Source of the DNA: Confluentibacter lentus
GTDB taxonomy: Bacteria; Bacteroidota; Bacteroidia; Flavobacteriales; Flavobacteriaceae
Direction: 5' to 3'
DNA: 64,000 bases
Assembly: GCF_002806995.1 (NCBI RefSeq)
Contig: NZ_NIHE01000004.1
Span: 1 to 64,000, forward strand
Part shown: piece by piece, positions 1 through 64,000 of the stretch
Position numbering within the stretch: position 1 is the first letter of the stretch
Layout: every line of letters starts with the position of its first letter
Position numbers and translations under genes: made by a program
The notes under the pieces: model-generated
Database searches by the model: none
Seen by the model: only the letters and a program-made list of their open reading frames with translations
What the model was told of the DNA's origin: nothing

Positions 1-1
1 C

Positions 2-118
2 GTCAGTTTTTATAACGATTTTAACGCCAAGCGCATGGAAGTGGTGAAGATCGGGGACAGGCTCCATATTTTCATTGCCAACAACAACATGCCACTGGCC
101 ATTTTTAGGGTTAATTAG
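2..118 (+). CDS. C-terminal tail of a truncated gene, possibly FG-GAP/VCBS type
   Basis: An open frame enters from the left edge and stops at TAG 116-118, giving 38 residues that end in IANNNMPLAIFRVN. The phrase GDRLHIFIANNNMPLAIF resembles the last blade of FG-GAP/VCBS proteins, where a line of the form 'variable is only a number held in the record' closes the propeller, but this is too short to assign. The base composition is richer in GC than the neighbouring genes. It converges on the CRTAC1-like gene on the opposite strand with only 12 bases between the two stops. The function is uncertain and the gene body lies outside the window. Confidence 0.5.
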   Translation, partial: VSFYNDFNAKRMEVVKIGDRLHIFIANNNMPLAIFRVN

Positions 119-130
119 ATTTGTATGAAA

Positions 131-2428
131 TCAATGGTTGTGATGCTGCATGTCACTATTGCTTTTAAAAGGAGCTTTTGGTAAGTTTAGTATTTGAACA
201 TTATTTTCTCCTTCAATAATTTTGATGGTTTGATTTGATTTTATGTTTTCATAAATTGTTGTTTCCTTAGAAAAGTGGGGCCATTTGATTTCCATTTTTT
301 TAATGATTGTAGCTTTTCCTAAACCTATTTCTGCCATGATACTGTTGCCACCAAAACTAGCGTCGGTACCTACAGAATGATAGATATTTCTTTTTTTGCC
401 ATTTTCTTCAATAGTTATAATGATTTTTGCTCCCATAACTAATCGATTGCTTCGTTTTCCTTCTAAGACAATATTAATCCAATTGTTTTTATTGCCTATA
501 GGGTTTTCAAAAAGTAAATTTCCAAATACGTCACCTTCAAAAGCGCCTCCCATAACGGCATAAATATCTTGGTCTCCATCCAAATCTAGATCACCAAAAC
601 CTACCGCGTGACCTTTTTGTATGTGTCCAAAACCTGCACTGTAAGTAACATCTTCAAACGTTTCGCCATTAACATTGTGGTACATTCTATTTGGTATTAT
701 TGAGAAATAACTAGGGTCGCCCGTTGCCAAATAAAAATCTAAAAAGCCATCATTATCCAAATCCCCAAAATTACAGCCCATAGTAGCAATAGGCTGATTT
801 AAATTAACTTGTAACGATACTTCGGTGAAAGTTCCGTTTCCATTATTTTTATATAAAAGCGGTCTATAATCGGGAGAATTGGTTTTAATATTTCTAATCA
901 TCATTTCAGAAGGGAGTATCGTTGCTGAAGAATAACCAGAAACAAATATGTCTTCAAAACCATCATTATTATAATCGAAAATCCATGTTGGAAAGCTATG
1001 TATAGGATTTGAAACGCCAGCTTCTTCAGTAGCAATTTTGAAGGAAGGTTTTCCGGTTTCTTCAGTTGTATTAATGTATAAAGTGTTGGTTCCGGAATAG
1101 TTGGATAGATAAAGGTCTGGATACATGTCGTTATTTAAATCCCCAGATGCAACGCCTTTGAAAAAACCAGTAGCAGAAATTCCAGCTTCATTACTGATAT
1201 TTTTAAATGTGCCATCAGCCTGATTTAAATACAATTCGCATGGGCTTTGTTTATTTGGTGACCATTCGTTGGCGATAAACAAATCGACCCATCCATCTAA
1301 ATTAATATCTGTCCAAACGGCAGTTTGCGTAGGATTTAGGGAATATACTCCTGCCTCCATAGTTACATCGGTAAAAGTGCCATCTCCGTTATTTCGCATT
1401 AATGAGTTTGGTATACCGCCATTATTAGATAGCCAAGCACCGCGCAGTATAATAAAATCTAAATGACCATCATTGTTGTAATCGGCATGTCTTAAATTTA
1501 GTCCTCCAGTGACGCCCTTTAATCCTGCATCTAAGGTTTTGTCTGTAAAACCACCCATTTTATTATTTTCAAAGTATTTAATTTGATCATCAAAACCCCA
1601 TGAAGATGCAACAATGTCCAGATAACCATCCCCATTAAAATCGTCTATACAAGTTCCTCCTGCTTTTTGGGTAACGTCTACTCCCAATGTTGTCGCTATA
1701 TCCGAAAAGTGAGGAAAATCAGGGGAATTTGAAAAATAAGTTTCAGGTATTCTAAATTTATCAGGAACTTTTGCTGGGTATTGGCCTATGGTCATGTGGG
1801 CAATATTAAGTAAATATTGACATTCAAGATCATTAGGGTTTAGATCAAGTAATTCATTAAGTAAAGCAATAGCTTGTTCAGCGCCTTCTTTCAAGATGTG
1901 TTGCGCCTTTTTACTTATAGGAATGATACAGGATTCATTGTTATGATTAGTAAGGCAATTATCTTGTTCTGCTTTTCTCATGTACGCAATTGCCAACTGT
2001 TTTTTGATAATGAAAATTTTATCAGCTTTTGAAGTTGTATTGGCTGTTTCAATAGCAGTTAATACTTCTTTTAAAGTGGCGATTGATTCTTCAGTTTTTC
2101 CGGCATTAAGTAGTTCCATTCCATAAGGGAATAATACGTTTACTCTTTTATTTCCACTTAAATTTTGAAGGCGATTCTCTAAAATGGCTACTTTCTTGCT
2201 ATTCAAAATATATTGAACATTCTCAACATCTATTTGCGAAACGGCATGCTGCACATGTTTAATCATCTCTTTTGTTTTTACATCTGCTTCACCTGGAGTA
2301 CGAGTGGGCACAGTAAATGCTACAGCTTTAAAGTTGTAACTCTCCTTAGATTTTGAACAACTAGAAAATTGTAAAACAATTGATAGACAAAAAAAAAGAA
2401 ACAAATATTTTTTAAAAGAAAAGCACAT
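131..2428 (-). CDS. CRTAC1/ASPIC-type FG-GAP repeat lipoprotein
   Basis: A 765-residue exported protein. The N-terminus is a lipoprotein signal (hydrophobic run, then lipobox FSSC, with Cys about residue 24). Residues of about 60-230 are helical and TPR-like. From about 245 to 640 there are several FG-GAP/VCBS blades with calcium-loop patterns such as DFNGDGYLD, DYNNDGHLD, DINLDGWVD, DLDNDGFLD and DLDLDGDQD. The C-terminal part (about 650-740) matches the ASPIC/UnbV domain that follows such propellers in CRTAC1-like proteins. In Bacteroidota these proteins usually lie near SusC/SusD genes and are thought to act at the cell surface, but the ligand is unknown. A -7-like box TACCTTCG lies on the minus strand at 2467-2460, about 30 bases upstream of the ATG. 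The family call is firm and the role is not known. Confidence 0.88.
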   Translation of the reverse strand: MCFSFKKYLFLFFCLSIVLQFSSCSKSKESYNFKAVAFTVPTRTPGEADVKTKEMIKHVQHAVSQIDVENVQYILNSKKVAILENRLQNLSGNKRVNVLFPYGMELLNAGKTEESIATLKEVLTAIETANTTSKADKIFIIKKQLAIAYMRKAEQDNCLTNHNNESCIIPISKKAQHILKEGAEQAIALLNELLDLNPNDLECQYLLNIAHMTIGQYPAKVPDKFRIPETYFSNSPDFPHFSDIATTLGVDVTQKAGGTCIDDFNGDGYLDIVASSWGFDDQIKYFENNKMGGFTDKTLDAGLKGVTGGLNLRHADYNNDGHLDFIILRGAWLSNNGGIPNSLMRNNGDGTFTDVTMEAGVYSLNPTQTAVWTDINLDGWVDLFIANEWSPNKQSPCELYLNQADGTFKNISNEAGISATGFFKGVASGDLNNDMYPDLYLSNYSGTNTLYINTTEETGKPSFKIATEEAGVSNPIHSFPTWIFDYNNDGFEDIFVSGYSSATILPSEMMIRNIKTNSPDYRPLLYKNNGNGTFTEVSLQVNLNQPIATMGCNFGDLDNDGFLDFYLATGDPSYFSIIPNRMYHNVNGETFEDVTYSAGFGHIQKGHAVGFGDLDLDGDQDIYAVMGGAFEGDVFGNLLFENPIGNKNNWINIVLEGKRSNRLVMGAKIIITIEENGKKRNIYHSVGTDASFGGNSIMAEIGLGKATIIKKMEIKWPHFSKETTIYENIKSNQTIKIIEGENNVQILNLPKAPFKSNSDMQHHNH

Positions 2429-2459
2429 GTTTAGTTAGCGGTTTTAGTTCTGTAGAAAA

Positions 2460-2467
2460 CGAAGGTA
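2460..2467 (-). promoter_or_regulatory. Candidate -7 box (TACCTTCG) for the FG-GAP lipoprotein gene
   Basis: Read on the minus strand the sequence is TACCTTCG, one base from the Bacteroidota consensus TAnnTTTG, about 30 bases before the ATG at 2428. The same TAnnTTCG variant recurs before several other exported-protein genes in this window. No clear -33 TTTG was identified. Confidence 0.4.
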
Positions 2468-2552
2468 TCTTTTTTTTTCTTTAAAATCAAAATTTATGAA
2501 CGTGTGTTTTATTAACGCAATAGTTTTATTTTTACAGGATTATATTTTTAGT

Positions 2553-3488
2553 ATGCAACAAATCACAGACACTATTTTAATGATTCGTCCAGTAAATTTT
2601 AGGATGAACGAGCAAACGGCGGTAAATAACTACTATCAGAAAGTATTGGATACGATATTGCCAGAAACAATTAATGCTAAAGCACAGAAAGAGTTTGATG
2701 ATTATGTTGTTAAACTTAAGAGTATTGGGGTTCATGTTATAGTGGTTGCCGATACTTTAGATACCGATACCCCAGATGCAGTTTTTCCTAATAATTGGAT
2801 ATCTTTTCATGAAAATGGAACGGTTGCTTTGTATCCTATGTTTGCAGAGAACAGACGGTTAGAGCGCAGAGAGGATATTTTAGATCTATTGGAGGATGGT
2901 GGTTTTGTAATTAATAACCTTGTAGATTATACCAGTGCAGAAGAAGAACAAGTATTTTTAGAAGGCACAGGAAGTATCGTTTTAGATAGGGTAAACCAGA
3001 AAGCGTATTGTGCGTTGTCGCCACGAGCTGATGAAGATTTATTTATTGAATTTTGTGAGGATTTTGAATATACTCCAGTAATTTTTAATGCAAACCAAAC
3101 AATTAACGGACAGCGAAAACCAATTTATCATACCAATGTTATGATGTGTATTGGAGAGACTTTTGCAGTTGTTTGTTTAGATTGTATTGATGATAAATCT
3201 GAGCGTAAAAATGTTATGAGCCACTTAAAGCAAGATGGCAAAGAAATAATAGTAATTTCAGAAAACCAAGTAACTAATTTTGCAGGAAATATGCTTCAAG
3301 TAAAAGGTGCTAACAATAAACCCTATTTAGTTATGAGTCAGGCCGCCTATAATTCATTAACAAAAAATCAAATACAAACTTTTGAAAAGCATGCAAGTAT
3401 TTTATCAAGTTCTTTGGATACCATTGAAGCATGTGGTGGAGGAAGCGCACGATGTATGATGGCTGAAGTGTTTTTGCCTAGAGAATAA
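2553..3488 (+). CDS. ctlX: Citrulline hydrolase, CtlX type (arginine deiminase superfamily)
   Basis: A 311-residue soluble enzyme of the guanidino-group modifying (arginine deiminase/amidinotransferase) superfamily, closest in pattern to CtlX, which hydrolyses citrulline to ornithine, CO2 and ammonia. Visible family motifs are FPNNWIS near residue 80, EGTGSIVLD near residue 137, the HTNVMM segment with the catalytic His, and the C-terminal ACGGGSARCMMAE carrying the nucleophilic Cys. The open frame extends upstream to 2496, but the homologous body begins at MQQITDTILMIRPVNF, so the ATG at 2553 is preferred; the extra 19 residues are hydrophobic and unlike the family. It is divergent from the FG-GAP gene and convergent with the histidine kinase, with 4 bases between the stops. 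Substrate assignment rests on the family. Confidence 0.85.
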   Translation: MQQITDTILMIRPVNFRMNEQTAVNNYYQKVLDTILPETINAKAQKEFDDYVVKLKSIGVHVIVVADTLDTDTPDAVFPNNWISFHENGTVALYPMFAENRRLERREDILDLLEDGGFVINNLVDYTSAEEEQVFLEGTGSIVLDRVNQKAYCALSPRADEDLFIEFCEDFEYTPVIFNANQTINGQRKPIYHTNVMMCIGETFAVVCLDCIDDKSERKNVMSHLKQDGKEIIVISENQVTNFAGNMLQVKGANNKPYLVMSQAAYNSLTKNQIQTFEKHASILSSSLDTIEACGGGSARCMMAEVFLPRE

Positions 3489-3492
3489 TATA

Positions 3493-5553
3493 CTAAGCTG
3501 CGGGTTTTGATTTTGGTAATTGTACATAAAAAGTGCTACCAACATTCACGGTACTTTCAACCCAAATTTTACCGCCATTTAGTTCTACCAATTCTTTACA
3601 GATAGATAATCCTAAACCAGTTCCTTTTTCATTATTGGTTCCAACGGTGGTAAACGAATTACTTTTAAAAAGTTTTTCAATATTTTGTCTGGAAATTCCA
3701 ATGCCCGTATCGGCAACACTAATAATACAGTGACCATTGCTTATGTGGTTTGAAATGGTGATTTTGTCTCCTTTTTTAGAAAATTTTAATGCGTTGGCAA
3801 GTAAATTTTGAATCACAATCTCTATCATGCTTCTGTCGGCATAAGCAAAGTCCCTTAAAGAGTGGTCTACCAATTCAATCCCTTTGCTTTCTAAACGCTG
3901 TTCAACAAGTCTTACTTTATCTTCAAAAACTTCTTGAACATCAAATAAACTAGGGTTTGGTTTAAGCGATTGCATTTGGGATTTAGACCAGTTCAATAAA
4001 TTGAATAATAATAAAGACGCATTATTGGCATTTTCACTTAATTCTGGTATTAAATTATCGAACTCAGCTCTGGTTAAAGAACCATCCTTCAATAAATCAA
4101 TAAAACTATTAATGGAAGATAACGAATCTTTTAAATCGTGCGAAATGATAGAAAACAATTTATCTTTAACATTATTAACGTTCTCCAAATGTTTGGTTTG
4201 TTCTTGAAAAGCTTCGTTTTGTAATTCTATCTTAATGTTTTTTTCTTCTAATTCTTGGGCGTATTTTAAACTACTATTGCGTTTTAAATAAATTAATATT
4301 AAAAACGTAGAAACAATGGCTAAAGCAGCAAGCAAAGCATAAAAAATTAATTGAAGTCTATCAAAATCCTTTTTTGTTTTTCCTTCGTTACCTGTAATAG
4401 TATTTTGTTCAGGAGGGTTTTTGTCAAAATTTAAGCTTAAATCTAATTCTGAGCGTTCAACAGATCCATCATCAACGGAAACATTATTTTTGGTTAGGCT
4501 ACTTTTTAAGTCATAATACTTTCGTTGCCAAACAAATGCTTTGTCGAATCTGTTTCTAATGGAATCTAAGGTTTTCATTAATTTGTAATGCCTTAATAGC
4601 TCCATTTTATTATTAATGTCTTCAGCAATATCTCCAGCTTCCATGAGTTGTATTTCAGCTATTGCTAGTTTATTTTGCTGCAAGTTTAAGTTTCCTAAAT
4701 TTATTAAAGCCGTTAATAAGCCATCCTTGTTATTCATGCGCCTATTAACATTTAAACCTTGTTCAAGGTACTTAGTGGCATTGTCGTAGTCATTAAATTG
4801 TAAATATTCGCCACCTAGTTTGGGGTAAATAACACTTTGTATGGAATCGTTATTAGTTGGATTGTTGGCCAAAACTTTTTCATAGTAATCAATCGATTTT
4901 CTATGTTCTTTCTTCATGGAATAAAGTTCGGCTAATCGGCTGTTTGATATGTCAATCCCCTTTTTGTCATTTAGTTTTTCTTGCGACTGTAATGCTTTTA
5001 AATAGAATTCAATCGATTTATCATAATCTTTAATATTGTAGTAAGCCTTAGCTAGATTACTGTATGCTGAGCGTAATTCTTTTTCAAGACCTCTTTTTTC
5101 AAGTTCTTTAATGGCGGAAAGCGAGTATTGTAAACCCTTGGCATAATTTCCTCTTTTTATTTCGATAAGACCAATGCTGTTATTAACTTTAGCAACTCCC
5201 AATAGATTTTTTAATTCATTGAATATGTCTTTAGACTTTGCATATTCATTCATAGCATTTATGTAATCATTTTTTTGTGCATAAATTAATGCTTTGTAAT
5301 AGGTGATTTCTGCAATGCCTTTTTTGTAATCTAATTTATATGAAAGTTTTTCGCTTTCTATAATGTACTTTAATGCTCTTTCGAAGTCATTGATTTCGTA
5401 AAGTTTTTCAATAAGTTTAATGGATGTGTTTACTTTTAAAGTATCGGCATTTTGAAACGCTAATTGTATAGATAGAGCATCTATGTCCGAGTTTTGTGAA
5501 AAACCAGATTTTAAGAAACATATAAAAATAATTAAAGTAATTATTTTCCTCAT
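3493..5553 (-). CDS. TPR-containing membrane sensor histidine kinase
   Basis: A sensor kinase of 686 residues from the preferred ATG at 5553, which directly precedes a signal peptide (MRKIITLIIFICFLKSGFSQ); the frame also opens 42 bases upstream. Residues of about 20-370 are tandem TPR units in the periplasm, with patterns such as YYNIKDYDKSIEFYLKALQ. One transmembrane helix (about 405-428, ending at KRN) is followed by a short coiled coil and a HisKA domain with the H-box SHDLKDSLSS. The HATPase domain has an N-box QNLLANALKFS, G1 ADTGIGIS and G2 GTGLGLSICKEL. The signal is probably sensed by the TPR part through protein contact. There is no receiver in the protein and no response regulator next to it, so the partner is unknown. 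Confidence 0.9.
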   Translation of the reverse strand: MRKIITLIIFICFLKSGFSQNSDIDALSIQLAFQNADTLKVNTSIKLIEKLYEINDFERALKYIIESEKLSYKLDYKKGIAEITYYKALIYAQKNDYINAMNEYAKSKDIFNELKNLLGVAKVNNSIGLIEIKRGNYAKGLQYSLSAIKELEKRGLEKELRSAYSNLAKAYYNIKDYDKSIEFYLKALQSQEKLNDKKGIDISNSRLAELYSMKKEHRKSIDYYEKVLANNPTNNDSIQSVIYPKLGGEYLQFNDYDNATKYLEQGLNVNRRMNNKDGLLTALINLGNLNLQQNKLAIAEIQLMEAGDIAEDINNKMELLRHYKLMKTLDSIRNRFDKAFVWQRKYYDLKSSLTKNNVSVDDGSVERSELDLSLNFDKNPPEQNTITGNEGKTKKDFDRLQLIFYALLAALAIVSTFLILIYLKRNSSLKYAQELEEKNIKIELQNEAFQEQTKHLENVNNVKDKLFSIISHDLKDSLSSINSFIDLLKDGSLTRAEFDNLIPELSENANNASLLLFNLLNWSKSQMQSLKPNPSLFDVQEVFEDKVRLVEQRLESKGIELVDHSLRDFAYADRSMIEIVIQNLLANALKFSKKGDKITISNHISNGHCIISVADTGIGISRQNIEKLFKSNSFTTVGTNNEKGTGLGLSICKELVELNGGKIWVESTVNVGSTFYVQLPKSKPAA

Positions 5554-5717
5554 ACAATTATTTATAATGCGCTCGAAACCCATTATTAAGAACATCTAGT
5601 TGAGGGAAACTAGCATGCCTTTTTATTGAATTTTAGTTTGTTTGTTGACGTAAAAAAATCCAATTTTATTTTGAGTAATAGCTTTACACAGCAAAAGTTA
5701 GAAAAAGCTAAGTTAAA

Positions 5718-5753
5718 ATCTAATTTTGGCGTTTTAATACCAAAAAATTAGAT
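5718..5753. repeat. Imperfect inverted repeat
   Basis: ATCTAATTTTGG is followed after 10 bases by CCAAAAAATTAGAT, so the arms pair apart from a two-base bulge. There is no T-run placed as in an intrinsic terminator, and it lies upstream of both flanking genes. It could be an operator or a cruciform-prone sequence; its role is unknown. Confidence 0.5.
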
Positions 5754-5980
5754 AAAGAGTTGTTCCCCTTTTTTGCGAAAAACCGATGAATAGATGAACG
5801 GCAAGAAACATAGAAAAACAACCATTTGTCGTCGAAATATCGTTATAAGTTTAAAGATTTCAATCCAAGCTTTTTAGAACTGATTAACAGTTTTGTTTTG
5901 GAATTAGTTCTTAATAGTTGTTATTTTTTCACGGTATTATAAGTCTATGCATTTTTACAATTAAGCTTTAATAAAAGTTT

Positions 5981-5988
5981 TATCTTTG
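5981..5988 (+). promoter_or_regulatory. argS promoter -7 box (TATCTTTG)
   Basis: An exact match to the Bacteroidota -7 consensus TAnnTTTG, ending 22 bases before the argS ATG. Transcription would begin about 7 bases downstream, giving a short leader. No perfect -33 TTTG is visible upstream. Confidence 0.7.
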
Positions 5989-6010
5989 TTCACCAAAAAA
6001 AATACCATTA

Positions 6011-7786
6011 ATGAGCCTTCAAGAGACTTTATCAAACCAAGTAAAACAAGCCGTTTTAGCATACTTTAATGTTGTATTGGAAACCGTTGAATTTCAAGCC
6101 ACCAGAAAAGAATTTGCTGGAGATATCACCATTGTTATTTTCCCAATGCTACGTTTTATAAAAGGAAATCCAGGTCAAATTGGTGAAACAATTGGAAATT
6201 ATTTGGTTGAAAATGTTGAAGATGTTAAGGCTTTTAATGTGGTTAAAGGATTTTTAAATGTTGAAATCTCCGATGCTTACTATATTAATTTTTTCAACAC
6301 CATTAAGCATGATGAGAGCTACGGTTTTGTAACACCAAACCCTAAAGACAAAGCCATCATGGTGGAGTATTCTTCACCAAACACCAATAAACCGTTGCAT
6401 TTGGGACATGTGAGAAACAATCTTTTAGGCTATAGTGTTGCAGAAATTTTAAAAGCATCTGGAAAGAAAGTTTATAAGACTCAAATTATAAATGATAGAG
6501 GCATCCATATTTGTAAAAGTATGTTGGCGTGGAAACTTTTTGGAAATGGAGAAACACCCGAAAGTACCGGATTAAAAGGAGATAAATTGGTCGGGAATTA
6601 TTATGTGAAATTTGACCAAGAATATAAAAAGGAAATCAACTCTTTAATTGAAAAAGGAAAATCTGAGGAAGAAGCAAAAAAAAATGCGCCAATTTTACTA
6701 GATGCCCAACAAATGCTTCAAAAATGGGAAGCTGGCGACAAAGAAGTTGTGGAGCTTTGGAAAAAAATGAACGGCTGGGTTTATGAGGGTTTTGCCGAAA
6801 CTTATAAAAATTTAGGTGTCGATTTTGATACCTTATATTATGAAAGTGATACCTATTTATTAGGGAAGGAATTTGTGGTTGAGGGATTAAAATCTGGCGT
6901 ATTTATTCAAGAAGAAGATGGCTCGGTATGGTGCGATTTGACCGAAGACGGACTGGATAAAAAAATAGTGCAACGTTCGGATGGAACCGCTGTGTATATG
7001 ACTCAAGATATTGGAACCGCCATACAGCGTATTAAAGATTTTCCAGATGTTGGTGGGATGGTTTACACCGTTGGCAATGAGCAAGATTATCATTTTCAAG
7101 TGTTGTTCTTAATTTTGAAAAAATTAGGATTTGAATGGGCAAAAAACTTGTATCATTTGAGTTATGGCATGGTTGATTTACCTAGCGGAAAAATGAAAAG
7201 CAGGGAAGGAACCGTAGTGGATGCTGATGATTTAATTACTGAGATGGCAAGCACGGCCAAAGAAATTTCAGAAGAATTAGGAAAATTAGATGGCTATTCC
7301 GAAGTCGAAAAACAAGAATTATACAGCATCATAGGATTAGGGGCGTTAAAATATTATATACTAAAGGTAGACCCAAAAAAGCGCATTCTATTCGACCCTA
7401 AAGAATCCATCGATTTTCAAGGGAATACAGGTCCTTTCATACAATATACCTATGCCAGAATTCAAGCTATTTTAAGAAAAGCAGATCTTGATTTATCAGC
7501 AAATATAGATTTACCATTACACGAAAAGGAAAAAGAATTGCTAAAACAATTGGAGTTGTTTCCAGAAGTCATTCAAAATGCCGCATCCCAACACAGTCCG
7601 GCGTTAGTTGCCAATTATACGTATGAATTGGTTAAGGAATTCAATTCCTTCTACCAAAATGTTTCTATTTTAGGAGCAGATCATTTAAACGAAAAAATAT
7701 TTAGAGTACAACTCTCTAAACAAGTAGCATCAACCATAAAAAACGCTTTTCATGTTTTAGGAATTCAAGTTCCAGAGAGAATGTAG
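6011..7786 (+). CDS. argS: Arginine--tRNA ligase
   Basis: A 591-residue class I aminoacyl-tRNA synthetase that charges tRNA-Arg with arginine in the cytoplasm. The N-terminal about 100 residues form the ArgRS-specific Add-1 domain. The HIGH signature appears as HLGH in NTNKPLHLGHVRNN near residue 130. The KMSKS-equivalent appears as GKMKSREG near residue 397. The C-terminal part, ending in HVLGIQVPERM, is the helical DALR anticodon-binding domain. Length and motifs are complete for the family. The ATG at 6011 sits 22 bases after a consensus -7 box, which supports this start. It is a single-gene unit, followed by 270 bases with no clear terminator before the next gene. Confidence 0.97.
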   Translation: MSLQETLSNQVKQAVLAYFNVVLETVEFQATRKEFAGDITIVIFPMLRFIKGNPGQIGETIGNYLVENVEDVKAFNVVKGFLNVEISDAYYINFFNTIKHDESYGFVTPNPKDKAIMVEYSSPNTNKPLHLGHVRNNLLGYSVAEILKASGKKVYKTQIINDRGIHICKSMLAWKLFGNGETPESTGLKGDKLVGNYYVKFDQEYKKEINSLIEKGKSEEEAKKNAPILLDAQQMLQKWEAGDKEVVELWKKMNGWVYEGFAETYKNLGVDFDTLYYESDTYLLGKEFVVEGLKSGVFIQEEDGSVWCDLTEDGLDKKIVQRSDGTAVYMTQDIGTAIQRIKDFPDVGGMVYTVGNEQDYHFQVLFLILKKLGFEWAKNLYHLSYGMVDLPSGKMKSREGTVVDADDLITEMASTAKEISEELGKLDGYSEVEKQELYSIIGLGALKYYILKVDPKKRILFDPKESIDFQGNTGPFIQYTYARIQAILRKADLDLSANIDLPLHEKEKELLKQLELFPEVIQNAASQHSPALVANYTYELVKEFNSFYQNVSILGADHLNEKIFRVQLSKQVASTIKNAFHVLGIQVPERM

Positions 7787-8056
7787 CTTTTTTCGTTTTC
7801 ACACATTAAACACATAATAAAGTATTCATTTTTTTTATACTTCACTGACTTTTTATTTTAATACAATCAGTATTATTCTGGTTTAAAAGCTACTTAGCCA
7901 TGAATTAAATTATTAGCTATTTGATAGCTTGTATCACAAAAACTGTTAAATATGTAATAAATGTATGGATGTAAATATGAGATAATGTATTTTTAAACCG
8001 ATTTCTGAAAAACCAACAGATAACTAAATAAAAACACCATCAAACAAATTAAACTA

Positions 8057-11000
8057 ATGAAGAAATTATTACCTCTATTAATTCTTGTAGCTACCATAAT
8101 TTTAAGTTCTTGCAGCAATAAGCGAGAAGGTGCTCCAAAAGTATTAGTGTTCTCTAAAACGGCCGGATTCGTTCATGCCTCTATTCCAGCAGGCATAGCG
8201 GCCATTCAAAAATTGGGCAGCGAAAATGGTTTTGTAGTAGATACAACAACGAATGCTGAGCTATTTAATGAAGACAACCTGAAACAATATTCAACTATTA
8301 TTTTTCTAAGTACTACAGGTAATGTTTTAGACCATTATCAAGAAGCCGCTTTCGAGCGATACATTCAAGCAGGTGGCGGTTTTGTTGGCATACATGCAGC
8401 AACAGATACCGAATATGATTGGGGTTGGTACAATAAATTAGTTGGCGCTTATTTTTTAAGTCACCCGAGAGGTACTCCTGAAGCCGATTTCATTATTAAA
8501 GATAAAAATTTTTTAGCGACTGAATTTTTTACCGATACCGTTTGGCATCGTACCGACGAATTGTATAATTACAAAAAAATCAATCCAGACGTCAACGTAT
8601 TGATAACATTAGATGAATCCACTTATGAAGGTGGTATGAATGGTGATTTTCATCCCATCGCTTGGTATCACGATTTTGATGGGGGTAGAGCATTTTATAC
8701 AGGAGGCGGCCATACAGAAGAAAGTTTTTCAGAAGATTTATTCTTAAAACATATATTAGGCGGCATTAAATATGCCATTGGCGACAATGAAAATCTAAAT
8801 TATAAAAAAGCAACGTCCCAAATTCCGCCAGCGGCAGATCGTTTTTCAAAAGTGATGCTGACTGAAGGTAAGTTTTATGAGCCTACAGAAATGACCGTGC
8901 TTCCTAATAACGACGTACTTATTTCACAAAGAAGAGGTGAAATCATGCTATATAAAGCGGATACTAAAGAAGTAAAAGAAGTCGCTAAATTAGATGTGTA
9001 TTTTAGTTCAACCGCGCCAGGCGTAAATGCCGAAGAAGGTGTCTTAGGATTGCAAAAAGATCCAGATTTCGCAAAAAATAATTGGGTATATGTGTATTAT
9101 TCTCCAACGGGAACGGAAAGCGTTAACAGATTGTCGCGTTTTAAGTTTAAGAATGATGTATTCGATCTTACTTCTGAACAAGTTATTTTAGATGTTGCCA
9201 GTCAACGTGATATTTGTTGTCATACAGGTGGTTCGATTGCTTTTGGTCCAGATGGCTTGTTATATGTTTCAACTGGAGATAATTCAACACCATTCAATGA
9301 ACGGGATGCTAAATATGTAAACAGTGGTTATGCACCTTTAAATGATATTCCAGGTCGTGAGCAATATGATGCCAGAAGATCTTCAGGTAATACTAATGAT
9401 TTACGTGGAAAAATATTAAGAATTAAGGTTAACGAAGACGGAAGTTATAATATTCCAGAGGGTAATTTATTCCCAAAAGGAACTCCAAAAACAAGACCTG
9501 AAATTTATACCATGGGTCACCGTAATCCGTACCGTATTTCCATAGATATGAAACGAAATTATTTGTATTGGGGCGATGTAGGTCCAGATTCAAGAGCTGA
9601 TAGTTTGCAAACACGTGGACCAAGAGGTTATGATGAGGTTAACCAAGCTCAAAAAGCAGGTAATTATGGATGGCCATTGTTTATTGCAGATAATAAACCT
9701 TATGTGGCTTATGATTATGCAACTGGAAAATCGGGAGCACCTTTCAATCCAGAAAAACCAATAAATAATTCTAAAAATAATACAGGTTTAACAGAGCTTC
9801 CAAGTGCAAATCCTGCATTTATTTTTTATGATTATGGAAATTCCGCCGATTTCCCACAGACAACGTCGGGGGGAAGAAATGCCATGGCGGGGCCTACGTA
9901 TTATTCAGATATGTATGAAGGCACCGAAAAATTGCCAAGCTATTATGATGGCAAGCCTATCGTATATGATTGGGTTCGTGGTTGGATGTTTGCCGTACAT
10001 TTAAATGAAGATGGTAGTTTTAGTAAAATGGAACCGTTTGCCTCCGATATTAAATTAAATGCTTTAATAGATATGGAAGTTGGTCCTGATGGCCGTGTTT
10101 ATTTATTGGAATATGGAAATGGTTGGTTTACCCAAAATGCAGATTCTGGATTAAGCTACATTCAGTATAAAGAAGGCAACAGACCACCAGTGATTGATGG
10201 GATTTCATTAGATGTGAATAATGGTAAATTACCTTTAACGGTGACTGCCAAAGTAGATGCCAGAGATAGAGAAAAAGACCCAATGACCTATGTATGGAGC
10301 TTAGGAAATGGAGAAATTAAAGAAACCAAAGAACCAGAATTAAAATTTACCTACGCTAAAGCTGGAGATTATAAAATTACTGTTGAAGTGAAGGACGATA
10401 AAGGAGAAACTGCTTCAAGTCAATCTGTATTGGTTGTAGCAGGAAATTCCAGGCCAGAAGTCAAGATAGATATTATTGGAGGTAACAGTTCGTTCTTCTT
10501 ACCAGGAAGCCAGATTGAATACAATGTCACTGTAACAGATGCCGATGGTAACGAAAAAATAGTAAATGATAATATTTTTGTGAGTGTAGATTATCTAGAA
10601 CAAATAGATAATGAGGAAGATTATCTTGGACATCAAGAAGTTTCGGCTGCTGCAACTGGAAAAGCATTAACCCAAACCATGGATTGCAAGGCTTGTCATA
10701 AAGAAGCAGAAGCGTCTGTGGGACCAAAATATGTGGACATTGCTGAGAAGTATAAAAATGAAAAGCGTGCCATATCTTATTTGCAACAAAAAATTGTTTC
10801 AGGTAGTTCTGGTGTTTGGGGTGAAGTCATGATGCCTGCACATCCAAATATGACATTGGATGAATCTAGCCAAATAGCATCTTATATTATGGCATTGGCT
10901 AATGATGGTGCTAAAAATCAATCGTTGCCAGCTAAAGGAAAAGTGAAGGCAGAACCAAAAAATCCTGAACAACTGATGCGTATTACAGCTACTTATACCG

Positions 11001-11455
11001 ATGAAGGAGAAACAGGTGCTGTTCCATTAACAGGTACTAAATCGGTTATATTGCCAAGTAGCACGGTTGCTTTTAAAGAAGATATGAAAAAAGAAGGTGT
11101 TGGGGTTAGAAACTTTAACGGGGGAGCTATGGCTATTTTAGACCAAGCTAAAGGCTGGTTTGAATTAGGAACTATGGATTTAACAGGCGTTAAGTCCGTG
11201 TCATTAAATGCTCGCTTTTTTAGACAACCACCAAAAGCACAATATAGTTTTGAAGTGCGATTGAACACGCCAGATGGTCCTGTAATAGGTAGAGGGTCTA
11301 TGCCAAAACCAAAAGTAGGGGAGCGTAATGTGATGATTAATGTGCCAATAAAATCACAAACAACAAATGCTAGTTTATATGTTATATATTCAGCATCTGG
11401 CGTTACGGAAGAAGAACCTTCTCAATTAATGTTATCTAACGCAAGTTTTAATTAG
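8057..11455 (+). CDS. Lipoprotein fusing ThuA, PQQ-type sugar dehydrogenase, PKD and cytochrome c domains
   Basis: A 1132-residue exported multidomain protein. The lipobox is ILSSC with Cys19. Domains in order: a ThuA-like domain (about 28-245; phrases GGGFVGIHAATD, YTGGGHTEESF); a six-bladed glucose/sorbosone dehydrogenase-like propeller (about 265-690; GVLGLQKDPDF, DLRGKILRIKV, MGHRNPYRIS); a PKD domain (about 705-800); a mono-haem cytochrome c with CKACH at about 877-881 and a likely Met ligand in MMPAHPNM; and a C-terminal CBM6-like beta-sandwich (about 990-1132). This suggests periplasmic or surface oxidation of a sugar, with electrons leaving through the haem. The true substrate and cofactor cannot be read from sequence. 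It is closed by a strong terminator at 11478. Confidence 0.9.
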   Translation: MKKLLPLLILVATIILSSCSNKREGAPKVLVFSKTAGFVHASIPAGIAAIQKLGSENGFVVDTTTNAELFNEDNLKQYSTIIFLSTTGNVLDHYQEAAFERYIQAGGGFVGIHAATDTEYDWGWYNKLVGAYFLSHPRGTPEADFIIKDKNFLATEFFTDTVWHRTDELYNYKKINPDVNVLITLDESTYEGGMNGDFHPIAWYHDFDGGRAFYTGGGHTEESFSEDLFLKHILGGIKYAIGDNENLNYKKATSQIPPAADRFSKVMLTEGKFYEPTEMTVLPNNDVLISQRRGEIMLYKADTKEVKEVAKLDVYFSSTAPGVNAEEGVLGLQKDPDFAKNNWVYVYYSPTGTESVNRLSRFKFKNDVFDLTSEQVILDVASQRDICCHTGGSIAFGPDGLLYVSTGDNSTPFNERDAKYVNSGYAPLNDIPGREQYDARRSSGNTNDLRGKILRIKVNEDGSYNIPEGNLFPKGTPKTRPEIYTMGHRNPYRISIDMKRNYLYWGDVGPDSRADSLQTRGPRGYDEVNQAQKAGNYGWPLFIADNKPYVAYDYATGKSGAPFNPEKPINNSKNNTGLTELPSANPAFIFYDYGNSADFPQTTSGGRNAMAGPTYYSDMYEGTEKLPSYYDGKPIVYDWVRGWMFAVHLNEDGSFSKMEPFASDIKLNALIDMEVGPDGRVYLLEYGNGWFTQNADSGLSYIQYKEGNRPPVIDGISLDVNNGKLPLTVTAKVDARDREKDPMTYVWSLGNGEIKETKEPELKFTYAKAGDYKITVEVKDDKGETASSQSVLVVAGNSRPEVKIDIIGGNSSFFLPGSQIEYNVTVTDADGNEKIVNDNIFVSVDYLEQIDNEEDYLGHQEVSAAATGKALTQTMDCKACHKEAEASVGPKYVDIAEKYKNEKRAISYLQQKIVSGSSGVWGEVMMPAHPNMTLDESSQIASYIMALANDGAKNQSLPAKGKVKAEPKNPEQLMRITATYTDEGETGAVPLTGTKSVILPSSTVAFKEDMKKEGVGVRNFNGGAMAILDQAKGWFELGTMDLTGVKSVSLNARFFRQPPKAQYSFEVRLNTPDGPVIGRGSMPKPKVGERNVMINVPIKSQTTNASLYVIYSASGVTEEEPSQLMLSNASFN

Positions 11456-11477
11456 ACTTTGACGATTTATAAAAATG

Positions 11478-11503
11478 AAAAGCCCGCTTTATGCGGGCTT
11501 TTT
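11478..11503 (+). terminator. Intrinsic terminator after the ThuA/dehydrogenase gene
   Basis: A 10-bp perfect stem AAAAGCCCGC / GCGGGCTTTT with loop TTTAT, running straight into a T-run, 22 bases after the stop. The A-rich left arm means it could also work on the other strand for the SET-domain gene. Confidence 0.9.
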
Positions 11504-11547
11504 ATTGATTTCTAATTTGTGTATTTGTATTTAATAAGTTTTTACTT

Positions 11548-12162
11548 TTAGCTATTGATTTCTAATTGGTTTTCCTTATTCTCATCATAATAATTGCAAA
11601 TGATTGAATCCAGCATTTCTTTTCCTTCTATAACTTTATTGATTTTATCCCATACTTTAGTGGGGATTATTTGTTTTAAAGGTTGTTCTAATGATGTGAT
11701 TTTATTAAAAACATTGCTGATTTTTTCATCCCATTCTTTATGGTATTTTAATAAATCATCTGGATAAACAATTTTTCTTTCAGTACTTTCGTCAATACCT
11801 TCAAACGGCTTGGAAATGTTTAAATAACCATAATCATCGGTTAATTCTTCACCAGCTTGTATATCTCTTATAGCTATTTCAAAATCATAAGCTGTAGTTA
11901 AGCAGTTAGAATTAAAACTATGGTTTACATAACGCCCATTATCCCAACAAAGAATTAACTTTCCTAGATTGTTTCTATAGGTATAAGTTTCCAATATCTC
12001 TTGGTATATAGGTTCCATTGATTCAAATTCCTTTTTGCTGAACTCTCTGTCCAATTTATCCAATGCCCAAGTAATGGTGCCTGCCGGAATAAGTTTGGTT
12101 GCAAATACACCATATCCAATGGTGTTATTTATGTATCTAACTTCGGTATGAGGATGTATCAT
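11548..12162 (-). CDS. SET-domain protein
   Basis: A 204-residue protein with a compact SET fold, the S-adenosylmethionine-dependent lysine methyltransferase domain. Diagnostic elements are all present: GYGVFAT (residues 17-22), the pseudoknot segment RYVNHSFNSNC with NHS at 80-82, and GEELTDDYGY with the tyrosines at 111 and 113. Residues from about 120 on are a helical tail with no recognised domain. No signal peptide is seen, so it is probably cytoplasmic. It starts 6 bases after the stop of the CapK-like gene, so the two are almost surely co-transcribed. In bacteria such small SET proteins have few known targets; the methylated substrate is unknown. The NHS and YxY elements are intact, which suggests an active enzyme. 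Confidence 0.85.
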   Translation of the reverse strand: MIHPHTEVRYINNTIGYGVFATKLIPAGTITWALDKLDREFSKKEFESMEPIYQEILETYTYRNNLGKLILCWDNGRYVNHSFNSNCLTTAYDFEIAIRDIQAGEELTDDYGYLNISKPFEGIDESTERKIVYPDDLLKYHKEWDEKISNVFNKITSLEQPLKQIIPTKVWDKINKVIEGKEMLDSIICNYYDENKENQLEINS

Positions 12163-12168
12163 ATTATA

Positions 12169-13491
12169 TTAATTGTTATGGTATAAATTCATTATTTTCT
12201 TTCTCTTTCTTGATGACAAAAGAGGTATTTCATTGACATAAAAAATCTTTACAGTTGCATCATCTCCAAGATTTTTTTTAAAAGTATCTATTAAGTCCTT
12301 TTCATAATTAAAATATCCACTGTGTGTGTTTAGTTTTATATGGTACTCACTTTCATTAACTTGAATGAATTGATATTGTTTTATCCATGAAAAATAATCG
12401 AAAAAAACATAGTCAACCAAAAAAGATGAAAATATCCCGCCTTTAGTATTGTAGATTAAGTCCATTTTCCTTCCCTCAATTTTCTTTAATGTTGGAAAAG
12501 CATCCTTTTCTGAGGATTCAAAACATGAAATATCACCAGTATCATATCTAATTATTGGCATGCAATAGTTAAATAAATCGGTAACAATAATTCTTCCTAA
12601 TTCTCCTGGTTCTGCAGATTCATCACTATCCATTTTTAAAATTTCCACATGATAGCTAGCCCAGTTTATATTGAAATTAGAGTTTTCTTTTCCGGGATAT
12701 TGTTGTGCAATTATACCTAATTCTTCGTTTGAATATCTGGAGACTGCATCAACATTAAAATGTTTTTTTAAGGAAAGTTTTGTGTAATCGCTTAGGGATT
12801 CAGAAATAGCAATAATTGAGTTTATTTTTAATTTTGTAAAGGGTCCTAATTTCATTCTCTCAATATATTCACAAATATTTTCTAAGGCCGAAACAGTGCT
12901 AATGATATTTTTTGAAAAGGGATATTTTTGTAGGCTTTTTAAAAACTTTTTTATTTCATCATCGTTAAAATTTGAAACATTAATCTGTTTTGAATTTTGT
13001 TTCCAAGATTTTATTTTGTTGTCCATTTGATAATTGTTGCCCCAAACCTGTAACATATATAGTCTTTCTCCTAAGCTAAAGTTAGCTTTATTGCAAAAAA
13101 ACAATACATCGACCATGTTGCGAATTTCTTTATTGCTGCTTTGATGAAGAATAAATGGAATACCCGTAGAACCACTTGTAGAAACTATTTTATAAGGCTT
13201 ATTCAAGTAAGATTCAGATTTGAAGGCGTTGAAATTTTCTTGGATAATTGTTTTTTTTAAAATAGGAAATTTTTCCAATTCATCTATACCTTTAAATTTT
13301 TTATAAAAAGGTGTTGTTTCTGTAGCATACCCTAAAAGATTACTTATAATTACAGATCTTCTTTCTTGAATATCAGTAATGTTTTTGTTTCCATTTAAGT
13401 ACGCAATTTCTTCGTAATGTTTTTTAATTTTATTTCCTTTGAGAGAATCTAAAATCCAGAAAACATTTTTCCTAATTTTATCTGTAAACAT
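12169..13491 (-). CDS. CapK/PaaK-like adenylate-forming enzyme
   Basis: A 440-residue protein of the ANL (acyl-adenylate forming) superfamily, phenylacetate-CoA ligase/CapK branch. The adenylation P-loop is STSGSTGIPF near residue 108, and the ATP-binding YDTGD motif is near residue 313 within IIRYDTGDIS. The N-terminus resembles CapK-type proteins found in capsule and surface-polysaccharide loci (NLLGYATETTPFYKKF). It is the first gene of a two-gene leftward unit with the SET-domain gene. The coding sequence is particularly AT-rich compared with the neighbouring housekeeping genes, consistent with an accessory origin. The acid it activates is unknown, and no acyl carrier protein or glycan cluster is nearby. 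Confidence 0.82.
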   Translation of the reverse strand: MFTDKIRKNVFWILDSLKGNKIKKHYEEIAYLNGNKNITDIQERRSVIISNLLGYATETTPFYKKFKGIDELEKFPILKKTIIQENFNAFKSESYLNKPYKIVSTSGSTGIPFILHQSSNKEIRNMVDVLFFCNKANFSLGERLYMLQVWGNNYQMDNKIKSWKQNSKQINVSNFNDDEIKKFLKSLQKYPFSKNIISTVSALENICEYIERMKLGPFTKLKINSIIAISESLSDYTKLSLKKHFNVDAVSRYSNEELGIIAQQYPGKENSNFNINWASYHVEILKMDSDESAEPGELGRIIVTDLFNYCMPIIRYDTGDISCFESSEKDAFPTLKKIEGRKMDLIYNTKGGIFSSFLVDYVFFDYFSWIKQYQFIQVNESEYHIKLNTHSGYFNYEKDLIDTFKKNLGDDATVKIFYVNEIPLLSSRKRKKIMNLYHNN

Positions 13492-13686
13492 ACTTGATTA
13501 ATAGCTCGGCTAAAATATATTTTTTATATATATTTTCCTAATTATTAAAATAATTTTACGCTATTATAATAAATGGGCTTATAATACATTTATTTGACTT
13601 TTTTTATATGTTAAAATTCATAATGTATTATTTTAATAGTCCTTGTTGAGGACTATTTTGAGCTATGGCTTAAGTATGTAAAATAT

Positions 13687-13830
13687 ATGAAAAAAACCTA
13701 TATCAATAAACCTAATATAGATTTAGTATTTGAAACCACCTTAGTAGATGAGGTATATACTTTTTTAATAGCAAGTGAAACAAACCAAAAGATCAGAGTT
13801 TTCCAATATAAAAGCCGCTTGTTTAGTTAA
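13687..13830 (+). pseudogene. 47-codon frame resembling the DnaG N-terminus
   Basis: An ATG-initiated frame of 47 codons whose residues 11-23 read IDLVFETTLVDEV, against IDLVFETARVEEV in the dnaG gene 2.7 kb downstream. At DNA level 21 bases (13717-13737) are identical to dnaG 16412-16432, and the match continues more weakly to about 13754. Both copies have the same orientation. The rest of the frame does not match DnaG, and its last 23 bases lie in the terminator hairpin. It is best read as a partial duplicate of the dnaG 5' end left when the GH43 cassette arrived or was rearranged. Expression as a small protein cannot be excluded. Confidence 0.6.
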
Positions 13831-13845
13831 ACAAGCGGCTTTTAT
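13808..13845. terminator. Bidirectional terminator hairpin
   Basis: A perfect 18-bp inverted repeat (ATAAAAGCCGCTTGTTTA and its complement) with a two-base centre. The A/T arms let it act in both directions. It lies 16 bases beyond the GH43 stop on the minus strand and overlaps the stop of the DnaG-like fragment on the plus strand. Confidence 0.85.
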
Positions 13846-13860
13846 AAAAATAGTTATTAG

Positions 13861-15318
13861 TTAGTCTGCTTTAAAATTCCATTTAGAATTATCACTGTTC
13901 ATATCAAATTCACCCAATGTTGGCGTGCTATCTCCTGCAGATATTAACGCTAACTTTTTGTTTGAATTTGGAATGGCTTTAGGCATGATTCTATAAGTGC
14001 CATCTGTCAATTGATCAATGCGCCATAATTGTTCTGGTGCGCCGGTAAACGTTGGAACCGTCACTAATTCGGCATCTGCTGTTGCTGTCAATGCGCGTTC
14101 TGTTCCGGCAATGACTATTTTGTATGATGGAGTGCCTAAAAATCCACTTGCTTCAGGAACCGCAGTTATAGTCCATTTCTGATGCGGACGACCTATATAA
14201 TCTCCTATTCTAACATTAATATTTCCAGTTGGCCAGGTGTTAATCACATCCGATAATTGTTGTGATGGAACGGGCACTATTGGCTCGTTTGCAGCAGCAG
14301 CACCAAATCCACGTGCTGTACGAGGCATTCTAACAAAATCAACAATTAATTCTAAGCCATATCCGCGTCTTTCAGATTCGATTTCATAAGTACCATCTTT
14401 AATATTCTCACCAGCAACTGGCCATCCATTTTTCCATAATAGTGGTTTTATGGCTAATACGCTTCGTCCTCCTTGGTCTAAATCTGCTTCATAATGTAAA
14501 GATACTTTTTCAACACCATCTTCAAGAACCGTACGACCGAAGTGTCCAGCACCGTTTACGCGTCCTCCACCAGAGGAAATGACCATCTTGCCTCCGCCTC
14601 TTAACATGTCTCTTCCCATATTATCAAGGTAAGGGCCTGTTATTTTTTTAGATCGACCAACAACAATGTTATAGGTTGAGTTTGAACCGTCACAACAAGT
14701 GCCGTGTGTGCCAAGAAGATAATACCATCCATCACGATACTCCAAATCGGTAGCTTCACAATCAATAGCGATGTCTAATGCTTCATTTCCTTTTACACGT
14801 TCTCCTGTTTTAGGATCGAGCTCTATTAGGCGAATGTTCCCAAAATAGGTTCCGTAAGATAACCATAAACGTCCATCGGTTGGGTCTAGTAAAAGTCCTG
14901 GATCGATGGCGTCATTGTCTTCCATGTTCTTGGATTCTGCAACCACAATAGGGTCTGTATATTTAAAATCTGGAGATTTTGGATCCAGTGTTTTATTCCA
15001 CATGGTATTTATTTTACCATCATGGCCACCACCTAATCCGCCACCAGTAGAGCCATAGGCAATAAGGTAACGATCTCCAATTTTTATGGCATCAGGAGCG
15101 GCTCCGCCGCCAGGCCTTACACCACCGCTATTCCATGTCCAGCCATCTTCTGATATTAATCCACCTGAGCCTGTCCCAAATGTGTAATATTTTCCATCAC
15201 TTTCCATAATAGTTGATGGATCGTGTATAAATGGTTTTCCAATTTGTGCCATTAATGTACCAGTTAGCGATACTAATAGCATGGCTACTATGCTTATTTT
15301 TTTAATGCTTAATTTCAT
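13861..15318 (-). CDS. Secreted GH43-family glycosidase with C-terminal lectin-like domain
   Basis: A 485-residue protein from the ATG at 15318, which opens directly into a signal peptide ending in LMAQ; the longer frame from 15369 adds 17 residues before it. The N-terminal five-bladed propeller is GH43-like (arabinanase/arabinosidase type): IHDPSTIM carries the catalytic base Asp33, DAIDPGLLLD the second acidic residue, and CEATDLEYRDGWYYL the general acid Glu. From about residue 325 there is a ricin-type beta-trefoil-like region with LWRI and KWTI phrases. It probably cleaves arabinose- or xylose-containing plant or algal glycans; the exact linkage cannot be told. It follows the galactose-binding-like gene by 43 bases on the same strand and ends at the 13808 terminator. 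Confidence 0.85.
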   Translation of the reverse strand: MKLSIKKISIVAMLLVSLTGTLMAQIGKPFIHDPSTIMESDGKYYTFGTGSGGLISEDGWTWNSGGVRPGGGAAPDAIKIGDRYLIAYGSTGGGLGGGHDGKINTMWNKTLDPKSPDFKYTDPIVVAESKNMEDNDAIDPGLLLDPTDGRLWLSYGTYFGNIRLIELDPKTGERVKGNEALDIAIDCEATDLEYRDGWYYLLGTHGTCCDGSNSTYNIVVGRSKKITGPYLDNMGRDMLRGGGKMVISSGGGRVNGAGHFGRTVLEDGVEKVSLHYEADLDQGGRSVLAIKPLLWKNGWPVAGENIKDGTYEIESERRGYGLELIVDFVRMPRTARGFGAAAANEPIVPVPSQQLSDVINTWPTGNINVRIGDYIGRPHQKWTITAVPEASGFLGTPSYKIVIAGTERALTATADAELVTVPTFTGAPEQLWRIDQLTDGTYRIMPKAIPNSNKKLALISAGDSTPTLGEFDMNSDNSKWNFKAD

Positions 15319-15361
15319 CAGTAAATAATTTTTTATAATTGATAATGAATGGAAATTTATT

Positions 15362-16096
15362 CTATTCATAACTAATTGTAATGCCTTTTATTGGTTCTCC
15401 TTTTTCATCAAGGAAGCGAACACAGAAGTCACTCATTCCAGGGCCATTAATGACGGCCCCACGAATGATGTTTTTTCCTTTGTTTAGGGTTAAACGGGTT
15501 GAAACAACATCATCCATAACCATGCGTCTATCACCAGAAAGTAGCGCAGCTTCTTTGCCATTTACCCACCACATAGATGCTGAATTTGATCCAACAGCCA
15601 TTCTAACGTCTTTCATTTCTTCCGGAGAGTTAACTACGGTTACAGCCCAAAATAGAACGCCATAAATCTGTTTGTCTAACCCGAAGGCGAAACGGAATAA
15701 TTTCACATTAAAATTTGTGCTTTCCAAGGCATGCCATTTTAGCTCTTGGTCCCCAACTTTTACTTTGTCGCCATGTTTAGGTATAACGGTAAACTGGTTT
15801 TTAAAATACAAAGTATCAAACGCTTTTCTTAAGTAGCTATCTGTAAAGACAGTATTGCTACGGTTTGGTTTGTTGATTGGTTCTAAGAGTAACCAACGTT
15901 GGATAAAACCGTCCGAATCAGGGGTCATTTTTTTAGTTGTTGCAGGAGTGAAGTAAGGAGCGATGCTTCGTGTGGCGTCAATTTTGGTAGCGTAATCAGC
16001 TTGTCTCTGTGCGAAAGCAGAACTACCTTGTAATAGTAGTACTGCCAAAATTACAAAACCCATCGCTTGTAACAATGTTTTGCGTTTCATGTTCAT
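15362..16096 (-). CDS. Secreted protein of a glycan-degradation pair, beta-sandwich-like
   Basis: A 244-residue exported protein with signal peptide ending in SSAFAQ; ATGs at 16096 and 16090 are both possible. No catalytic motif is recognised. The pattern of short aromatic-rich strands (SASMWWVNGKEA, LTLNKGKNIIRGAVING) looks like the galactose-binding or PA14-like jelly-roll domains that accompany esterases and glycosidases in Bacteroidota. It is the first gene of the leftward pair with the GH43 enzyme, so a role in binding or presenting the same glycan is inferred. No TonB receptor or SusD lies beside it, so the pair is not a full polysaccharide utilization locus here. Confidence 0.6.
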   Translation of the reverse strand: MNMKRKTLLQAMGFVILAVLLLQGSSAFAQRQADYATKIDATRSIAPYFTPATTKKMTPDSDGFIQRWLLLEPINKPNRSNTVFTDSYLRKAFDTLYFKNQFTVIPKHGDKVKVGDQELKWHALESTNFNVKLFRFAFGLDKQIYGVLFWAVTVVNSPEEMKDVRMAVGSNSASMWWVNGKEAALLSGDRRMVMDDVVSTRLTLNKGKNIIRGAVINGPGMSDFCVRFLDEKGEPIKGITISYE

Positions 16097-16393
16097 AGTT
16101 GTTTTTAAAAGTTTTTAATATAGTTGGTATTGAAAAAAAGAGTGTACTTTATTGCAAACATACGAAAAGAATTCTCGCTTTTTTATGACATAACTCATAA
16201 TATTATACTAAATAAATGATGTGCAAAGAGATTCTTTTTTACTTAATATACAGAGAATATTTAAGTTGTTTTTTATTGCTCTTCAATGAGTTTAATTGGA
16301 TTTATCTATAAATAAAATTTCCAAAATAATTTTAAATTTCAATAATGAATTTGTTTGTATTACATTTACAAATCTTAAAAAATCATTCATTTT

Positions 16394-18352
16394 TTGATAT
16401 CACCAGCATCCATAGATTTAGTATTTGAAACCGCCCGGGTAGAGGAGGTTATTGGTGATTTTGTGCAGCTTAAAAAATCGGGTAGTAACTTTAAAGGGTT
16501 AAGTCCGTTTAGTGATGAGCGTTCCCCCAGTTTTATGGTATCTCCCGTAAAGCAAATTTGGAAAGATTTTAGTAGCGGAAAAGGTGGCAACGTGGTGGCA
16601 TTTTTAATGGAGCACGAGCACTTCACCTACCCTGAAGCTATTAAATATCTTGCTAAAAAATACAATCTCGAGATAGAAGAAACCGAACAGAGCAACGAGC
16701 AAAAAGAACATGCCAACGAACGCGAAAGTTTGTATTTGGTAAATGAGTTTGCTAATAGTTATTTTCAAAAAGTACTGCATAAAACCGACCAAGGAAAGTC
16801 TATTGGTCTCAGTTATTTTAAAGAGCGGGGTTTTACCGAAGACACCATTAAAAAATTTGATTTAGGGTACTCTCTGGATGCTTGGCAAGCTTTTACAGAT
16901 GAGGCCTTGAAACAAGGTTATAATATTGATTTCTTAGAGAAAACTGGACTCACGATAGTCAAGGACGATAAACGGTTTGATAGGTTTAAAGGTCGTGTCA
17001 TGTTTCCTATAAAAAGCATGAGTGGTCGGGTGTTGGGCTTTGGCGGACGTATATTAACAAACGACAAAAAGGCTGCTAAATATGTAAACTCTCCCGAAAG
17101 CGAAGTGTACCATAAAAGTAATGTGCTGTATGGTATTTTTCACGCCAAACAAAGTATCGCCAAGGAAGACAATTGTTTTTTGGTTGAAGGATATACCGAT
17201 GTCATACAGTTTCACCAAACAGGGATTAAAAATGTGGTAGCGTCTTCAGGTACGGCATTAACAGCAGAACAGATTAGATTAGTAAATAGGCTGACTAAAA
17301 ACATCACTGTATTGTTTGATGGGGATGCGGCAGGGATGCGTGCCTCCATTCGTGGGATTGATTTGATTTTAGAACAGGGGATGAACGTGAAGGTTTGTAC
17401 GTTCCCTGAGGGCGAAGACCCCGATAGTTTTGCTAAAAAAAATACACTCGAAGAATTGTCTTTGTATCTCGATGAAAACGCCAAGGATTTTATTCAGTTT
17501 AAAGCGTCCCTATTATTTGAAGATTCCAAAAACGACCCTATAAAAAAAGCCGAAACTGTCCGGGATATTGTAAACAGTATTTCTAAAATTCCAGATCGTA
17601 TTAAAAAAGAAATCTATATTCAAGAATGTGCCAGGATTATGGACATTAGTGAAGCCGTTTTATTTAGCACGCTGGCACAAATTAATAAGAAAGATTTTCA
17701 AGAAACTAATACACAATATAAAGCTGAACAAAAGGCGTTTGATGTTATAAAAAACGAACAACCTGTAAAAAAGGTGGATGTTCAATATGTGTTGGAACGA
17801 AAAATTATAGAAGTATTATTGCTTTATGGAAATAAAACCGAAGATTTTGAAGATTTGGTTTTAAAGGAGAACGATAAAGGTGAATTGGTTTTAGAACCCG
17901 TGAAACAAACCGCAAAAGTTTTTGAAAAAGTGTTTTTAGATTTACAGGAAGATGAAATGGAATTTACAAACCCGCAATTTAAAACCTTATACTATACCAT
18001 CATTGATGCTTTAAATCAGAATCCCGATTTCGAACTTAAAACATTTGTTAATATTGTGGATGCCGATATGGGTAATGAAATAACGACTATACTAATGGAA
18101 GATGAGCGTTATAGCTTAGATAATTGGCAACGCATGAATATTTACCCAAAAGATAAAACCCAAAGCGTTGCCCAATTAGTTAGTGAAACCATATTGAGTT
18201 TAAGATGCTTTTTAATAGAACAGAAAGTCTTGGAATTTCAACAGGAAACGTTGAGAAATAAATCTGAAGTTAACAGAAGTGTTCTCGAGGAAGTCAAAGA
18301 CTATTCTGGATTAAAAATGCTTTTATCTAGAAAACTCAATAGAGTACTATGA
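16394..18352 (+). CDS. dnaG: DNA primase with degenerate zinc-ribbon
   Basis: A 652-residue replicative primase. The N-terminal CHC2-like module (1-100) is recognisable from GLSPFSDERSPSFMVSP and DFSSGKGGNVVAFLM, but all four zinc ligands are replaced (Ser37, Ser40, Asp58, Ser61). The TOPRIM catalytic domain follows: FLVEGYTDVIQFHQ, SSGTALT and LFDGDAAGMRAS. The C-terminal about 200 residues are the helicase-interaction region. The start is taken as TTG 16394 because the family begins at MIS and no ATG lies in frame upstream. A box TACATTTA at 16361-16368 is one base from the TAnnTTTG promoter consensus. The 3' end overlaps the convergent response-regulator gene by 6 bases. Confidence 0.95.
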   Translation: MISPASIDLVFETARVEEVIGDFVQLKKSGSNFKGLSPFSDERSPSFMVSPVKQIWKDFSSGKGGNVVAFLMEHEHFTYPEAIKYLAKKYNLEIEETEQSNEQKEHANERESLYLVNEFANSYFQKVLHKTDQGKSIGLSYFKERGFTEDTIKKFDLGYSLDAWQAFTDEALKQGYNIDFLEKTGLTIVKDDKRFDRFKGRVMFPIKSMSGRVLGFGGRILTNDKKAAKYVNSPESEVYHKSNVLYGIFHAKQSIAKEDNCFLVEGYTDVIQFHQTGIKNVVASSGTALTAEQIRLVNRLTKNITVLFDGDAAGMRASIRGIDLILEQGMNVKVCTFPEGEDPDSFAKKNTLEELSLYLDENAKDFIQFKASLLFEDSKNDPIKKAETVRDIVNSISKIPDRIKKEIYIQECARIMDISEAVLFSTLAQINKKDFQETNTQYKAEQKAFDVIKNEQPVKKVDVQYVLERKIIEVLLLYGNKTEDFEDLVLKENDKGELVLEPVKQTAKVFEKVFLDLQEDEMEFTNPQFKTLYYTIIDALNQNPDFELKTFVNIVDADMGNEITTILMEDERYSLDNWQRMNIYPKDKTQSVAQLVSETILSLRCFLIEQKVLEFQQETLRNKSEVNRSVLEEVKDYSGLKMLLSRKLNRVL

Positions 18353-18973
18353 GTCCATTAGCTTCGCTTGATTAACCAAATCAACCATATTGGTTACTTT
18401 TAGTTTTCTCATTAAGCGTGCTTTGTAGGTACTCACTGTTTTTTCATTAATGTTAAGTTCTTTCGAAACTTCTTTGTTTTTCTTTCCGATAGCTAAAAGT
18501 TTTAAAACTTCAGTTTCTCTGGTTGATAGTTTTTTGAAAAACGAACCTGATTTATTAACTCTACTACCAAAAGCTAACTGTTGTGTTAATTCATTACTTA
18601 AATAAACGCCACCTTCATGAACTTTCATAAGGGCTTCGTTAATTGTAATGATGTTTACAGTTTTAGAAATGTAGCCTAAGGCACCAGCTTTTATGGCATT
18701 TAAACCATAAACTTCTTCTGGTTGCGAGCTAAACATAACTGCTTTAACGTTTGGGTAGTCAGTTTTTAAATATCTTAAAACTGTTAACCCATTGAGTTTG
18801 GGTAAATCAATTTCAGACAAAACAATGTCTACGGGTTCTTTTTTCAAAAATTCAAGAAGGTCATTTCCATTATCAACACTGCCAACAATTTTGATGTTAG
18901 AAGAGCTAGAAAATAGATGTTCAAGACCTTTTCTCACGATAGGGTGTGGATCTGCTATTAATAATTTTATCAT
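18347..18973 (-). CDS. NarL/FixJ-type response regulator with a degenerate receiver
   Basis: A 208-residue transcription factor. The receiver domain (1-120) has a conserved Lys104 in YISKT and a Ser in VMFSS, but the phospho-acceptor position reads VLSEIDLP, so Glu54 replaces Asp, and the acidic pair is ADP (Asp8-Pro9) instead of two acids. It is therefore a pseudo-receiver, probably not controlled by phosphorylation; Glu may mimic the phosphorylated state. The LuxR-type helix-turn-helix (about 143-205) is intact: LSTRETEVLKLLAIGKKNKEVSKELNINEKTVSTY. It lies 107 bases downstream of nadE on the same strand and may be read from the nadE promoter. No kinase is adjacent. The targets are unknown. 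Confidence 0.9.
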   Translation of the reverse strand: MIKLLIADPHPIVRKGLEHLFSSSSNIKIVGSVDNGNDLLEFLKKEPVDIVLSEIDLPKLNGLTVLRYLKTDYPNVKAVMFSSQPEEVYGLNAIKAGALGYISKTVNIITINEALMKVHEGGVYLSNELTQQLAFGSRVNKSGSFFKKLSTRETEVLKLLAIGKKNKEVSKELNINEKTVSTYKARLMRKLKVTNMVDLVNQAKLMDS

Positions 18974-19080
18974 AATTTTTTAGGTTTTTTAGATTGTCAT
19001 GAATTTTTTGTTGAGAGAATCATGACGGAGAGAGTTTCCTAAGTAGCAAATGTAAGAATTTTTTATAAATACAACAATAA

Positions 19081-19869
19081 TTATAACATTTCTTTAAGAA
19101 TGTTACAAATAGGTATGGGAAGCATTTTATGTTTGTTGGCGTTGTTAAAACGTTTGTAAATTTTAAGGACTTCTTTTTCCCTACCTGAAAAGTCTTCAGG
19201 TTTTTTTCCTTTTTCATCCATGCCCATAGCCCATTCCAATTCTGGGTACGAAGCTCCTATTTGGTCTTCATCACTTCTGGCATCTCCAAACAAGCCATCG
19301 CTGGGGGTAGCTTTTAATATAGAATCGGGGACTTCTAAATACGTTCCAAGCTCATAAACTTGAGATTTTAACAAGTCTGCAATCGGACTTAAATCGACGC
19401 CACCATCTCCATATTTTGTATAAAAACCTACGCCGAAATCCTCAACTTTATTGCCGGTTCCCGCTACTAGTAACCTGTAAAGTCCAGCATAATAGTAAAG
19501 AGTGGTCATTCGTAAACGCGCCCTAGTATTTGCTAGTGCCATATCTATAGTAGCTTGATCGCCATCAAAAAGCATTTCAGTTCTAAAGGCTTCAAAAACA
19601 GGTGTTAAATTGGCATGGATATCACTTACATTACTAAATCTGTCCTTTAATTGTTTAATATGTTCCTGAGCTCTGGATACATGACTTTCTGCTTGGTGTA
19701 TGGGCATTTCTAAACATAATACCTTTAATCCAGTCTTTGCACATAGTGTAGAGGTAACGGCAGAATCGATACCTCCAGAAATTCCAATGACGAATCCGTT
19801 TACCCCTGCTTTGGTAGCATAATCCTTTAGCCAATTTACAATATGATTTGCAACTTTTTCTGTTTGCAT
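19081..19869 (-). CDS. nadE: NAD synthetase, ammonia-dependent short form
   Basis: A 262-residue enzyme that converts deamido-NAD and ammonia to NAD with ATP. The PP-loop is GISGGIDSAVT near residue 31, and the family pattern continues with RARLRMTTLYYYAG, GTGNKVEDFGVGFYTKYGDGGVDLSPI and SDEDQIGASYPELEWAM. There is no glutaminase domain, so it belongs to the NH3-dependent type. The ATG at 19869 (MQTEKVANHIVNWL) is chosen because the frame's first Met at 19926 lies upstream of the minus-strand -7 box at 19916-19909. It is divergent from gldB. The same nadE-gldB-gldC neighbourhood is known from other gliding flavobacteria. Confidence 0.95.
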   Translation of the reverse strand: MQTEKVANHIVNWLKDYATKAGVNGFVIGISGGIDSAVTSTLCAKTGLKVLCLEMPIHQAESHVSRAQEHIKQLKDRFSNVSDIHANLTPVFEAFRTEMLFDGDQATIDMALANTRARLRMTTLYYYAGLYRLLVAGTGNKVEDFGVGFYTKYGDGGVDLSPIADLLKSQVYELGTYLEVPDSILKATPSDGLFGDARSDEDQIGASYPELEWAMGMDEKGKKPEDFSGREKEVLKIYKRFNNANKHKMLPIPICNILKEML

Positions 19870-19896
19870 ATTAAATGAATTTAAATTCAAGAATAG

Positions 19897-19904
19897 TACA
19901 TTTG
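19897..19904 (+). promoter_or_regulatory. gldB promoter -7 box (TACATTTG)
   Basis: An exact TAnnTTTG match, 40 bases before the gldB ATG. The predicted start of transcription (about 19911) falls inside the opposing nadE -7 box. Confidence 0.7.
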
Positions 19905-19908
19905 TAAA

Positions 19909-19916
19909 CAAAAATA
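19909..19916 (-). promoter_or_regulatory. nadE promoter -7 box (TATTTTTG)
   Basis: An exact TAnnTTTG match on the minus strand, 39 bases before the nadE ATG at 19869. It interlocks face to face with the gldB box four bases away, so the two promoters probably cannot be occupied at once. Confidence 0.65.
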
Positions 19917-19943
19917 AACCAAACACTTAATTAATAAAAATTT

Positions 19944-20924
19944 ATGCCGTTTAAGTTTTATTTAAACCGATTATTGTATCTATTTGTTATCGCAATAGTT
20001 ATAATATCATGCAAAAAAGATGATAAATTAGAAAAAGAGATAGCCAATATTGGGATTGAGGTAAATATTGAACGATTTGATAAATTGTTTTCTGCATCTT
20101 CAGCAAGCGATTTAAAAAAATTACAAACAGCTTATCCTTTTATGTTTTCAACAAAGTATAGTGACACATTTTGGATTGATAAAATGAATGATACCTTGCA
20201 AAAACAATTGTTTTTTGAGGTTGAAAAAGCATTTCCAAGCATGGATAACACCAAACAGGAGATAGAGTCGTTATTCAATCATATAAAATATTATTTCCCC
20301 GAATTTAAAACGCCAAGAATTATTACCACAACCAGTGATGTGGATTATAGAAACAAAGTGATTGTTACGGATACCATTGTTGTTATTTCTTTAGATACCT
20401 ATTTAGGAAGCGATCATGAGTTTTATCAAGGTATTCAACAATACATTGCTGCCGATATGAATAAAGAGCAAATTGTGGTTGATATGGCTAATCAATACGC
20501 GCAAAAATATATTTACCATCAACAACATAAGACCTTGTTAGATGAAATGATTTATCATGGGAAATTGCTTTACTTTAAAGATGTCATGATTCCATTTAAA
20601 ACTGAGGCAGAACGTATAGCTTATACACAAGAGCAGTTGGATTGGGCCATTGCTAACGAAAGTTATATTTGGCGGTATCTTGTTGAAAGAGAGTTGTTGT
20701 ACAGTACTGATTCTAAATTACTAGGCCGATTCATCATCGATGCGCCATTTTCCAAGTTTTATTTAGAGGAAATAGATACAGAATCTCCCGATAAATTAGG
20801 ACAATATATAGGCTGGCAAATAGTAAGGGCTTACATGGTCCAAAACAACGTGTCCTTAGTAAACATGTTTGATGCCAGCACCGAAGAAATATTTAATAAT
20901 TCAAAATTTAAACCACGTAAATAA
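19944..20924 (+). CDS. gldB: Gliding motility lipoprotein GldB
   Basis: A 326-residue lipoprotein with signal and lipobox IISC (Cys23). The family pattern is visible along the length: VNIERFDKLFSA near the N-terminus, SLDTYLGSDHEFY in the middle, DEMIYHGKLLYF with its neighbouring acidic residues, and IGWQIVRAYM near the end. GldB is required for gliding in Flavobacterium johnsoniae and is thought to support envelope or type IX secretion assembly; its biochemical activity is not established. It sits directly upstream of gldC with the TAA/ATG overlapping at 20924, and divergent to nadE, the arrangement seen in other gliders. It has its own -7 box at 19897. Confidence 0.95.
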   Translation: MPFKFYLNRLLYLFVIAIVIISCKKDDKLEKEIANIGIEVNIERFDKLFSASSASDLKKLQTAYPFMFSTKYSDTFWIDKMNDTLQKQLFFEVEKAFPSMDNTKQEIESLFNHIKYYFPEFKTPRIITTTSDVDYRNKVIVTDTIVVISLDTYLGSDHEFYQGIQQYIAADMNKEQIVVDMANQYAQKYIYHQQHKTLLDEMIYHGKLLYFKDVMIPFKTEAERIAYTQEQLDWAIANESYIWRYLVERELLYSTDSKLLGRFIIDAPFSKFYLEEIDTESPDKLGQYIGWQIVRAYMVQNNVSLVNMFDASTEEIFNNSKFKPRK

Positions 20925-21259
20925 TGTCGAAAAAAATAACCTCTAAAATAGAATTAACAGTAAGACTTGATGAAAACAGAGTTCCAGAAAAATTACATTG
21001 GACGGCTGAGGATGGAGGCATTACCAATGAAGAAGCTAAGGCCATGATGCTTTCGGTTTGGGACGGAAAAGAGAAAGAAACCTTGCGAATTGATTTATGG
21101 ACAAAAGACATGCCTGTTGATGATATGAAAATATTTTTTCATCAAACCTTAGTTGGGATGAGCGATACATTTAGTAGAGCCACACAAGATGAAAAAATGA
21201 CGGCGACTATGAAGGATTTTTGCGATTATTTTGCTGAGAAATTGGAGTTAAAAAAGTAG
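20924..21259 (+). CDS. gldC: Gliding motility protein GldC
   Basis: A 111-residue soluble protein matching GldC over its full length: SKITSKIELTVRLDENRVPEKLHW-like opening, then WDGKEKETLRIDLWTKDMPVDDMK and FHQTLVGMSDTFSRAT. It has no signal peptide. In F. johnsoniae loss of GldC gives only a partial motility defect, so it is an accessory factor acting with GldB; the molecular role is unknown. Its ATG shares a base with the gldB stop, so the two are translationally coupled. It converges on the lipoprotein deformylase gene with 2 bases between the stops and no terminator between them. Confidence 0.95.
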   Translation: MSKKITSKIELTVRLDENRVPEKLHWTAEDGGITNEEAKAMMLSVWDGKEKETLRIDLWTKDMPVDDMKIFFHQTLVGMSDTFSRATQDEKMTATMKDFCDYFAEKLELKK

Positions 21260-21261
21260 TT

Positions 21262-21891
21262 TTATTTCTTTTTAGCATCGGTAATTTCCTTGTTGAGGTG
21301 GTCTATATAAAGAATACCATTTAAATGATCTATTTCATGCTGAAATATAATTGCGGTAAAGTCTTCCACGGTTTCTGTGATGTGTTTGGCTTCCAAAGTA
21401 TCGTATTCCAATAAAATGGAATAAGCTCTGGTACTTAAAGTATCTGAACGATTCGGAATGGAAAGGCAACCTTCTCTTCGGACTTGCTTTTTTTCAGAAT
21501 AGGAAACAATCTTTGGGTTTAAATATACTTCAAAAGGAAAATTTTCTTTATCAAATCGTTGTACCCAAATAATATTCTTTAAAATACCTACTTGAGGAGC
21601 CGCAATACCCACACCTAAAGACATGCTATCAGTAACTGTTTTATAGAGACGTTTTACAAATGTTTGTAAAACAATATCGGTCGAATCAGGCTTAATATAT
21701 TGGCTTTTGGTTCTTAATAAAATGGAATCTTGTTTATTTGTTATTTTGAAAACACGCATGGGCGTAAGTGAATCAGCCGCTGTAATTAAATTGATTTGTT
21801 CTGATGAAAAAGACTTATGGCCGCTAGTGTTTTTGCTGCTTGAGCAAGCAACCATCAAAAGAACAATAAAAATGAAGCCGCATTTTTTCAT
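21262..21891 (-). CDS. Lipoprotein with a complete peptide-deformylase domain
   Basis: A 209-residue protein whose N-terminus is a clear lipoprotein signal with lipobox MVAC (Cys16). The remainder is a peptide deformylase with all three metal motifs: GVGIAAPQ (motif 1), EGCLSIP (motif 2, Cys ligand) and HEIDH (motif 3, two His ligands and the catalytic Glu). Ordinary deformylases act in the cytoplasm on formyl-methionine of new proteins, so an exported copy is unexpected; it may cleave other N-formyl peptides in the envelope. It lies 21 bases downstream of rodA on the same strand, at the end of the mre/rod cluster, and may be read with it. The def gene used in translation should lie elsewhere. 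Confidence 0.88.
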   Translation of the reverse strand: MKKCGFIFIVLLMVACSSSKNTSGHKSFSSEQINLITAADSLTPMRVFKITNKQDSILLRTKSQYIKPDSTDIVLQTFVKRLYKTVTDSMSLGVGIAAPQVGILKNIIWVQRFDKENFPFEVYLNPKIVSYSEKKQVRREGCLSIPNRSDTLSTRAYSILLEYDTLEAKHITETVEDFTAIIFQHEIDHLNGILYIDHLNKEITDAKKK

Positions 21892-21912
21892 AAAGCTAAA
21901 ATTGATTACTGA

Positions 21913-23187
21913 CTACCATTGGTTTATTCTTTCAGAATCCAACTTTATAAAAATAAACAATAAAATGGTAAAGCCCCAAAGTCCAGAGCCGCCATAGCTA
22001 AAAAGCGGCAATGGGATGCCAATAGTGGGGATTAAACCCATAACCATACCTATATTAATTAAAAAATGCATAAAAATGATAGCGGCAACACTATAACCAT
22101 ATACACGGCTAAACTGTGATTTTTGTAATTCTGCTAAATGAAGGATACGCATTAAAAGAAGCACATATAGAATGACAACGAAAGCGCTTCCTACAAAACC
22201 CCATTCTTCGCCAACGGTACTAAAAATGTAATCGGTATCTTGTTCGGGTACAAATTTCCCAGTAGTTCTGGTACCTTCTAAAAATCCTTTTCCTGTTAAC
22301 CCTCCAGAGCTTATGGCCCTTTCTGATTCGTTCAAGTTATAAGCAATGGTTTTTTTCATGTGCTCTAACTTTTCAGGATCTTTTTCTAAGCTCAACCAAA
22401 TAGTAATCCTATCTTTTTGATGTGAAGGTAGTATGTTGTCAAAAAAATATTTAACCCCATAACAAATAGATACACTTATTAAAATAACAGATATGGGTTG
22501 AATTAATAAAGGTTTTCTTTTTCTGGTAAAATGATGTGTCAAAACAATTAAAACCATAGCTGTTGAAGTTATTAAAACTCCAAATTTTATAGAAAGAAGC
22601 GATAGTATGATGACTGATAAGGTAATTAATAAATAGGCAGGTGAGACCCCTTCACGATATAATATGAATATGAAACAGCCATAAACTAAAGTACTTCCGG
22701 CATCTTTTTGAAGCAATACCAAGATAGCAGGAATGGCTACAATAGCAAGCACACTAATTTGATCTTTAACCCTTTTAATGTCTGTATTTAAATCACTAAT
22801 ATATTTAGCAACGGCAAGTGCGGTGGCAGCTTTGGCAAACTCGCTTGGTTGGAACGTCATGCCACCAATGCTGTACCATGATGTAGCGCCATTTACGTTT
22901 TTTCCAAAAATAAAAAGACCCACAAGTGACAGCATGGAAAGAATATAGATGACACTTGAAAAACGTTCATAAAATTTAGCTTCTATGGCTAGCAGGATAA
23001 TAATTAAACCAATGGTTAGAAAAATAAACATGAGTTGTTTTCCATAGCGTTGGGAAAAATCGAAATAATTGACAGTTTCACCAGTATGGGATGCCGATAC
23101 AATATTGAGCCAACCAAAGCCAACCAGCAAAAAAAAGAGAAAAATAGTAATCCAATCAAACTTAAAATATTTCTGAGCTTCTACCAT
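21913..23187 (-). CDS. rodA: Rod-shape peptidoglycan glycosyltransferase RodA
   Basis: A 424-residue SEDS-family membrane protein with about ten hydrophobic segments. It polymerises lipid II into glycan strands in partnership with PBP2 during side-wall growth. Family signatures are GGMTFQPSEFAKAATALAVA, the large periplasmic loop with SGGLTGKGFLEGT and FVPEQDTDYIFSTVGEEWGF, and the C-terminal GLIPTIGIPLPLFSYGGSG. The sequence starts immediately after the mrdA stop (23188), with no gap, so translation is probably coupled. It belongs to the purH-mre-rod leftward cluster. Its length is typical for the family. Confidence 0.95.
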   Translation of the reverse strand: MVEAQKYFKFDWITIFLFFLLVGFGWLNIVSASHTGETVNYFDFSQRYGKQLMFIFLTIGLIIILLAIEAKFYERFSSVIYILSMLSLVGLFIFGKNVNGATSWYSIGGMTFQPSEFAKAATALAVAKYISDLNTDIKRVKDQISVLAIVAIPAILVLLQKDAGSTLVYGCFIFILYREGVSPAYLLITLSVIILSLLSIKFGVLITSTAMVLIVLTHHFTRKRKPLLIQPISVILISVSICYGVKYFFDNILPSHQKDRITIWLSLEKDPEKLEHMKKTIAYNLNESERAISSGGLTGKGFLEGTRTTGKFVPEQDTDYIFSTVGEEWGFVGSAFVVILYVLLLMRILHLAELQKSQFSRVYGYSVAAIIFMHFLINIGMVMGLIPTIGIPLPLFSYGGSGLWGFTILLFIFIKLDSERINQW

Positions 23188-25119
23188 TTAACTAGACAAC
23201 TGTTTTAATTGCTCTTTAAGTCTATTATATTCTAACTCATCAACCTGTTCTAGAGTTGTATTTTTGTTTATTCCAAACGGTTCACCAGAGTATGGTTTTT
23301 CATATTCATGCTCTAAACTATATCTTAAAATCCAATCTTCTAAATCGGTTCTGGTAATTTCCCCTTTTATGTATTTTTCAATAATTAAACTGGCAATTTT
23401 TCCAGCAAACCGACTGCCCCAATACCCATTTTCAACAAAAACGGCAAGCGCTATTTTAGGATTGTCTTTTGGGGCAAAAGCTACGAATATGGAATGATCT
23501 GTTAATTGAGTTGTTACACCATTAATTTTCATAAAATTTTCTGCAGTTCCAGTTTTTCCACAAATTTCTATCCCTGGAACTTGCAATGTTGATGCCGTAC
23601 CTTTGTTATACACATCAAACATGCCTTGTACCACAGGCTCAAAATTTTCTTTGTCAATAGTCGTATAATTGGGCGTTGTAAACTTTTTGTCAATGTCTTG
23701 CCCTTCAATTTTTTTGATGATATGAGGCGTGTAATAATAGCCACGATTGGCAATAGCGGCCATCATATTTGCCAATTGAATAGGCGTGGTTTCTACTTCG
23801 CCCTGACCTATGGAATTTGAAATATTGTAAGTTGACGCCCATCTATTTTCGCCATACCAAGTATCATAAAAGTCACTATCTGGAATGCGTCCTTTATTAC
23901 CAATTTTTAAATCGTAGCCCAAATAATTACCAAGTCCGAAACTTTTAACGTGATTGCTCCAAATATCCATGCCTTCACTTGGGTTGCCATTTTTGTCAAT
24001 AATACGTCTGTATACGTTTGCGAAATAGGCATTACAGGATTGTGCTATACCATCATTCATGCTTAAAGGACTGTAGTGGGCATGACATCCCGTAAGGCGT
24101 CTGCTACCTAGATAATAACCCATTCTGCAATAAAATTGATCTTCTGTGGTCACTACTTTTTCTTGTAAACCAATTAGGGCATTCAATACTTTAAATGGTG
24201 AACCTGGAGGGTACTGAGCCTTTAAACCTCTATCGAACAAAGGTTTTGCTATGGAATCGTTGTATAGTTTGGTAAAGTTTTTTGAACGAGCCCTTCCAAC
24301 CAATAAATTAGGATTGTAACTTGGCGCAGTAACCATAAGCAAAATTTCACCCGATGAGGGATCTATGGCAACAATGCCACCACGTTTATGTTGCATTAAA
24401 AGTTCGCCATATTCTTGAAGCTTGGAATCAATGGTTATAGTAATATCTTTTCCTTGCTTTGGAAGCGTGTCATAAATACCATTTTTATAAGGCCCTAGGT
24501 CTCTATTAAATCTATCTTTTTGAATAAACTTAATGCCTTTTACGCCTCTTAAAATGTCTTCATAAGATATTTCAACACCTTGTTTACCAATAAGATCACC
24601 CATTTTATAATATGGGTTTTTTTCAATAATGGCATCATTTACTTCACCAATATCGCCTAAAACATTAGCTCCGATGGTCGTTTGATAATGGCGCAAGGAT
24701 CGTTTTTGGATATAGAACCCTTCAAACTTTCTCATTTTTTCCTGCAAGGCGGCATAATCTTCTTTGGTTAATTGCGGTATAAAAACAGAAGGAAGTCTGG
24801 GAGAATAAGCGTAAGCTTTATTGTAAATTTCTATAAAGTCTTCTTTGGTTATTTTAAGAAGATTACAAAAATCAAGGGTGTCTAGTGGTTTTACCTCTCT
24901 TGGTATAAACATCACATCGTAGGATGGCTGATTATCCACCAAAAGGTTTCCATTTCTATCATAAACAAAACCCCGTTTAGGGTAATCATATACTTTTCTA
25001 ATGGCATTATCATCATACAAATTTTCATCGCCAGAAGAATAAATTTGTAAATAAAATAGCCTGCTGATAAAGATGATTCCTGTTATTCCAATAATTATGA
25101 AAAGTAATAATTGCCTCAT
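23188..25119 (-). CDS. mrdA: Penicillin-binding protein 2
   Basis: A 643-residue class B transpeptidase anchored by one N-terminal helix (MRQLLLFIIIGITGIIFISRLFYLQIY). The PBP dimerisation part covers about 40-210. The transpeptidase domain has SPFK (active Ser) in PPGSPFKVLNA near residue 306, the SCN motif in QSCNAYFANVY and KTGTAE near residue 517. It cross-links the glycan strands made by RodA. The ATG overlaps the mreD stop by 4 bases, and the stop abuts rodA. Both overlaps mark a tight operon. Confidence 0.95.
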   Translation of the reverse strand: MRQLLLFIIIGITGIIFISRLFYLQIYSSGDENLYDDNAIRKVYDYPKRGFVYDRNGNLLVDNQPSYDVMFIPREVKPLDTLDFCNLLKITKEDFIEIYNKAYAYSPRLPSVFIPQLTKEDYAALQEKMRKFEGFYIQKRSLRHYQTTIGANVLGDIGEVNDAIIEKNPYYKMGDLIGKQGVEISYEDILRGVKGIKFIQKDRFNRDLGPYKNGIYDTLPKQGKDITITIDSKLQEYGELLMQHKRGGIVAIDPSSGEILLMVTAPSYNPNLLVGRARSKNFTKLYNDSIAKPLFDRGLKAQYPPGSPFKVLNALIGLQEKVVTTEDQFYCRMGYYLGSRRLTGCHAHYSPLSMNDGIAQSCNAYFANVYRRIIDKNGNPSEGMDIWSNHVKSFGLGNYLGYDLKIGNKGRIPDSDFYDTWYGENRWASTYNISNSIGQGEVETTPIQLANMMAAIANRGYYYTPHIIKKIEGQDIDKKFTTPNYTTIDKENFEPVVQGMFDVYNKGTASTLQVPGIEICGKTGTAENFMKINGVTTQLTDHSIFVAFAPKDNPKIALAVFVENGYWGSRFAGKIASLIIEKYIKGEITRTDLEDWILRYSLEHEYEKPYSGEPFGINKNTTLEQVDELEYNRLKEQLKQLSS

Positions 25120-25622
25120 TTGGTTTTCCTAGTAAAAATAATAGTTATAAGTAAGCACATTAAGATAGTAAAAATGCCTGAGAATAACGTTTTTTGAAGC
25201 ACTAAAATTATTTTTGAGATGTTAAATATTTCTAATGAAAATAAAACAAAGTGGTGAATTACCGTAAGTAGGGTAAAATAAGTAAGTTTCGAGCCAAATT
25301 CGACAGTCTCAAACTTTATGGTTTGGTGTTCATAAATTGTCCCAAAACAAAACTTCAAAATCACAGGTCTTATATAGGCAATAAATAAACACGCTGCGGC
25401 ATGGGTGCCACCTGTATCTAAAAAAAAATCAATACACAATCCCAATACAAAACTTAATCCGATTATCGCGGTCCTGTTATTTTTTACGGGAAATAAAGCA
25501 AGGAACAAAATGTATGGATATGGATTTATATTCCCAAGAAAATTAATGTGATTAAAAATGATCACCTGAAGAAATACAAGGATAAAAAATCGGATGCTAT
25601 GTATTGAAAGGATATTATTCAT
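25116..25622 (-). CDS. mreD: Rod-shape determining protein MreD
   Basis: A 168-residue inner-membrane protein with four or five hydrophobic segments, in the expected position between mreC and mrdA. The phrase YPYILFLALFPVK and the later GLSFVLGLCIDFFLDTGGTHAAACLFIAYIRP fit the family, where the conserved DFF/D..GTHA region is diagnostic. MreD links MreC to the cytoplasmic MreB filament. It overlaps mreC by 8 bases and mrdA by 4. Confidence 0.9.
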   Translation of the reverse strand: MNNILSIHSIRFFILVFLQVIIFNHINFLGNINPYPYILFLALFPVKNNRTAIIGLSFVLGLCIDFFLDTGGTHAAACLFIAYIRPVILKFCFGTIYEHQTIKFETVEFGSKLTYFTLLTVIHHFVLFSLEIFNISKIILVLQKTLFSGIFTILMCLLITIIFTRKTK

Positions 25623-26427
25623 TCAGTAATTTTTTTATTTCTGGAAGATTAACATTCTCAATAATATAAACATGTTCGATATTAGCCATATCATTAAAAA
25701 GTTTGATATTGATAATATATGAGTTTTCAGACGGATCCAATTTGAAATCATTTATGGTTCCTACAAGAACACCTTTAGGGAAAATAGATGAACGCCCAGA
25801 GGTGATAATAGTATCTCCTTTTTTTAATATGGCGTTTTTAGCAATATCGATAAGTTGTGTATAAACATGGCTTTTACCGTCCCATTTTAAGGTTCCAAAG
25901 TGATTTGAGTTTTTTAATTGTGCGCTAATATTACTCTTGGAATTTAAAACAGATAGGACAGTGGCATAGTTTTTTGAAGTTTGATCAACAATTCCCAGAA
26001 TACCTTTATCTGTAATAACGCCAAAATCTTGTTTAATATGGTCTTTAATGCCTCTATTAACAAGCAATACATTGTTTGTTGCGTTGTAACTGTTTTTTAT
26101 AACTTGGGCAGTACGAAATTTATATAGCGCATTAAAAGTGACACTATCAATATAGGAGGTATTACGCTTGGTTTGGGAATTGTACAAAATAGCCTTTAAA
26201 CGATTGTTTTCTTTAGCTAAAATCTCGTTTTGCGATTTTAAATGAAAATATTCACTAATATTATTAATGGAATTATAAACACCACCAGTTAAAAAATTAG
26301 CGGAATTTATAAACTTACTTTTATGGTAAGAATGGGATTGTACGGTAAAAAATATAGAAATAGAAAAGAGCAACAAGAACAACAAAAACGTTTTGTTCCT
26401 TATTATAAAATTAACAATCTGTTGCAT
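25615..26427 (-). CDS. mreC: Rod-shape determining protein MreC
   Basis: A 270-residue bitopic protein: one N-terminal membrane helix (about 12-28), a coiled coil (about 60-85, SQNEILAKENNRLKAILY), then the periplasmic double beta-barrel with ILGIVDQTSKNYATVLSVLN and GDTIITSGRSSIFPKGVLVGTI, the family's hallmark. MreC scaffolds PBP2 and RodA at the MreB filament. It lies 11 bases downstream of mreB and overlaps mreD. Confidence 0.94.
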   Translation of the reverse strand: MQQIVNFIIRNKTFLLFLLLFSISIFFTVQSHSYHKSKFINSANFLTGGVYNSINNISEYFHLKSQNEILAKENNRLKAILYNSQTKRNTSYIDSVTFNALYKFRTAQVIKNSYNATNNVLLVNRGIKDHIKQDFGVITDKGILGIVDQTSKNYATVLSVLNSKSNISAQLKNSNHFGTLKWDGKSHVYTQLIDIAKNAILKKGDTIITSGRSSIFPKGVLVGTINDFKLDPSENSYIINIKLFNDMANIEHVYIIENVNLPEIKKLLNE

Positions 26428-26438
26428 GTTTTATAGGC

Positions 26439-27467
26439 CTATTTTATCAAGACACTTTTATATTTAGCTAAATTTTTAAGTGTAATACCAGTTCCTCTTA
26501 CTACAGCTCTTAAAGGATCTTCTGCAATGTAAACAGGTAAATCTGTTTTTAGCGATAAACGTTTGTCTAAACCGCGTAACATGGAGCCTCCACCAGCTAA
26601 ATAAATACCAGTATTGTAAATGTCGGCAGCCAATTCCGGAGGTGTTTGGGATAAGGTTTCCATAACGGCATCCTCTATTCTTAAAATAGATTTGTCCAAT
26701 GCTTTTGCTATTTCCCTGAATGAAATCTGAACCTGTTTTGGTTTTCCTGTTAATAAGTCACGTCCTTGAACGCTCATATCTTCTGGAGGAAGGTCTAAAT
26801 CTTCAGTTGCGGCACCAATTTGAATTTTTATTTTTTCGGCTGTACGTTCACCAACATACAAATTATGCTGGGTTCTCATGTAATATACAATATCATTAGT
26901 AAACACATCACCAGCAATTTTTACCGATTTATCGCATACGATTCCACCAAGGGCAATCACGGCAATTTCGGTAGTTCCACCACCTATATCCACCACCATA
27001 TTTCCTTTAGGTTGCATGATATCGACACCAATACCAATAGCTGCAGCCATAGGTTCATGAATTAAATATACTTCCTTACCATTAACGCGCTCGCAAGATT
27101 CTTTCACGGCACGCATTTCAACCTCAGTAATTCCAGAGGGGATACAAACAACCATTCTAAGCGCAGGGGTAAAAAACTTCTTTTTTAATGCAGGAATGTT
27201 TTTGATGAACATACTTATCATTTGCTCAGAAGCATCAAAATCCGCAATAACGCCATCTTTCAAAGGTCTTACGGTTTTAATGTTTTCATGGGTCTTACCT
27301 TGCATTAAGCTAGCTTCTTGACCAACGGCTATTATTTTACCGGTAATCCTATCTCTAGCAACTATGGAAGGCGCATCTACAACTACCTTATCATTATGTA
27401 TTATGAGTGTATTTGCAGTACCTAAATCTATTGCAATTTCTTCGGTTAGGAAGTCGAAAAAGCCCAT
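26439..27467 (-). CDS. mreB: Rod-shape actin homologue MreB
   Basis: A 342-residue actin-like ATPase. Phosphate-binding and adenosine motifs are intact: DLGTANTLI near the N-terminus, VVDIGGGTTEIAVIALGG near residue 160, and GIYLAGGGSMLRGLDKRL near residue 290. It forms membrane filaments that direct lateral wall synthesis. It lies upstream of mreC and downstream of purH, with 234 bases before it including the purH terminator, so it may have its own promoter; a box TACTTTTA on the minus strand near 27525 is only a weak candidate. Confidence 0.97.
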   Translation of the reverse strand: MGFFDFLTEEIAIDLGTANTLIIHNDKVVVDAPSIVARDRITGKIIAVGQEASLMQGKTHENIKTVRPLKDGVIADFDASEQMISMFIKNIPALKKKFFTPALRMVVCIPSGITEVEMRAVKESCERVNGKEVYLIHEPMAAAIGIGVDIMQPKGNMVVDIGGGTTEIAVIALGGIVCDKSVKIAGDVFTNDIVYYMRTQHNLYVGERTAEKIKIQIGAATEDLDLPPEDMSVQGRDLLTGKPKQVQISFREIAKALDKSILRIEDAVMETLSQTPPELAADIYNTGIYLAGGGSMLRGLDKRLSLKTDLPVYIAEDPLRAVVRGTGITLKNLAKYKSVLIK

Positions 27468-27652
27468 GTATTATCTGTTATTAATGAAGTTATTAAAAAG
27501 CCCTTAGGTTTCGGGATGTAAAAGTAATAAAACTACTGAAAAAAATACAAATTATTGTTTATTGTTATGGTATATATTTTTTATAGATGAATTTCATCGG
27601 ATTCATAACAAAATTATGTGTCTTTTATTGTATTTTCATTTTTTAATGAAAT

Positions 27653-27681
27653 AAAAAAAGCTTCAAATACATGAAGCTTTT
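27653..27681 (-). terminator. Intrinsic terminator after purH
   Basis: On the minus strand AAAAGCTTCA, a 6-base loop and TGAAGCTTTT run into a T-run. It lies about 20 bases after the purH stop, so purH and mreB are probably separate transcripts. Confidence 0.85.
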
Positions 27682-27701
27682 CATATCAAATATAATTTCT
27701 T

Positions 27702-29234
27702 TTAGTGTTTAAAATGACGTGTACCTGTAAATACCATGGACATATTGTTTTCATTACAATAATCAATACTTAATTGATCTTTTATAGAACCTCCAGGTTG
27801 AATTACCGAAGTAATGCCTGCTTTTTTAGCAATTTCAACACAATCAGGAAACGGGAAAAACGCATCACTTGCCATGGCTGCACCGTTTAAATCAAAATTA
27901 AAAGTTTTAGCTTTATGTATGGCTTGTTCCAAAGCATCTACGCGACTTGTTTGCCCAGTTCCGCTTGCCAATAATTTTTTATTTTTCACCAAAACAATGG
28001 TATTTGATTTTGTATGCTTACAAATTTTTGAAGCAAATATTAAATCTTCCAACTCATTTTGTGTTGGCTTTTTATTTGTTACATAAGTCAACCCTTCAAT
28101 GGAATCTGTCATATTGTTTCTATCCTGAAGTAGAATACCATTTAGGCAACTTCTCACGTTCGTTTGAGGAAGCTCAACATCATTAAGAATTAAAATAATT
28201 CTGTTCTTTTTTTCTTTAAGAATTTCTAAAGCTTCGGCGTTGTAGGATGGCGCAATAATAACTTCGCAAAATAAACTACTAATTTCTTCTGCAGTAGCTT
28301 TATCAATTTCAGTGTTGCTAATTAAAACACCTCCAAATGCGGAAACCGGATCACCAGCCAAGGCTGCTAAGTAAGCTTGTTGAATTGAATTACTTTGCGC
28401 AAAACCACAAGCGTTATTGTGCTTTAAAATAGCGAATGTTGGGCCGTCATTTTTAAATTCATTAATCAAATTAACTGCTGCATCAACATCCAATAAGTTG
28501 TTGTAACTTAATTCTTTACCATTAAGTTTAGTGAACATCTCATCAAAATTTCCGAAGAAAAAACCTCTTTGGTGTGGGTTTTCGCCATAACGCAACACTT
28601 TCCCATTGTTTTCACTTATTTTTAAAACAACTTCCTCATTATTTTTATTGAAATAATTAAAGATTGCGGAATCATAGTGAGACGATACATTAAAAGCTTT
28701 AGTTGCAAAACGTTTTCTGTTTTCTTCAGATATGCTTCCATTGTTTTCCGAAATAATATTCAAAAATTCTGCATAATCATCTACGGACGATACGCAAATT
28801 ACATCAGCAAAATTTTTGGCAGCAGCACGAATTAATGAAATACCACCGATATCTATTTTCTCAATAATATCTTGCTCGCTTGCCCCAGAAGCCACCGTTT
28901 TTTCAAATGGATATAAATCCACAATAACCACATCTATTTGCGGGATTTCATATTCGGCTAATTCGGCAACGTCACCAGAATGATTTTGTCTGTTTAAAAT
29001 ACCGCCAAATACTTTAGGATGCAATGTTTTTACGCGGCCACCTAAAATGGAAGGGTAGGATGTCACTTCTTCAACAGGAACCACTTTAATTCCTAAATCG
29101 TTAATAAAACTTTGGGTGCCTCCAGTAGAATAAATAGTCACACCTTGGCGGTTTAATTCTTTCACAATAGGTTCTAAACCGTCTTTACTAAATACAGAGA
29201 TTAAAGCAGATTTAATGGTTTTTTCGTTGCTCAT
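27702..29234 (-). CDS. purH: Bifunctional AICAR transformylase / IMP cyclohydrolase
   Basis: A 510-residue enzyme for the last two steps of purine synthesis. The N-terminal MGS-like IMP cyclohydrolase domain (1-190) has ALISVFSKDGLEP, YSTGGT and GGRVKTLHPKVFGGIL. The transformylase domain follows with LRYGENPHQRG, LKHNNACGFA and the C-terminal DAFFPFPD and SIKDQ. Length and motifs are complete. A consensus -7 box on the minus strand lies 24 bases upstream of the ATG. The gene ends at its own terminator before mreB. Confidence 0.97.
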   Translation of the reverse strand: MSNEKTIKSALISVFSKDGLEPIVKELNRQGVTIYSTGGTQSFINDLGIKVVPVEEVTSYPSILGGRVKTLHPKVFGGILNRQNHSGDVAELAEYEIPQIDVVIVDLYPFEKTVASGASEQDIIEKIDIGGISLIRAAAKNFADVICVSSVDDYAEFLNIISENNGSISEENRKRFATKAFNVSSHYDSAIFNYFNKNNEEVVLKISENNGKVLRYGENPHQRGFFFGNFDEMFTKLNGKELSYNNLLDVDAAVNLINEFKNDGPTFAILKHNNACGFAQSNSIQQAYLAALAGDPVSAFGGVLISNTEIDKATAEEISSLFCEVIIAPSYNAEALEILKEKKNRIILILNDVELPQTNVRSCLNGILLQDRNNMTDSIEGLTYVTNKKPTQNELEDLIFASKICKHTKSNTIVLVKNKKLLASGTGQTSRVDALEQAIHKAKTFNFDLNGAAMASDAFFPFPDCVEIAKKAGITSVIQPGGSIKDQLSIDYCNENNMSMVFTGTRHFKH

Positions 29235-29257
29235 TTTTGGCTTGTTATATTAAAGTG

Positions 29258-29265
29258 CAAAAGTA
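29258..29265 (-). promoter_or_regulatory. purH promoter -7 box (TACTTTTG)
   Basis: An exact TAnnTTTG match on the minus strand, 24 bases before the purH ATG. No purine riboswitch or PurR-like palindrome was recognised in the short leader. Confidence 0.65.
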
Positions 29266-29351
29266 ATTATTTAAACCAAAATATGTACTTTGAAGAATTA
29301 AAAAACGAAGCTATTTTTTAACTAAAAAATAGAGTTGTTAACAGTAGAAAA

Positions 29352-29414
29352 GTTAAAGGTTAAAAGTTAAAAGTTAAAAGTTAAAAGTTAAAAGTTAAAA
29401 GTTAAAAGTTAAAA
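29352..29414. repeat. Heptamer tandem repeat GTTAAAA, 8 perfect copies
   Basis: Eight exact copies of GTTAAAA occupy 29359-29414, preceded by one imperfect copy (GTTAAAG). It lies between the 5' end of purH and the 3' end of the GAF reductase gene, outside any coding frame. A short run of related words occurs at 42135-42165. The length is likely to vary by slippage. Confidence 0.95.
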
Positions 29415-29436
29415 GTTTTTCACTTATCTTTCTAAT

Positions 29437-29892
29437 TTAAAGGATGGACGCCACTTTTTCACATACAAACTCCAAAAAGCGTTCGTCTGCTTCAGTAAAC
29501 GGATCGTATGTATTGGAGTCTATATCTATTTGACCAATATTTTCACCATTTACAAAAATTGGAATCACAATTTCGGCTTTTACAGTGATGCTGCAGGCAA
29601 TGTAATTATCTTGTGCCGTCACATCAGGCACTACAAAATTTTTATTACTTAAGGCTACTTGTCCGCAAATGCCTTTTCCAAAAGGAATAATAGTATGGTC
29701 TGTAGGTGCACCAACATAAGGCCCCAAAATGAGTTCTTCTTTTTTGCCATTCCTAAAATAAAATCCTACCCAGTTGTAATGTGGAATATTTGATTCAAGT
29801 AATTTGCAAATGTTAAGTAATCGTTCGTTTACCGAATTGTTTTGGTTTGAAACAATGGCTTCAATTTGTGGTTTTAACGGTTCAAATATCAT
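29437..29892 (-). CDS. msrC: GAF-domain free methionine-(R)-sulfoxide reductase-like protein
   Basis: A 151-residue single GAF domain from the ATG at 29892 (MIFEPLKPQIEAI), where the family starts; the open frame continues upstream to 30048, across the start of xrtF, but those residues are not family-like. The pattern HYNWVGFYF, GPYVGAPTDHTIIPFGKGICGQVA and NYIACSITVKAEIVIPI matches fRMsr enzymes, which reduce free methionine-R-sulfoxide. The catalytic-type Cys100 and the resolving-type Cys76 are present, but the third family Cys (in the PACVRIP segment of the Escherichia coli enzyme) is absent. It is divergent from xrtF with a 67-base gap. Confidence 0.85.
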   Translation of the reverse strand: MIFEPLKPQIEAIVSNQNNSVNERLLNICKLLESNIPHYNWVGFYFRNGKKEELILGPYVGAPTDHTIIPFGKGICGQVALSNKNFVVPDVTAQDNYIACSITVKAEIVIPIFVNGENIGQIDIDSNTYDPFTEADERFLEFVCEKVASIL

Positions 29893-29959
29893 CTCATTAA
29901 AATTTTGGTAAAAGTATTTAAAAAGCGTTACATTCGGTTCGATATATAAATGATATATT

Positions 29960-30511
29960 TTGAAAGAACTCTTCATTAAATATAAATCGGTAACAAGGTT
30001 CGTATTGACTTTTTTAATAGTGTACGTCACGTTATCAATGGCATACAAATTCTATTTAAAGTTTTCTGACGGTTCTCAATTTTATCCAGATTATATGACG
30101 CATTTAGTCGCCATTCAAAGCCAAGATTTGCTTAATGTGTTGGATTATAATGCCGTTGTAATACCTCATCCCGATGAACCTTCCATGAAACTAATTGTTA
30201 ACGGTAAATTTTTAGCGAGAATTATTGAAGGTTGTAATTCGGTAAGTATTATTATTTTATTTGTCTCGTTTATTGTAGCCTTTTCAGGGAATGTAAAAGA
30301 AACCATCATTTTTACATTGTCTGGAAGTGTTTTGCTATATGTGGTTAATTTACTTCGTATCGTTGTTTTGTCTATAGGATTGTATCATTATCCTTGGAGA
30401 TCAGGCATATTGCATCAAGTTGTTTTTCCAGGAATTATTTACGGAATGGTATTTTTACTATGGATGTTTTGGGCGAATCGATTTTCTAAACTGACAAAAA
30501 AAAATGAATAA
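29960..30511 (+). CDS. xrtF: Exosortase family protein XrtF
   Basis: A 183-residue polytopic membrane protein of the exosortase/archaeosortase superfamily, flavobacterial type F. The putative catalytic triad is present: Cys92 in IIEGCNSVSI, Arg133 in VVNLLRIVVLS and His152 in GILHQVVFPG. By analogy with other exosortases it would cut and transfer exported proteins bearing a short C-terminal sorting tail, but XrtF substrates are not established. The frame opens with TTG at 29960; the only later Met (residue 28) would remove the first helix, so TTG is preferred. The 3' end overlaps the partner gene by 8 bases. Confidence 0.9.
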   Translation: MKELFIKYKSVTRFVLTFLIVYVTLSMAYKFYLKFSDGSQFYPDYMTHLVAIQSQDLLNVLDYNAVVIPHPDEPSMKLIVNGKFLARIIEGCNSVSIIILFVSFIVAFSGNVKETIIFTLSGSVLLYVVNLLRIVVLSIGLYHYPWRSGILHQVVFPGIIYGMVFLLWMFWANRFSKLTKKNE

Positions 30512-30932
30512 GTCGGTTACTTACATATTACTTTTTGTACTATTCACAGTATTGGTGCTGGTGAGGGTTTTTGAAAACCAGTTATTTTATGATCCCTATT
30601 TAATCTTTTTTCAAAATGACTATTTATATATAGATAGCCCTAGAAGGGAAGTTTTTAAGGTTACACTATTTACAACATGTCGTTATATTATAAATACGGT
30701 TATTTCTTTGGGTATTTTATATCTGTTTTTTAAAGATATAAGTATAATTAAGTTTTCGGTAATGGTCTATGTTTCAGCGTTTATTGTGTTAATAGGCCTT
30801 TATTTATATTTTGTTATTAGTCCGAGACAACAAGATTATTATATGTTTTTTAATATCCGCCGGTTTTTAATTCAACCCCTCTTTTTGTTGTTGTTATTGC
30901 CAGCATTTTATTATTACAAGCTCAAGCAATAG
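30504..30932 (+). CDS. Exosortase F system-associated membrane protein
   Basis: A 142-residue membrane protein with four predicted helices and the conserved core RVFENQLFYDPYLIFFQNDYLY followed by a FFxxRRF-type phrase (MFFNIRRFLIQP). This pattern is the companion that regularly follows xrtF in flavobacteria. Its ATG lies inside the xrtF 3' end, so the two are co-translated. The function is unknown; it may help deliver or recognise sorting substrates. Confidence 0.85.
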   Translation: MNKSVTYILLFVLFTVLVLVRVFENQLFYDPYLIFFQNDYLYIDSPRREVFKVTLFTTCRYIINTVISLGILYLFFKDISIIKFSVMVYVSAFIVLIGLYLYFVISPRQQDYYMFFNIRRFLIQPLFLLLLLPAFYYYKLKQ

Positions 30933-30976
30933 GTGTTAATCAAATTATAAAAATTTATTTAAAATTCAATTTTTCG

Positions 30977-30984
30977 TATCTTTG
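30977..30984 (+). promoter_or_regulatory. Promoter -7 box (TATCTTTG) of the metal-handling module
   Basis: An exact TAnnTTTG match. With initiation about 7 bases downstream, the in-frame GTG at 30989 would sit at the very 5' end of the transcript, so the ATG at 31001 is the better start for the next gene. Confidence 0.7.
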
Positions 30985-31000
30985 CAACGTGATTAAAGAT

Positions 31001-31402
31001 ATGTTACATAAAGCTTTTTCGGTTGCGCTAGCGCTTTTGGTTTTAGTGTCAACCATGTCTTTCACTGTTGAAAAGCATTTTTGTGGTAATACATTAGTAG
31101 AAACAGCAGTATTTACTGAAGCCATAGGGTGTGGCATGGATATGTCTAAACTACAAACAGCCGAAAGCAAAAAAGATAACTGTTGCAAAAACGAAGTTGA
31201 GGTTGTTAAAGGACAAGATAAATTAAAGACCACAACTTTTGATGATTTAAAATATCAACAACAACTGTTTTTAGCATCATATGTTTATTCGTTCGTAAAC
31301 CTTTTTGAAGGTTTATCTGAACAAATAATTCCCCATAAAAATTATTCTCCTCCCAATTTGGTCGCCGACATTCAGGTGTTGGACCAAGTTTTCATTATTT
31401 GA
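31001..31402 (+). CDS. Small secreted HYC_CC_PP-family protein
   Basis: A 133-residue exported protein with an N-terminal signal helix (MLHKAFSVALALLVLVSTMSF). Three signatures define the family: HFC at residues 26-28 (the HYC position), CC at 61-62 (KDNCCKNE) and PP at 117-118 (NYSPPNL). The conserved His and Cys residues suggest binding of a soft metal such as copper, but no function is proven. It is first in a rightward cluster with a TonB-dependent receptor and an HMA-domain protein. An in-frame GTG at 30989 would add four residues; the promoter position argues against it. Confidence 0.8.
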   Translation: MLHKAFSVALALLVLVSTMSFTVEKHFCGNTLVETAVFTEAIGCGMDMSKLQTAESKKDNCCKNEVEVVKGQDKLKTTTFDDLKYQQQLFLASYVYSFVNLFEGLSEQIIPHKNYSPPNLVADIQVLDQVFII

Positions 31403-31540
31403 TTTTTATATATTAAAGTAAGCAAAGTAAGTCATCTTGCTATGACCATCATTATGCTTTTTAATCAATAAAAAACTGCTGCAAAATCATAAGATTATTC
31501 AATAATTTGCTTGTGGAATAGTGGCGAATTCTAAAATAAA

Positions 31541-33790
31541 ATGAAAACGATATTATATACATTATTAATACTTCCATTATTTCTGTCTTCCCAAGAAAAA
31601 ATTACGGGAATGATAATGGAAGCTAATGACAAAAATGAGCACATTGGGTTAGCGGGAGCTAATGTTTATTGGCTCGATACTTCCGTGGGTACAGTCACTA
31701 ATATTGATGGCATGTTTTCTCTGGAATACAAAAAGGAATACACAAAATTGGTGATTAGTTATGTGGGCTTTAAAGCCGATACCTTAACCATTACCGAACC
31801 TAAAATGGTGCATCATTGGTTGCAGCCGACTGATAATTTAGATGAAATTACTGTAACTTCCAGAAAACAAGCTACTGTAAAATCATATTTGCAAGCTGCC
31901 AATACATTTACGGTAACTAGTGATGAACTGTTAAAGGCAGCTTGTTGCAACTTGTCGGAAAGTTTTGAAACCAATCCGTCCATTGATGTCAATTTTGCCG
32001 ATGCCGTTACAGGCACTAAGCAAATTAAAATGCTCGGGCTTACAAGTCCGTACATTTTAATAGCTACTGAAAACATTCCGTCCGTTCGCGGGGCTTCGCA
32101 AGCATTCGGATTGAGTTTTATTCCTGGCACTTGGGTTGAAAGCATTCAAATTACAAAAGGTGCTGGAAGTGTTGTGAATGGTTATGAAAGTATCGCCGGG
32201 CAAATCAATGCCGAACTTGTAAAACCGTTTTCAGATGATAAAGTATTTGTAAATCTTTATGGTGCATCTAGTGAGCGGTTTGAGTTAAACACCCATATCA
32301 ATACCCAAGTAGGCGATAAGTGGCACACTGGTTTGTATTTACATGGAAATACCCAAAACCAAGAACATGATGTAAATGATGATGGTTTTTTGGATATGCC
32401 GAAATTCAATCAAATTAATATCATGAATCGTTGGCAATATACCAATGCCGAAAAAGGTTTTGTGAGTTTTATAAATTTAAGGTTTTTGAATGATGAAAAA
32501 CAAACTGGTCAATTGGATTTTAATCCGAAAATTGACAAACTAACTACAAACGCTTGGGGCAGCGAGATTGATACCAAACGTTATGAAGTATCTGCTAAAT
32601 TGGGTTATGTAAATCCAGAGATTCCTTGGCAAAGTTTGGGTGTTCAAACAGCGTTTAGTAGTCATACTCAAGAATCCTATTTTGGATTAAAACAATATGA
32701 TATTACACAAAACAGCCTTTATGCCAATGCGATTTACAATTCCATCATTAGCGATTCCAGACACAAAATTAAAACAGGTGTTAGTTATACTTATGACCAC
32801 TATGATGAGTTTTTAGATGCTCAAAATCTAGCGTCAAATTATAAAAGAACCGAAAATTCCGTTGGTGGATTTTTTGAATATAATTATGATGATTTGGATA
32901 AATTTAATGTAACGGCTGGTGTTCGTGTCGATTATCATAATCTTATGGGGACCTTTGTGACACCTCGTGTTCATGCCAGGTACACGCCTTGGGAAAAATC
33001 GGCGTTGCGCGCATCATTTGGTAGAGGAAAACGAAGCGCTAATATTTTTGCCGAAAACCAGAATATATTTTCAACGTCTCGTGACATCAATATTTTAAAT
33101 ACATCAGGAAATATTTATGGATTGGATCCTGAAATCGCATGGAATTATGGAGTATCATTTTTACAAGGATTTAATCTTTTAGGAAGAAAAGCGGATGTCA
33201 CTATAGATTATTATAAAACCGATTTTATAAATCAAGTGGTAGTGGATTTTGAAAATCCACAAGAAGTCAAATTTTATAATCTTGATGGAAAAAGTTTCGC
33301 CAATAGTTTTCAAGCAGAATTTAATTATAATATGTTTGAAGGTTTGGATTTACGTACGTCCTATAAATTTTATGATGTACAAACGCAATACAATTCTGGA
33401 AAACTAGAAAAACCATTAATACCAAAGCATCGTTTGTTTGCCAATATAGGTTACGAAACGAAAGAGCAAGATCATGGTGGTCAATGGAAATTTGACGCTA
33501 CCTATAATTGGGTGGGCGAGCAACGGTTTTCATCCACTTTGGCAAATCCTGTACAATATCAATTGCCTGATAGAACACCCACGGTAACAACTTTAAATGC
33601 ACAGATAACGAAAGTGTTTTCTAAAACTTTTGAAGTATATTTAGGAGGCGAAAACATAACCAATGTGAGACAACCAAATCCTATTGTCGCAGCAAATGAT
33701 CCTTTTGGAGCAAATTTTGATACCACTTTTGTATATGGTCCCGTTTTTGGAAGCATGTATTATGCGGGATTACGATTTAGAATAGAATAA
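31541..33790 (+). CDS. TonB-dependent outer-membrane receptor, metal-associated type
   Basis: A 749-residue receptor. A signal peptide is followed by a carboxypeptidase D regulatory-like domain (about 20-105: GLAGANVYWLDTSVGTVTNIDGMFSLEY, ISYVGFK), a plug domain (about 110-240: EITVTSRK, VESIQITKGAGSVVNGYESIAGQIN) and a 22-strand-type barrel to the end, which finishes with GLRFRIE. The plug carries an unusual Cys135-Cys136 pair in KAACCNLSES. The neighbours, an HYC_CC_PP protein upstream and an HMA protein downstream, suggest that it imports a metal or metal chelate; copper is the best guess. No TonB or ExbBD genes are nearby. Confidence 0.9.
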   Translation: MKTILYTLLILPLFLSSQEKITGMIMEANDKNEHIGLAGANVYWLDTSVGTVTNIDGMFSLEYKKEYTKLVISYVGFKADTLTITEPKMVHHWLQPTDNLDEITVTSRKQATVKSYLQAANTFTVTSDELLKAACCNLSESFETNPSIDVNFADAVTGTKQIKMLGLTSPYILIATENIPSVRGASQAFGLSFIPGTWVESIQITKGAGSVVNGYESIAGQINAELVKPFSDDKVFVNLYGASSERFELNTHINTQVGDKWHTGLYLHGNTQNQEHDVNDDGFLDMPKFNQINIMNRWQYTNAEKGFVSFINLRFLNDEKQTGQLDFNPKIDKLTTNAWGSEIDTKRYEVSAKLGYVNPEIPWQSLGVQTAFSSHTQESYFGLKQYDITQNSLYANAIYNSIISDSRHKIKTGVSYTYDHYDEFLDAQNLASNYKRTENSVGGFFEYNYDDLDKFNVTAGVRVDYHNLMGTFVTPRVHARYTPWEKSALRASFGRGKRSANIFAENQNIFSTSRDINILNTSGNIYGLDPEIAWNYGVSFLQGFNLLGRKADVTIDYYKTDFINQVVVDFENPQEVKFYNLDGKSFANSFQAEFNYNMFEGLDLRTSYKFYDVQTQYNSGKLEKPLIPKHRLFANIGYETKEQDHGGQWKFDATYNWVGEQRFSSTLANPVQYQLPDRTPTVTTLNAQITKVFSKTFEVYLGGENITNVRQPNPIVAANDPFGANFDTTFVYGPVFGSMYYAGLRFRIE

Positions 33791-33807
33791 AAAAAATAAT
33801 AATTATA

Positions 33808-33902
33808 CCGTCATTGCCAGGGAAGCATGACCGAAGCAATCTCACAATAATAGTAACATATATTAAAAAAATTGCCTCTTCCTTCGTCCTCGCAAAGACG
33901 AA
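33808..33902. repeat. Degenerate REP-like inverted repeat
   Basis: The left end reads CGTCATTGCCAGGGAAGC and further in CGAAGCAATCTC; the right end reads TTGCCTCTTCC and CTTCGTCCTCGCAAAGACG, which pair imperfectly with the left end. This matches the widespread intergenic element whose ends carry CGTCATTGCGAGG. About 95 bases, in the gap between the receptor and HMA genes. It has diverged and contains no open frame. Confidence 0.7.
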
Positions 33903-33921
33903 AAAACAAAAAACAAGAATC

Positions 33922-34269
33922 ATGAAAAAACTAATATTAATAGCTGTAATCTTAATAGAAACCGCGGCATTTTCCCAAAACAAAAATGCGAAAGCATCAC
34001 TAGAAGTCAACGGTGTATGCTTAATGTGCAAGACCAGAATCGAAAAAGCAAGTCTAAATACCAAAGGCGTAAAAAGTGCCATTTGGGACGTCAAAACCCA
34101 TGAATTAAAATTGATTTTTGATGAAAATAAAACTGACATAAAAACAATTGAAAAAAACATCGTTGCTGTTGGGCACGACACTAAAAATTTGAAAGCGAAA
34201 GAAGAGGTTTATAAAACTATAGATGCCTGCTGCCAATACAGAGATCAAGCCGTTATAGATGCCCATTAA
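33922..34269 (+). CDS. Exported heavy-metal-associated (HMA) domain protein
   Basis: A 115-residue protein with a signal peptide (MKKLILIAVILIETAAFSQ) followed by one ferredoxin-like HMA domain. The metal loop is VCLMCKTRI with Cys33 and Cys36. A second Cys pair lies near the C-terminus (DACCQYRD). The open frame reaches back to 33814 through the REP-like element, but the ATG at 33922 starts the signal peptide and is clearly preferred. A periplasmic metal chaperone role is likely, handing copper or a similar ion on from the TonB receptor upstream. It is followed by a strong terminator. Confidence 0.88.
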   Translation: MKKLILIAVILIETAAFSQNKNAKASLEVNGVCLMCKTRIEKASLNTKGVKSAIWDVKTHELKLIFDENKTDIKTIEKNIVAVGHDTKNLKAKEEVYKTIDACCQYRDQAVIDAH

Positions 34270-34284
34270 GAGTCAGAATGTTAA

Positions 34285-34316
34285 AAGTCCAAACAACCAA
34301 GTTTGGACTTTTTTTA
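34285..34316 (+). terminator. Intrinsic terminator closing the metal-handling module
   Basis: A perfect 10-bp stem AAGTCCAAAC / GTTTGGACTT with loop AACCAA, followed by T-run, 15 bases after the HMA gene stop. Confidence 0.9.
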
Positions 34317-34330
34317 TGGATAAAATTAGC

Positions 34331-34338
34331 TAACTTCG
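34331..34338 (+). promoter_or_regulatory. Candidate -7 box (TAACTTCG) of the esterase gene
   Basis: One base from the TAnnTTTG consensus (C in place of the third T), 28 bases before the ATG at 34366 and just after a terminator, where a promoter is expected. Confidence 0.5.
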
Positions 34339-34365
34339 TTTTTAGTAAACAAACCAACAAACTTT

Positions 34366-35274
34366 ATGACCATGAAGAATAACTTTTTAGTTCTTATACT
34401 AGCAGTACTTTGTATTAGCAGCAGTTTTGCGCAAAATATGGGAAAACAATGGCTGGATTTAAATTATGCTAATGACGATAAAGTTTATCATAAACTTGAT
34501 ATTCATTTACCTAACATAGAAAAAACCAAATACAAAGCCATCATTGTGATATATGGTAGTGCTTGGTTTGCCAATAATATGAAACAAATGGGATTTCAAG
34601 CTTTGGGCAAACCCTTATTGGATAGTGGTTTTGCGGTTATTTCCATCAATCACCGGTCGAGTGGAGATGCCATGTATCCTGCTCAAATTAATGATGTAAA
34701 AGCTGCCATCCGTTTTATTAGAGCCAATGCTGATGCTTATAACATTGATGCGTCTTTTATTGGTATTACGGGATTTTCTTCTGGTGGCCATTTGGCATCG
34801 TTGGCGGGAACAACCAATGGTGTTAAAACATTTACGGTTGGTGAAAAAACGGTTAATATTGAAGGTGATTTAGGGAACTATACTGAAGTTAGAAGTGACG
34901 TTGATGCGGTGGTAGATTGGTTTGGCCCAATAGATTTTACACGTATGGAAAACTGCACGACCACAAAAGATGATAAATCCCCCGAAGCCGCTTTAATAAA
35001 AGGCAATCCAGCAGATAATTTGGATATGTTAGCGCTCATAAACCCGATGACGTTTCTTGATAATAATGACCCGCAATTTTTGGTAATTCATGGCGACACA
35101 GATAACGTGGTGCCACATTGCCAAAGCGTTTTTTTCTCTGATACTTTAAAAGAAAAAGGGTTGTTAAATGAATTTATTTCGGTACCCAACGGACAGCATG
35201 GCCCTGTGACATTTAATGAAAACACCTTTAAAAAGATGAGTGATTTCTTTATGATGGAGGCTGGGGAGAAATAA
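34366..35274 (+). CDS. Secreted alpha/beta-hydrolase, esterase-lipase type
   Basis: A 302-residue protein with signal peptide ending in SSFAQ. It matches the BD-FAE/hormone-sensitive-lipase-like group of alpha/beta hydrolases: the oxyanion segment IYGSAWFANN, INHRSSGDAMYPAQINDVKAAIRFIR, nucleophile elbow GFSSGGH (Ser), the acid in HGDTDNVVPH and the His in NGQHGPVTF. The usual HGGG oxyanion motif is replaced by YGSAW. An ATG at 34372 is a possible alternative start. The substrate is unknown; a carbohydrate acetyl or feruloyl esterase would fit the secretion. Single-gene unit with its own promoter. Confidence 0.87.
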   Translation: MTMKNNFLVLILAVLCISSSFAQNMGKQWLDLNYANDDKVYHKLDIHLPNIEKTKYKAIIVIYGSAWFANNMKQMGFQALGKPLLDSGFAVISINHRSSGDAMYPAQINDVKAAIRFIRANADAYNIDASFIGITGFSSGGHLASLAGTTNGVKTFTVGEKTVNIEGDLGNYTEVRSDVDAVVDWFGPIDFTRMENCTTTKDDKSPEAALIKGNPADNLDMLALINPMTFLDNNDPQFLVIHGDTDNVVPHCQSVFFSDTLKEKGLLNEFISVPNGQHGPVTFNENTFKKMSDFFMMEAGEK

Positions 35275-35315
35275 ATCTACTATAATTATCTGCTTTATTT
35301 TGTAAATAATTTCAC

Positions 35316-35323
35316 TACATTCG
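35316..35323 (+). promoter_or_regulatory. Candidate -7 box (TACATTCG)
   Basis: A TAnnTTCG-type box about 90 bases before the ATG of the beta-barrel protein gene at 35414, in the only intergenic gap before it. The TTTG at 35299-35302 upstream is too close to be a normal -33 box. Confidence 0.35.
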
Positions 35324-35413
35324 TTTCTTGAATAACAAAATTTTTAAGAATTGTTAGCTAAAAAGTGTTGTTATTTGTGCCCATTAAATACATATTAACC
35401 AACCAAATTCAAT

Positions 35414-36655
35414 ATGAAAAACCAACTATTACTTATTTTATTAACAATTTTAAGCCTGAACTGTTATTCACAGATTTCTTTTGAGAAGGGATATTATATT
35501 GATAATAATGACCGAAAAATTAATTGTTTTATTAAAAATATTGATTGGAGAAATAATCCAACGGAATTTGAATACAAATTATCAGAAAACAGTGAGCCGG
35601 TAATAGCAACAATAAAATCTGCTAAAGAATTTGGAATTGATAACGTTTCAAAATACGTAAGAATTGCAGTAAATATTGATAAGTCTATTGAAAATGTTAA
35701 TAGTAGGATTTTAATAAGTAAAGAGAAAAATCCTGTTTTTGAAGAAGAAGAGCTTTTTTTAAAAGTATTATTAGAAGGGAAAGCCAGTCTATATTCATTT
35801 CAAGAGGGTAACACAGAAAAGTTTTTTTATAGTAATGATGGTTCTAAAATTGAACAATTAATATACAAAAGATATTTGGATATTGAGAATAATAAAGTTT
35901 CCTTAAATAAAGGTTATAAACAACAGCTTTGGAACGATTTAAAATGTCCAACTTTCAATATGTCAAAAGTTGAAAATTTAGGTTATGATGAAAAGGAGTT
36001 AGTTCGTTTTTTTGAAGCATATAATAAATGTAATAATCAAGAATCAATCAGTTTTGAAGAAAAAGAGAAAAAAGATTTATTCAATTTAAATATTCGCCCT
36101 GGTTTTAATAGTTCGTCACTTTCAATAGAAAATAGTTTTATAAATAACAGAGATTTTGATTTTGGCAATGAACTTGCGTTTAGGTTCGGGGTTGAAGCCG
36201 AAATAATTTTTCCATTTAATAAAAACAAATGGAGTGTAATCATAGAACCAACATATCGCCAAGATTATAAATCTGAAAGATCACGAGAAAACAGTAATGT
36301 TTCAGGAGGTATTCTTATTTCGAAAGTAAACTACAATTCCATTGAATTGCCAATAGGTATTAGGCATTATTTTTATCTAAATGATGATTCTAAAATTTTC
36401 CTAAACCTATCTTATGTATTTGATTTCCCAAGTGATGCCTCCTCTATTCAATTTTTTAGAAATGACGGTTCAATGCTTGATGAACTTATAATTAGAACAA
36501 ATAGCAATCTATTATTGGGTTTAGGTTATAAATATAATGATAGATATAGTTTGGAATTTAGATATCAAACAAGTAGAGAAATTTTAGGCCGCAATCCAAA
36601 TTGGACTTCTAAATTTAATACAGCATCAATCATATTAGGGTATTCATTGTTTTAA
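35414..36655 (+). CDS. Predicted outer-membrane beta-barrel protein of unknown function
   Basis: A 413-residue exported protein with a signal peptide (MKNQLLLILLTILSLNCYSQ). The N-terminal half (about 20-220) is a soluble region with the phrase KGYYIDNNDRKINCFIKNIDW seen at the start of many flavobacterial proteins of unknown function. The C-terminal half alternates hydrophobic and polar residues in about eight strands (RFGVEAEIIFPFNKN, IELPIGIRHYFYLND, SLEFRYQTSREI) and ends in an aromatic Phe, typical of porin-like barrels. No role can be given. Bounded by a bidirectional terminator on the right. Confidence 0.7.
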   Translation: MKNQLLLILLTILSLNCYSQISFEKGYYIDNNDRKINCFIKNIDWRNNPTEFEYKLSENSEPVIATIKSAKEFGIDNVSKYVRIAVNIDKSIENVNSRILISKEKNPVFEEEELFLKVLLEGKASLYSFQEGNTEKFFYSNDGSKIEQLIYKRYLDIENNKVSLNKGYKQQLWNDLKCPTFNMSKVENLGYDEKELVRFFEAYNKCNNQESISFEEKEKKDLFNLNIRPGFNSSSLSIENSFINNRDFDFGNELAFRFGVEAEIIFPFNKNKWSVIIEPTYRQDYKSERSRENSNVSGGILISKVNYNSIELPIGIRHYFYLNDDSKIFLNLSYVFDFPSDASSIQFFRNDGSMLDELIIRTNSNLLLGLGYKYNDRYSLEFRYQTSREILGRNPNWTSKFNTASIILGYSLF

Positions 36656-36700
36656 AACAAGTCTTAGTATTTTATAAGTAAGCCATAAAATAACCCACAA

Positions 36701-36733
36701 AAAAAACGCTTCAAACTAAATTGAAGCGTTTTT
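36701..36733. terminator. Bidirectional terminator between the barrel gene and groEL
   Basis: AAAAACGCTTCAA and TTGAAGCGTTTTT pair over 13 bp around a 6-base loop. The A- and T-rich ends serve both convergent genes. Confidence 0.9.
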
Positions 36734-36758
36734 AATATTTGCGTGTCGAGGCTCTTGA

Positions 36759-38402
<1,644 letters not shown>

Positions 38403-38414
38403 TTAGTTTTTTTT

Positions 38415-38489
38415 GTCATTCCTGCGAAGGCAGGAATCTGTTGAATTTATAGTTTAATTTTTTTGTGGATTCCGTATCAAGTGCGGAAA
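38415..38489. repeat. REP-like element in the groES-groEL gap
   Basis: Two hairpins: ATTCCTGCGAAGGCAGGAAT (38418-38437), and GGATTCCG ... GCGGAA around 38467-38488. Together they look like the two halves of a common intergenic palindromic repeat of bacteria. It lies inside the groESL transcript and might shape mRNA stability between the two genes. Confidence 0.75.
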
Positions 38490-38498
38490 CAGCACGTG

Positions 38499-38774
38499 TT
38501 AAACAATTGCAAGGATATCGCTTTCGCGCATAATTAAATAGTCTTTACCTTCTAATTTAAGTTCTGTACCAGCATATTTTCCATAAAGCACAGTATCACC
38601 AACTTTAACAGTAATAGGCTCGTCTTTTGTGCCTTTTCCGGCAGCTACTACAGTTCCTCTTTGCGGTTTTTCTTTAGCGTTATCTGGAATAATGATTCCT
38701 GATGCTGTTTTGGTTTCAGCGGCAGCAGGTTCTATAAGGACTCTATCTGCTAATGGTTTAATGTTTAATCCCAT
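38499..38774 (-). CDS. groES: Co-chaperonin GroES
   Basis: A 91-residue HSP10 subunit. The family pattern [42 protein letters not shown] is followed by the mobile-loop-distal part [36 protein letters not shown]. It caps the GroEL ring. It is upstream of groEL on the same strand, as in most bacteria. No TAnnTTTG box or inverted-repeat heat-shock operator was found in the 96 bases before it; on the minus strand TTGGCAC and TATATC words at 38842-38818 could form a promoter of another sigma factor. Confidence 0.98.
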
Positions 38775-38870
38775 GTGATTATACGTTTTAAATTATTAAG
38801 TTATTATTTAATGTTGATATACTAGTCTAAAAGTGTGCCAATCGCTGTAAACTGACAAACTTGCAGAAAT

Positions 38871-38899
38871 AAAAAATGCCAACGGTTTAAGTTGGCATC
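38871..38899 (-). terminator. Intrinsic terminator after secG
   Basis: On the minus strand ATGCCAAC and GTTGGCAT pair over 8 bp around a 7-base loop and run into T6, 25 bases after the secG stop. It separates the miaB-to-secG operon from groESL. Confidence 0.85.
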
Positions 38900-38923
38900 T
38901 TGGTTTATTTTAATGAACCCTGA

Positions 38924-39286
38924 TTATTGTGCTGGCTCAGTTGTTGGTTCCGTTGTATTATTTGGTAAAGGTTGTTGAACAGGTGGTGTTTGGTTTAAAG
39001 GTTGTGCCGATTGATCGATATCCAAGGCTTTAGAATCAACACTTTGTATGCCTCTATTTATGGCAACATTAGATACTAAAATTAGTACCAATAAGATGGT
39101 TGCCAAAGTCCATGTGCTTTTATCTAAAAAATCGGTTGTTTTTTTAACGCCACCTAATTGTTGAGTACCACCACCTCCAAAAGAAGAGGATAATCCACCT
39201 CCTTTAGGGTTTTGCACCATGATTACGACTATTAATAAAAATGCTACGATAACAATCAGTGCTAAAAATATTGAAAATGTGCTCAT
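38924..39286 (-). CDS. secG: Preprotein translocase subunit SecG
   Basis: A 120-residue membrane protein with two helices (about 4-22 and 59-77) joined by a basic loop containing the SecG-typical VQNPKGGGLSSSFGG. A hydrophilic proline- and glutamine-rich tail (about 85-120) is longer than in Proteobacteria. SecG assists the SecYEG channel. It starts 2 bases after the stop of the TPR gene, so is co-transcribed, and is the last gene of its operon. Confidence 0.93.
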   Translation of the reverse strand: MSTFSIFLALIVIVAFLLIVVIMVQNPKGGGLSSSFGGGGTQQLGGVKKTTDFLDKSTWTLATILLVLILVSNVAINRGIQSVDSKALDIDQSAQPLNQTPPVQQPLPNNTTEPTTEPAQ

Positions 39287-39288
39287 TA

Positions 39289-40263
39289 TTACTTATTATT
39301 TTGTTCTTGTAATTCTTCTACTGCTTTAATTTGGATTGCAAAGAAACTACTTTTTTCTGGATATTTCAAACTTAAAATTTTATATGATTGAATTGCTTTC
39401 GAATAGTTTTTTTGCTCAACATAAATACGTGCCAAAGTTTCTGTCATCAACTCTTCTGGTTGGATATTTTGCAATTTTGCCAGATTGAGTTTTGGATTGG
39501 CAGGCGTTCTTGGATCTATTTTAGGATTTTGCGAAATGAATTTATCTATAAGTTGAAACTTTTTTGTTTTTTCAAAGTTGTCTTCAACAACAGTTTCATT
39601 TAAAACTTCGGGTTCTTTATTTTCTTGTTGAGGTGTTTCGTCTATGTTGTTATCCCTTTTTATAGGATGAAATCGAGTTAGTTTAAGCCATTCTGTAAAC
39701 GAATGTGATTCACGTTTATCAAATTCCAAAGGTTTTCCAAGCTTTAAAATATCGCTTGGCGACATATCTTTTGTCTCAATTTTGTCTGTTGTTACTTCTT
39801 CAATAGTGCCAGAAGTATCTAGAGTAAAAGGAATAACTTTTTTAATACGTTCTTCTTTAGGTTCAAATAATGTAGGGTCTAAAACACCAGTGGTATCAAT
39901 AATTTGCTGTTTTAATCTATCATCAATCGTCACCTGTTTATTCACAGAAATATCTTCCATCGATACCTCAATGGTTTTCAGGTATTCATCATTTTGTTTG
40001 ATGACTTGCGATATTTCGTTTTGAATAAAAGCTTCTGAAGTTATAAAATCGAATAAGATGCTTCTGTCCGCTGTATAGGCCGCCGTTTTTTTAAGTTCTT
40101 GATTGTATTTGAAACTTTCTTGATTTTTTAATCCTTTTAAATACAAAGCTCGTGCCGATTGAAAATAAGGATATGCTTCAATAATAGCGTTTACAGCACC
40201 AGTTTGGTGTCCCGTTATATTGCCTGGATTTGATAATAAATATGTAAATTCTTGCTTATTCAA
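39289..40263 (-). CDS. TPR-like protein of the lptE-secG operon
   Basis: A 324-residue hydrophilic protein without a signal peptide. Short helical units near both ends resemble TPR repeats (ATLARIYVEQKNYSKAIQSYKILSLKYPEKSSFFAIQIKAVEELQEQ at the C-terminus), while the centre (about 110-240) is charged and low in complexity. No known domain was recognised. Its place between lptE and secG, close to both, suggests a link with envelope assembly or protein export. The name 'tetratricopeptide repeat protein' is all the sequence supports. Confidence 0.65.
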   Translation of the reverse strand: MNKQEFTYLLSNPGNITGHQTGAVNAIIEAYPYFQSARALYLKGLKNQESFKYNQELKKTAAYTADRSILFDFITSEAFIQNEISQVIKQNDEYLKTIEVSMEDISVNKQVTIDDRLKQQIIDTTGVLDPTLFEPKEERIKKVIPFTLDTSGTIEEVTTDKIETKDMSPSDILKLGKPLEFDKRESHSFTEWLKLTRFHPIKRDNNIDETPQQENKEPEVLNETVVEDNFEKTKKFQLIDKFISQNPKIDPRTPANPKLNLAKLQNIQPEELMTETLARIYVEQKNYSKAIQSYKILSLKYPEKSSFFAIQIKAVEELQEQNNK

Positions 40264-40327
40264 AGGATTAAAATTTCAAACTATTTTTATAGACATATTT
40301 GCTCATACAATTCCGCAACAAACAACA

Positions 40328-40834
40328 CTACCATTTGGCCAGAGACGCATTAAATATATCTTGGGTAATACGTTCAAAAATTTCTTCTATGGCGGCGGTT
40401 TTCTGACTGCCGATTAATTGTGCACTACCTGCATAATCGTAAAAAAATGAAAATGGTTGGTCAAACTCCGCTTCTTCATCATTTTTATCATAAAAGTGAA
40501 CTCTTACAGTGATGGTTAATCTGTTTTGCGCAGCCGTTTGTTGGGCAGTTGCCGTAGTTGGGGAAATTCTGAAGTCTGTTATTTCGCCTTCATAAACAAT
40601 ATCACCATTGGAATTAACATTGGTTAAATTTGTTTGGTTTTCTAATATTGCTATGAGCGCATTTCTGAAATCTACTTCCAATCCAGGTTCTACCAATAGT
40701 GAGTTGTTTTCAAAACGATTAACTTGGAATGTTTTGGTTTTTGATGATATGGAAGCTCCTGTAAATGAGTAAAATCCACAGCCAACCAAACTTGAAGCTA
40801 TCAATAGCACTAAAATGAATTTTAATGATTTCAT
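40328..40834 (-). CDS. lptE: LPS-assembly lipoprotein LptE
   Basis: A 168-residue outer-membrane lipoprotein with lipobox LVGC (Cys19) and the immediate GFYSFTGASIS that marks LptE proteins in Bacteroidota. The body is TFQVNRFENNSLLVEPGLEVDFRNALIAILENQTNLT and ITDFRISPT. LptE plugs the LptD barrel, through which lipopolysaccharide reaches the surface. It lies 40 bases downstream of the sigma-54-type activator gene and upstream of the TPR gene, in the miaB-to-secG operon. Confidence 0.88.
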   Translation of the reverse strand: MKSLKFILVLLIASSLVGCGFYSFTGASISSKTKTFQVNRFENNSLLVEPGLEVDFRNALIAILENQTNLTNVNSNGDIVYEGEITDFRISPTTATAQQTAAQNRLTITVRVHFYDKNDEEAEFDQPFSFFYDYAGSAQLIGSQKTAAIEEIFERITQDIFNASLAKW

Positions 40835-40873
40835 GTATGTATAATGATGATCTGTTTTTAATTAAACTTAAAA

Positions 40874-42133
40874 TTACAAATCATATTGTTTAATTTTTCT
40901 GTATAAAGTGCGTTCGCTAATACCAAGCTCTGCAGCGGCTAATTTACGTTTTCCGTCGTGACGTTCAAGCGATTTTTTTATTAATTCCAATTCTTTGTCA
41001 TGAAGCGAGAGTGTTTCTTCTTCTTCAATCTCTTCAGCAAAATGATATTTATCTGGTTTGCTGGAAATTTCTGGAGTAACAGCGGTTTGTTCAGGAATGG
41101 ATAAAACGTCATCTTCTACGGCTTCCTCATAATCTTCCTCATCCGTATTGCCATATATTTTTTGGATTAAGCCTTCATTGTTTTTTTCAACATCTTTGGA
41201 GTTTCCATTTTTCATGAGTTCTAAAGTGAGTTTTTTTAAATCGTTTAAATCACTTTTCATGTCGAATAACACTTTATATAAAATCTCTCGTTCGCTACTA
41301 AAATCACTTTCAGACTTTGAGGTTTTTATAACGGCCGGTAAATTACTACCAGATGTTGGCAAATAGGCTTTTAGGGCTTCGGCACTTATGGTTCGGTTAT
41401 GTTCTAAAACAGAAATTTGTTCTGCTATATTTCGTAATTGACGGATGTTTCCGCTCCAGCGATGTTTTAAAAGCACTTGTACGGCTGCATCAGTTAATTT
41501 GACGGTTGGCATTTTATATTTCAAGGCAAAATCGCTTGCAAACTTTCTGAATAACAAATGTATATCTTCTTGGCGCTCACGTAAAGGCGGCAAATGGATA
41601 TCTACCGTACTTAAACGGTAGTATAAATCTTCCCTAAAAGTTCCTTTTTCAATGGATTGGAACATGTTGGCATTTGTGGCAGCCACAATACGCACATTAG
41701 TTTTTTGTACTTTACTGGAACCGACTTTTAAAAATTCGCCATTTTCCAAAACACGTAATAAACGTACTTGGGTGGTTAATGGTAATTCGCCAACTTCATC
41801 TAAAAAAATGGTGCCACCATCTGCAACTTCAAAATACCCTTCACGGGTTTGGGTAGCTCCTGTAAATGAGCCTTTTTCATGACCAAAAAGTTCGCTATCT
41901 ATAGTGCCTTCTGGGATAGCTCCACAGTTTACGGCAATGTATTTATTATGTTTTCTGTGCGATAATTGATGGATGATTTTAGGAATACTTTCCTTACCAA
42001 CACCGCTTTCTCCAGTAACCAAAACAGAAATGTCGGTAGGTGCTACTTGAATGGCTTTTTCTATAGCACGGTTAAGTGTACCACTGTTCCCAATAATACC
42101 AAAACGTTGTTTTATGGCTTGTACTGATTCCAT
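40874..42133 (-). CDS. Sigma-54-type transcriptional activator without a sensor domain
   Basis: A 419-residue protein that begins directly with the AAA+ domain. Walker A is GESGVGKE (41-48), the sigma-54 contact loop is GSFTGA (88-93), and Walker B is GGTIFLDE (106-113). The Fis-type helix-turn-helix is at the C-terminus (KRKLAAAELGISERTLYRKIKQY). A long acidic linker (about 280-375) joins the two. No receiver or PAS domain precedes the AAA+ part, so activity is probably set by expression or by a partner. It lies in the operon with miaB upstream and lptE downstream, a flavobacterial arrangement. Target genes are unknown. Confidence 0.92.
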   Translation of the reverse strand: MESVQAIKQRFGIIGNSGTLNRAIEKAIQVAPTDISVLVTGESGVGKESIPKIIHQLSHRKHNKYIAVNCGAIPEGTIDSELFGHEKGSFTGATQTREGYFEVADGGTIFLDEVGELPLTTQVRLLRVLENGEFLKVGSSKVQKTNVRIVAATNANMFQSIEKGTFREDLYYRLSTVDIHLPPLRERQEDIHLLFRKFASDFALKYKMPTVKLTDAAVQVLLKHRWSGNIRQLRNIAEQISVLEHNRTISAEALKAYLPTSGSNLPAVIKTSKSESDFSSEREILYKVLFDMKSDLNDLKKLTLELMKNGNSKDVEKNNEGLIQKIYGNTDEEDYEEAVEDDVLSIPEQTAVTPEISSKPDKYHFAEEIEEEETLSLHDKELELIKKSLERHDGKRKLAAAELGISERTLYRKIKQYDL

Positions 42134-42200
42134 TTATAAGTTAAAAATTAAAAGTGAAAAGTTAAAAATATAATCAAATTCATATAACTGCTTTTCATTG

Positions 42201-43649
42201 TTAATTGTTCATTGATAATCCAACAGCTACACCAATTAAGGTCGCACTGGTACAATCGGTAACTTTTACGTTTACAAAATCACCTACTTTGTAATGTTCT
42301 TTGGGAAACACCGCGACAATATTTTGAGGTGTTCTGCCAGACCATTGAGTATCCGATTTTTTGGATTCTTTTTCAATTAAAACTTCCACAACCGTATTCA
42401 AATGTTCTTTGGTTCTAATTTCACTGTGCTCTCTTTGTAAATCTACAATATCTTGCAAACGTCGTTTTTTTACTTCCTCTGGCACATCATCTATCATTTT
42501 TCGTTCAGCCAAAGTACCTGGGCGTTCGGAATAGGTAAACATATACCCGAAATTATATTTTACATAATCCATCAAAGAGACCGTGTCTTGAAAATCGGCT
42601 TCCGTTTCCGTAGGGAAACCAACAATCATATCTTGACTTATGGCACAATCAGGGATTATTTTTCGAATATTATCAATCAACGCCATATATTCCTCACGAG
42701 TATGTAAACGGTTCATTTCCTTTAAGATACGGTTGCTTCCGCTTTGTACCGGTAAATGAATGTGATTGCAAATATTTTGATATTTCGCCATGGTTTCAAC
42801 AACATCCAGCGTTAAATCTTGTGGATTTGATGTTGAAAACCGAATACGCATTTTAGGTTGTGTTTTGGCACAAAGTTCCAATAGGTTTGAGAAATTAACA
42901 GCGGTTGCCTTTTGGAAATCTGAAGCTTTATCAAAATCCTTTTTTAAACCGCCACCATACCAAAGGTAACTATCTACATTTTGTCCGAGTAAGGTAATTT
43001 CTTTGAAACCTCTATCCCATAAATCATTTATTTCCTCAATAATACTTTGTGGGTCTCTACTGCGCTCACGTCCGCGTGTAAAAGGTACAACACAAAAGGT
43101 ACACATATTATCGCAACCACGGGTAATGGAAACAAATGCGGTTACACCGTTGGTGTTTAAACGAACTGGAGAAATATCACCATACGTTTCTTCTTTGGAT
43201 AAAATTACGTTGATAGCGTCCCTACCTTCATCCACTTCTGCCAATAAATTTGGCAAATCTTTATAAGCATCGGGTCCAACGACTAGGTCAACTATTTTTT
43301 CTTCTTCCAGAAATTTTGTTTTTAAACGTTCTGCCATACAGCCTAAAACACCTACTTTCATTTTAGGGTTTGAATCCCGTTTTACGGCATTGTATTTTTC
43401 TAAGCGTTTGCGTACGGTTTGTTCGGCTTTATCACGAATGGAACAGGTGTTTACTAAAACCAAATCGGCATCTTCCAGATTTTGAGTTGTATTAAACCCA
43501 GCGGTTGCCAAAATAGACGCCACAATTTCGCTATCACTAAAATTCATGGCACAGCCATAACTTTCAATAAAAAGCTTACGTTTATTGCCTTCTTTTTGTT
43601 CTAAAACTAGCGCTTCGCCTTGTTTGTTTTCGTCTATTATTTTTTCCAT
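42201..43649 (-). CDS. miaB: tRNA-2-methylthio-N6-isopentenyladenosine synthase
   Basis: A 482-residue radical-SAM methylthiotransferase. The UPF0004 domain carries the second cluster's cysteines (ESYGCAMNFSDSE, NTCSIRDKAEQTVRKR, GCMAERL). The radical-SAM motif CDNMCTFC is near residue 179 with VPFTRGRERSR. The C-terminal TRAM domain covers about 405-480. It adds the methylthio group to A37 of tRNAs reading U-starting codons. It is the first gene of the leftward operon; a consensus -7 box lies 35 bases upstream. Confidence 0.96.
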   Translation of the reverse strand: MEKIIDENKQGEALVLEQKEGNKRKLFIESYGCAMNFSDSEIVASILATAGFNTTQNLEDADLVLVNTCSIRDKAEQTVRKRLEKYNAVKRDSNPKMKVGVLGCMAERLKTKFLEEEKIVDLVVGPDAYKDLPNLLAEVDEGRDAINVILSKEETYGDISPVRLNTNGVTAFVSITRGCDNMCTFCVVPFTRGRERSRDPQSIIEEINDLWDRGFKEITLLGQNVDSYLWYGGGLKKDFDKASDFQKATAVNFSNLLELCAKTQPKMRIRFSTSNPQDLTLDVVETMAKYQNICNHIHLPVQSGSNRILKEMNRLHTREEYMALIDNIRKIIPDCAISQDMIVGFPTETEADFQDTVSLMDYVKYNFGYMFTYSERPGTLAERKMIDDVPEEVKKRRLQDIVDLQREHSEIRTKEHLNTVVEVLIEKESKKSDTQWSGRTPQNIVAVFPKEHYKVGDFVNVKVTDCTSATLIGVAVGLSMNN

Positions 43650-43683
43650 AATTTACTGAATGGGGTAACAGTCAATAAGTGTG

Positions 43684-43691
43684 CAAAGATA
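43684..43691 (-). promoter_or_regulatory. miaB operon promoter -7 box (TATCTTTG)
   Basis: An exact TAnnTTTG on the minus strand, 35 bases before the miaB ATG, placed to read the miaB-to-secG operon. Confidence 0.7.
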
Positions 43692-43768
43692 CAACTTATT
43701 TGTGTTTTATGACAAACTGTCATATTTTAAAGCGAGATAAATTTTTGTTAAATCTTTCAGAAAACACT

Positions 43769-43776
43769 TATTTTTG
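43769..43776 (+). promoter_or_regulatory. Promoter -7 box (TATTTTTG) of the membrane protein gene
   Basis: An exact TAnnTTTG, 26 bases before the ATG at 43802. A TTTG at 43744-43747 lies 21 bases upstream, giving both halves of the Bacteroidota promoter. It supports 43802 as the start, because the longer open frame would begin upstream of the promoter. Confidence 0.75.
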
Positions 43777-43801
43777 GAGTGGACAACTAGGAATATATAA
43801 T

Positions 43802-44569
43802 ATGAATGACATAGATAGTTTACTAAACAAAATAAAAAACGCCAAAGAATTGGATTTTGGAGATGTTATTAGCAATACAATTGAGCTATTTAAAGAAGTT
43901 TGGTTAAAAGGATTGGTTGTGGTGTTGCTTGTTTTAGTTTCAGCTATTTGTATTAACCTTGTATTTGGTTTAATTGGTGTGGCTCCGGTTTTAGACCAGG
44001 ATTTTTTTAACGGTGACTTTGATTTAAAAGCACTTGCAACTTTTTATTCGTCAAGTGCCATTTATGGCATTCCTCAAAACATGCTTGTGTCAACATTAAA
44101 CCTTGCATTTGTTGGCGGCTTTTATAGAATATGTAAGCAAATAATGTCTGGTGAAAATGGGTATGAAGATTATTTTTATTTTTTCCAAAAAGAATATTTT
44201 TCCAAAGTATTTATGCTAGGAATTATTTATACAGCCATTGTAACCATCGCTCAATTATTATGTTTCATTCCTTATATATATGTGTTTGTACCCTTATCTT
44301 ATTTTGCAGTGATATTAGCGAATAATCCAGATTTAACTGAAATGGAAATCGTAAAAGCCAGTTTTGCTTTAGGAAACAAAAAATGGTTAATTACTTTTGG
44401 AACTATGTTTGTTGCAGGATTAGTCGCCATGTTAGGAATTTTAGGATGCGTTATAGGCATTGTTTTTACCATGTCCATTATTTACTTACCTTCATTTTTA
44501 ATTTATAAAGATGCCATTGGTTTTGACGGGATGCATGGTATTAATGACATAGATACCATCCAAGAGTAA
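43802..44569 (+). CDS. Polytopic membrane protein of unknown function
   Basis: A 255-residue inner-membrane protein. The first about 30 residues are charged and cytoplasmic (NDIDSLLNKIKNAKELDFGDVISNTIELFKEVW), followed by about five or six hydrophobic segments. The opening pattern and the stretch NPDLTEMEIVKASFALGNKKW occur in flavobacterial proteins often mislabelled as carotene monooxygenases; there is no evidence for such a reaction. The frame reaches back to 43679, but the promoter at 43769 fixes the start. It is a single gene ending in a strong terminator, upstream of topA. Confidence 0.75.
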   Translation: MNDIDSLLNKIKNAKELDFGDVISNTIELFKEVWLKGLVVVLLVLVSAICINLVFGLIGVAPVLDQDFFNGDFDLKALATFYSSSAIYGIPQNMLVSTLNLAFVGGFYRICKQIMSGENGYEDYFYFFQKEYFSKVFMLGIIYTAIVTIAQLLCFIPYIYVFVPLSYFAVILANNPDLTEMEIVKASFALGNKKWLITFGTMFVAGLVAMLGILGCVIGIVFTMSIIYLPSFLIYKDAIGFDGMHGINDIDTIQE

Positions 44570-44587
44570 AATTTTAATCAATATTTC

Positions 44588-44625
44588 AAAAAGCCTGTAT
44601 TTTAAGCCTAAAATGCAGGCTTTTT
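44588..44625 (+). terminator. Intrinsic terminator before topA
   Basis: AAAAAGCCTG and CAGGCTTTTT form a 10-bp stem that is extended inward by pairing of TATTTTA with TAAAAT, and a T-run follows. It lies 18 bases after the membrane protein stop. Confidence 0.85.
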
Positions 44626-44682
44626 ATATTTGAAAATGATAGAGTTAGTTTATAAAATTAGGAAGTTAAACTTTTTTTCATA

Positions 44683-44690
44683 TACATTTG
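44683..44690 (+). promoter_or_regulatory. topA promoter -7 box (TACATTTG)
   Basis: An exact TAnnTTTG match, 19 bases before the topA ATG, after the terminator of the preceding gene. Confidence 0.7.
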
Positions 44691-44709
44691 TAGCTTCAAA
44701 AACCCAAGT

Positions 44710-47199
44710 ATGGCGAAGAATTTAGTAATAGTTGAGTCACCGGCGAAAGCAAAAACGATAGAAAAATTTTTAGGAAAGGATTTTAAGGTAGAGTCTAGTT
44801 TCGGACATATTTCCGATTTGCCTTCCAGTGAATTAGGTGTAGATGTTGATGGTGATTTTAAACCAAAATACGAAGTTTCTAAAGATAAAGTTTCAGTTGT
44901 TAAAAAACTAAAGGACTTAGCTAAGAATGCCGACATGGTTTGGTTGGCTAGTGATGAAGATAGAGAAGGAGAGGCTATTGCATGGCATTTAGCCGAAACT
45001 TTAAAGTTGGATAAAGCGAAAACAAAGCGTATTGTTTTTCATGAAATTACTAAATCTGCTATTCAAAAAGCGATTGAAAATCCAAGAGGTATTGATTACG
45101 ATTTGGTAGATGCGCAACAAGCGCGAAGAGTATTAGATAGAATTGTAGGTTACGAATTGTCTCCTGTTTTATGGAGAAAAGTAAAAGGGGGGTTGTCCGC
45201 TGGGCGTGTGCAATCGGTTTCTGTGCGATTGATTGTAGAGCGTGAGCGTGAAATTCAAGGATTTACACCAGAAGCGTCTTATAGAATTGATGCTGAATTT
45301 TCAAATGAAGAAGGAAAAACGTTTAAAGCAAAATTGCCTAAAACCTTTGAAACCAAGGAAGAAGCACATAAATTTTTAGAATCGAATAAATCAGCAGCAT
45401 TTAAAGTTGCTGAATTAGATAAAAAACCAGCTAAAAAATCACCGGCTGCGCCATTTACTACTTCTACATTACAACAGGAAGCCTCCCGTAAATTATATTT
45501 TTCGGTAAGTAAAACCATGACTATGGCGCAACGCCTTTACGAAGCTGGGTTGATAACTTACATGAGAACGGATAGTGTTAACTTATCTGATGAAGCGAGA
45601 AATGGTGCTAAAGCAGAAATAGAAAGCGCTTATGGTGCAAAATTTAGCAAACCAAGAAATTATACAGGAAAATCCAAAGGTGCCCAAGAAGCACATGAGG
45701 CCATCAGGCCAACCGATTTTGCGACACATTCCGTAGATATTGATAGAGACCAAGCGCGTTTATATGATTTAATTTGGAAACGCGCCATTGCATCCCAAAT
45801 GAGTGAAGCAGAATTGGAACGAACCAATGTAAAGATTAGTGCTTCAACACATAAAGAAACATTTACAGCTAATGGTGAAGTCATTACTTTTGAAGGGTTT
45901 TTAAAAGTGTATTTAGAAGGCACCGATGATGAGGATACGGAGCAAGAAGACATGTTGCCTGCCATGAAAACAGGTGAAGTGCTTATTAATAATTACATTA
46001 CCGCAACGGAGCGTTATACACGTCCGCCATATAGATATACCGAAGCGTCATTGGTTAAGCAATTGGAAGAATTAGGTATTGGTCGTCCGTCAACGTATGC
46101 GCCTACCATTTCAACCATCCAAAATAGAAACTATGTAGAAAAAGGTTCTGTGGAAGGTGTGGAGCGTAAGTATGTTCAGCTTACACTTAAAAATGGAAAC
46201 CTAAAAGAAAAGGAACTTACTGAGAAAGTAGGTTCAGATAAAGGAAAATTAGTGCCGACGGATATTGGAATGATTGTTACCGACTTTTTAGTGAATCATT
46301 TTGAGAATATTTTAGACTATAATTTTACGGCAAAAGTTGAAGAAGATTTTGATGATATTGCAGAAGGCAAAGTAGATTGGTCTAAAATGATGAAAGATTT
46401 TTATAAAGATTTTCATCCACAAGTTGAAAATGTTCAGGAAAACGCCGAAAGGGAATCTGGTGAACGTGTTTTAGGAACTGATCCCAAAACAGGAAAACAA
46501 GTCAGCGTGCGTTTGGGTAAATTCGGACCCATGGTTCAAATTGGCACGCCCGATGATGAAGAAAAACCACAATTTGCTAGCTTAAGTCCAGACCAACAAT
46601 TAAATACCATCACGTTTGATGATGCTATGGCTTTATTTCAGCTTCCAAAAAAATTAGGAGTATATAAAGGAGAAGAGATAGAAGTGAATAATGGACGTTT
46701 TGGACCGTATGTGAAATTTGGGGATAAATTTGTCTCGCTTCCTGCAGGGGTTGAAGCTTTAAGCGTGGAACTGGATGATGCTATTGATTTAATCAAAGAA
46801 AAGGAAGAGGCTGATGCGCCAATTTATACGTATAAAAAGTTGCCTGTTCAAAAAGGAAAAGGACGTTTTGGACCATTTATCAAATGGAACAATATATTCA
46901 TCAATGTGAGCAAAAAGTACGATTGGGATGATTTATCTGATTCTGATATAGAGGAATTGATCGAAGATAAAATTCAGAAAGAAAAGGATAAGGTTGTTCA
47001 TAACTGGAAAGAAGAGGGTATCCAAGTTGAAAAAGCACGATGGGGAAGACATACCATTATAAAAGGCAAAACTAAAATTGAATTGCCTAAAACAGTTGAT
47101 GCTGTTAAACTAACTTTGGAAGAAGTGAAAGCCATCATCGATAAAAATGCTCCAAAAAAGAAAACAACTACAAAAAAGGCATCCGTTAAAAAGAAGTAA
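44710..47199 (+). CDS. topA: DNA topoisomerase I
   Basis: An 829-residue type IA topoisomerase that relaxes negative supercoils. The TOPRIM domain opens with VIVESPAKAKTIEKFLG and has DEDREGEAIAWH. The active-site Tyr is in GLITYMRTDSVNLS near residue 280. After the catalytic core (to about 560) the C-terminal region has repeated modules of the form KFGPMVQIG, RFGPYVKFG and RFGPFIKW instead of four-cysteine zinc ribbons. The Lys-rich tail is likely to bind DNA. It stands before the gldK locus with its own promoter. Confidence 0.96.
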   Translation: MAKNLVIVESPAKAKTIEKFLGKDFKVESSFGHISDLPSSELGVDVDGDFKPKYEVSKDKVSVVKKLKDLAKNADMVWLASDEDREGEAIAWHLAETLKLDKAKTKRIVFHEITKSAIQKAIENPRGIDYDLVDAQQARRVLDRIVGYELSPVLWRKVKGGLSAGRVQSVSVRLIVEREREIQGFTPEASYRIDAEFSNEEGKTFKAKLPKTFETKEEAHKFLESNKSAAFKVAELDKKPAKKSPAAPFTTSTLQQEASRKLYFSVSKTMTMAQRLYEAGLITYMRTDSVNLSDEARNGAKAEIESAYGAKFSKPRNYTGKSKGAQEAHEAIRPTDFATHSVDIDRDQARLYDLIWKRAIASQMSEAELERTNVKISASTHKETFTANGEVITFEGFLKVYLEGTDDEDTEQEDMLPAMKTGEVLINNYITATERYTRPPYRYTEASLVKQLEELGIGRPSTYAPTISTIQNRNYVEKGSVEGVERKYVQLTLKNGNLKEKELTEKVGSDKGKLVPTDIGMIVTDFLVNHFENILDYNFTAKVEEDFDDIAEGKVDWSKMMKDFYKDFHPQVENVQENAERESGERVLGTDPKTGKQVSVRLGKFGPMVQIGTPDDEEKPQFASLSPDQQLNTITFDDAMALFQLPKKLGVYKGEEIEVNNGRFGPYVKFGDKFVSLPAGVEALSVELDDAIDLIKEKEEADAPIYTYKKLPVQKGKGRFGPFIKWNNIFINVSKKYDWDDLSDSDIEELIEDKIQKEKDKVVHNWKEEGIQVEKARWGRHTIIKGKTKIELPKTVDAVKLTLEEVKAIIDKNAPKKKTTTKKASVKKK

Positions 47200-47353
47200 A
47201 TTCTTAATAAAATATAAAAAGATTTTTTTTTAAGGATTTAATTGTGAAAAAAGTGTGTTTTGTCCGATTTTTTTACAATGAAGGTGCGTGATAAATCATT
47301 TATTATTTTGATATTTGTGAGACTTCAATAAAGTAGATGCATTTTAATAATTG

Positions 47354-48520
47354 ATGAATTTTAATTTTCTTTCCCCAGTACCAGATTTTGTTTTAGCACA
47401 TAATGAGTTGCTGTCGCCCCAAGCACTTGGTAGAAAGTTAAGGATACATTCCGCACAAAAAGGAATCCCCGATTTAGAAGGTGTTAATATTGCCATTCTT
47501 GGTGTTTTAGAAAACCGAAACGATATTAATTATTTAGGAGTGGATTTTAAACTGAATGAAATTCGTAAATCTTTATATGCATTATATCCTGGAAGTTGGA
47601 CAACTACCATCGCGGATTTAGGAGATATCAATAAAGGAGAAAGTGTTGAAGATACTTATTTTGCTTTAAAAACTGCCATAGCTATTTTAATTAAAAAAAA
47701 GATTATACCTATTATAATAGGAGGCTCTCAAGATCTTACTTATGCTAATTATAGGGCTTATGATGATTTAATACCTATGGTAAACATCGTTAGTGTAGAT
47801 TGTAGTTTCAATTTGGGAGATTCATCCAAACCCATTAAGAACAATAGTTTTGTTGGTAAAATTATTTTAGATGAACCTTATAATCTTTTTAATTATGCTA
47901 ATATAGGTTACCAAACCTATTTCAACTCTCAAGAAGAAATAGATTTAATGGATAAACTTTATTTTGAATCATATAGATTAGGTCAAGTTTCAAAAGATAT
48001 AACCATTGTAGAGCCAGTGATGCGTGATGCCAACATGGTAAGTATTGATTTAAATTGTGTGAAAGGTGCTGAAGTAAGTTTAAACCAAAAATTTTCACCT
48101 AATGGATTGGACGGAAAAGAAATTTGTGCCATTTCCCGTTATGCAGGTATCAGCAATAAAGTGAGTTCTATTGGTATATATGAGTATAAACCGTCAAAAG
48201 ATGATGAAATAACCTCTATGCTAATTGCGCAAATAATATGGTATTTTATTGAAGGTGTTAATTTCAGGGTTAAAGATGATATATTTTTAGATGAAAATAG
48301 TTATCAAAAGTTTATAACCTTAGTAGATGCCGAAGAGTTGGTTTTCTATAAAAGTAACAAAACAGGCAGGTGGTGGATTGAAATCCCCTTTTTGTCGGAT
48401 GTCAATAATAAATTAAAGAGGCATACGTTATTACCATGCATGCACCAAGATTATCTGGATGCTTGTAGCAATAAGGTGCCAAACCGTTGGTATAAGGCCT
48501 TACAAAGAAACAGTTTGTAG
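47354..48520 (+). CDS. Ureohydrolase-fold protein lacking metal ligands, beside gldK
   Basis: A 388-residue protein with the arginase/formimidoylglutamase fold (GRKLRIHSAQKGIPDLEGVNIAILG; IIGGSQDLTYANYRA). The two-manganese ligands of active enzymes are not conserved: GGxHD reads GGSQD (123-127), DAHxD reads DCSFN (149-153), and SxDxD reads SIDLN (230-234). It is therefore probably not a working ureohydrolase, despite the likely automatic annotation. It is on the same strand as gldK, 154 bases upstream, and could be a structural or regulatory partner of the gliding or secretion system. The ATG at 47354 is preferred to the TTG three bases before it. Confidence 0.8.
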   Translation: MNFNFLSPVPDFVLAHNELLSPQALGRKLRIHSAQKGIPDLEGVNIAILGVLENRNDINYLGVDFKLNEIRKSLYALYPGSWTTTIADLGDINKGESVEDTYFALKTAIAILIKKKIIPIIIGGSQDLTYANYRAYDDLIPMVNIVSVDCSFNLGDSSKPIKNNSFVGKIILDEPYNLFNYANIGYQTYFNSQEEIDLMDKLYFESYRLGQVSKDITIVEPVMRDANMVSIDLNCVKGAEVSLNQKFSPNGLDGKEICAISRYAGISNKVSSIGIYEYKPSKDDEITSMLIAQIIWYFIEGVNFRVKDDIFLDENSYQKFITLVDAEELVFYKSNKTGRWWIEIPFLSDVNNKLKRHTLLPCMHQDYLDACSNKVPNRWYKALQRNSL

Positions 48521-48674
48521 TGAAAATATGTACTTGGTCGACAATTTTATCGGTAAAACGACATTTTTTCACGATGAAATGTAAATTATTTAGATAAAAA
48601 GTTGTTTTTTAAAAAATATATAAATATGTTTACGCTCTCAAATTGAAGCTTAAATAATTAACCTCGAGTTTTCT

Positions 48675-50045
48675 ATGGATATGAAGAAGTTTTTATTATT
48701 AACCACAGTAGTAACATTACTTGCCAGTTGCGGCTCTAAAGATAAAGGGGAACTGGTAGGTGTGCAAGGCAAGAAGTGGCACCCCGAAAAGCCTTATGGT
48801 ATGGAATTAGTTCCTGGTGGTGCTTTTATAATGGGTAAAGCAGACGACGACCTTGCTGGTGTAAATGATGCCCCTGCAAAAACAGTAACCGTTAGAGCTT
48901 TCTATATGGACGCAACAGAAATAACAAATAGCGAGTATCGCCAATTTGTTCATTGGGTTCGGGATTCTATCATTAGATTAAAACTTGCCATTTTAGCAGA
49001 TGAGGTTGGAAAGGTTCCAGGAGATGGTGGTATTGGAGAGTTTGCATTTAAAGATGCAGATACGGCCAATATGTCTGTGTATGAAAAGTATATGTTTGAA
49101 AACTATACAGGATTAGGGCCAACAGGTTATGAGGGCAGAAAAATCAATCGTGATATTAAATTGATTTTTGACACAGCAGAATATCCAGACGAATATTATA
49201 CTGAGGTTATGGACACCATGTATTTAAAACTTGAAGAGTCTTATAATGGACTACGTACATGGGATGTTAAAAAATTCAAGTTTCAATATAACTACATGGA
49301 TATAAAAGAAGCAGCAAGAAATAGAGGCGTAAAACGTTCAGAGGTCATCAAAAAAGAGGAAGTTGAAATATACCCAGATACAACGGTATGGATTAGGGAT
49401 TTTGCATACTCTTATAACGAACCTATGCACAACGATTACTTTTGGCATGACGCTTATGGCGATTATCCTGTAGTAGGTGTTACTTGGCAGCAGGCAAAAG
49501 CTTTTTGTGAGTGGCGAACCATAAATAAAAACGCATATCAAAAATCTAGAGGAGCAGCTTTAGTAAATAATTTTAGATTGCCATCTGAAGCTGAATGGGA
49601 GTATGCTGCTAGAGGAGGACTTCAAGCTGCAACCTACCCATGGGGTGGACCTTATACGAAAAGCGATTTAGGTTGTTTTATGGCTAACTTTAAGCCTGTA
49701 AGGGGTGATTATGCTGCAGATGATGCATTATATACCGTGGAGGCGAAATCCTATGAGCCAAATGATTATAACTTATATAATATGGCAGGAAATGTTTCTG
49801 AATGGGTAAATGCTTCATACGACCCTAACTCTTACGAATATGTTTCAACAATAAACCCTAACGTAAACGATGAAAAGAATAATCGTAAAGTTGTTAGAGG
49901 AGGCTCTTGGAAAGATGTTGCGTACTATTTGCAAGTAAGCACAAGGGATTATGAGTATGGAGATTCAGCAAGAAGTTATATAGGATTTAGAACCGTTCAA
50001 GATTACATGGGGACTCAAGTAACTAAAAAAAACGGTAAAAAATAA
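48675..50045 (+). CDS. gldK: Gliding motility / type IX secretion lipoprotein GldK
   Basis: A 456-residue lipoprotein (lipobox LLASC, Cys about 19). The body is a formylglycine-generating-enzyme-like (sulfatase-modifying factor) domain: MELVPGGAFIMGKADDD, YMDATEITNSEYRQF, FRLPSEAEWEYAARGG, NMAGNVSEWVNASY and VVRGGSWKD. In T9SS, GldK forms with GldN the periplasmic ring attached to the outer membrane. A second ATG at 48681 is possible. A TTG-N20-TATGTTTA promoter-like pair ends at 48632. It leads the gldKLMN operon; the gap to gldL has a 17-base repeat. Confidence 0.96.
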   Translation: MDMKKFLLLTTVVTLLASCGSKDKGELVGVQGKKWHPEKPYGMELVPGGAFIMGKADDDLAGVNDAPAKTVTVRAFYMDATEITNSEYRQFVHWVRDSIIRLKLAILADEVGKVPGDGGIGEFAFKDADTANMSVYEKYMFENYTGLGPTGYEGRKINRDIKLIFDTAEYPDEYYTEVMDTMYLKLEESYNGLRTWDVKKFKFQYNYMDIKEAARNRGVKRSEVIKKEEVEIYPDTTVWIRDFAYSYNEPMHNDYFWHDAYGDYPVVGVTWQQAKAFCEWRTINKNAYQKSRGAALVNNFRLPSEAEWEYAARGGLQAATYPWGGPYTKSDLGCFMANFKPVRGDYAADDALYTVEAKSYEPNDYNLYNMAGNVSEWVNASYDPNSYEYVSTINPNVNDEKNNRKVVRGGSWKDVAYYLQVSTRDYEYGDSARSYIGFRTVQDYMGTQVTKKNGKK

Positions 50046-50056
50046 ATTTTAGTATT

Positions 50057-50100
50057 AAATCAAATCAATAAATAAATCAAATCAATAAATAAATCAAATC
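50057..50100 (+). repeat. 17-base tandem repeat in the gldK-gldL gap
   Basis: The unit AAATCAAATCAATAAAT occurs twice exactly (50057-50073, 50074-50090) and a third time for its first ten bases. It is in the untranslated spacer of the operon mRNA, very AT-rich and likely to be unstructured. Confidence 0.9.
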
Positions 50101-50154
50101 TATTAATTAACCTACTTAAGTACATGTACTTAAAATTAAAAACCGAAAATTATT

Positions 50155-50790
50155 ATGGCACAGTCAAAAGCAAGTAAAAAGTTCATGAATATGGCTTACG
50201 GATTAGGAGCAGCAATCGTTATTATAGGCGCTCTGTTTAAAATTACTCATATGGAATTTGGATTCATCAATGGAAACCTTATGTTAACCCTTGGTCTAGT
50301 AACCGAAGCCATTATTTTTGCTATTTCAGCATTCGAACCAGTAGATAACGATTTAGATTGGTCGTTAGTATATCCAGAATTAGCTGGAGGAGAGTCAAGT
50401 AAAAAAGAAAAAGAAAATCCACAAGGGTTATTATCTAAAAAACTAGATGAATTATTAAAAGATGCTAAAATTGATGGCGAATTAATGGCTAGCCTTGGTG
50501 ATAGTATTAAAAGTTTTGAAGGTGTTGCTAAAAGTATGGCACCAACGGTTGATTCTATTGCAGCTACTAAGAAATATGGTGAAGAACTTTCATTGGCAGC
50601 AGCTCAAATGGAATCATTGAATAGTTTGTATAAAGCTCAATTGGAAAGCGCAAGCCGTCAATCTTCAATAAATGCAGAATCAGTTGAAAATGCTGCTAAA
50701 TTAAAAGAGCAAATGCAATCTTTAGCATCAAACTTATCGTCATTAAATGGCGTATACGGTGGTATGTTATCAGCTATGAACAGGAAGTAA
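50155..50790 (+). CDS. gldL: Type IX secretion motor protein GldL
   Basis: A 211-residue inner-membrane protein with two helices near the N-terminus (about 11-30 and 42-62: MAYGLGAAIVIIGALFKI, NLMLTLGLVTEAIIFAISAF) and a conserved Glu within the second one. The cytoplasmic tail (about 95-211) is helical, with repeated SLA/QMESLNSLYKAQL elements. GldL and GldM form the proton-driven motor that powers gliding and type IX secretion. It lies between gldK and gldM. Confidence 0.96.
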   Translation: MAQSKASKKFMNMAYGLGAAIVIIGALFKITHMEFGFINGNLMLTLGLVTEAIIFAISAFEPVDNDLDWSLVYPELAGGESSKKEKENPQGLLSKKLDELLKDAKIDGELMASLGDSIKSFEGVAKSMAPTVDSIAATKKYGEELSLAAAQMESLNSLYKAQLESASRQSSINAESVENAAKLKEQMQSLASNLSSLNGVYGGMLSAMNRK

Positions 50791-50838
50791 TTAGGGGTTT
50801 AACCCAGATCAAATAATTAACCAAAAACCCTAATTAAC

Positions 50839-52398
50839 ATGGCAGGAGGAAATTTATCACCCAGACAGAAAATGATTAATCTGATGTATTTAATATTCAT
50901 AGCGATGCTAGCATTGAATATGTCGAAAGAAGTGCTTTCAGCCTTCGGATTAATGAACAAAAAAATGACTGAAACAAACCAAGCTACCGAGGCAAGAAAC
51001 AATGCCTTTATAGCTGGATTAGAGACCAAAGCAACCGAGCAACCAGAGAAATACCTTAAGTTGAAATCCGATGCGGCTCAAATACACGTTTTAGCAGATA
51101 ATATTGATAGCTATATTGAAGATTTAAAAAGTAAAATGGTAGCTACCGTAGATGACCCAACCGATTACGAAGTAATGGACAAAGGGGATTATTTAGATGA
51201 GCACTTTTTTAAAGGAGGTAAGCTAAAACCAGAAGGAGAAAAATTTTTAAATGAAATAGCAACATTTAGAGATGGTGTAACAAAAATACTTTCTACTATT
51301 GATGGTATGCAACCTATTGTTAAAGAAGTTAAGGAAAAGTTTAATACTGATGAAGTAAAAAACAGAGATGGTATTAAAATCGATTGGTTGGATTACCATT
51401 ATAAAGGGTTCCCTTTAGTGGCATCATTAACTAAATTAACAGCATTACAGAACGATATCAAAACAACAGAATCTGAAGTATTGTCAAACATGTTACAAGG
51501 AACGCTTACAAGTGAAGTGTCTATGACAAACTATACAACTTTATTGGAAACATCGAAATCTGCTTATTTTAATGGTGAGCAATTCGATGGGCAAATCGTG
51601 TTAGGCCGTAAAGACGGTACAACAAAGCCAAATAGAGTTGAGTTAACTTTGGATGGAAGAAAACTTTCTGAAAACGAATACACTATTGAAGAAGGTAAAG
51701 TGAAATTGAAAATTGGTACAGGTGGTGTTGGAGAACATAAAATCGAAGGGAAATTAATATTTTCACAAGACGGAGAAGAAGTTGAAGTGCCAGTGAGTCA
51801 ATCTTTTGCAACGGTTTCAAAACCAAATGCAGCTACTATTTCTGCCGATAAAATGAATGTGGTATATCGTGGTGTTAAAAACCCGATGACTATTTCGTTT
51901 GCTGGTATTGCAGATAATAATGTGAATGCCTCTGCTCAAGGTTTAAGCCGAGTAAGTGGTAGTAAATACATAATGGATGCCACAACAATATCAGGTAGAG
52001 AGGTTACTATTAATGTAACTGGTAAATTGGATGGAACAACAGTAAGTGATAGAGCAACATTTAGAATTAAAGATTTGCCAAAACCAACAGGTACTGTTAG
52101 AGGTGAAGATGGCTCTATTAAAATGCAACGTAACGCTCTTGAAATTTCAACTGTCGGAGCTAAATTTGATGATTTCGATTTCGAATTACCATTAAATGTT
52201 ACAGGATTTAAATTTAAAGTACCTGGTCAGCCAACCATTGATGTCAATGGAAATAAACTTGATAGTAGAGCAAAAGCAGCTTTATTAAAAGCAAAACGAG
52301 GAGAAGATGTTCAAATATTTGATATTGAAGCTAAAGCTAGCGGTGTTAGTGTGATACTTAAAAAAGTATCTCCTATCATGATTGAGCTTACAAACTAA
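50839..52398 (+). CDS. gldM: Type IX secretion motor protein GldM
   Basis: A 519-residue protein with one N-terminal membrane helix in GNLSPRQKMINLMYLIFIAMLALNMSKEVLSAF, the family hallmark, followed by a long periplasmic region of beta-rich domains (D1-D4). The helix joins the GldL ring as the motor's stator-like part, and the periplasmic shaft reaches the GldK/GldN ring. GldM is 48 bases downstream of gldL and 39 bases upstream of gldN, within one operon. Confidence 0.97.
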   Translation: MAGGNLSPRQKMINLMYLIFIAMLALNMSKEVLSAFGLMNKKMTETNQATEARNNAFIAGLETKATEQPEKYLKLKSDAAQIHVLADNIDSYIEDLKSKMVATVDDPTDYEVMDKGDYLDEHFFKGGKLKPEGEKFLNEIATFRDGVTKILSTIDGMQPIVKEVKEKFNTDEVKNRDGIKIDWLDYHYKGFPLVASLTKLTALQNDIKTTESEVLSNMLQGTLTSEVSMTNYTTLLETSKSAYFNGEQFDGQIVLGRKDGTTKPNRVELTLDGRKLSENEYTIEEGKVKLKIGTGGVGEHKIEGKLIFSQDGEEVEVPVSQSFATVSKPNAATISADKMNVVYRGVKNPMTISFAGIADNNVNASAQGLSRVSGSKYIMDATTISGREVTINVTGKLDGTTVSDRATFRIKDLPKPTGTVRGEDGSIKMQRNALEISTVGAKFDDFDFELPLNVTGFKFKVPGQPTIDVNGNKLDSRAKAALLKAKRGEDVQIFDIEAKASGVSVILKKVSPIMIELTN

Positions 52399-52437
52399 AT
52401 ACAAGTATGGTGCATCTGGTTAAAACCCTAAATTAAA

Positions 52438-53340
52438 ATGTATAACAAGATGAAAATAAAGAGTTTTTTATTAACCGTTACAGCTGTTTTTACAGTGTCT
52501 GGTGCATTTGCACAAGCAAATATATTAAATGCTAAAAGCCCGGACCAAATAGGTGTAAGAACAGAAGCGCAAAAGGCAGTAGACAATGACAAACCATTAG
52601 AATATGGTTATGTTGATGACAGGGACATTCTTTTTTCTAAAATGACATGGGAGCGCATTGTTCTTGATGAGCGCGTTAATTTTCCTTTGTACTATCCAAT
52701 AGATACGAATAATATTGGTAGTAATAGAAGGTCATTATACGATGTGCTTATGAAGAATATTAAAAACGGTAAAATAGCGAACATTTATGATGATTCTTAT
52801 TTTTCAGCAAAAAGAACTTTAAAGGATATTGAAGCGGCTTTGGTTAAAATTGACACTACTGAACTTGGTATTGAGCAAATAAATGCCGGTGAGGAACTAT
52901 CTGCAGAATATATTAACAGAAGAGATATCACTGCTGCAGATATTACAGAATATCGTATTAAAGGACTTTGGTATTTTGATAAGCGTCAAGCGGAATTAAA
53001 ATACAGATTGTTAGGGATTGCTCCAGTATCAGAAGATGTTAATTTTATTGGTACAGAAAATGCAGATCTAGTAGAATTGTTTTGGATATTTTTCCCAGAT
53101 GCTAGGGAAGTCCTCCATGAAGCTAAAGCATTTAATAATGAAAATAGTTCTATGCCATTCTCATTTGACCATATTTTAAATTCTAGACGTTTCAACGGCT
53201 ACATCTATAAAGAAGAAAACGTACAAGGTGATAGAAAAATTAACGAATATGTCTCTGAAAATGCTTTGATGCAATTATTGGAGTCTGATAGAATTAAAGA
53301 TAAAATCAGGGATTTCGAACTTGATATGTGGACTTATTAA
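52438..53340 (+). CDS. gldN: Type IX secretion ring protein GldN
   Basis: A 300-residue periplasmic protein with a signal peptide ending in SGAFAQA; the ATG at 52450 (MKIKSFLLTVTAVF) may be the true start. The family pattern is GYVDDRDILFSKMTWERIVLDERVNFPLYYPID and, later, YRIKGLWYFDKRQAELKYRLLGIAPVSED. GldN forms the ring complex with GldK below the outer-membrane channel. It is the last gene of the gldKLMN operon, closed by a terminator at 53367. Confidence 0.96.
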   Translation: MYNKMKIKSFLLTVTAVFTVSGAFAQANILNAKSPDQIGVRTEAQKAVDNDKPLEYGYVDDRDILFSKMTWERIVLDERVNFPLYYPIDTNNIGSNRRSLYDVLMKNIKNGKIANIYDDSYFSAKRTLKDIEAALVKIDTTELGIEQINAGEELSAEYINRRDITAADITEYRIKGLWYFDKRQAELKYRLLGIAPVSEDVNFIGTENADLVELFWIFFPDAREVLHEAKAFNNENSSMPFSFDHILNSRRFNGYIYKEENVQGDRKINEYVSENALMQLLESDRIKDKIRDFELDMWTY

Positions 53341-53366
53341 TTTTCACTTGTCTTTTTAAATAATAC

Positions 53367-53396
53367 AAAACGCTCACCTTAGGTGGGCGTTTTTTT
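53367..53396 (+). terminator. Intrinsic terminator after gldN
   Basis: AACGCTCACC and GGTGGGCGTT pair over 10 bp (one G-T) around TTA, followed by T7, 27 bases after the gldN stop. Confidence 0.9.
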
Positions 53397-53454
53397 GTTA
53401 TCCCTGAGCAGGCAGGAAATCAAAGATTAAACGGAGTTAATCCACTTTTCTAAT

Positions 53455-53462
53455 TATATTCG
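53455..53462 (+). promoter_or_regulatory. Candidate -7 box (TATATTCG)
   Basis: A TAnnTTCG-type box ending 8 bases before the ATG of the FAD oxidoreductase. If used, the leader would be only a base or two; it is a weak call. Confidence 0.3.
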
Positions 53463-53470
53463 CTATAATT

Positions 53471-54517
53471 ATGAAAGTAGATTATATTATTATAGGTTGT
53501 GGTATTGCTGGTATTAGTTTTTGTGAGCAATTAAAAAAGCAACATAAAACCTTTGTTGTTTTTGATGATAACTCACAACAATCATCATCGGTTGCAGGTG
53601 GTTTGTACAATCCTGTGGTTTTAAAACGTTTTACACCCGTTTGGAAATGTAAAGAACAATTGCAAATAGCATTGGACCTTTACAAAAATTTAGAAACGGA
53701 ATTCAGTATAAAACTGGATTATAAAATTCCAGTTTACAGAAAATTTGCTTCACTAGAAGAACAAAACGATTGGTTTACAGCTTCAGATAAACCAAACCTT
53801 TCAGAATATCTGTCTTCAAAAGTTATTAAAAATGATAATCCCTATATTGATGCACCTTTCGGATTTGGTGAAGTTAAGGAAACAGGCAGAATTGATGTTA
53901 AAACATTGTGTGATGTATATAAATCAAGTTTGCTAAAGCAAGGGATTCTTTTTGAAACCGCGTTTGATGATGCCTATTTAAATATTGAAGAAAACGATAT
54001 TAAATATAAAAATATACAGACCAAACAATTAGTTTTTGCTGATGGTTTTGGTATTAGGCAAAATCCGTTTTTCAATCATTTGCCTTTAGTGCCCGCAAAA
54101 GGGGAGTTGTTAACTATTTATGCCCCACATTTAAACATAAATTATGTTTTAAAATCAGCTATTTTTTTAATTCCTTTAGGAAACCATTTTTATATAGTTG
54201 GCGCCACATATGAGTGGAAAGATTTAACCCATCAAATTACTGATACAGCCAAAAATGAACTTTTAAACAAATTAAAAAAGTTAATCAATTGTTCGTTCGA
54301 AGTTGTAAGCCAAGTTGCCGGTATACGTCCCACTGTAAAAGATAGACGCCCTTTGGTTGGCCAACATCCAAAACATAAAAATATATTTACACTTAACGGA
54401 CTGGGAACTCGTGGTGTTATGATTGGGCCTTATGTAGCAGAACAACTATTCAATTTCATTGAATATAATCATCCTCTAGAAGCAGAAATAGATATCAAAC
54501 GCTTTGAAAAAGTCTGA
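53471..54517 (+). CDS. FAD-dependent oxidoreductase of the DAO family
   Basis: A 348-residue soluble flavoprotein. The N-terminal Rossmann motif is IIGCGIAGISFCEQL, followed by the D-amino-acid-oxidase-like pattern SSVAGGLYNPVVLKRF and the late FAD contact NGLGTRGVMIGPYVA. Substrate is unknown; glycine/D-amino-acid oxidases and sarcosine oxidases belong to this family. It stands directly after the gldN terminator on the same strand, an arrangement found in other flavobacteria, but a link with gliding is not shown. It converges on the DUF983 gene with 6 bases between stops. Confidence 0.85.
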   Translation: MKVDYIIIGCGIAGISFCEQLKKQHKTFVVFDDNSQQSSSVAGGLYNPVVLKRFTPVWKCKEQLQIALDLYKNLETEFSIKLDYKIPVYRKFASLEEQNDWFTASDKPNLSEYLSSKVIKNDNPYIDAPFGFGEVKETGRIDVKTLCDVYKSSLLKQGILFETAFDDAYLNIEENDIKYKNIQTKQLVFADGFGIRQNPFFNHLPLVPAKGELLTIYAPHLNINYVLKSAIFLIPLGNHFYIVGATYEWKDLTHQITDTAKNELLNKLKKLINCSFEVVSQVAGIRPTVKDRRPLVGQHPKHKNIFTLNGLGTRGVMIGPYVAEQLFNFIEYNHPLEAEIDIKRFEKV

Positions 54518-54523
54518 AACAAT

Positions 54524-54907
54524 CTATTTTTTGCCAAGAGTTTTATCATAGCTCATGAATAGATTAATCCAAATATTTCTGGAAATTCTCAAAATGATAG
54601 GAAAAAAAATAATTAAAGTGCCTATTATGGATATGAAAACAACATCAATGCTAGCACTTAGAAAGAAAAATGAAATCACAAAAGCAGCTACAGCAAAGGC
54701 AATACCAACGCCATAACTTACATACATGGCTCCGTAAAAAAACGAAGGCTCTATTTTATATTTAGTGCCACAACAGCTACACTTTTCGTGCATAGTTAAC
54801 GTTTCAGAAAGTATATAAGGGTTTTTATTAACGTACATGCATTCTGCATGACATTTAGGGCAAGCCCCCGTTATGATACTATATAGTTTAGTTCCTTTTT
54901 TTAACAT
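54524..54907 (-). CDS. DUF983 membrane protein with two CxxC pairs
   Basis: A 127-residue protein with a zinc-ribbon-like N-terminus (ACPKCHAECMY, then KCSCCGTKYKI) and two hydrophobic segments (about 60-84 and 86-106). It belongs to the DUF983 family, of unknown function. The frame starts at 54940, but that is inside the minus-strand -7 box at 54945-54938, so the ATG at 54907 (MLKKGTKLYSIITGACPKC) is preferred. It is divergent from the ABC-F gene. Confidence 0.85.
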   Translation of the reverse strand: MLKKGTKLYSIITGACPKCHAECMYVNKNPYILSETLTMHEKCSCCGTKYKIEPSFFYGAMYVSYGVGIAFAVAAFVISFFFLSASIDVVFISIIGTLIIFFPIILRISRNIWINLFMSYDKTLGKK

Positions 54908-54918
54908 AGAATTTAATG

Positions 54919-54926
54919 TATTTTTG
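54919..54926 (+). promoter_or_regulatory. ABC-F gene promoter -7 box (TATTTTTG)
   Basis: An exact TAnnTTTG match 61 bases before the ABC-F ATG. It faces the DUF983 box 12 bases away, so the two transcripts begin across each other. Confidence 0.55.
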
Positions 54927-54937
54927 CAACCGCTTAG

Positions 54938-54945
54938 CAAAAATA
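54938..54945 (-). promoter_or_regulatory. DUF983 gene promoter -7 box (TATTTTTG)
   Basis: An exact TAnnTTTG match on the minus strand, 31 bases before the ATG at 54907. Confidence 0.6.
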
Positions 54946-54986
54946 AGTTTTAATAAATAAAGCCTTGTAACTTAAGTAACATTTCT

Positions 54987-56903
54987 ATGATGAACATTCA
55001 TAATTTATCGATTTCATTTCAAGGGGAGTATCTTTTTGAAGACCTAACCTTTAAATTAGGGAATGGCGACCGAATAGGCCTCATAGGTAAAAATGGTGCG
55101 GGTAAATCTACCATGCTTAAAATTTTATCTAAGGAAATGGAGCCAGATACAGGTCAGATTGCGGCAGATAAAGAACTTAAAATCGGATTTTTAAAACAGG
55201 ATATTGATTTTGTTTTGGGAAGAACGGTGCTGGAGGAAGCTTATGAGGCATTTACCGAAATTAAAGAACTGGAGGTCAGAATCCATGATATCAATACCCA
55301 ACTTGCTGAGCGTACCGATTATGAAAGCGATATATACCATCAGCTTATGGTTGATATCAACGAGCTTCAGCATCAATATGAGATTTTAGGTGGTTATAAT
55401 TACCAAGGGGAAACTGAAAAAATCCTTCAAGGATTGGGTTTTCAGCGTAAAGATTTCAATAAGTTAACTGATACCTTTTCGGGTGGATGGCGTATGCGTA
55501 TTGAGTTAGCGAAACTGCTTCTTCAAAATAATGATATTTTATTGTTGGATGAGCCTACAAACCATTTGGATATAGAATCTATTATTTGGCTCGAAGGGTT
55601 TTTGAAAAATTATGCGGGTGCGGTAGTGATTGTATCGCACGATAAAATGTTTTTGGATAATGTAACCAACAGGACTATTGAAATTTCTTTAGGTAGAATT
55701 TATGATTATCCAAAGCCGTATACTAAATACTTGGTATTACGAGAAGAACTTAGAACACAGCAGTTAGCGTCACAAAAAAACCAACAAAAGCAGATAGAAC
55801 ATACCGAAAAGCTTATAGAAAAGTTTAGAGCCAAAGCATCAAAAGCAACGATGGCACAATCACTTATTAAAAAGTTGGATAAAATTGATAGAATTGAAGT
55901 CGATGAAGATGATAATAGTGTGATGACGCTTAATTTCCCAGTATCTATAACGCCTGGAAAAATAATAGTGGAGGCAGAAAAAGTATCCAAACATTACGGA
56001 CATAATCAGGTTTTAAAGAATATCGATTTGCTTGTGGAACGTGATAGCAAAATTGCTTTTGTAGGTCAGAATGGTCAAGGAAAATCTACGCTTGCAAAAA
56101 TTATTGTTGGAGATTTAAAGCACGATGGGCATTTAAAGTTAGGACACAATGTTCAAATAGGTTATTTTGCCCAAAACCAAGCAGAGTATTTAGATGGTAA
56201 TAAAACCGTTTTAGACACTATGATTGATGCTGCTAATGAAACCAATAGAAGCAAAGTTCGGGATATTTTAGGCTCTTTTTTATTTAGGGGCGATGAGGCC
56301 GAAAAATATGTAAGGGTCTTGTCTGGTGGTGAGCGTAACCGATTGGCGTTAGCGAAATTGATGTTGCAACCGTTTAATGTTTTGGTGATGGATGAGCCAA
56401 CGAATCACTTAGATATTAAGTCTAAAAATGTTTTAAAAGAAGCATTGAAACGTTTTGGAGGTACGTTGATTTTAGTTTCCCATGACCGAGATTTTCTTCA
56501 AGGTTTAACAAAAACCGTATTCGAATTTAAAGACCATAAAATAAAGGAATATTTAGGCGATATTGACTATTACTTAGAACAGCGTAAAGTAGATAGCCTA
56601 AGGGAAGTTGAAAAACGTACAGTCGTTAAGGAAACTCCCAAAGAAAAAAAGCAACAATCTTACGAAGACCAAAAAAAATTAAAGTCTTTAAATAATAAAT
56701 TAAGTAGTATTGAAGCTGAAATAAGTCAGTTAGAAAAAGACATAAAAGCCATTGATTTGTCTCTAGAAATTAATTACGAAGAGGTAACAAAGCAGCCCCA
56801 TTTTTTTGATAACTATCAAAAAAAGAAATCTAAATTGAAGGATTCTATGCAGAAATGGGAAGATATTCAACTAGAAATTGAACAATATTCAAACGAATTA
56901 TAA
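54987..56903 (+). CDS. ABC-F family ribosome-associated ATPase
   Basis: A 638-residue protein with two fused ABC ATPase domains and no membrane part. Domain 1: Walker A GKNGAGKST, signature FSGGWRMRI, Walker B LLLDEPTNHLD. Domain 2: Walker A GQNGQGKST, signature LSGGERNRLAL, Walker B VMDEPTNHLD. The linker between them (about 240-320) is basic and helical, the ABC-F tRNA-interaction motif. A C-terminal coiled coil (about 560-638) is also present, as in Uup/YdiF-like members. It likely acts on stalled ribosomes; an antibiotic-resistance role cannot be inferred. ATGs at 54987 and 54990 are equivalent. Confidence 0.92.
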   Translation: MMNIHNLSISFQGEYLFEDLTFKLGNGDRIGLIGKNGAGKSTMLKILSKEMEPDTGQIAADKELKIGFLKQDIDFVLGRTVLEEAYEAFTEIKELEVRIHDINTQLAERTDYESDIYHQLMVDINELQHQYEILGGYNYQGETEKILQGLGFQRKDFNKLTDTFSGGWRMRIELAKLLLQNNDILLLDEPTNHLDIESIIWLEGFLKNYAGAVVIVSHDKMFLDNVTNRTIEISLGRIYDYPKPYTKYLVLREELRTQQLASQKNQQKQIEHTEKLIEKFRAKASKATMAQSLIKKLDKIDRIEVDEDDNSVMTLNFPVSITPGKIIVEAEKVSKHYGHNQVLKNIDLLVERDSKIAFVGQNGQGKSTLAKIIVGDLKHDGHLKLGHNVQIGYFAQNQAEYLDGNKTVLDTMIDAANETNRSKVRDILGSFLFRGDEAEKYVRVLSGGERNRLALAKLMLQPFNVLVMDEPTNHLDIKSKNVLKEALKRFGGTLILVSHDRDFLQGLTKTVFEFKDHKIKEYLGDIDYYLEQRKVDSLREVEKRTVVKETPKEKKQQSYEDQKKLKSLNNKLSSIEAEISQLEKDIKAIDLSLEINYEEVTKQPHFFDNYQKKKSKLKDSMQKWEDIQLEIEQYSNEL

Positions 56904-56909
56904 TAATTT

Positions 56910-56954
56910 AATACTGTTTATTATTGTAGTTAAAATAAACAGTATTATTTTTTA
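56910..56954. terminator. Terminator-like hairpin between the ABC-F and TolC genes
   Basis: AATACTGTTTA and TAAACAGTATT form an 11-bp stem with a 15-base loop, with a T-run following on the plus strand. It lies between two convergent genes. Confidence 0.7.
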
Positions 56955-56967
56955 CCTTCAATGAATA

Positions 56968-58284
56968 TTATAGCGACAAATTACCAGCAAGCTGTTTTAA
57001 AGTAATCTCAGATAATTTGGCTTGATATTTGGCTGCACTTAACCGCAATTTAGCATTGATATAATTAAGTTGCGCTGTTCTAAATTCTATAGTTGGAATG
57101 GTGCCAATATTGTATTTAGCCAAGGTTATGTCAAGATTTTCTCTAGCTATTTCTTCATTATCAGCTTCCAAATCAACCAAGCCGACATTGGTAAGATAGG
57201 TTTGAAACGCTGTATTTAATTGTGCTTTTATGGTTTGGGTTTGTTGCTCAATAGCAATGGCTGAATTGTCTAGTTGCATTTTTGCGATTTTCTCATTCCT
57301 ATTTTGATTGGACCCATTAAAAATATCTACACTAGCTGAAAAACCATAGTTCCAACCTCTCGAATTATTGAGTCTGGCAAAACCCAAAGTAGATTCAGAA
57401 TCACTAAAATTATAGCCTGTGTTTGCCGTAATGGTTGGGTAACGATTGCCTTTTATTTGCTTCAATTCCAATTCCGCTATACGTTTGTTGATGAGTTGCG
57501 CTTGTAACTCCGGATTTTGTTTGGTGGCAAGCATTTCTAAATCAGTTAGCACTAAATTATCATTAATTAGTACATCATCATCAACCTTAAAATCAATTTT
57601 TGTATCTCTTGCTAGAATTTCATTGAGCCTAATTTTTGCATTGGCATAAAGTTCTTTCTGTCTTAAAAATAATGTTCTATCTGTATTGAGATCTACTTGG
57701 GCATTAAGTACTTCCAATTTAGATGCTTTTCCAATACTAAATCTATTATCAGCAAGGTCAACACGCTGTTGCGAAATCACTATAGTGCTATCCAAAGCAG
57801 TTAATTGTTGTTGTTGTTGTACCAAATCATAATACGTAATCATGACGTCGCTAACGCGATTCAATATGGTACTTTTCAGTTCTGCTTCCCCTAATTTCTT
57901 AAGTTCTTTCAACTGGTCATAACGTGCAAACATGCTAAGGCCATCAAAAATGGTCCAATCTAAACCTACACCATAACTTTTGTTATTATTTTTAGCTCCA
58001 TCAAGTTCTATTTCTGTACCATCCGCACGTACTTGCGAGCTAGATTGTGTGCTATTATTTGTACTTGCAGAAGCGAAAACTCTAGGTAATATACCAGCAA
58101 ATCCAAGACTTACAGAAAGTGAATCCATGTCTAAATTATTACTAGCTAAACGGATTTCATAATTGTTTTTCAAAGCTATTTGTACCGCTTCATCTAGCGT
58201 TAGCAAATCTTGAGAATTCATCTGTAAAGACAAAAAACCAAGGCATAAACTCAGGCAAATTTTCAAAATATTACGCCTTTTCAT
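56968..58284 (-). CDS. TolC-family outer-membrane efflux protein
   Basis: A 438-residue protein from the ATG at 58284 (MKRRNILKICLSLCLGF), where the signal peptide starts; the longer frame from 58302 adds six residues. The two OEP halves are visible: LLTLDEAVQIALKNNYEIRLA, and later PTITANTGYNFSDS and YNIGTIPTIEFRTAQLNYINAKLRL. It forms the outer-membrane channel of the tripartite pump encoded with the RND permease and adaptor. It overlaps the 3' end of the permease gene by 14 bases. Confidence 0.92.
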   Translation of the reverse strand: MKRRNILKICLSLCLGFLSLQMNSQDLLTLDEAVQIALKNNYEIRLASNNLDMDSLSVSLGFAGILPRVFASASTNNSTQSSSQVRADGTEIELDGAKNNNKSYGVGLDWTIFDGLSMFARYDQLKELKKLGEAELKSTILNRVSDVMITYYDLVQQQQQLTALDSTIVISQQRVDLADNRFSIGKASKLEVLNAQVDLNTDRTLFLRQKELYANAKIRLNEILARDTKIDFKVDDDVLINDNLVLTDLEMLATKQNPELQAQLINKRIAELELKQIKGNRYPTITANTGYNFSDSESTLGFARLNNSRGWNYGFSASVDIFNGSNQNRNEKIAKMQLDNSAIAIEQQTQTIKAQLNTAFQTYLTNVGLVDLEADNEEIARENLDITLAKYNIGTIPTIEFRTAQLNYINAKLRLSAAKYQAKLSEITLKQLAGNLSL

Positions 58285-61200
58285 AACTATCAATTTTATC
58301 AAATTCAGGACGGTGTTTTTTCTCCCGAGACCACATCAAGTAAATAGCAGGAATGACGAATAAGGTCAATACCAATGAAAACATGGTACCGCCTATAATA
58401 ACAACTCCCATGCCTATGCGGCTTGTGGATGCTGCTCCTAGCGACAATGCAATTGGCAATGCCCCTAATGCAATAGTTAAACTTGTCATTAAGATGGGTC
58501 TAAGTCTGGATTCTGCCGCTTTTAATATGGCCTCATGTTTTGGCATGCCTTCTTCACGTAATTGATTGGCGAATTCTACTATTAAAATTCCGTTTTTAGT
58601 CACTAATCCAATCAGCATGATAGTCCCAATTTGACTAAAAATATTCCAAGTTTGTCCGAATAACCACAATGAAAATAAGGCACCGGCAACCGCCATTGGA
58701 ACGGTTAAAATAATCACAAACGGATCAATAAAGCTTTCAAACTGTGCTGCTAAAATGAGGAAAATAAGTAGTAACGCCAATCCGAAAGCAAATAAGGTAT
58801 TAGAGCTACTTTCCACAAAATCCCGGGATTCTCCACCTAAATCGGTTGTAAAAGAATCGTCCAATACTTTTTCTTTTATAGTTTCCATCGCTTCAATACC
58901 ATCATTCATACTCATGCCAGGTGCTAAACTTGCTGAAACCGTAGCCGACATATAACGGTTGTTGTGATATAATTGCGGCGGACTGCTCTGTTCTTCTGTC
59001 GTCACTAGATTATCCATTTGAATGAGTTGTCCAGCATCATTTTTAACAAATATGGATTTCAAATCCATGGGTGTATCTCTGTCCTTCTTATCAAATTGCC
59101 CAATTACTTGGTATTGTTTGCCATTCATCATAAAATAGCCAAAACGCTGTCCACTCAGCGATAATTGTAACGTTTGTGCCACATCCAAAACGGAGACACC
59201 TAGACTTTTAGCTTTTTCACGATCAATAGTCACGTAGATTTCAGGTTTGTTGAATTTTAAATCGAGGTCTGTATTTGCAAAAACAGGATTACTTTCTGCC
59301 TCTGCCATAAATTCAGGGATTTTCTCTTTTAATTTTTCAAAATTAGGAGCTTGAATGATATATTGTATAGGCATACCACCACGACGATTTACGGCAATAG
59401 TTGGCGTTTGGGAAACATTCGCACGTACATTTTCTATACTTTTTGTCCATCTGGTCAAATCTTCTGCAATTTCATGTTGTGTACGCTCACGCTCACTGGG
59501 GTCGACTAAAGAAATATTTGCACGCCCACTATTAACAGATGAAGAGCCAAATCCTGGAGAAGTGATAATCAAACTTACCTTTTTTTCAGGAATCGAATCA
59601 TTTATTAACTCTGTCAATTCACCCATGAATCGATCCATATAGTCATAGGAAGCACCTTCTGGGGCGGTTACACTGACATTTAAAGAACTCCGGTCATCAT
59701 AAGGTGCCGTTTCCTTTTTAAGTAAACTAAAAAACAGCCCAATCATAACTAAGCAGACAACCAATATTGGGAAACTCAACCATTTTTTCTTCAAGAAATC
59801 ACGTAGAGAACTAGCGTATATGGTATTCATTTTTACAAAATAACGTTCTGTTACTTCATAAAATTTTGAATGCTTTTGTTTGCCTGGTTTCATTAAATAA
59901 GCGTTTAACATGGGAGTTAACGACAAAGACACAAATGCTGAAATTAATACGGCTGCTCCAATAACGATGCCGAATTCCCTAAACAAGCGTCCCACAAAAC
60001 CTTCGAGAAAAATTACGGGAAGAAATACGGCCGCCAATGTTATGGATATGGAAATAACAGCAAAGAAAATCTCGTTAGAGCCTTTTATGGCTGCTTCAAT
60101 AGGTGTCATACCTTCTTCCACTTTTTTATAAATGTTTTCAGTCACTACAATACCATCATCAACCACCAAACCTGTGGCCAATACAATAGCAAGAAGTGTG
60201 AGGACATTTATAGAAAAACCAAATATCCACATGATGAAAAACGTAGCAATCAAAGACACGGGTATATCAATGAGTGGGCGCATTGCTATGGACCAGTTTC
60301 TAAAGAAAAAGAAGATGACCAAAACCACCAATACAATGGAAATAGCCAATGTTTCTACCACTTCAGTAATAGCACGTCTTACAAAAAGCGTATCATCAAT
60401 AACAATGTTTAGTTTAAAATCTTTGGGTAAATCTCTTTTGAGTCTCTCAAATTCCTCATAAAAAGCATCTGCGATAGCAATATAATTAGCGCCAGGTTGT
60501 GGTATAACACCCATTGAAACCATGGGTTGTCCAGAATCGCTTAACTTGGTTTCCATATTTTCGGCTTCCAATGTGGCATTCCCAACATCGCTAAAACGGA
60601 CAACTTTTTCACCTTCGGCGAAAATAATGATGTTGTTAAATTCTTCTTGAGTAGAAAGATTACCAATGGTTTTAACTGTCAATTCCGTATTGGCGCCTGT
60701 TAATTTTCCAGAAGGCAATTCTACATTTTGAGATAACAAAGCCTGTCTAACATCGGCCACAGTTACACCATATGATGCCAATTTTATAGGATCAATCCAT
60801 AAGCGCATGGCATATTTGCGCAGTCCCCAAATTTGTACACTACTTACTCCGGGAATGGTTTGAAGGCGTTGTGCCAATACATTGTCGGCATAGTCAGAAA
60901 GTTCTAAAGTATTTTTATTATCACTTTGAACGGTCATGGAAATAATCGCTCTGGAATCGGCATCAGCTTTTGAAACAACTGGCGGTGCATCTAGATCTTG
61001 AGGTAAACTTCTGGAAGCTTGAGATACTTTATCCCGCACATCATTAGCCGCTTCCTCTAAATTTTTATCGAGGTTAAATTCGATATTTATTCTACTAGAA
61101 CCTTGGTTACTTTGTGATGTAATATTTCGAATGCCATCAATACCATTTAGTGCTTTTTCAAGAGGTTCTGTAATTTGTGATTCAATAATATCAGAATTGG

Positions 61201-61360
61201 CGCCTGAATAATTGGTGCTTACAGAAATTTGAGCAGGATCTATAGACGGAAATTCTCTAACACCAAGATATGTAAAGCCAATAATACCAAATAGCATGAT
61301 GGCCAAATTCATGACAATGGTAAGAACAGGCCTTTTGATACTTAGGGTTGATAGACTCAT
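58271..61360 (-). CDS. RND efflux pump inner-membrane permease
   Basis: A 1029-residue proton-driven transporter with twelve helices and two large periplasmic loops (about 35-330 and 555-860). The proton-relay acidic pair is in helix 4 (AIVLATGLVVDDGIVVTENIYKKVEEG). The pattern PSIDPAQISVSTNYSGANSDIIESQITEPLEKALNGIDGI is of the hydrophobe/amphiphile (HAE1, AcrB-like) group. It expels drugs or toxic compounds from the envelope through the TolC channel. Its ATG shares one base with the stop of the adaptor gene (TAATG). Confidence 0.95.
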   Translation of the reverse strand: MSLSTLSIKRPVLTIVMNLAIMLFGIIGFTYLGVREFPSIDPAQISVSTNYSGANSDIIESQITEPLEKALNGIDGIRNITSQSNQGSSRINIEFNLDKNLEEAANDVRDKVSQASRSLPQDLDAPPVVSKADADSRAIISMTVQSDNKNTLELSDYADNVLAQRLQTIPGVSSVQIWGLRKYAMRLWIDPIKLASYGVTVADVRQALLSQNVELPSGKLTGANTELTVKTIGNLSTQEEFNNIIIFAEGEKVVRFSDVGNATLEAENMETKLSDSGQPMVSMGVIPQPGANYIAIADAFYEEFERLKRDLPKDFKLNIVIDDTLFVRRAITEVVETLAISIVLVVLVIFFFFRNWSIAMRPLIDIPVSLIATFFIMWIFGFSINVLTLLAIVLATGLVVDDGIVVTENIYKKVEEGMTPIEAAIKGSNEIFFAVISISITLAAVFLPVIFLEGFVGRLFREFGIVIGAAVLISAFVSLSLTPMLNAYLMKPGKQKHSKFYEVTERYFVKMNTIYASSLRDFLKKKWLSFPILVVCLVMIGLFFSLLKKETAPYDDRSSLNVSVTAPEGASYDYMDRFMGELTELINDSIPEKKVSLIITSPGFGSSSVNSGRANISLVDPSERERTQHEIAEDLTRWTKSIENVRANVSQTPTIAVNRRGGMPIQYIIQAPNFEKLKEKIPEFMAEAESNPVFANTDLDLKFNKPEIYVTIDREKAKSLGVSVLDVAQTLQLSLSGQRFGYFMMNGKQYQVIGQFDKKDRDTPMDLKSIFVKNDAGQLIQMDNLVTTEEQSSPPQLYHNNRYMSATVSASLAPGMSMNDGIEAMETIKEKVLDDSFTTDLGGESRDFVESSSNTLFAFGLALLLIFLILAAQFESFIDPFVIILTVPMAVAGALFSLWLFGQTWNIFSQIGTIMLIGLVTKNGILIVEFANQLREEGMPKHEAILKAAESRLRPILMTSLTIALGALPIALSLGAASTSRIGMGVVIIGGTMFSLVLTLFVIPAIYLMWSREKKHRPEFDKIDSYEKA

Positions 61361-62427
61361 TAGTTTGAGGATTTTTTTAGATTGACCTTAACAGGAGTTC
61401 CATTTTTAAGAGACATAACACCAGATGTTAAAATGGTGTCACCAGCTTTAATTCCTGAAAGGATTCTTATCAAACTATTTGTACGAGTACCGGTTTCTAC
61501 CTTAACTTCTTCTGCTTTGCCGTTTTTAGAAACAAAGATGATTTTCCCATTTTGAATAGGAATCAATGCCTCTGTAGGAACCATTAATGCCTCGTTTACA
61601 GTTTCTAATGGCAATATAACATTGGCAAACGCCCCAGGATATAATTTGCCGTCTTTATTATCGGCAATAGCTCTTATTTTTAATGTTCTTGTAGCAATAT
61701 CAACTTGAGGTTCCATAGCGTATATAGTTGCCACATGTTGTTCTTTGGAATCAGACGTCGTAAAAGTTAGTGAATTGCCAACTTTAATGTTAGAAACATA
61801 TTTTTCCGGAATTGAAAAAGTGATTTTTATTTGACTAGTATTAACCAATTTTGCAATAGGTGTTTCTGGTGTTACGAAAGAGCCTTTTGAAATGGAACGT
61901 AACCCAATAGTGCCTGAAAAAGGGGCTCTGATGGTGGTCTTGTATAATTGAGCAGCAATTAAATCTGATTCTGCGCGCGCAGATTCAAAATCGGCATTGG
62001 AAATATCAAATTCCTCTTGACTAATGGCTTGTTTTTCTAGTAATAATTTTGCCCTTCTCTGATTTTCAGAAGCCAATTGTTGTGCCGTTCTTGCTTTAGA
62101 TAATTGTGCACGAAGTTCAATGTCATTCACTCGAAGCAACACTTGATTTTTAGATACTTTAGCACCTTCTTCAAAATTAATACTTTCTACAACGCCTGCA
62201 ATTTCGCTTCTAATATTAATTTCTTCATTAGATTCCAAGGTTCCTGAAAGTGAAAGATTATCGTCAAATTTTTGAGGTTTTAAGACTTCACCTTCTACAC
62301 TCATTACAGGTGCCGCTTTCTTAAAATTTCCTTGGCTGTTGGCTTTTTTATTTTCAGTAACCCTGTAGATGATTAGGGCAACTATTCCGATAATAATAAC
62401 GGTGTAAATTAGATATCTTTTTTTCAT
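61360..62427 (-). CDS. RND efflux periplasmic adaptor
   Basis: A 355-residue membrane-fusion protein with an N-terminal helix (LIYTVIIIGIVALIIY), lipoyl half-motifs (NIRSEIAGVVESINFEEGAKVSKNQVLLRVND), a helical hairpin rich in Ala, Arg and Gln (about 110-170) and a beta-barrel/MP domain ending with MSLKNGTPVKVNLK. It joins the permease to the TolC-type channel. It is the first gene of the leftward tripartite operon, with a consensus -7 box 45 bases upstream. No TetR or MarR repressor lies beside it. Confidence 0.94.
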   Translation of the reverse strand: MKKRYLIYTVIIIGIVALIIYRVTENKKANSQGNFKKAAPVMSVEGEVLKPQKFDDNLSLSGTLESNEEINIRSEIAGVVESINFEEGAKVSKNQVLLRVNDIELRAQLSKARTAQQLASENQRRAKLLLEKQAISQEEFDISNADFESARAESDLIAAQLYKTTIRAPFSGTIGLRSISKGSFVTPETPIAKLVNTSQIKITFSIPEKYVSNIKVGNSLTFTTSDSKEQHVATIYAMEPQVDIATRTLKIRAIADNKDGKLYPGAFANVILPLETVNEALMVPTEALIPIQNGKIIFVSKNGKAEEVKVETGTRTNSLIRILSGIKAGDTILTSGVMSLKNGTPVKVNLKKSSN

Positions 62428-62471
62428 TAAAGTTGGCGGTTATCGCATGTTAATTAAGCATACAATTTTTA

Positions 62472-62479
62472 CAAAGCTA
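62472..62479 (-). promoter_or_regulatory. Efflux operon promoter -7 box (TAGCTTTG)
   Basis: An exact TAnnTTTG match on the minus strand, 45 bases before the adaptor ATG. Confidence 0.6.
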
Positions 62480-62839
62480 CTTGTTATCAGTCAAAAAAAT
62501 TACAACTTAATTTTTATTTAACAGAATTTTAGATGTTTTCTTTAAAATCATTCCTAATGGAGTTATGGAGAGTGTTTTTAAATGCTTTTATTGTTAAAAA
62601 TGGATAAAATAAATTCTGATTTTAGCCTTATTTAATTTCTTATAAATTTTTAAATTGATATAAAATTGTCACAATAATGAGTTTCAAACTTAACATGATA
62701 GGTTTAACCTCTAGTGTTTTTTTATTATTCTATATGAGTAACTATGTCGTTCATCGGAAATTAAGTAGTTCGTCGATTGTCAAATGTTAAAAAAAAACGC
62801 GTTTCATCGAATAAAATAGTTTTTAATCTGCTTTAAGGC

Positions 62840-62847
62840 TAATTTCG
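62840..62847 (+). promoter_or_regulatory. Candidate -7 box (TAATTTCG) of the LRR gene
   Basis: A TAnnTTCG-type box 31 bases before the ATG at 62878, downstream of the GTTC-type words. Confidence 0.4.
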
Positions 62848-62877
62848 TGAGAGAATTAATCCCAAATCAATTCGAAC

Positions 62878-63708
62878 ATGAAAACTATAAAACTACTTTT
62901 AATCTGCTTTTTTGTTACAGCATACTCTTTCGCAGATATTTCCTCAACTGAAAAGGATGCCTTAATGGCACTATACAATGATACAAATGGCAGTAATTGG
63001 AATGCTACCTGGGATTTAAACAAGTCTGTAGATACTTGGTACGGAATCAAAATAGAAAACGATAAGATAGTTGAGATTAATTTACCTTTTAATAATCTTG
63101 AAGGTAAGTTGCCTGAAGAAATAGGTAGTTTATTATCTTTAAGAGTATTAAATTTTGGATTTAATAAAATAAGTGGCACGATACCAACTTCTATTAAAAA
63201 TCTAAAAGAGTTAACCTCTTTAGAACTATTCATGAATAAGTTAGAAGGAACGATACCTTCTGAATTAGGTGAACTAAAAAAATTAGAATCATTAAAATTA
63301 TATAGTAATAACCTTACAGGTGAAATACCATCTGAATTAATGGGGTTAATCAATTTAAAAGAACTTTTATTAGGAAGCAATTTTTTAACAGGAACCATTC
63401 CAAACGAAATTCATCAATTAAGTAAGTTGGAAAAGTTAAGTTTGATGGATAATAAATTAGAAGGTGAAATACCAGTAGAAATTGCACAATTAGGCCAATT
63501 GGAAGAATTGGTGTTATCTAGCAACAAATTAACAGGTGATTTACCAATGGAATTTATAAACTTGAAAAATTTGAATACCATTATGGTAAGTGATAATAAT
63601 TTGAATCAAGAATATATTAGTGTTTCAGGTAAAAATCCGCCAAGTATCATTCAATTAGAAATGCATGGACAAAATGCTACGGCCATCATGGATATTGAAA
63701 AAGAATAG
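62878..63708 (+). CDS. Secreted leucine-rich-repeat protein
   Basis: A 276-residue exported protein: signal peptide (MKTIKLLLICFFVTAYSFA), an N-terminal cap of the plant-LRR type (STEKDALMALYNDTNGSNWNATWDLN), then about seven 24-residue repeats with the plant-specific consensus LxxLxxLxLxxNxLxGxIPxxIG, e.g. LKKLESLKLYSNNLTGEIPSEL. The C-terminus (about 245-276) is a short cap with no T9SS sorting tail recognised. It is likely to bind proteins or glycans at the surface. Its upstream region is long and has possible regulator sites, so it may be a regulated adhesion or interaction factor. It ends at a terminator at 63737. Confidence 0.88.
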   Translation: MKTIKLLLICFFVTAYSFADISSTEKDALMALYNDTNGSNWNATWDLNKSVDTWYGIKIENDKIVEINLPFNNLEGKLPEEIGSLLSLRVLNFGFNKISGTIPTSIKNLKELTSLELFMNKLEGTIPSELGELKKLESLKLYSNNLTGEIPSELMGLINLKELLLGSNFLTGTIPNEIHQLSKLEKLSLMDNKLEGEIPVEIAQLGQLEELVLSSNKLTGDLPMEFINLKNLNTIMVSDNNLNQEYISVSGKNPPSIIQLEMHGQNATAIMDIEKE

Positions 63709-63736
63709 TTTTAGTTAGAATTTCTTAAATCTTAAA

Positions 63737-63770
63737 GAGAGGTTGTATTTAAATACAGCCTCTTTTTTTT
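63737..63770 (+). terminator. Intrinsic terminator after the LRR gene
   Basis: AGAGG-TTGTATTT and AAATACAGCCTCT form a 13-bp stem with one mismatch and almost no loop, followed by a long T-run, about 29 bases after the stop. Confidence 0.8.
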
Positions 63771-63783
63771 ATAATTTTATGGG

Positions 63784-63963
63784 ATGATAGAACATTATTT
63801 TAGTTGTCCGTATTGTTGGGAAAGCATTTCTATGCTATTGGATTCTTCTATTTCAAAACAATCCTATATTGAAGATTGTGAAGTGTGTTGCAACCCAATA
63901 CAAGTTACAGTTGAATTTTTCGACATGGAACTTATAGATTTTCAGGCGGATAGTGTTGAGTAA
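63784..63963 (+). CDS. CPXCG-motif cysteine-rich small protein
   Basis: A 59-residue protein with two cysteine clusters: SCPYCWES (Cys8 and Cys11, the CPxC motif) and DCEVCCNP (Cys32, Cys35, Cys36). This pattern is that of the CPXCG family, small proteins with a probable zinc site and no known function. The last part is acidic (EFFDMELIDFQADSVE). It starts just after the LRR terminator. The frame is closed by TAA at 63961, and a second TAA follows at once. Confidence 0.8.
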   Translation: MIEHYFSCPYCWESISMLLDSSISKQSYIEDCEVCCNPIQVTVEFFDMELIDFQADSVE

Positions 63964-64000
63964 TAATATTTTTAAATATAATCATTGTAAAAATTAAAAA

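Follow-up and report, generated by a model that had tools for sequence, protein, structure and literature searches.

A probable short copy of the dnaG start at the edge of a variable gene slot in Confluentibacter lentus

Introduction

Integrative elements that use the 5′ end of a gene as their attachment site are known, as is homology-facilitated illegitimate recombination in natural transformation, in which the genes between conserved flanks give way to a block of foreign DNA. Short-patch double illegitimate recombination (SPDIR), giving templated micro-insertions, has reportedly been described in Acinetobacter baylyi (Harms et al. 2016); in this process, a short segment of the genome itself comes to lie at an unrelated locus with no mobile element involved.

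Herein we describe a locus in a 64,000-nucleotide stretch of the Confluentibacter lentus genome (the window) that resembles each of these systems in part. As with the 5′-end integrative elements, a direct repeat of a gene start, that of dnaG, flanks inserted genes; unlike those systems, there is no integrase-like long frame between the copies, the flanked genes would be older than the copy on the reading we favour, and the other 36 dnaG loci compared hold no second copy above a score of 40. The likeness to homology-facilitated illegitimate recombination lies in a foreign block that would have replaced resident genes between conserved flanks. The likeness to SPDIR is that a short patch is nearly identical to another locus, with no mobile element; the present case differs in being read from a comparison between species and not from a before/after pair of strains, the DNA at this place in the sister species being unrelated.

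Results

The 21 bases at 13717-13737 are identical, and in the same orientation, to those at 16412-16432 in the start region of dnaG, as reported in an earlier sequence-only reading of this DNA, and the repeat extends without gaps to 13717-13754 versus 16412-16449 (33/38 identical, same strand and frame; Table 1). Of the 38 positions, the final 17 contain all five mismatches, and each of the three codons they affect specifies a different amino acid. The protein-level likeness noted in that reading, IDLVFET..V.EV common to the 47-aa frame at 13687-13830 and DnaG in the same reading frame, is likewise present. The copies are only 2.7 kb apart, and the coordinates also bear out the statement in that reading that they enclose the GH43 two-gene cassette and its terminator, i.e., the GH43 gene (13861-15369), the 244-aa gene (15362-16096), and the inverted repeat 13807-13825/13828-13846. 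No integrase or recombinase gene lies between the repeats, where the GH43 and 244-aa genes are the only long frames.

Table 1. Features of the window at and around the dnaG-start repeat
Coordinates	Strand	Feature	Basis
8057..11455	+	ThuA/GSDH/PKD/cytochrome-c protein gene; its downstream hairpin bounds the slot on the left	Domain search and locus comparison
11548..12162	-	SET-domain protein gene, same block as the ligase	Domain search and locus comparison
12169..13491	-	AMP-dependent CoA-ligase-like (PaaK-like) gene; absent from the dnaG-side slot of congeners	Below curated cut-offs
13687..13830	+	Open frame of 47 codons covering the copy; unlikely to be a gene	No convincing relatives; 3′ end in terminator
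13717..13754	+	Probable ectopic copy of dnaG codons 7-19	33/38; first 21 bases exact
13738..13767	+	30-base match, 28/30, same frame, to 5′ part of G002 GH92 gene; may be chance	DNA comparison
13807..13846	.	Perfect 19-base inverted repeat, bidirectional terminator-like, 3′ of GH43	Arms 13807-13825/13828-13846
13861..15369	-	GH43 enzyme gene with ricin-type lectin domain	PF04616 5.2e-22, PF14200 2.6e-7
15362..16096	-	Gene for 244-aa GH43 partner protein, signal-peptide-like start (our own reading)	No Pfam/NCBIfam match
16394..18352	+	dnaG, 652 aa, TTG start, intact	94-97% identical to four congeners
16412..16449	+	Matching stretch within intact dnaG	Repeat alignment, window self-comparison

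When the whole window is compared with itself by blastn, the repeat scores 51 and is outranked only by simple GTTAAAA-type repeats (53); below it come further simple-repeat pairs (48 and 45), then a pair at 44 that we read as lying inside a single ABC ATPase gene, and then scores of 40 or less. The fitted expectation of a score of at least 51 within 10 kb is 1.4e-5 (1000 dinucleotide shuffles, 331-base query). Given this rank and this expectation, we take the repeat to be, very probably, a genuine duplication. A score of 51 did occur for one shuffled query in 1000 against 461,587 bases, and short AT-rich stretches of this kind match easily across the 397 family genomes searched at the DNA level. 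There, 29 genomes had some match at E ≤0.001; among the matches spanning the repeat, those in the window's genome, in two congeners (G002 and G004), and in six other-genus loci were dnaG, and part of a different gene in G396 matched at 88% over 13713-13744. A longer promoter-region repeat (13540-13592/16316-16368, 72%) was rejected as part of the duplication, with 306/1000 shuffles as good.

The GH43 pair is present in all four Confluentibacter congeners examined (G001 to G004). It lies directly beside dnaG in G002, G003, and G004; in the fragmented G001 assembly, contig C164 carries the pair and contig C224 carries dnaG, with only 62 bases ahead of the gene. In a wider set, dnaG was found in 57/60 relatives. 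At dnaG loci of other genera, the pair is absent within the flank in 20/20 (L043-L056, n=14; L258-L263, n=6), and these same loci have no second dnaG start above score 40; their genes upstream of dnaG differ. A contig scan returned 472 stretches encoding a relative of the partner protein; of the best 80 of the 472, 79 have GH43 after the partner gene (the other, L244, runs out 41 bases beyond that gene), and among these 80 dnaG is near the partner only in the two Confluentibacter loci. We thus read the GH43 pair as a unit that travels widely and came to rest beside dnaG, presumably before the radiation of the genus.

A second dnaG start above score 40 occurs only in the window, among 37 dnaG loci from 35 genomes (24 with at least 5.9 kb upstream and 13 with ~1.5 kb, the G001 dnaG contig not being among them); the dnaG start as a recurring attachment site was rejected on this count. 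G002, G003, and G004 carry the cassette and have no such second start in the region examined. When the 100 bases beside the terminator were compared with the dnaG start, the result was not significant for G001 (24 strict and 249 loose of 1000 shuffles as good), G002 (216 and 567 of 1000), or G004 (984 and 998 of 1000). Were the repeat the trace of an insertion, both copies would be expected in cassette-bearing genomes; these yielded only a weak 22-mer, in G003. With the cassette in 4/4 congeners and a clear second dnaG start in none, insertion of the cassette, the cause that had been proposed for the repeat, is not the one best supported. A distal piece of G004 DNA was considered as an ancestral dnaG upstream flank, with 0/1000 shuffles as good against the G010 dnaG upstream region; it was dropped, the motif being present also at window position 2457 and in its L042 counterpart, where it lies between divergent genes. 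Versus G004's own dnaG region, this DNA was not significant (256/2000). On its minus strand the motif resembles a Bacteroidetes promoter, and we read it as a shared promoter motif.

The copy is not part of the cassette but occupies the right-hand end of a slot bounded by the terminator-like hairpin of the ThuA/GSDH gene and by the GH43 terminator. The genes in this slot vary by species. In the window, they encode SET and CoA-ligase-like proteins; in G001, an AraC-type regulator along with a protein of 144 aa; in G002, the AraC counterpart, a 141-aa protein, and a histidine kinase; and in G003, a HipA-like kinase and a DUF3037 protein. In G004, the slot contains a single gene, whose match to DUF6057 stays below threshold. 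Between G001 and G002, the AraC proteins are 84% and the small proteins (141/144 aa, no Pfam match) 81% identical. The CoA-ligase-like gene has no match at 1e-50 in G002 and G004 and no DNA match in G001; the 144-aa protein was not found in the window's genome, in a search run without a positive control. Adjacent SET and ligase genes occur as a pair in G077. Over the last 100 bases before the GH43 terminator, G001 and G002 are alike (0/1000 shuffles as good), and the window is not significantly similar to either G001 (79 strict and 351 loose of 1000) or G002 (335 and 394 of 1000).

The window's species groups with G001 in the dnaG, GH43, and 244-aa gene trees (support of 98, 98, and 100, respectively), and its dnaG dS is 0.57 to G001, 0.77 to G002, 0.74 to G004, and 1.11 to G003. 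Its GH43 is 0.912 identical to that of G002 and 0.908 to that of G001, the tree of the gene left of the slot leaves the grouping with G001 unresolved at 52/84, and for some pairs the dS of the 244-aa gene lies below that of dnaG (e.g., 0.59 vs 0.99 for G002-G003). Exchange between species at this locus is thus possible, with these values as some signs of it. Provided that such exchange is set aside, parsimony suggests that the AraC content of the slot is older and that the SET-ligase block, with the scrap of dnaG, is a replacement; block and scrap look younger because the AraC-type regulator and small protein occupy the slot in the sister species and are common to a third.

The age of the copy was modelled with half the pairwise dS, or with the window's share from the dnaG tree (0.23, by our own division), and with no indels simulated. 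A neutral piece would be expected to remain ~0.80 identical if duplicated after the split from G001 and ~0.61 if duplicated at the genus root. In these indel-free simulations, a 21-base perfect run at genus age has a probability of 0.0002 (40 bases) to 0.005 (400 bases), and a score of 51 alone has a probability of 0.33 for a 200-base duplication. Under this model, the 21-base run could hardly survive from genus age, whereas the score alone could, and the old date that had been suggested for the event is thus not the best-supported one.

The 47-codon frame over the copy is probably not a gene. Its last seven codons and stop fall within the terminator inverted repeat, a feature for which a simple terminator scan gave no entry at 13807-13846, as the scan requires a loop of 3-8 and the loop here is 2. 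Among 397 family genomes, drawn from a larger group, the sole strong match to the frame was itself (E 1.2e-26), with the next at E 0.035; 106/397 had some match at E ≤10, and several of these weak matches (frames of ~660 residues) are probably DnaG. Conservation of the frame elsewhere, which would have told against the sequence-only reading, was sought in these 397 genomes, and no convincing relative was found. The frame has no match in Pfam, NCBIfam, or PHROGs, and its region matches no Rfam family at the gathering score; this region does fold better than shuffles (z -4.75), mainly via two hairpins. Ligase neighbourhoods were discarded as a source of the frame, since, the window's own apart, 27 loci (20 with flanks up to 1.5 kb, plus 7 larger stretches around seven of the same genes) gave only weak matches (E 0.3 or worse).

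At the corresponding place, G003 carries CAG-ATTCACAGATTTAGTATTT, a 22-mer resembling the dnaG start. Versus the window's dnaG start, it was equalled by 0 (strict) and 2 (loose) of 1000 shuffles; in a wider comparison with the window's dnaG, by 14 and 17 of 2000; and versus G003's own dnaG, by 124 and 48 of 2000. Two other, chance stretches equal or beat it in 387 kb of Confluentibacter strands, from which we estimate the chance of such a 22-mer within the ~100 bases examined in each of four congeners to be near 0.002. The 100 bases before the terminator are also alike between the window and G003 (0 loose and 6 strict of 1000 shuffles), with real AT-rich stretches as good, their own overlaps included, in 30/12,190 and 14/12,086 cases by loose scoring (0.12-0.25%) and in 124/12,190 and 65/12,086 by strict scoring (0.5-1.0%). 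Longer stretches of the two are not alike (79 and 294 of 2000 shuffles); the half next to the terminator gave 39 to 645 of 5000 shuffles, depending on scoring, and the half away from it 6 to 250 of 5000. In the alignment, the G003 22-mer stands opposite approximately 13738-13760 and not opposite the repeat, and the two terminators are not alike. The flank and 22-mer results are not independent of each other.

The bases just downstream of the 21-base run match a G002 GH92 gene (Table 1). The G004 orthologue matches the same 30 bases at 25/30, and the similarity ends where these two genes most resemble each other. Chance alone would give approximately 0.036 such matches in five genomes, a figure that leaves strand and frame out of account, and a related GH92 gene was not found in the window's own genome.

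Discussion

We lean towards the explanation that a short piece of the dnaG 5′ end was copied ectopically to the right junction of the variable slot while the slot content was being replaced. The scrap is most likely meaningless genomic debris, and it is probably not the scar of the GH43 pair's arrival. Older slot content, the AraC-type regulator and small protein kept in the sister species, would have given way to the SET/CoA-ligase block, and a short dnaG patch would have been copied into the join during this illegitimate replacement, perhaps by short single-strand annealing or template switching from the nearby dnaG. We infer that this took place in the window's lineage and that the copy dates from the same event. 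The 47-codon frame would then be a chance open frame. The sequence-only reading is therefore retained insofar as it saw a partial duplication of the dnaG start that left one intact copy and one remnant; insertion of GH43 as its cause and an old date are the parts that we set aside. Weighing against our reading, the G003 22-mer and the likeness of the G003 flank would fit an older, shared origin, and exchange between species could upset the parsimony of the slot.

Such an older origin would have the dnaG start duplicated in the genus ancestor when GH43 entered, with the remnant surviving in the window, decayed in G003, and overwritten in G001, G002, and G004. We consider this unlikely and retain it because of the weak dnaG-like 22-mer at the same place in G003. 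Position and orientation fit it exactly, the similarity of the G003 flank points the same way, the pair stands beside dnaG in Confluentibacter and in 0/20 of the other-genus loci examined, and exchange between species at the locus is possible. Against it, the DNA abutting the terminator in the sister G001 is unrelated and common to G002, the terminators of the window and G003 are unlike, a perfect 21-base run is improbable at genus age, the 22-mer is aligned to about 13738-13760 and not to the repeat, and G001, G002, and G004 hold no clear remnant.

The remaining explanations have far less to commend them. A mosaic join, in which a dnaG patch (13717-13743) adjoins a GH92 patch (13738-13767) and several donors contributed, draws on 28/30 bases in the same strand and frame as the G002 gene, and we give it little credence in view of the chance expectation, the poorer match of the G004 orthologue, the failure to find a related GH92 gene in the window's genome, and the loss of similarity where the genes of the two congeners resemble each other most. 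Slightly less credible is a broader speculation, whereby the bidirectional terminator beside the slot would be a join at which incoming DNA is stitched in with short patches from several genes (dnaG, GH92) and the frame could yield a small dnaG-directed RNA or peptide; if true, slot junctions would record which templates were used. It is highly improbable that the frame is a functional small protein mimicking the primase N-terminus, or that the region's transcript acts on dnaG as a read-through antisense from GH43 pairing with dnaG mRNA. The frame is uninterrupted and keeps the reading frame of dnaG, and its region folds well through its two hairpins, but the best other E value in the family is 0.035, the family databases are silent, seven codons lie in the terminator stem, and every codon difference from dnaG changes the residue. 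Finally, we see scarcely any prospect that two AT-rich coding-like stretches are alike by chance: short matches are inflated in such DNA, an equal score did arise once in 1000 shuffled queries somewhere in 0.46 Mb, and a non-dnaG gene of G396 is also similar, but the repeat is the top pair of the window besides simple repeats, with its copies close together on one strand and in one frame.

Ultimately, the locus corrects a tempting inference, since direct repeats around a cassette are not necessarily left by its arrival. The small, terminator-bounded slot, with content that differs among Confluentibacter species, offers a place at which the joins left by gene replacement may be studied.

Features of the window discussed in the text
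Feature	Positions	Detail
Variable slot	11503-13806	from hairpin to GH43 terminator
Hairpin	13637-13655	TAGTCC-TTGTTGA-GGACTA; between ligase gene and 47-codon frame
GH92-like match	13738-13767	28/30 bases
244-aa protein	15362-16096 (-)	no Pfam family
TTTGTCATTCCTGCGAAGGCAGGAA-type repeat	38408-38436; 53390-53418	dispersed
Heptamer repeats	29348-29417; 42134-42167	GTTAAAA-type

Partner of GH43 and the adjoining slot

Among the best 80 of 472 stretches with a relative of the 244-aa protein, GH43 follows that relative in 79, and these 80 loci come from several phyla, as judged by record titles. To the left of GH43, gene content varies between Confluentibacter species within a slot whose flanking genes are conserved on both sides in the Confluentibacter comparison; AraC and a small protein in this slot are common to two of the five species. 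The GH92-like match, to the 5′ part of a GH92 gene of congener G002, is in frame with the dnaG-like stretch. In congener G003, a dnaG-start-like 22-mer (L041 10056-10077) lies immediately ahead of the GH43 terminator.

Surroundings of dnaG

A gene of ~360 aa is kept upstream of and near dnaG in other genera (L044, L046, L047, L049-L056, L258-L260, L263); it has no match in the window or in Confluentibacter dnaG loci L040-L042. The TTTGTCATTCCTGCGAAGGCAGGAA-type repeat also occurs in the dnaG leaders of L040, L041, L042, and L045. Hairpin-like versions occupy the interval from dnaG promoter region to start in G002, G003, G004, and G023; none was found before dnaG in the window, nor in the 62 bases upstream of G001 dnaG.

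The 244-aa protein, paired with GH43 in several phyla, may serve enzymes of this GH43 group as an accessory protein.
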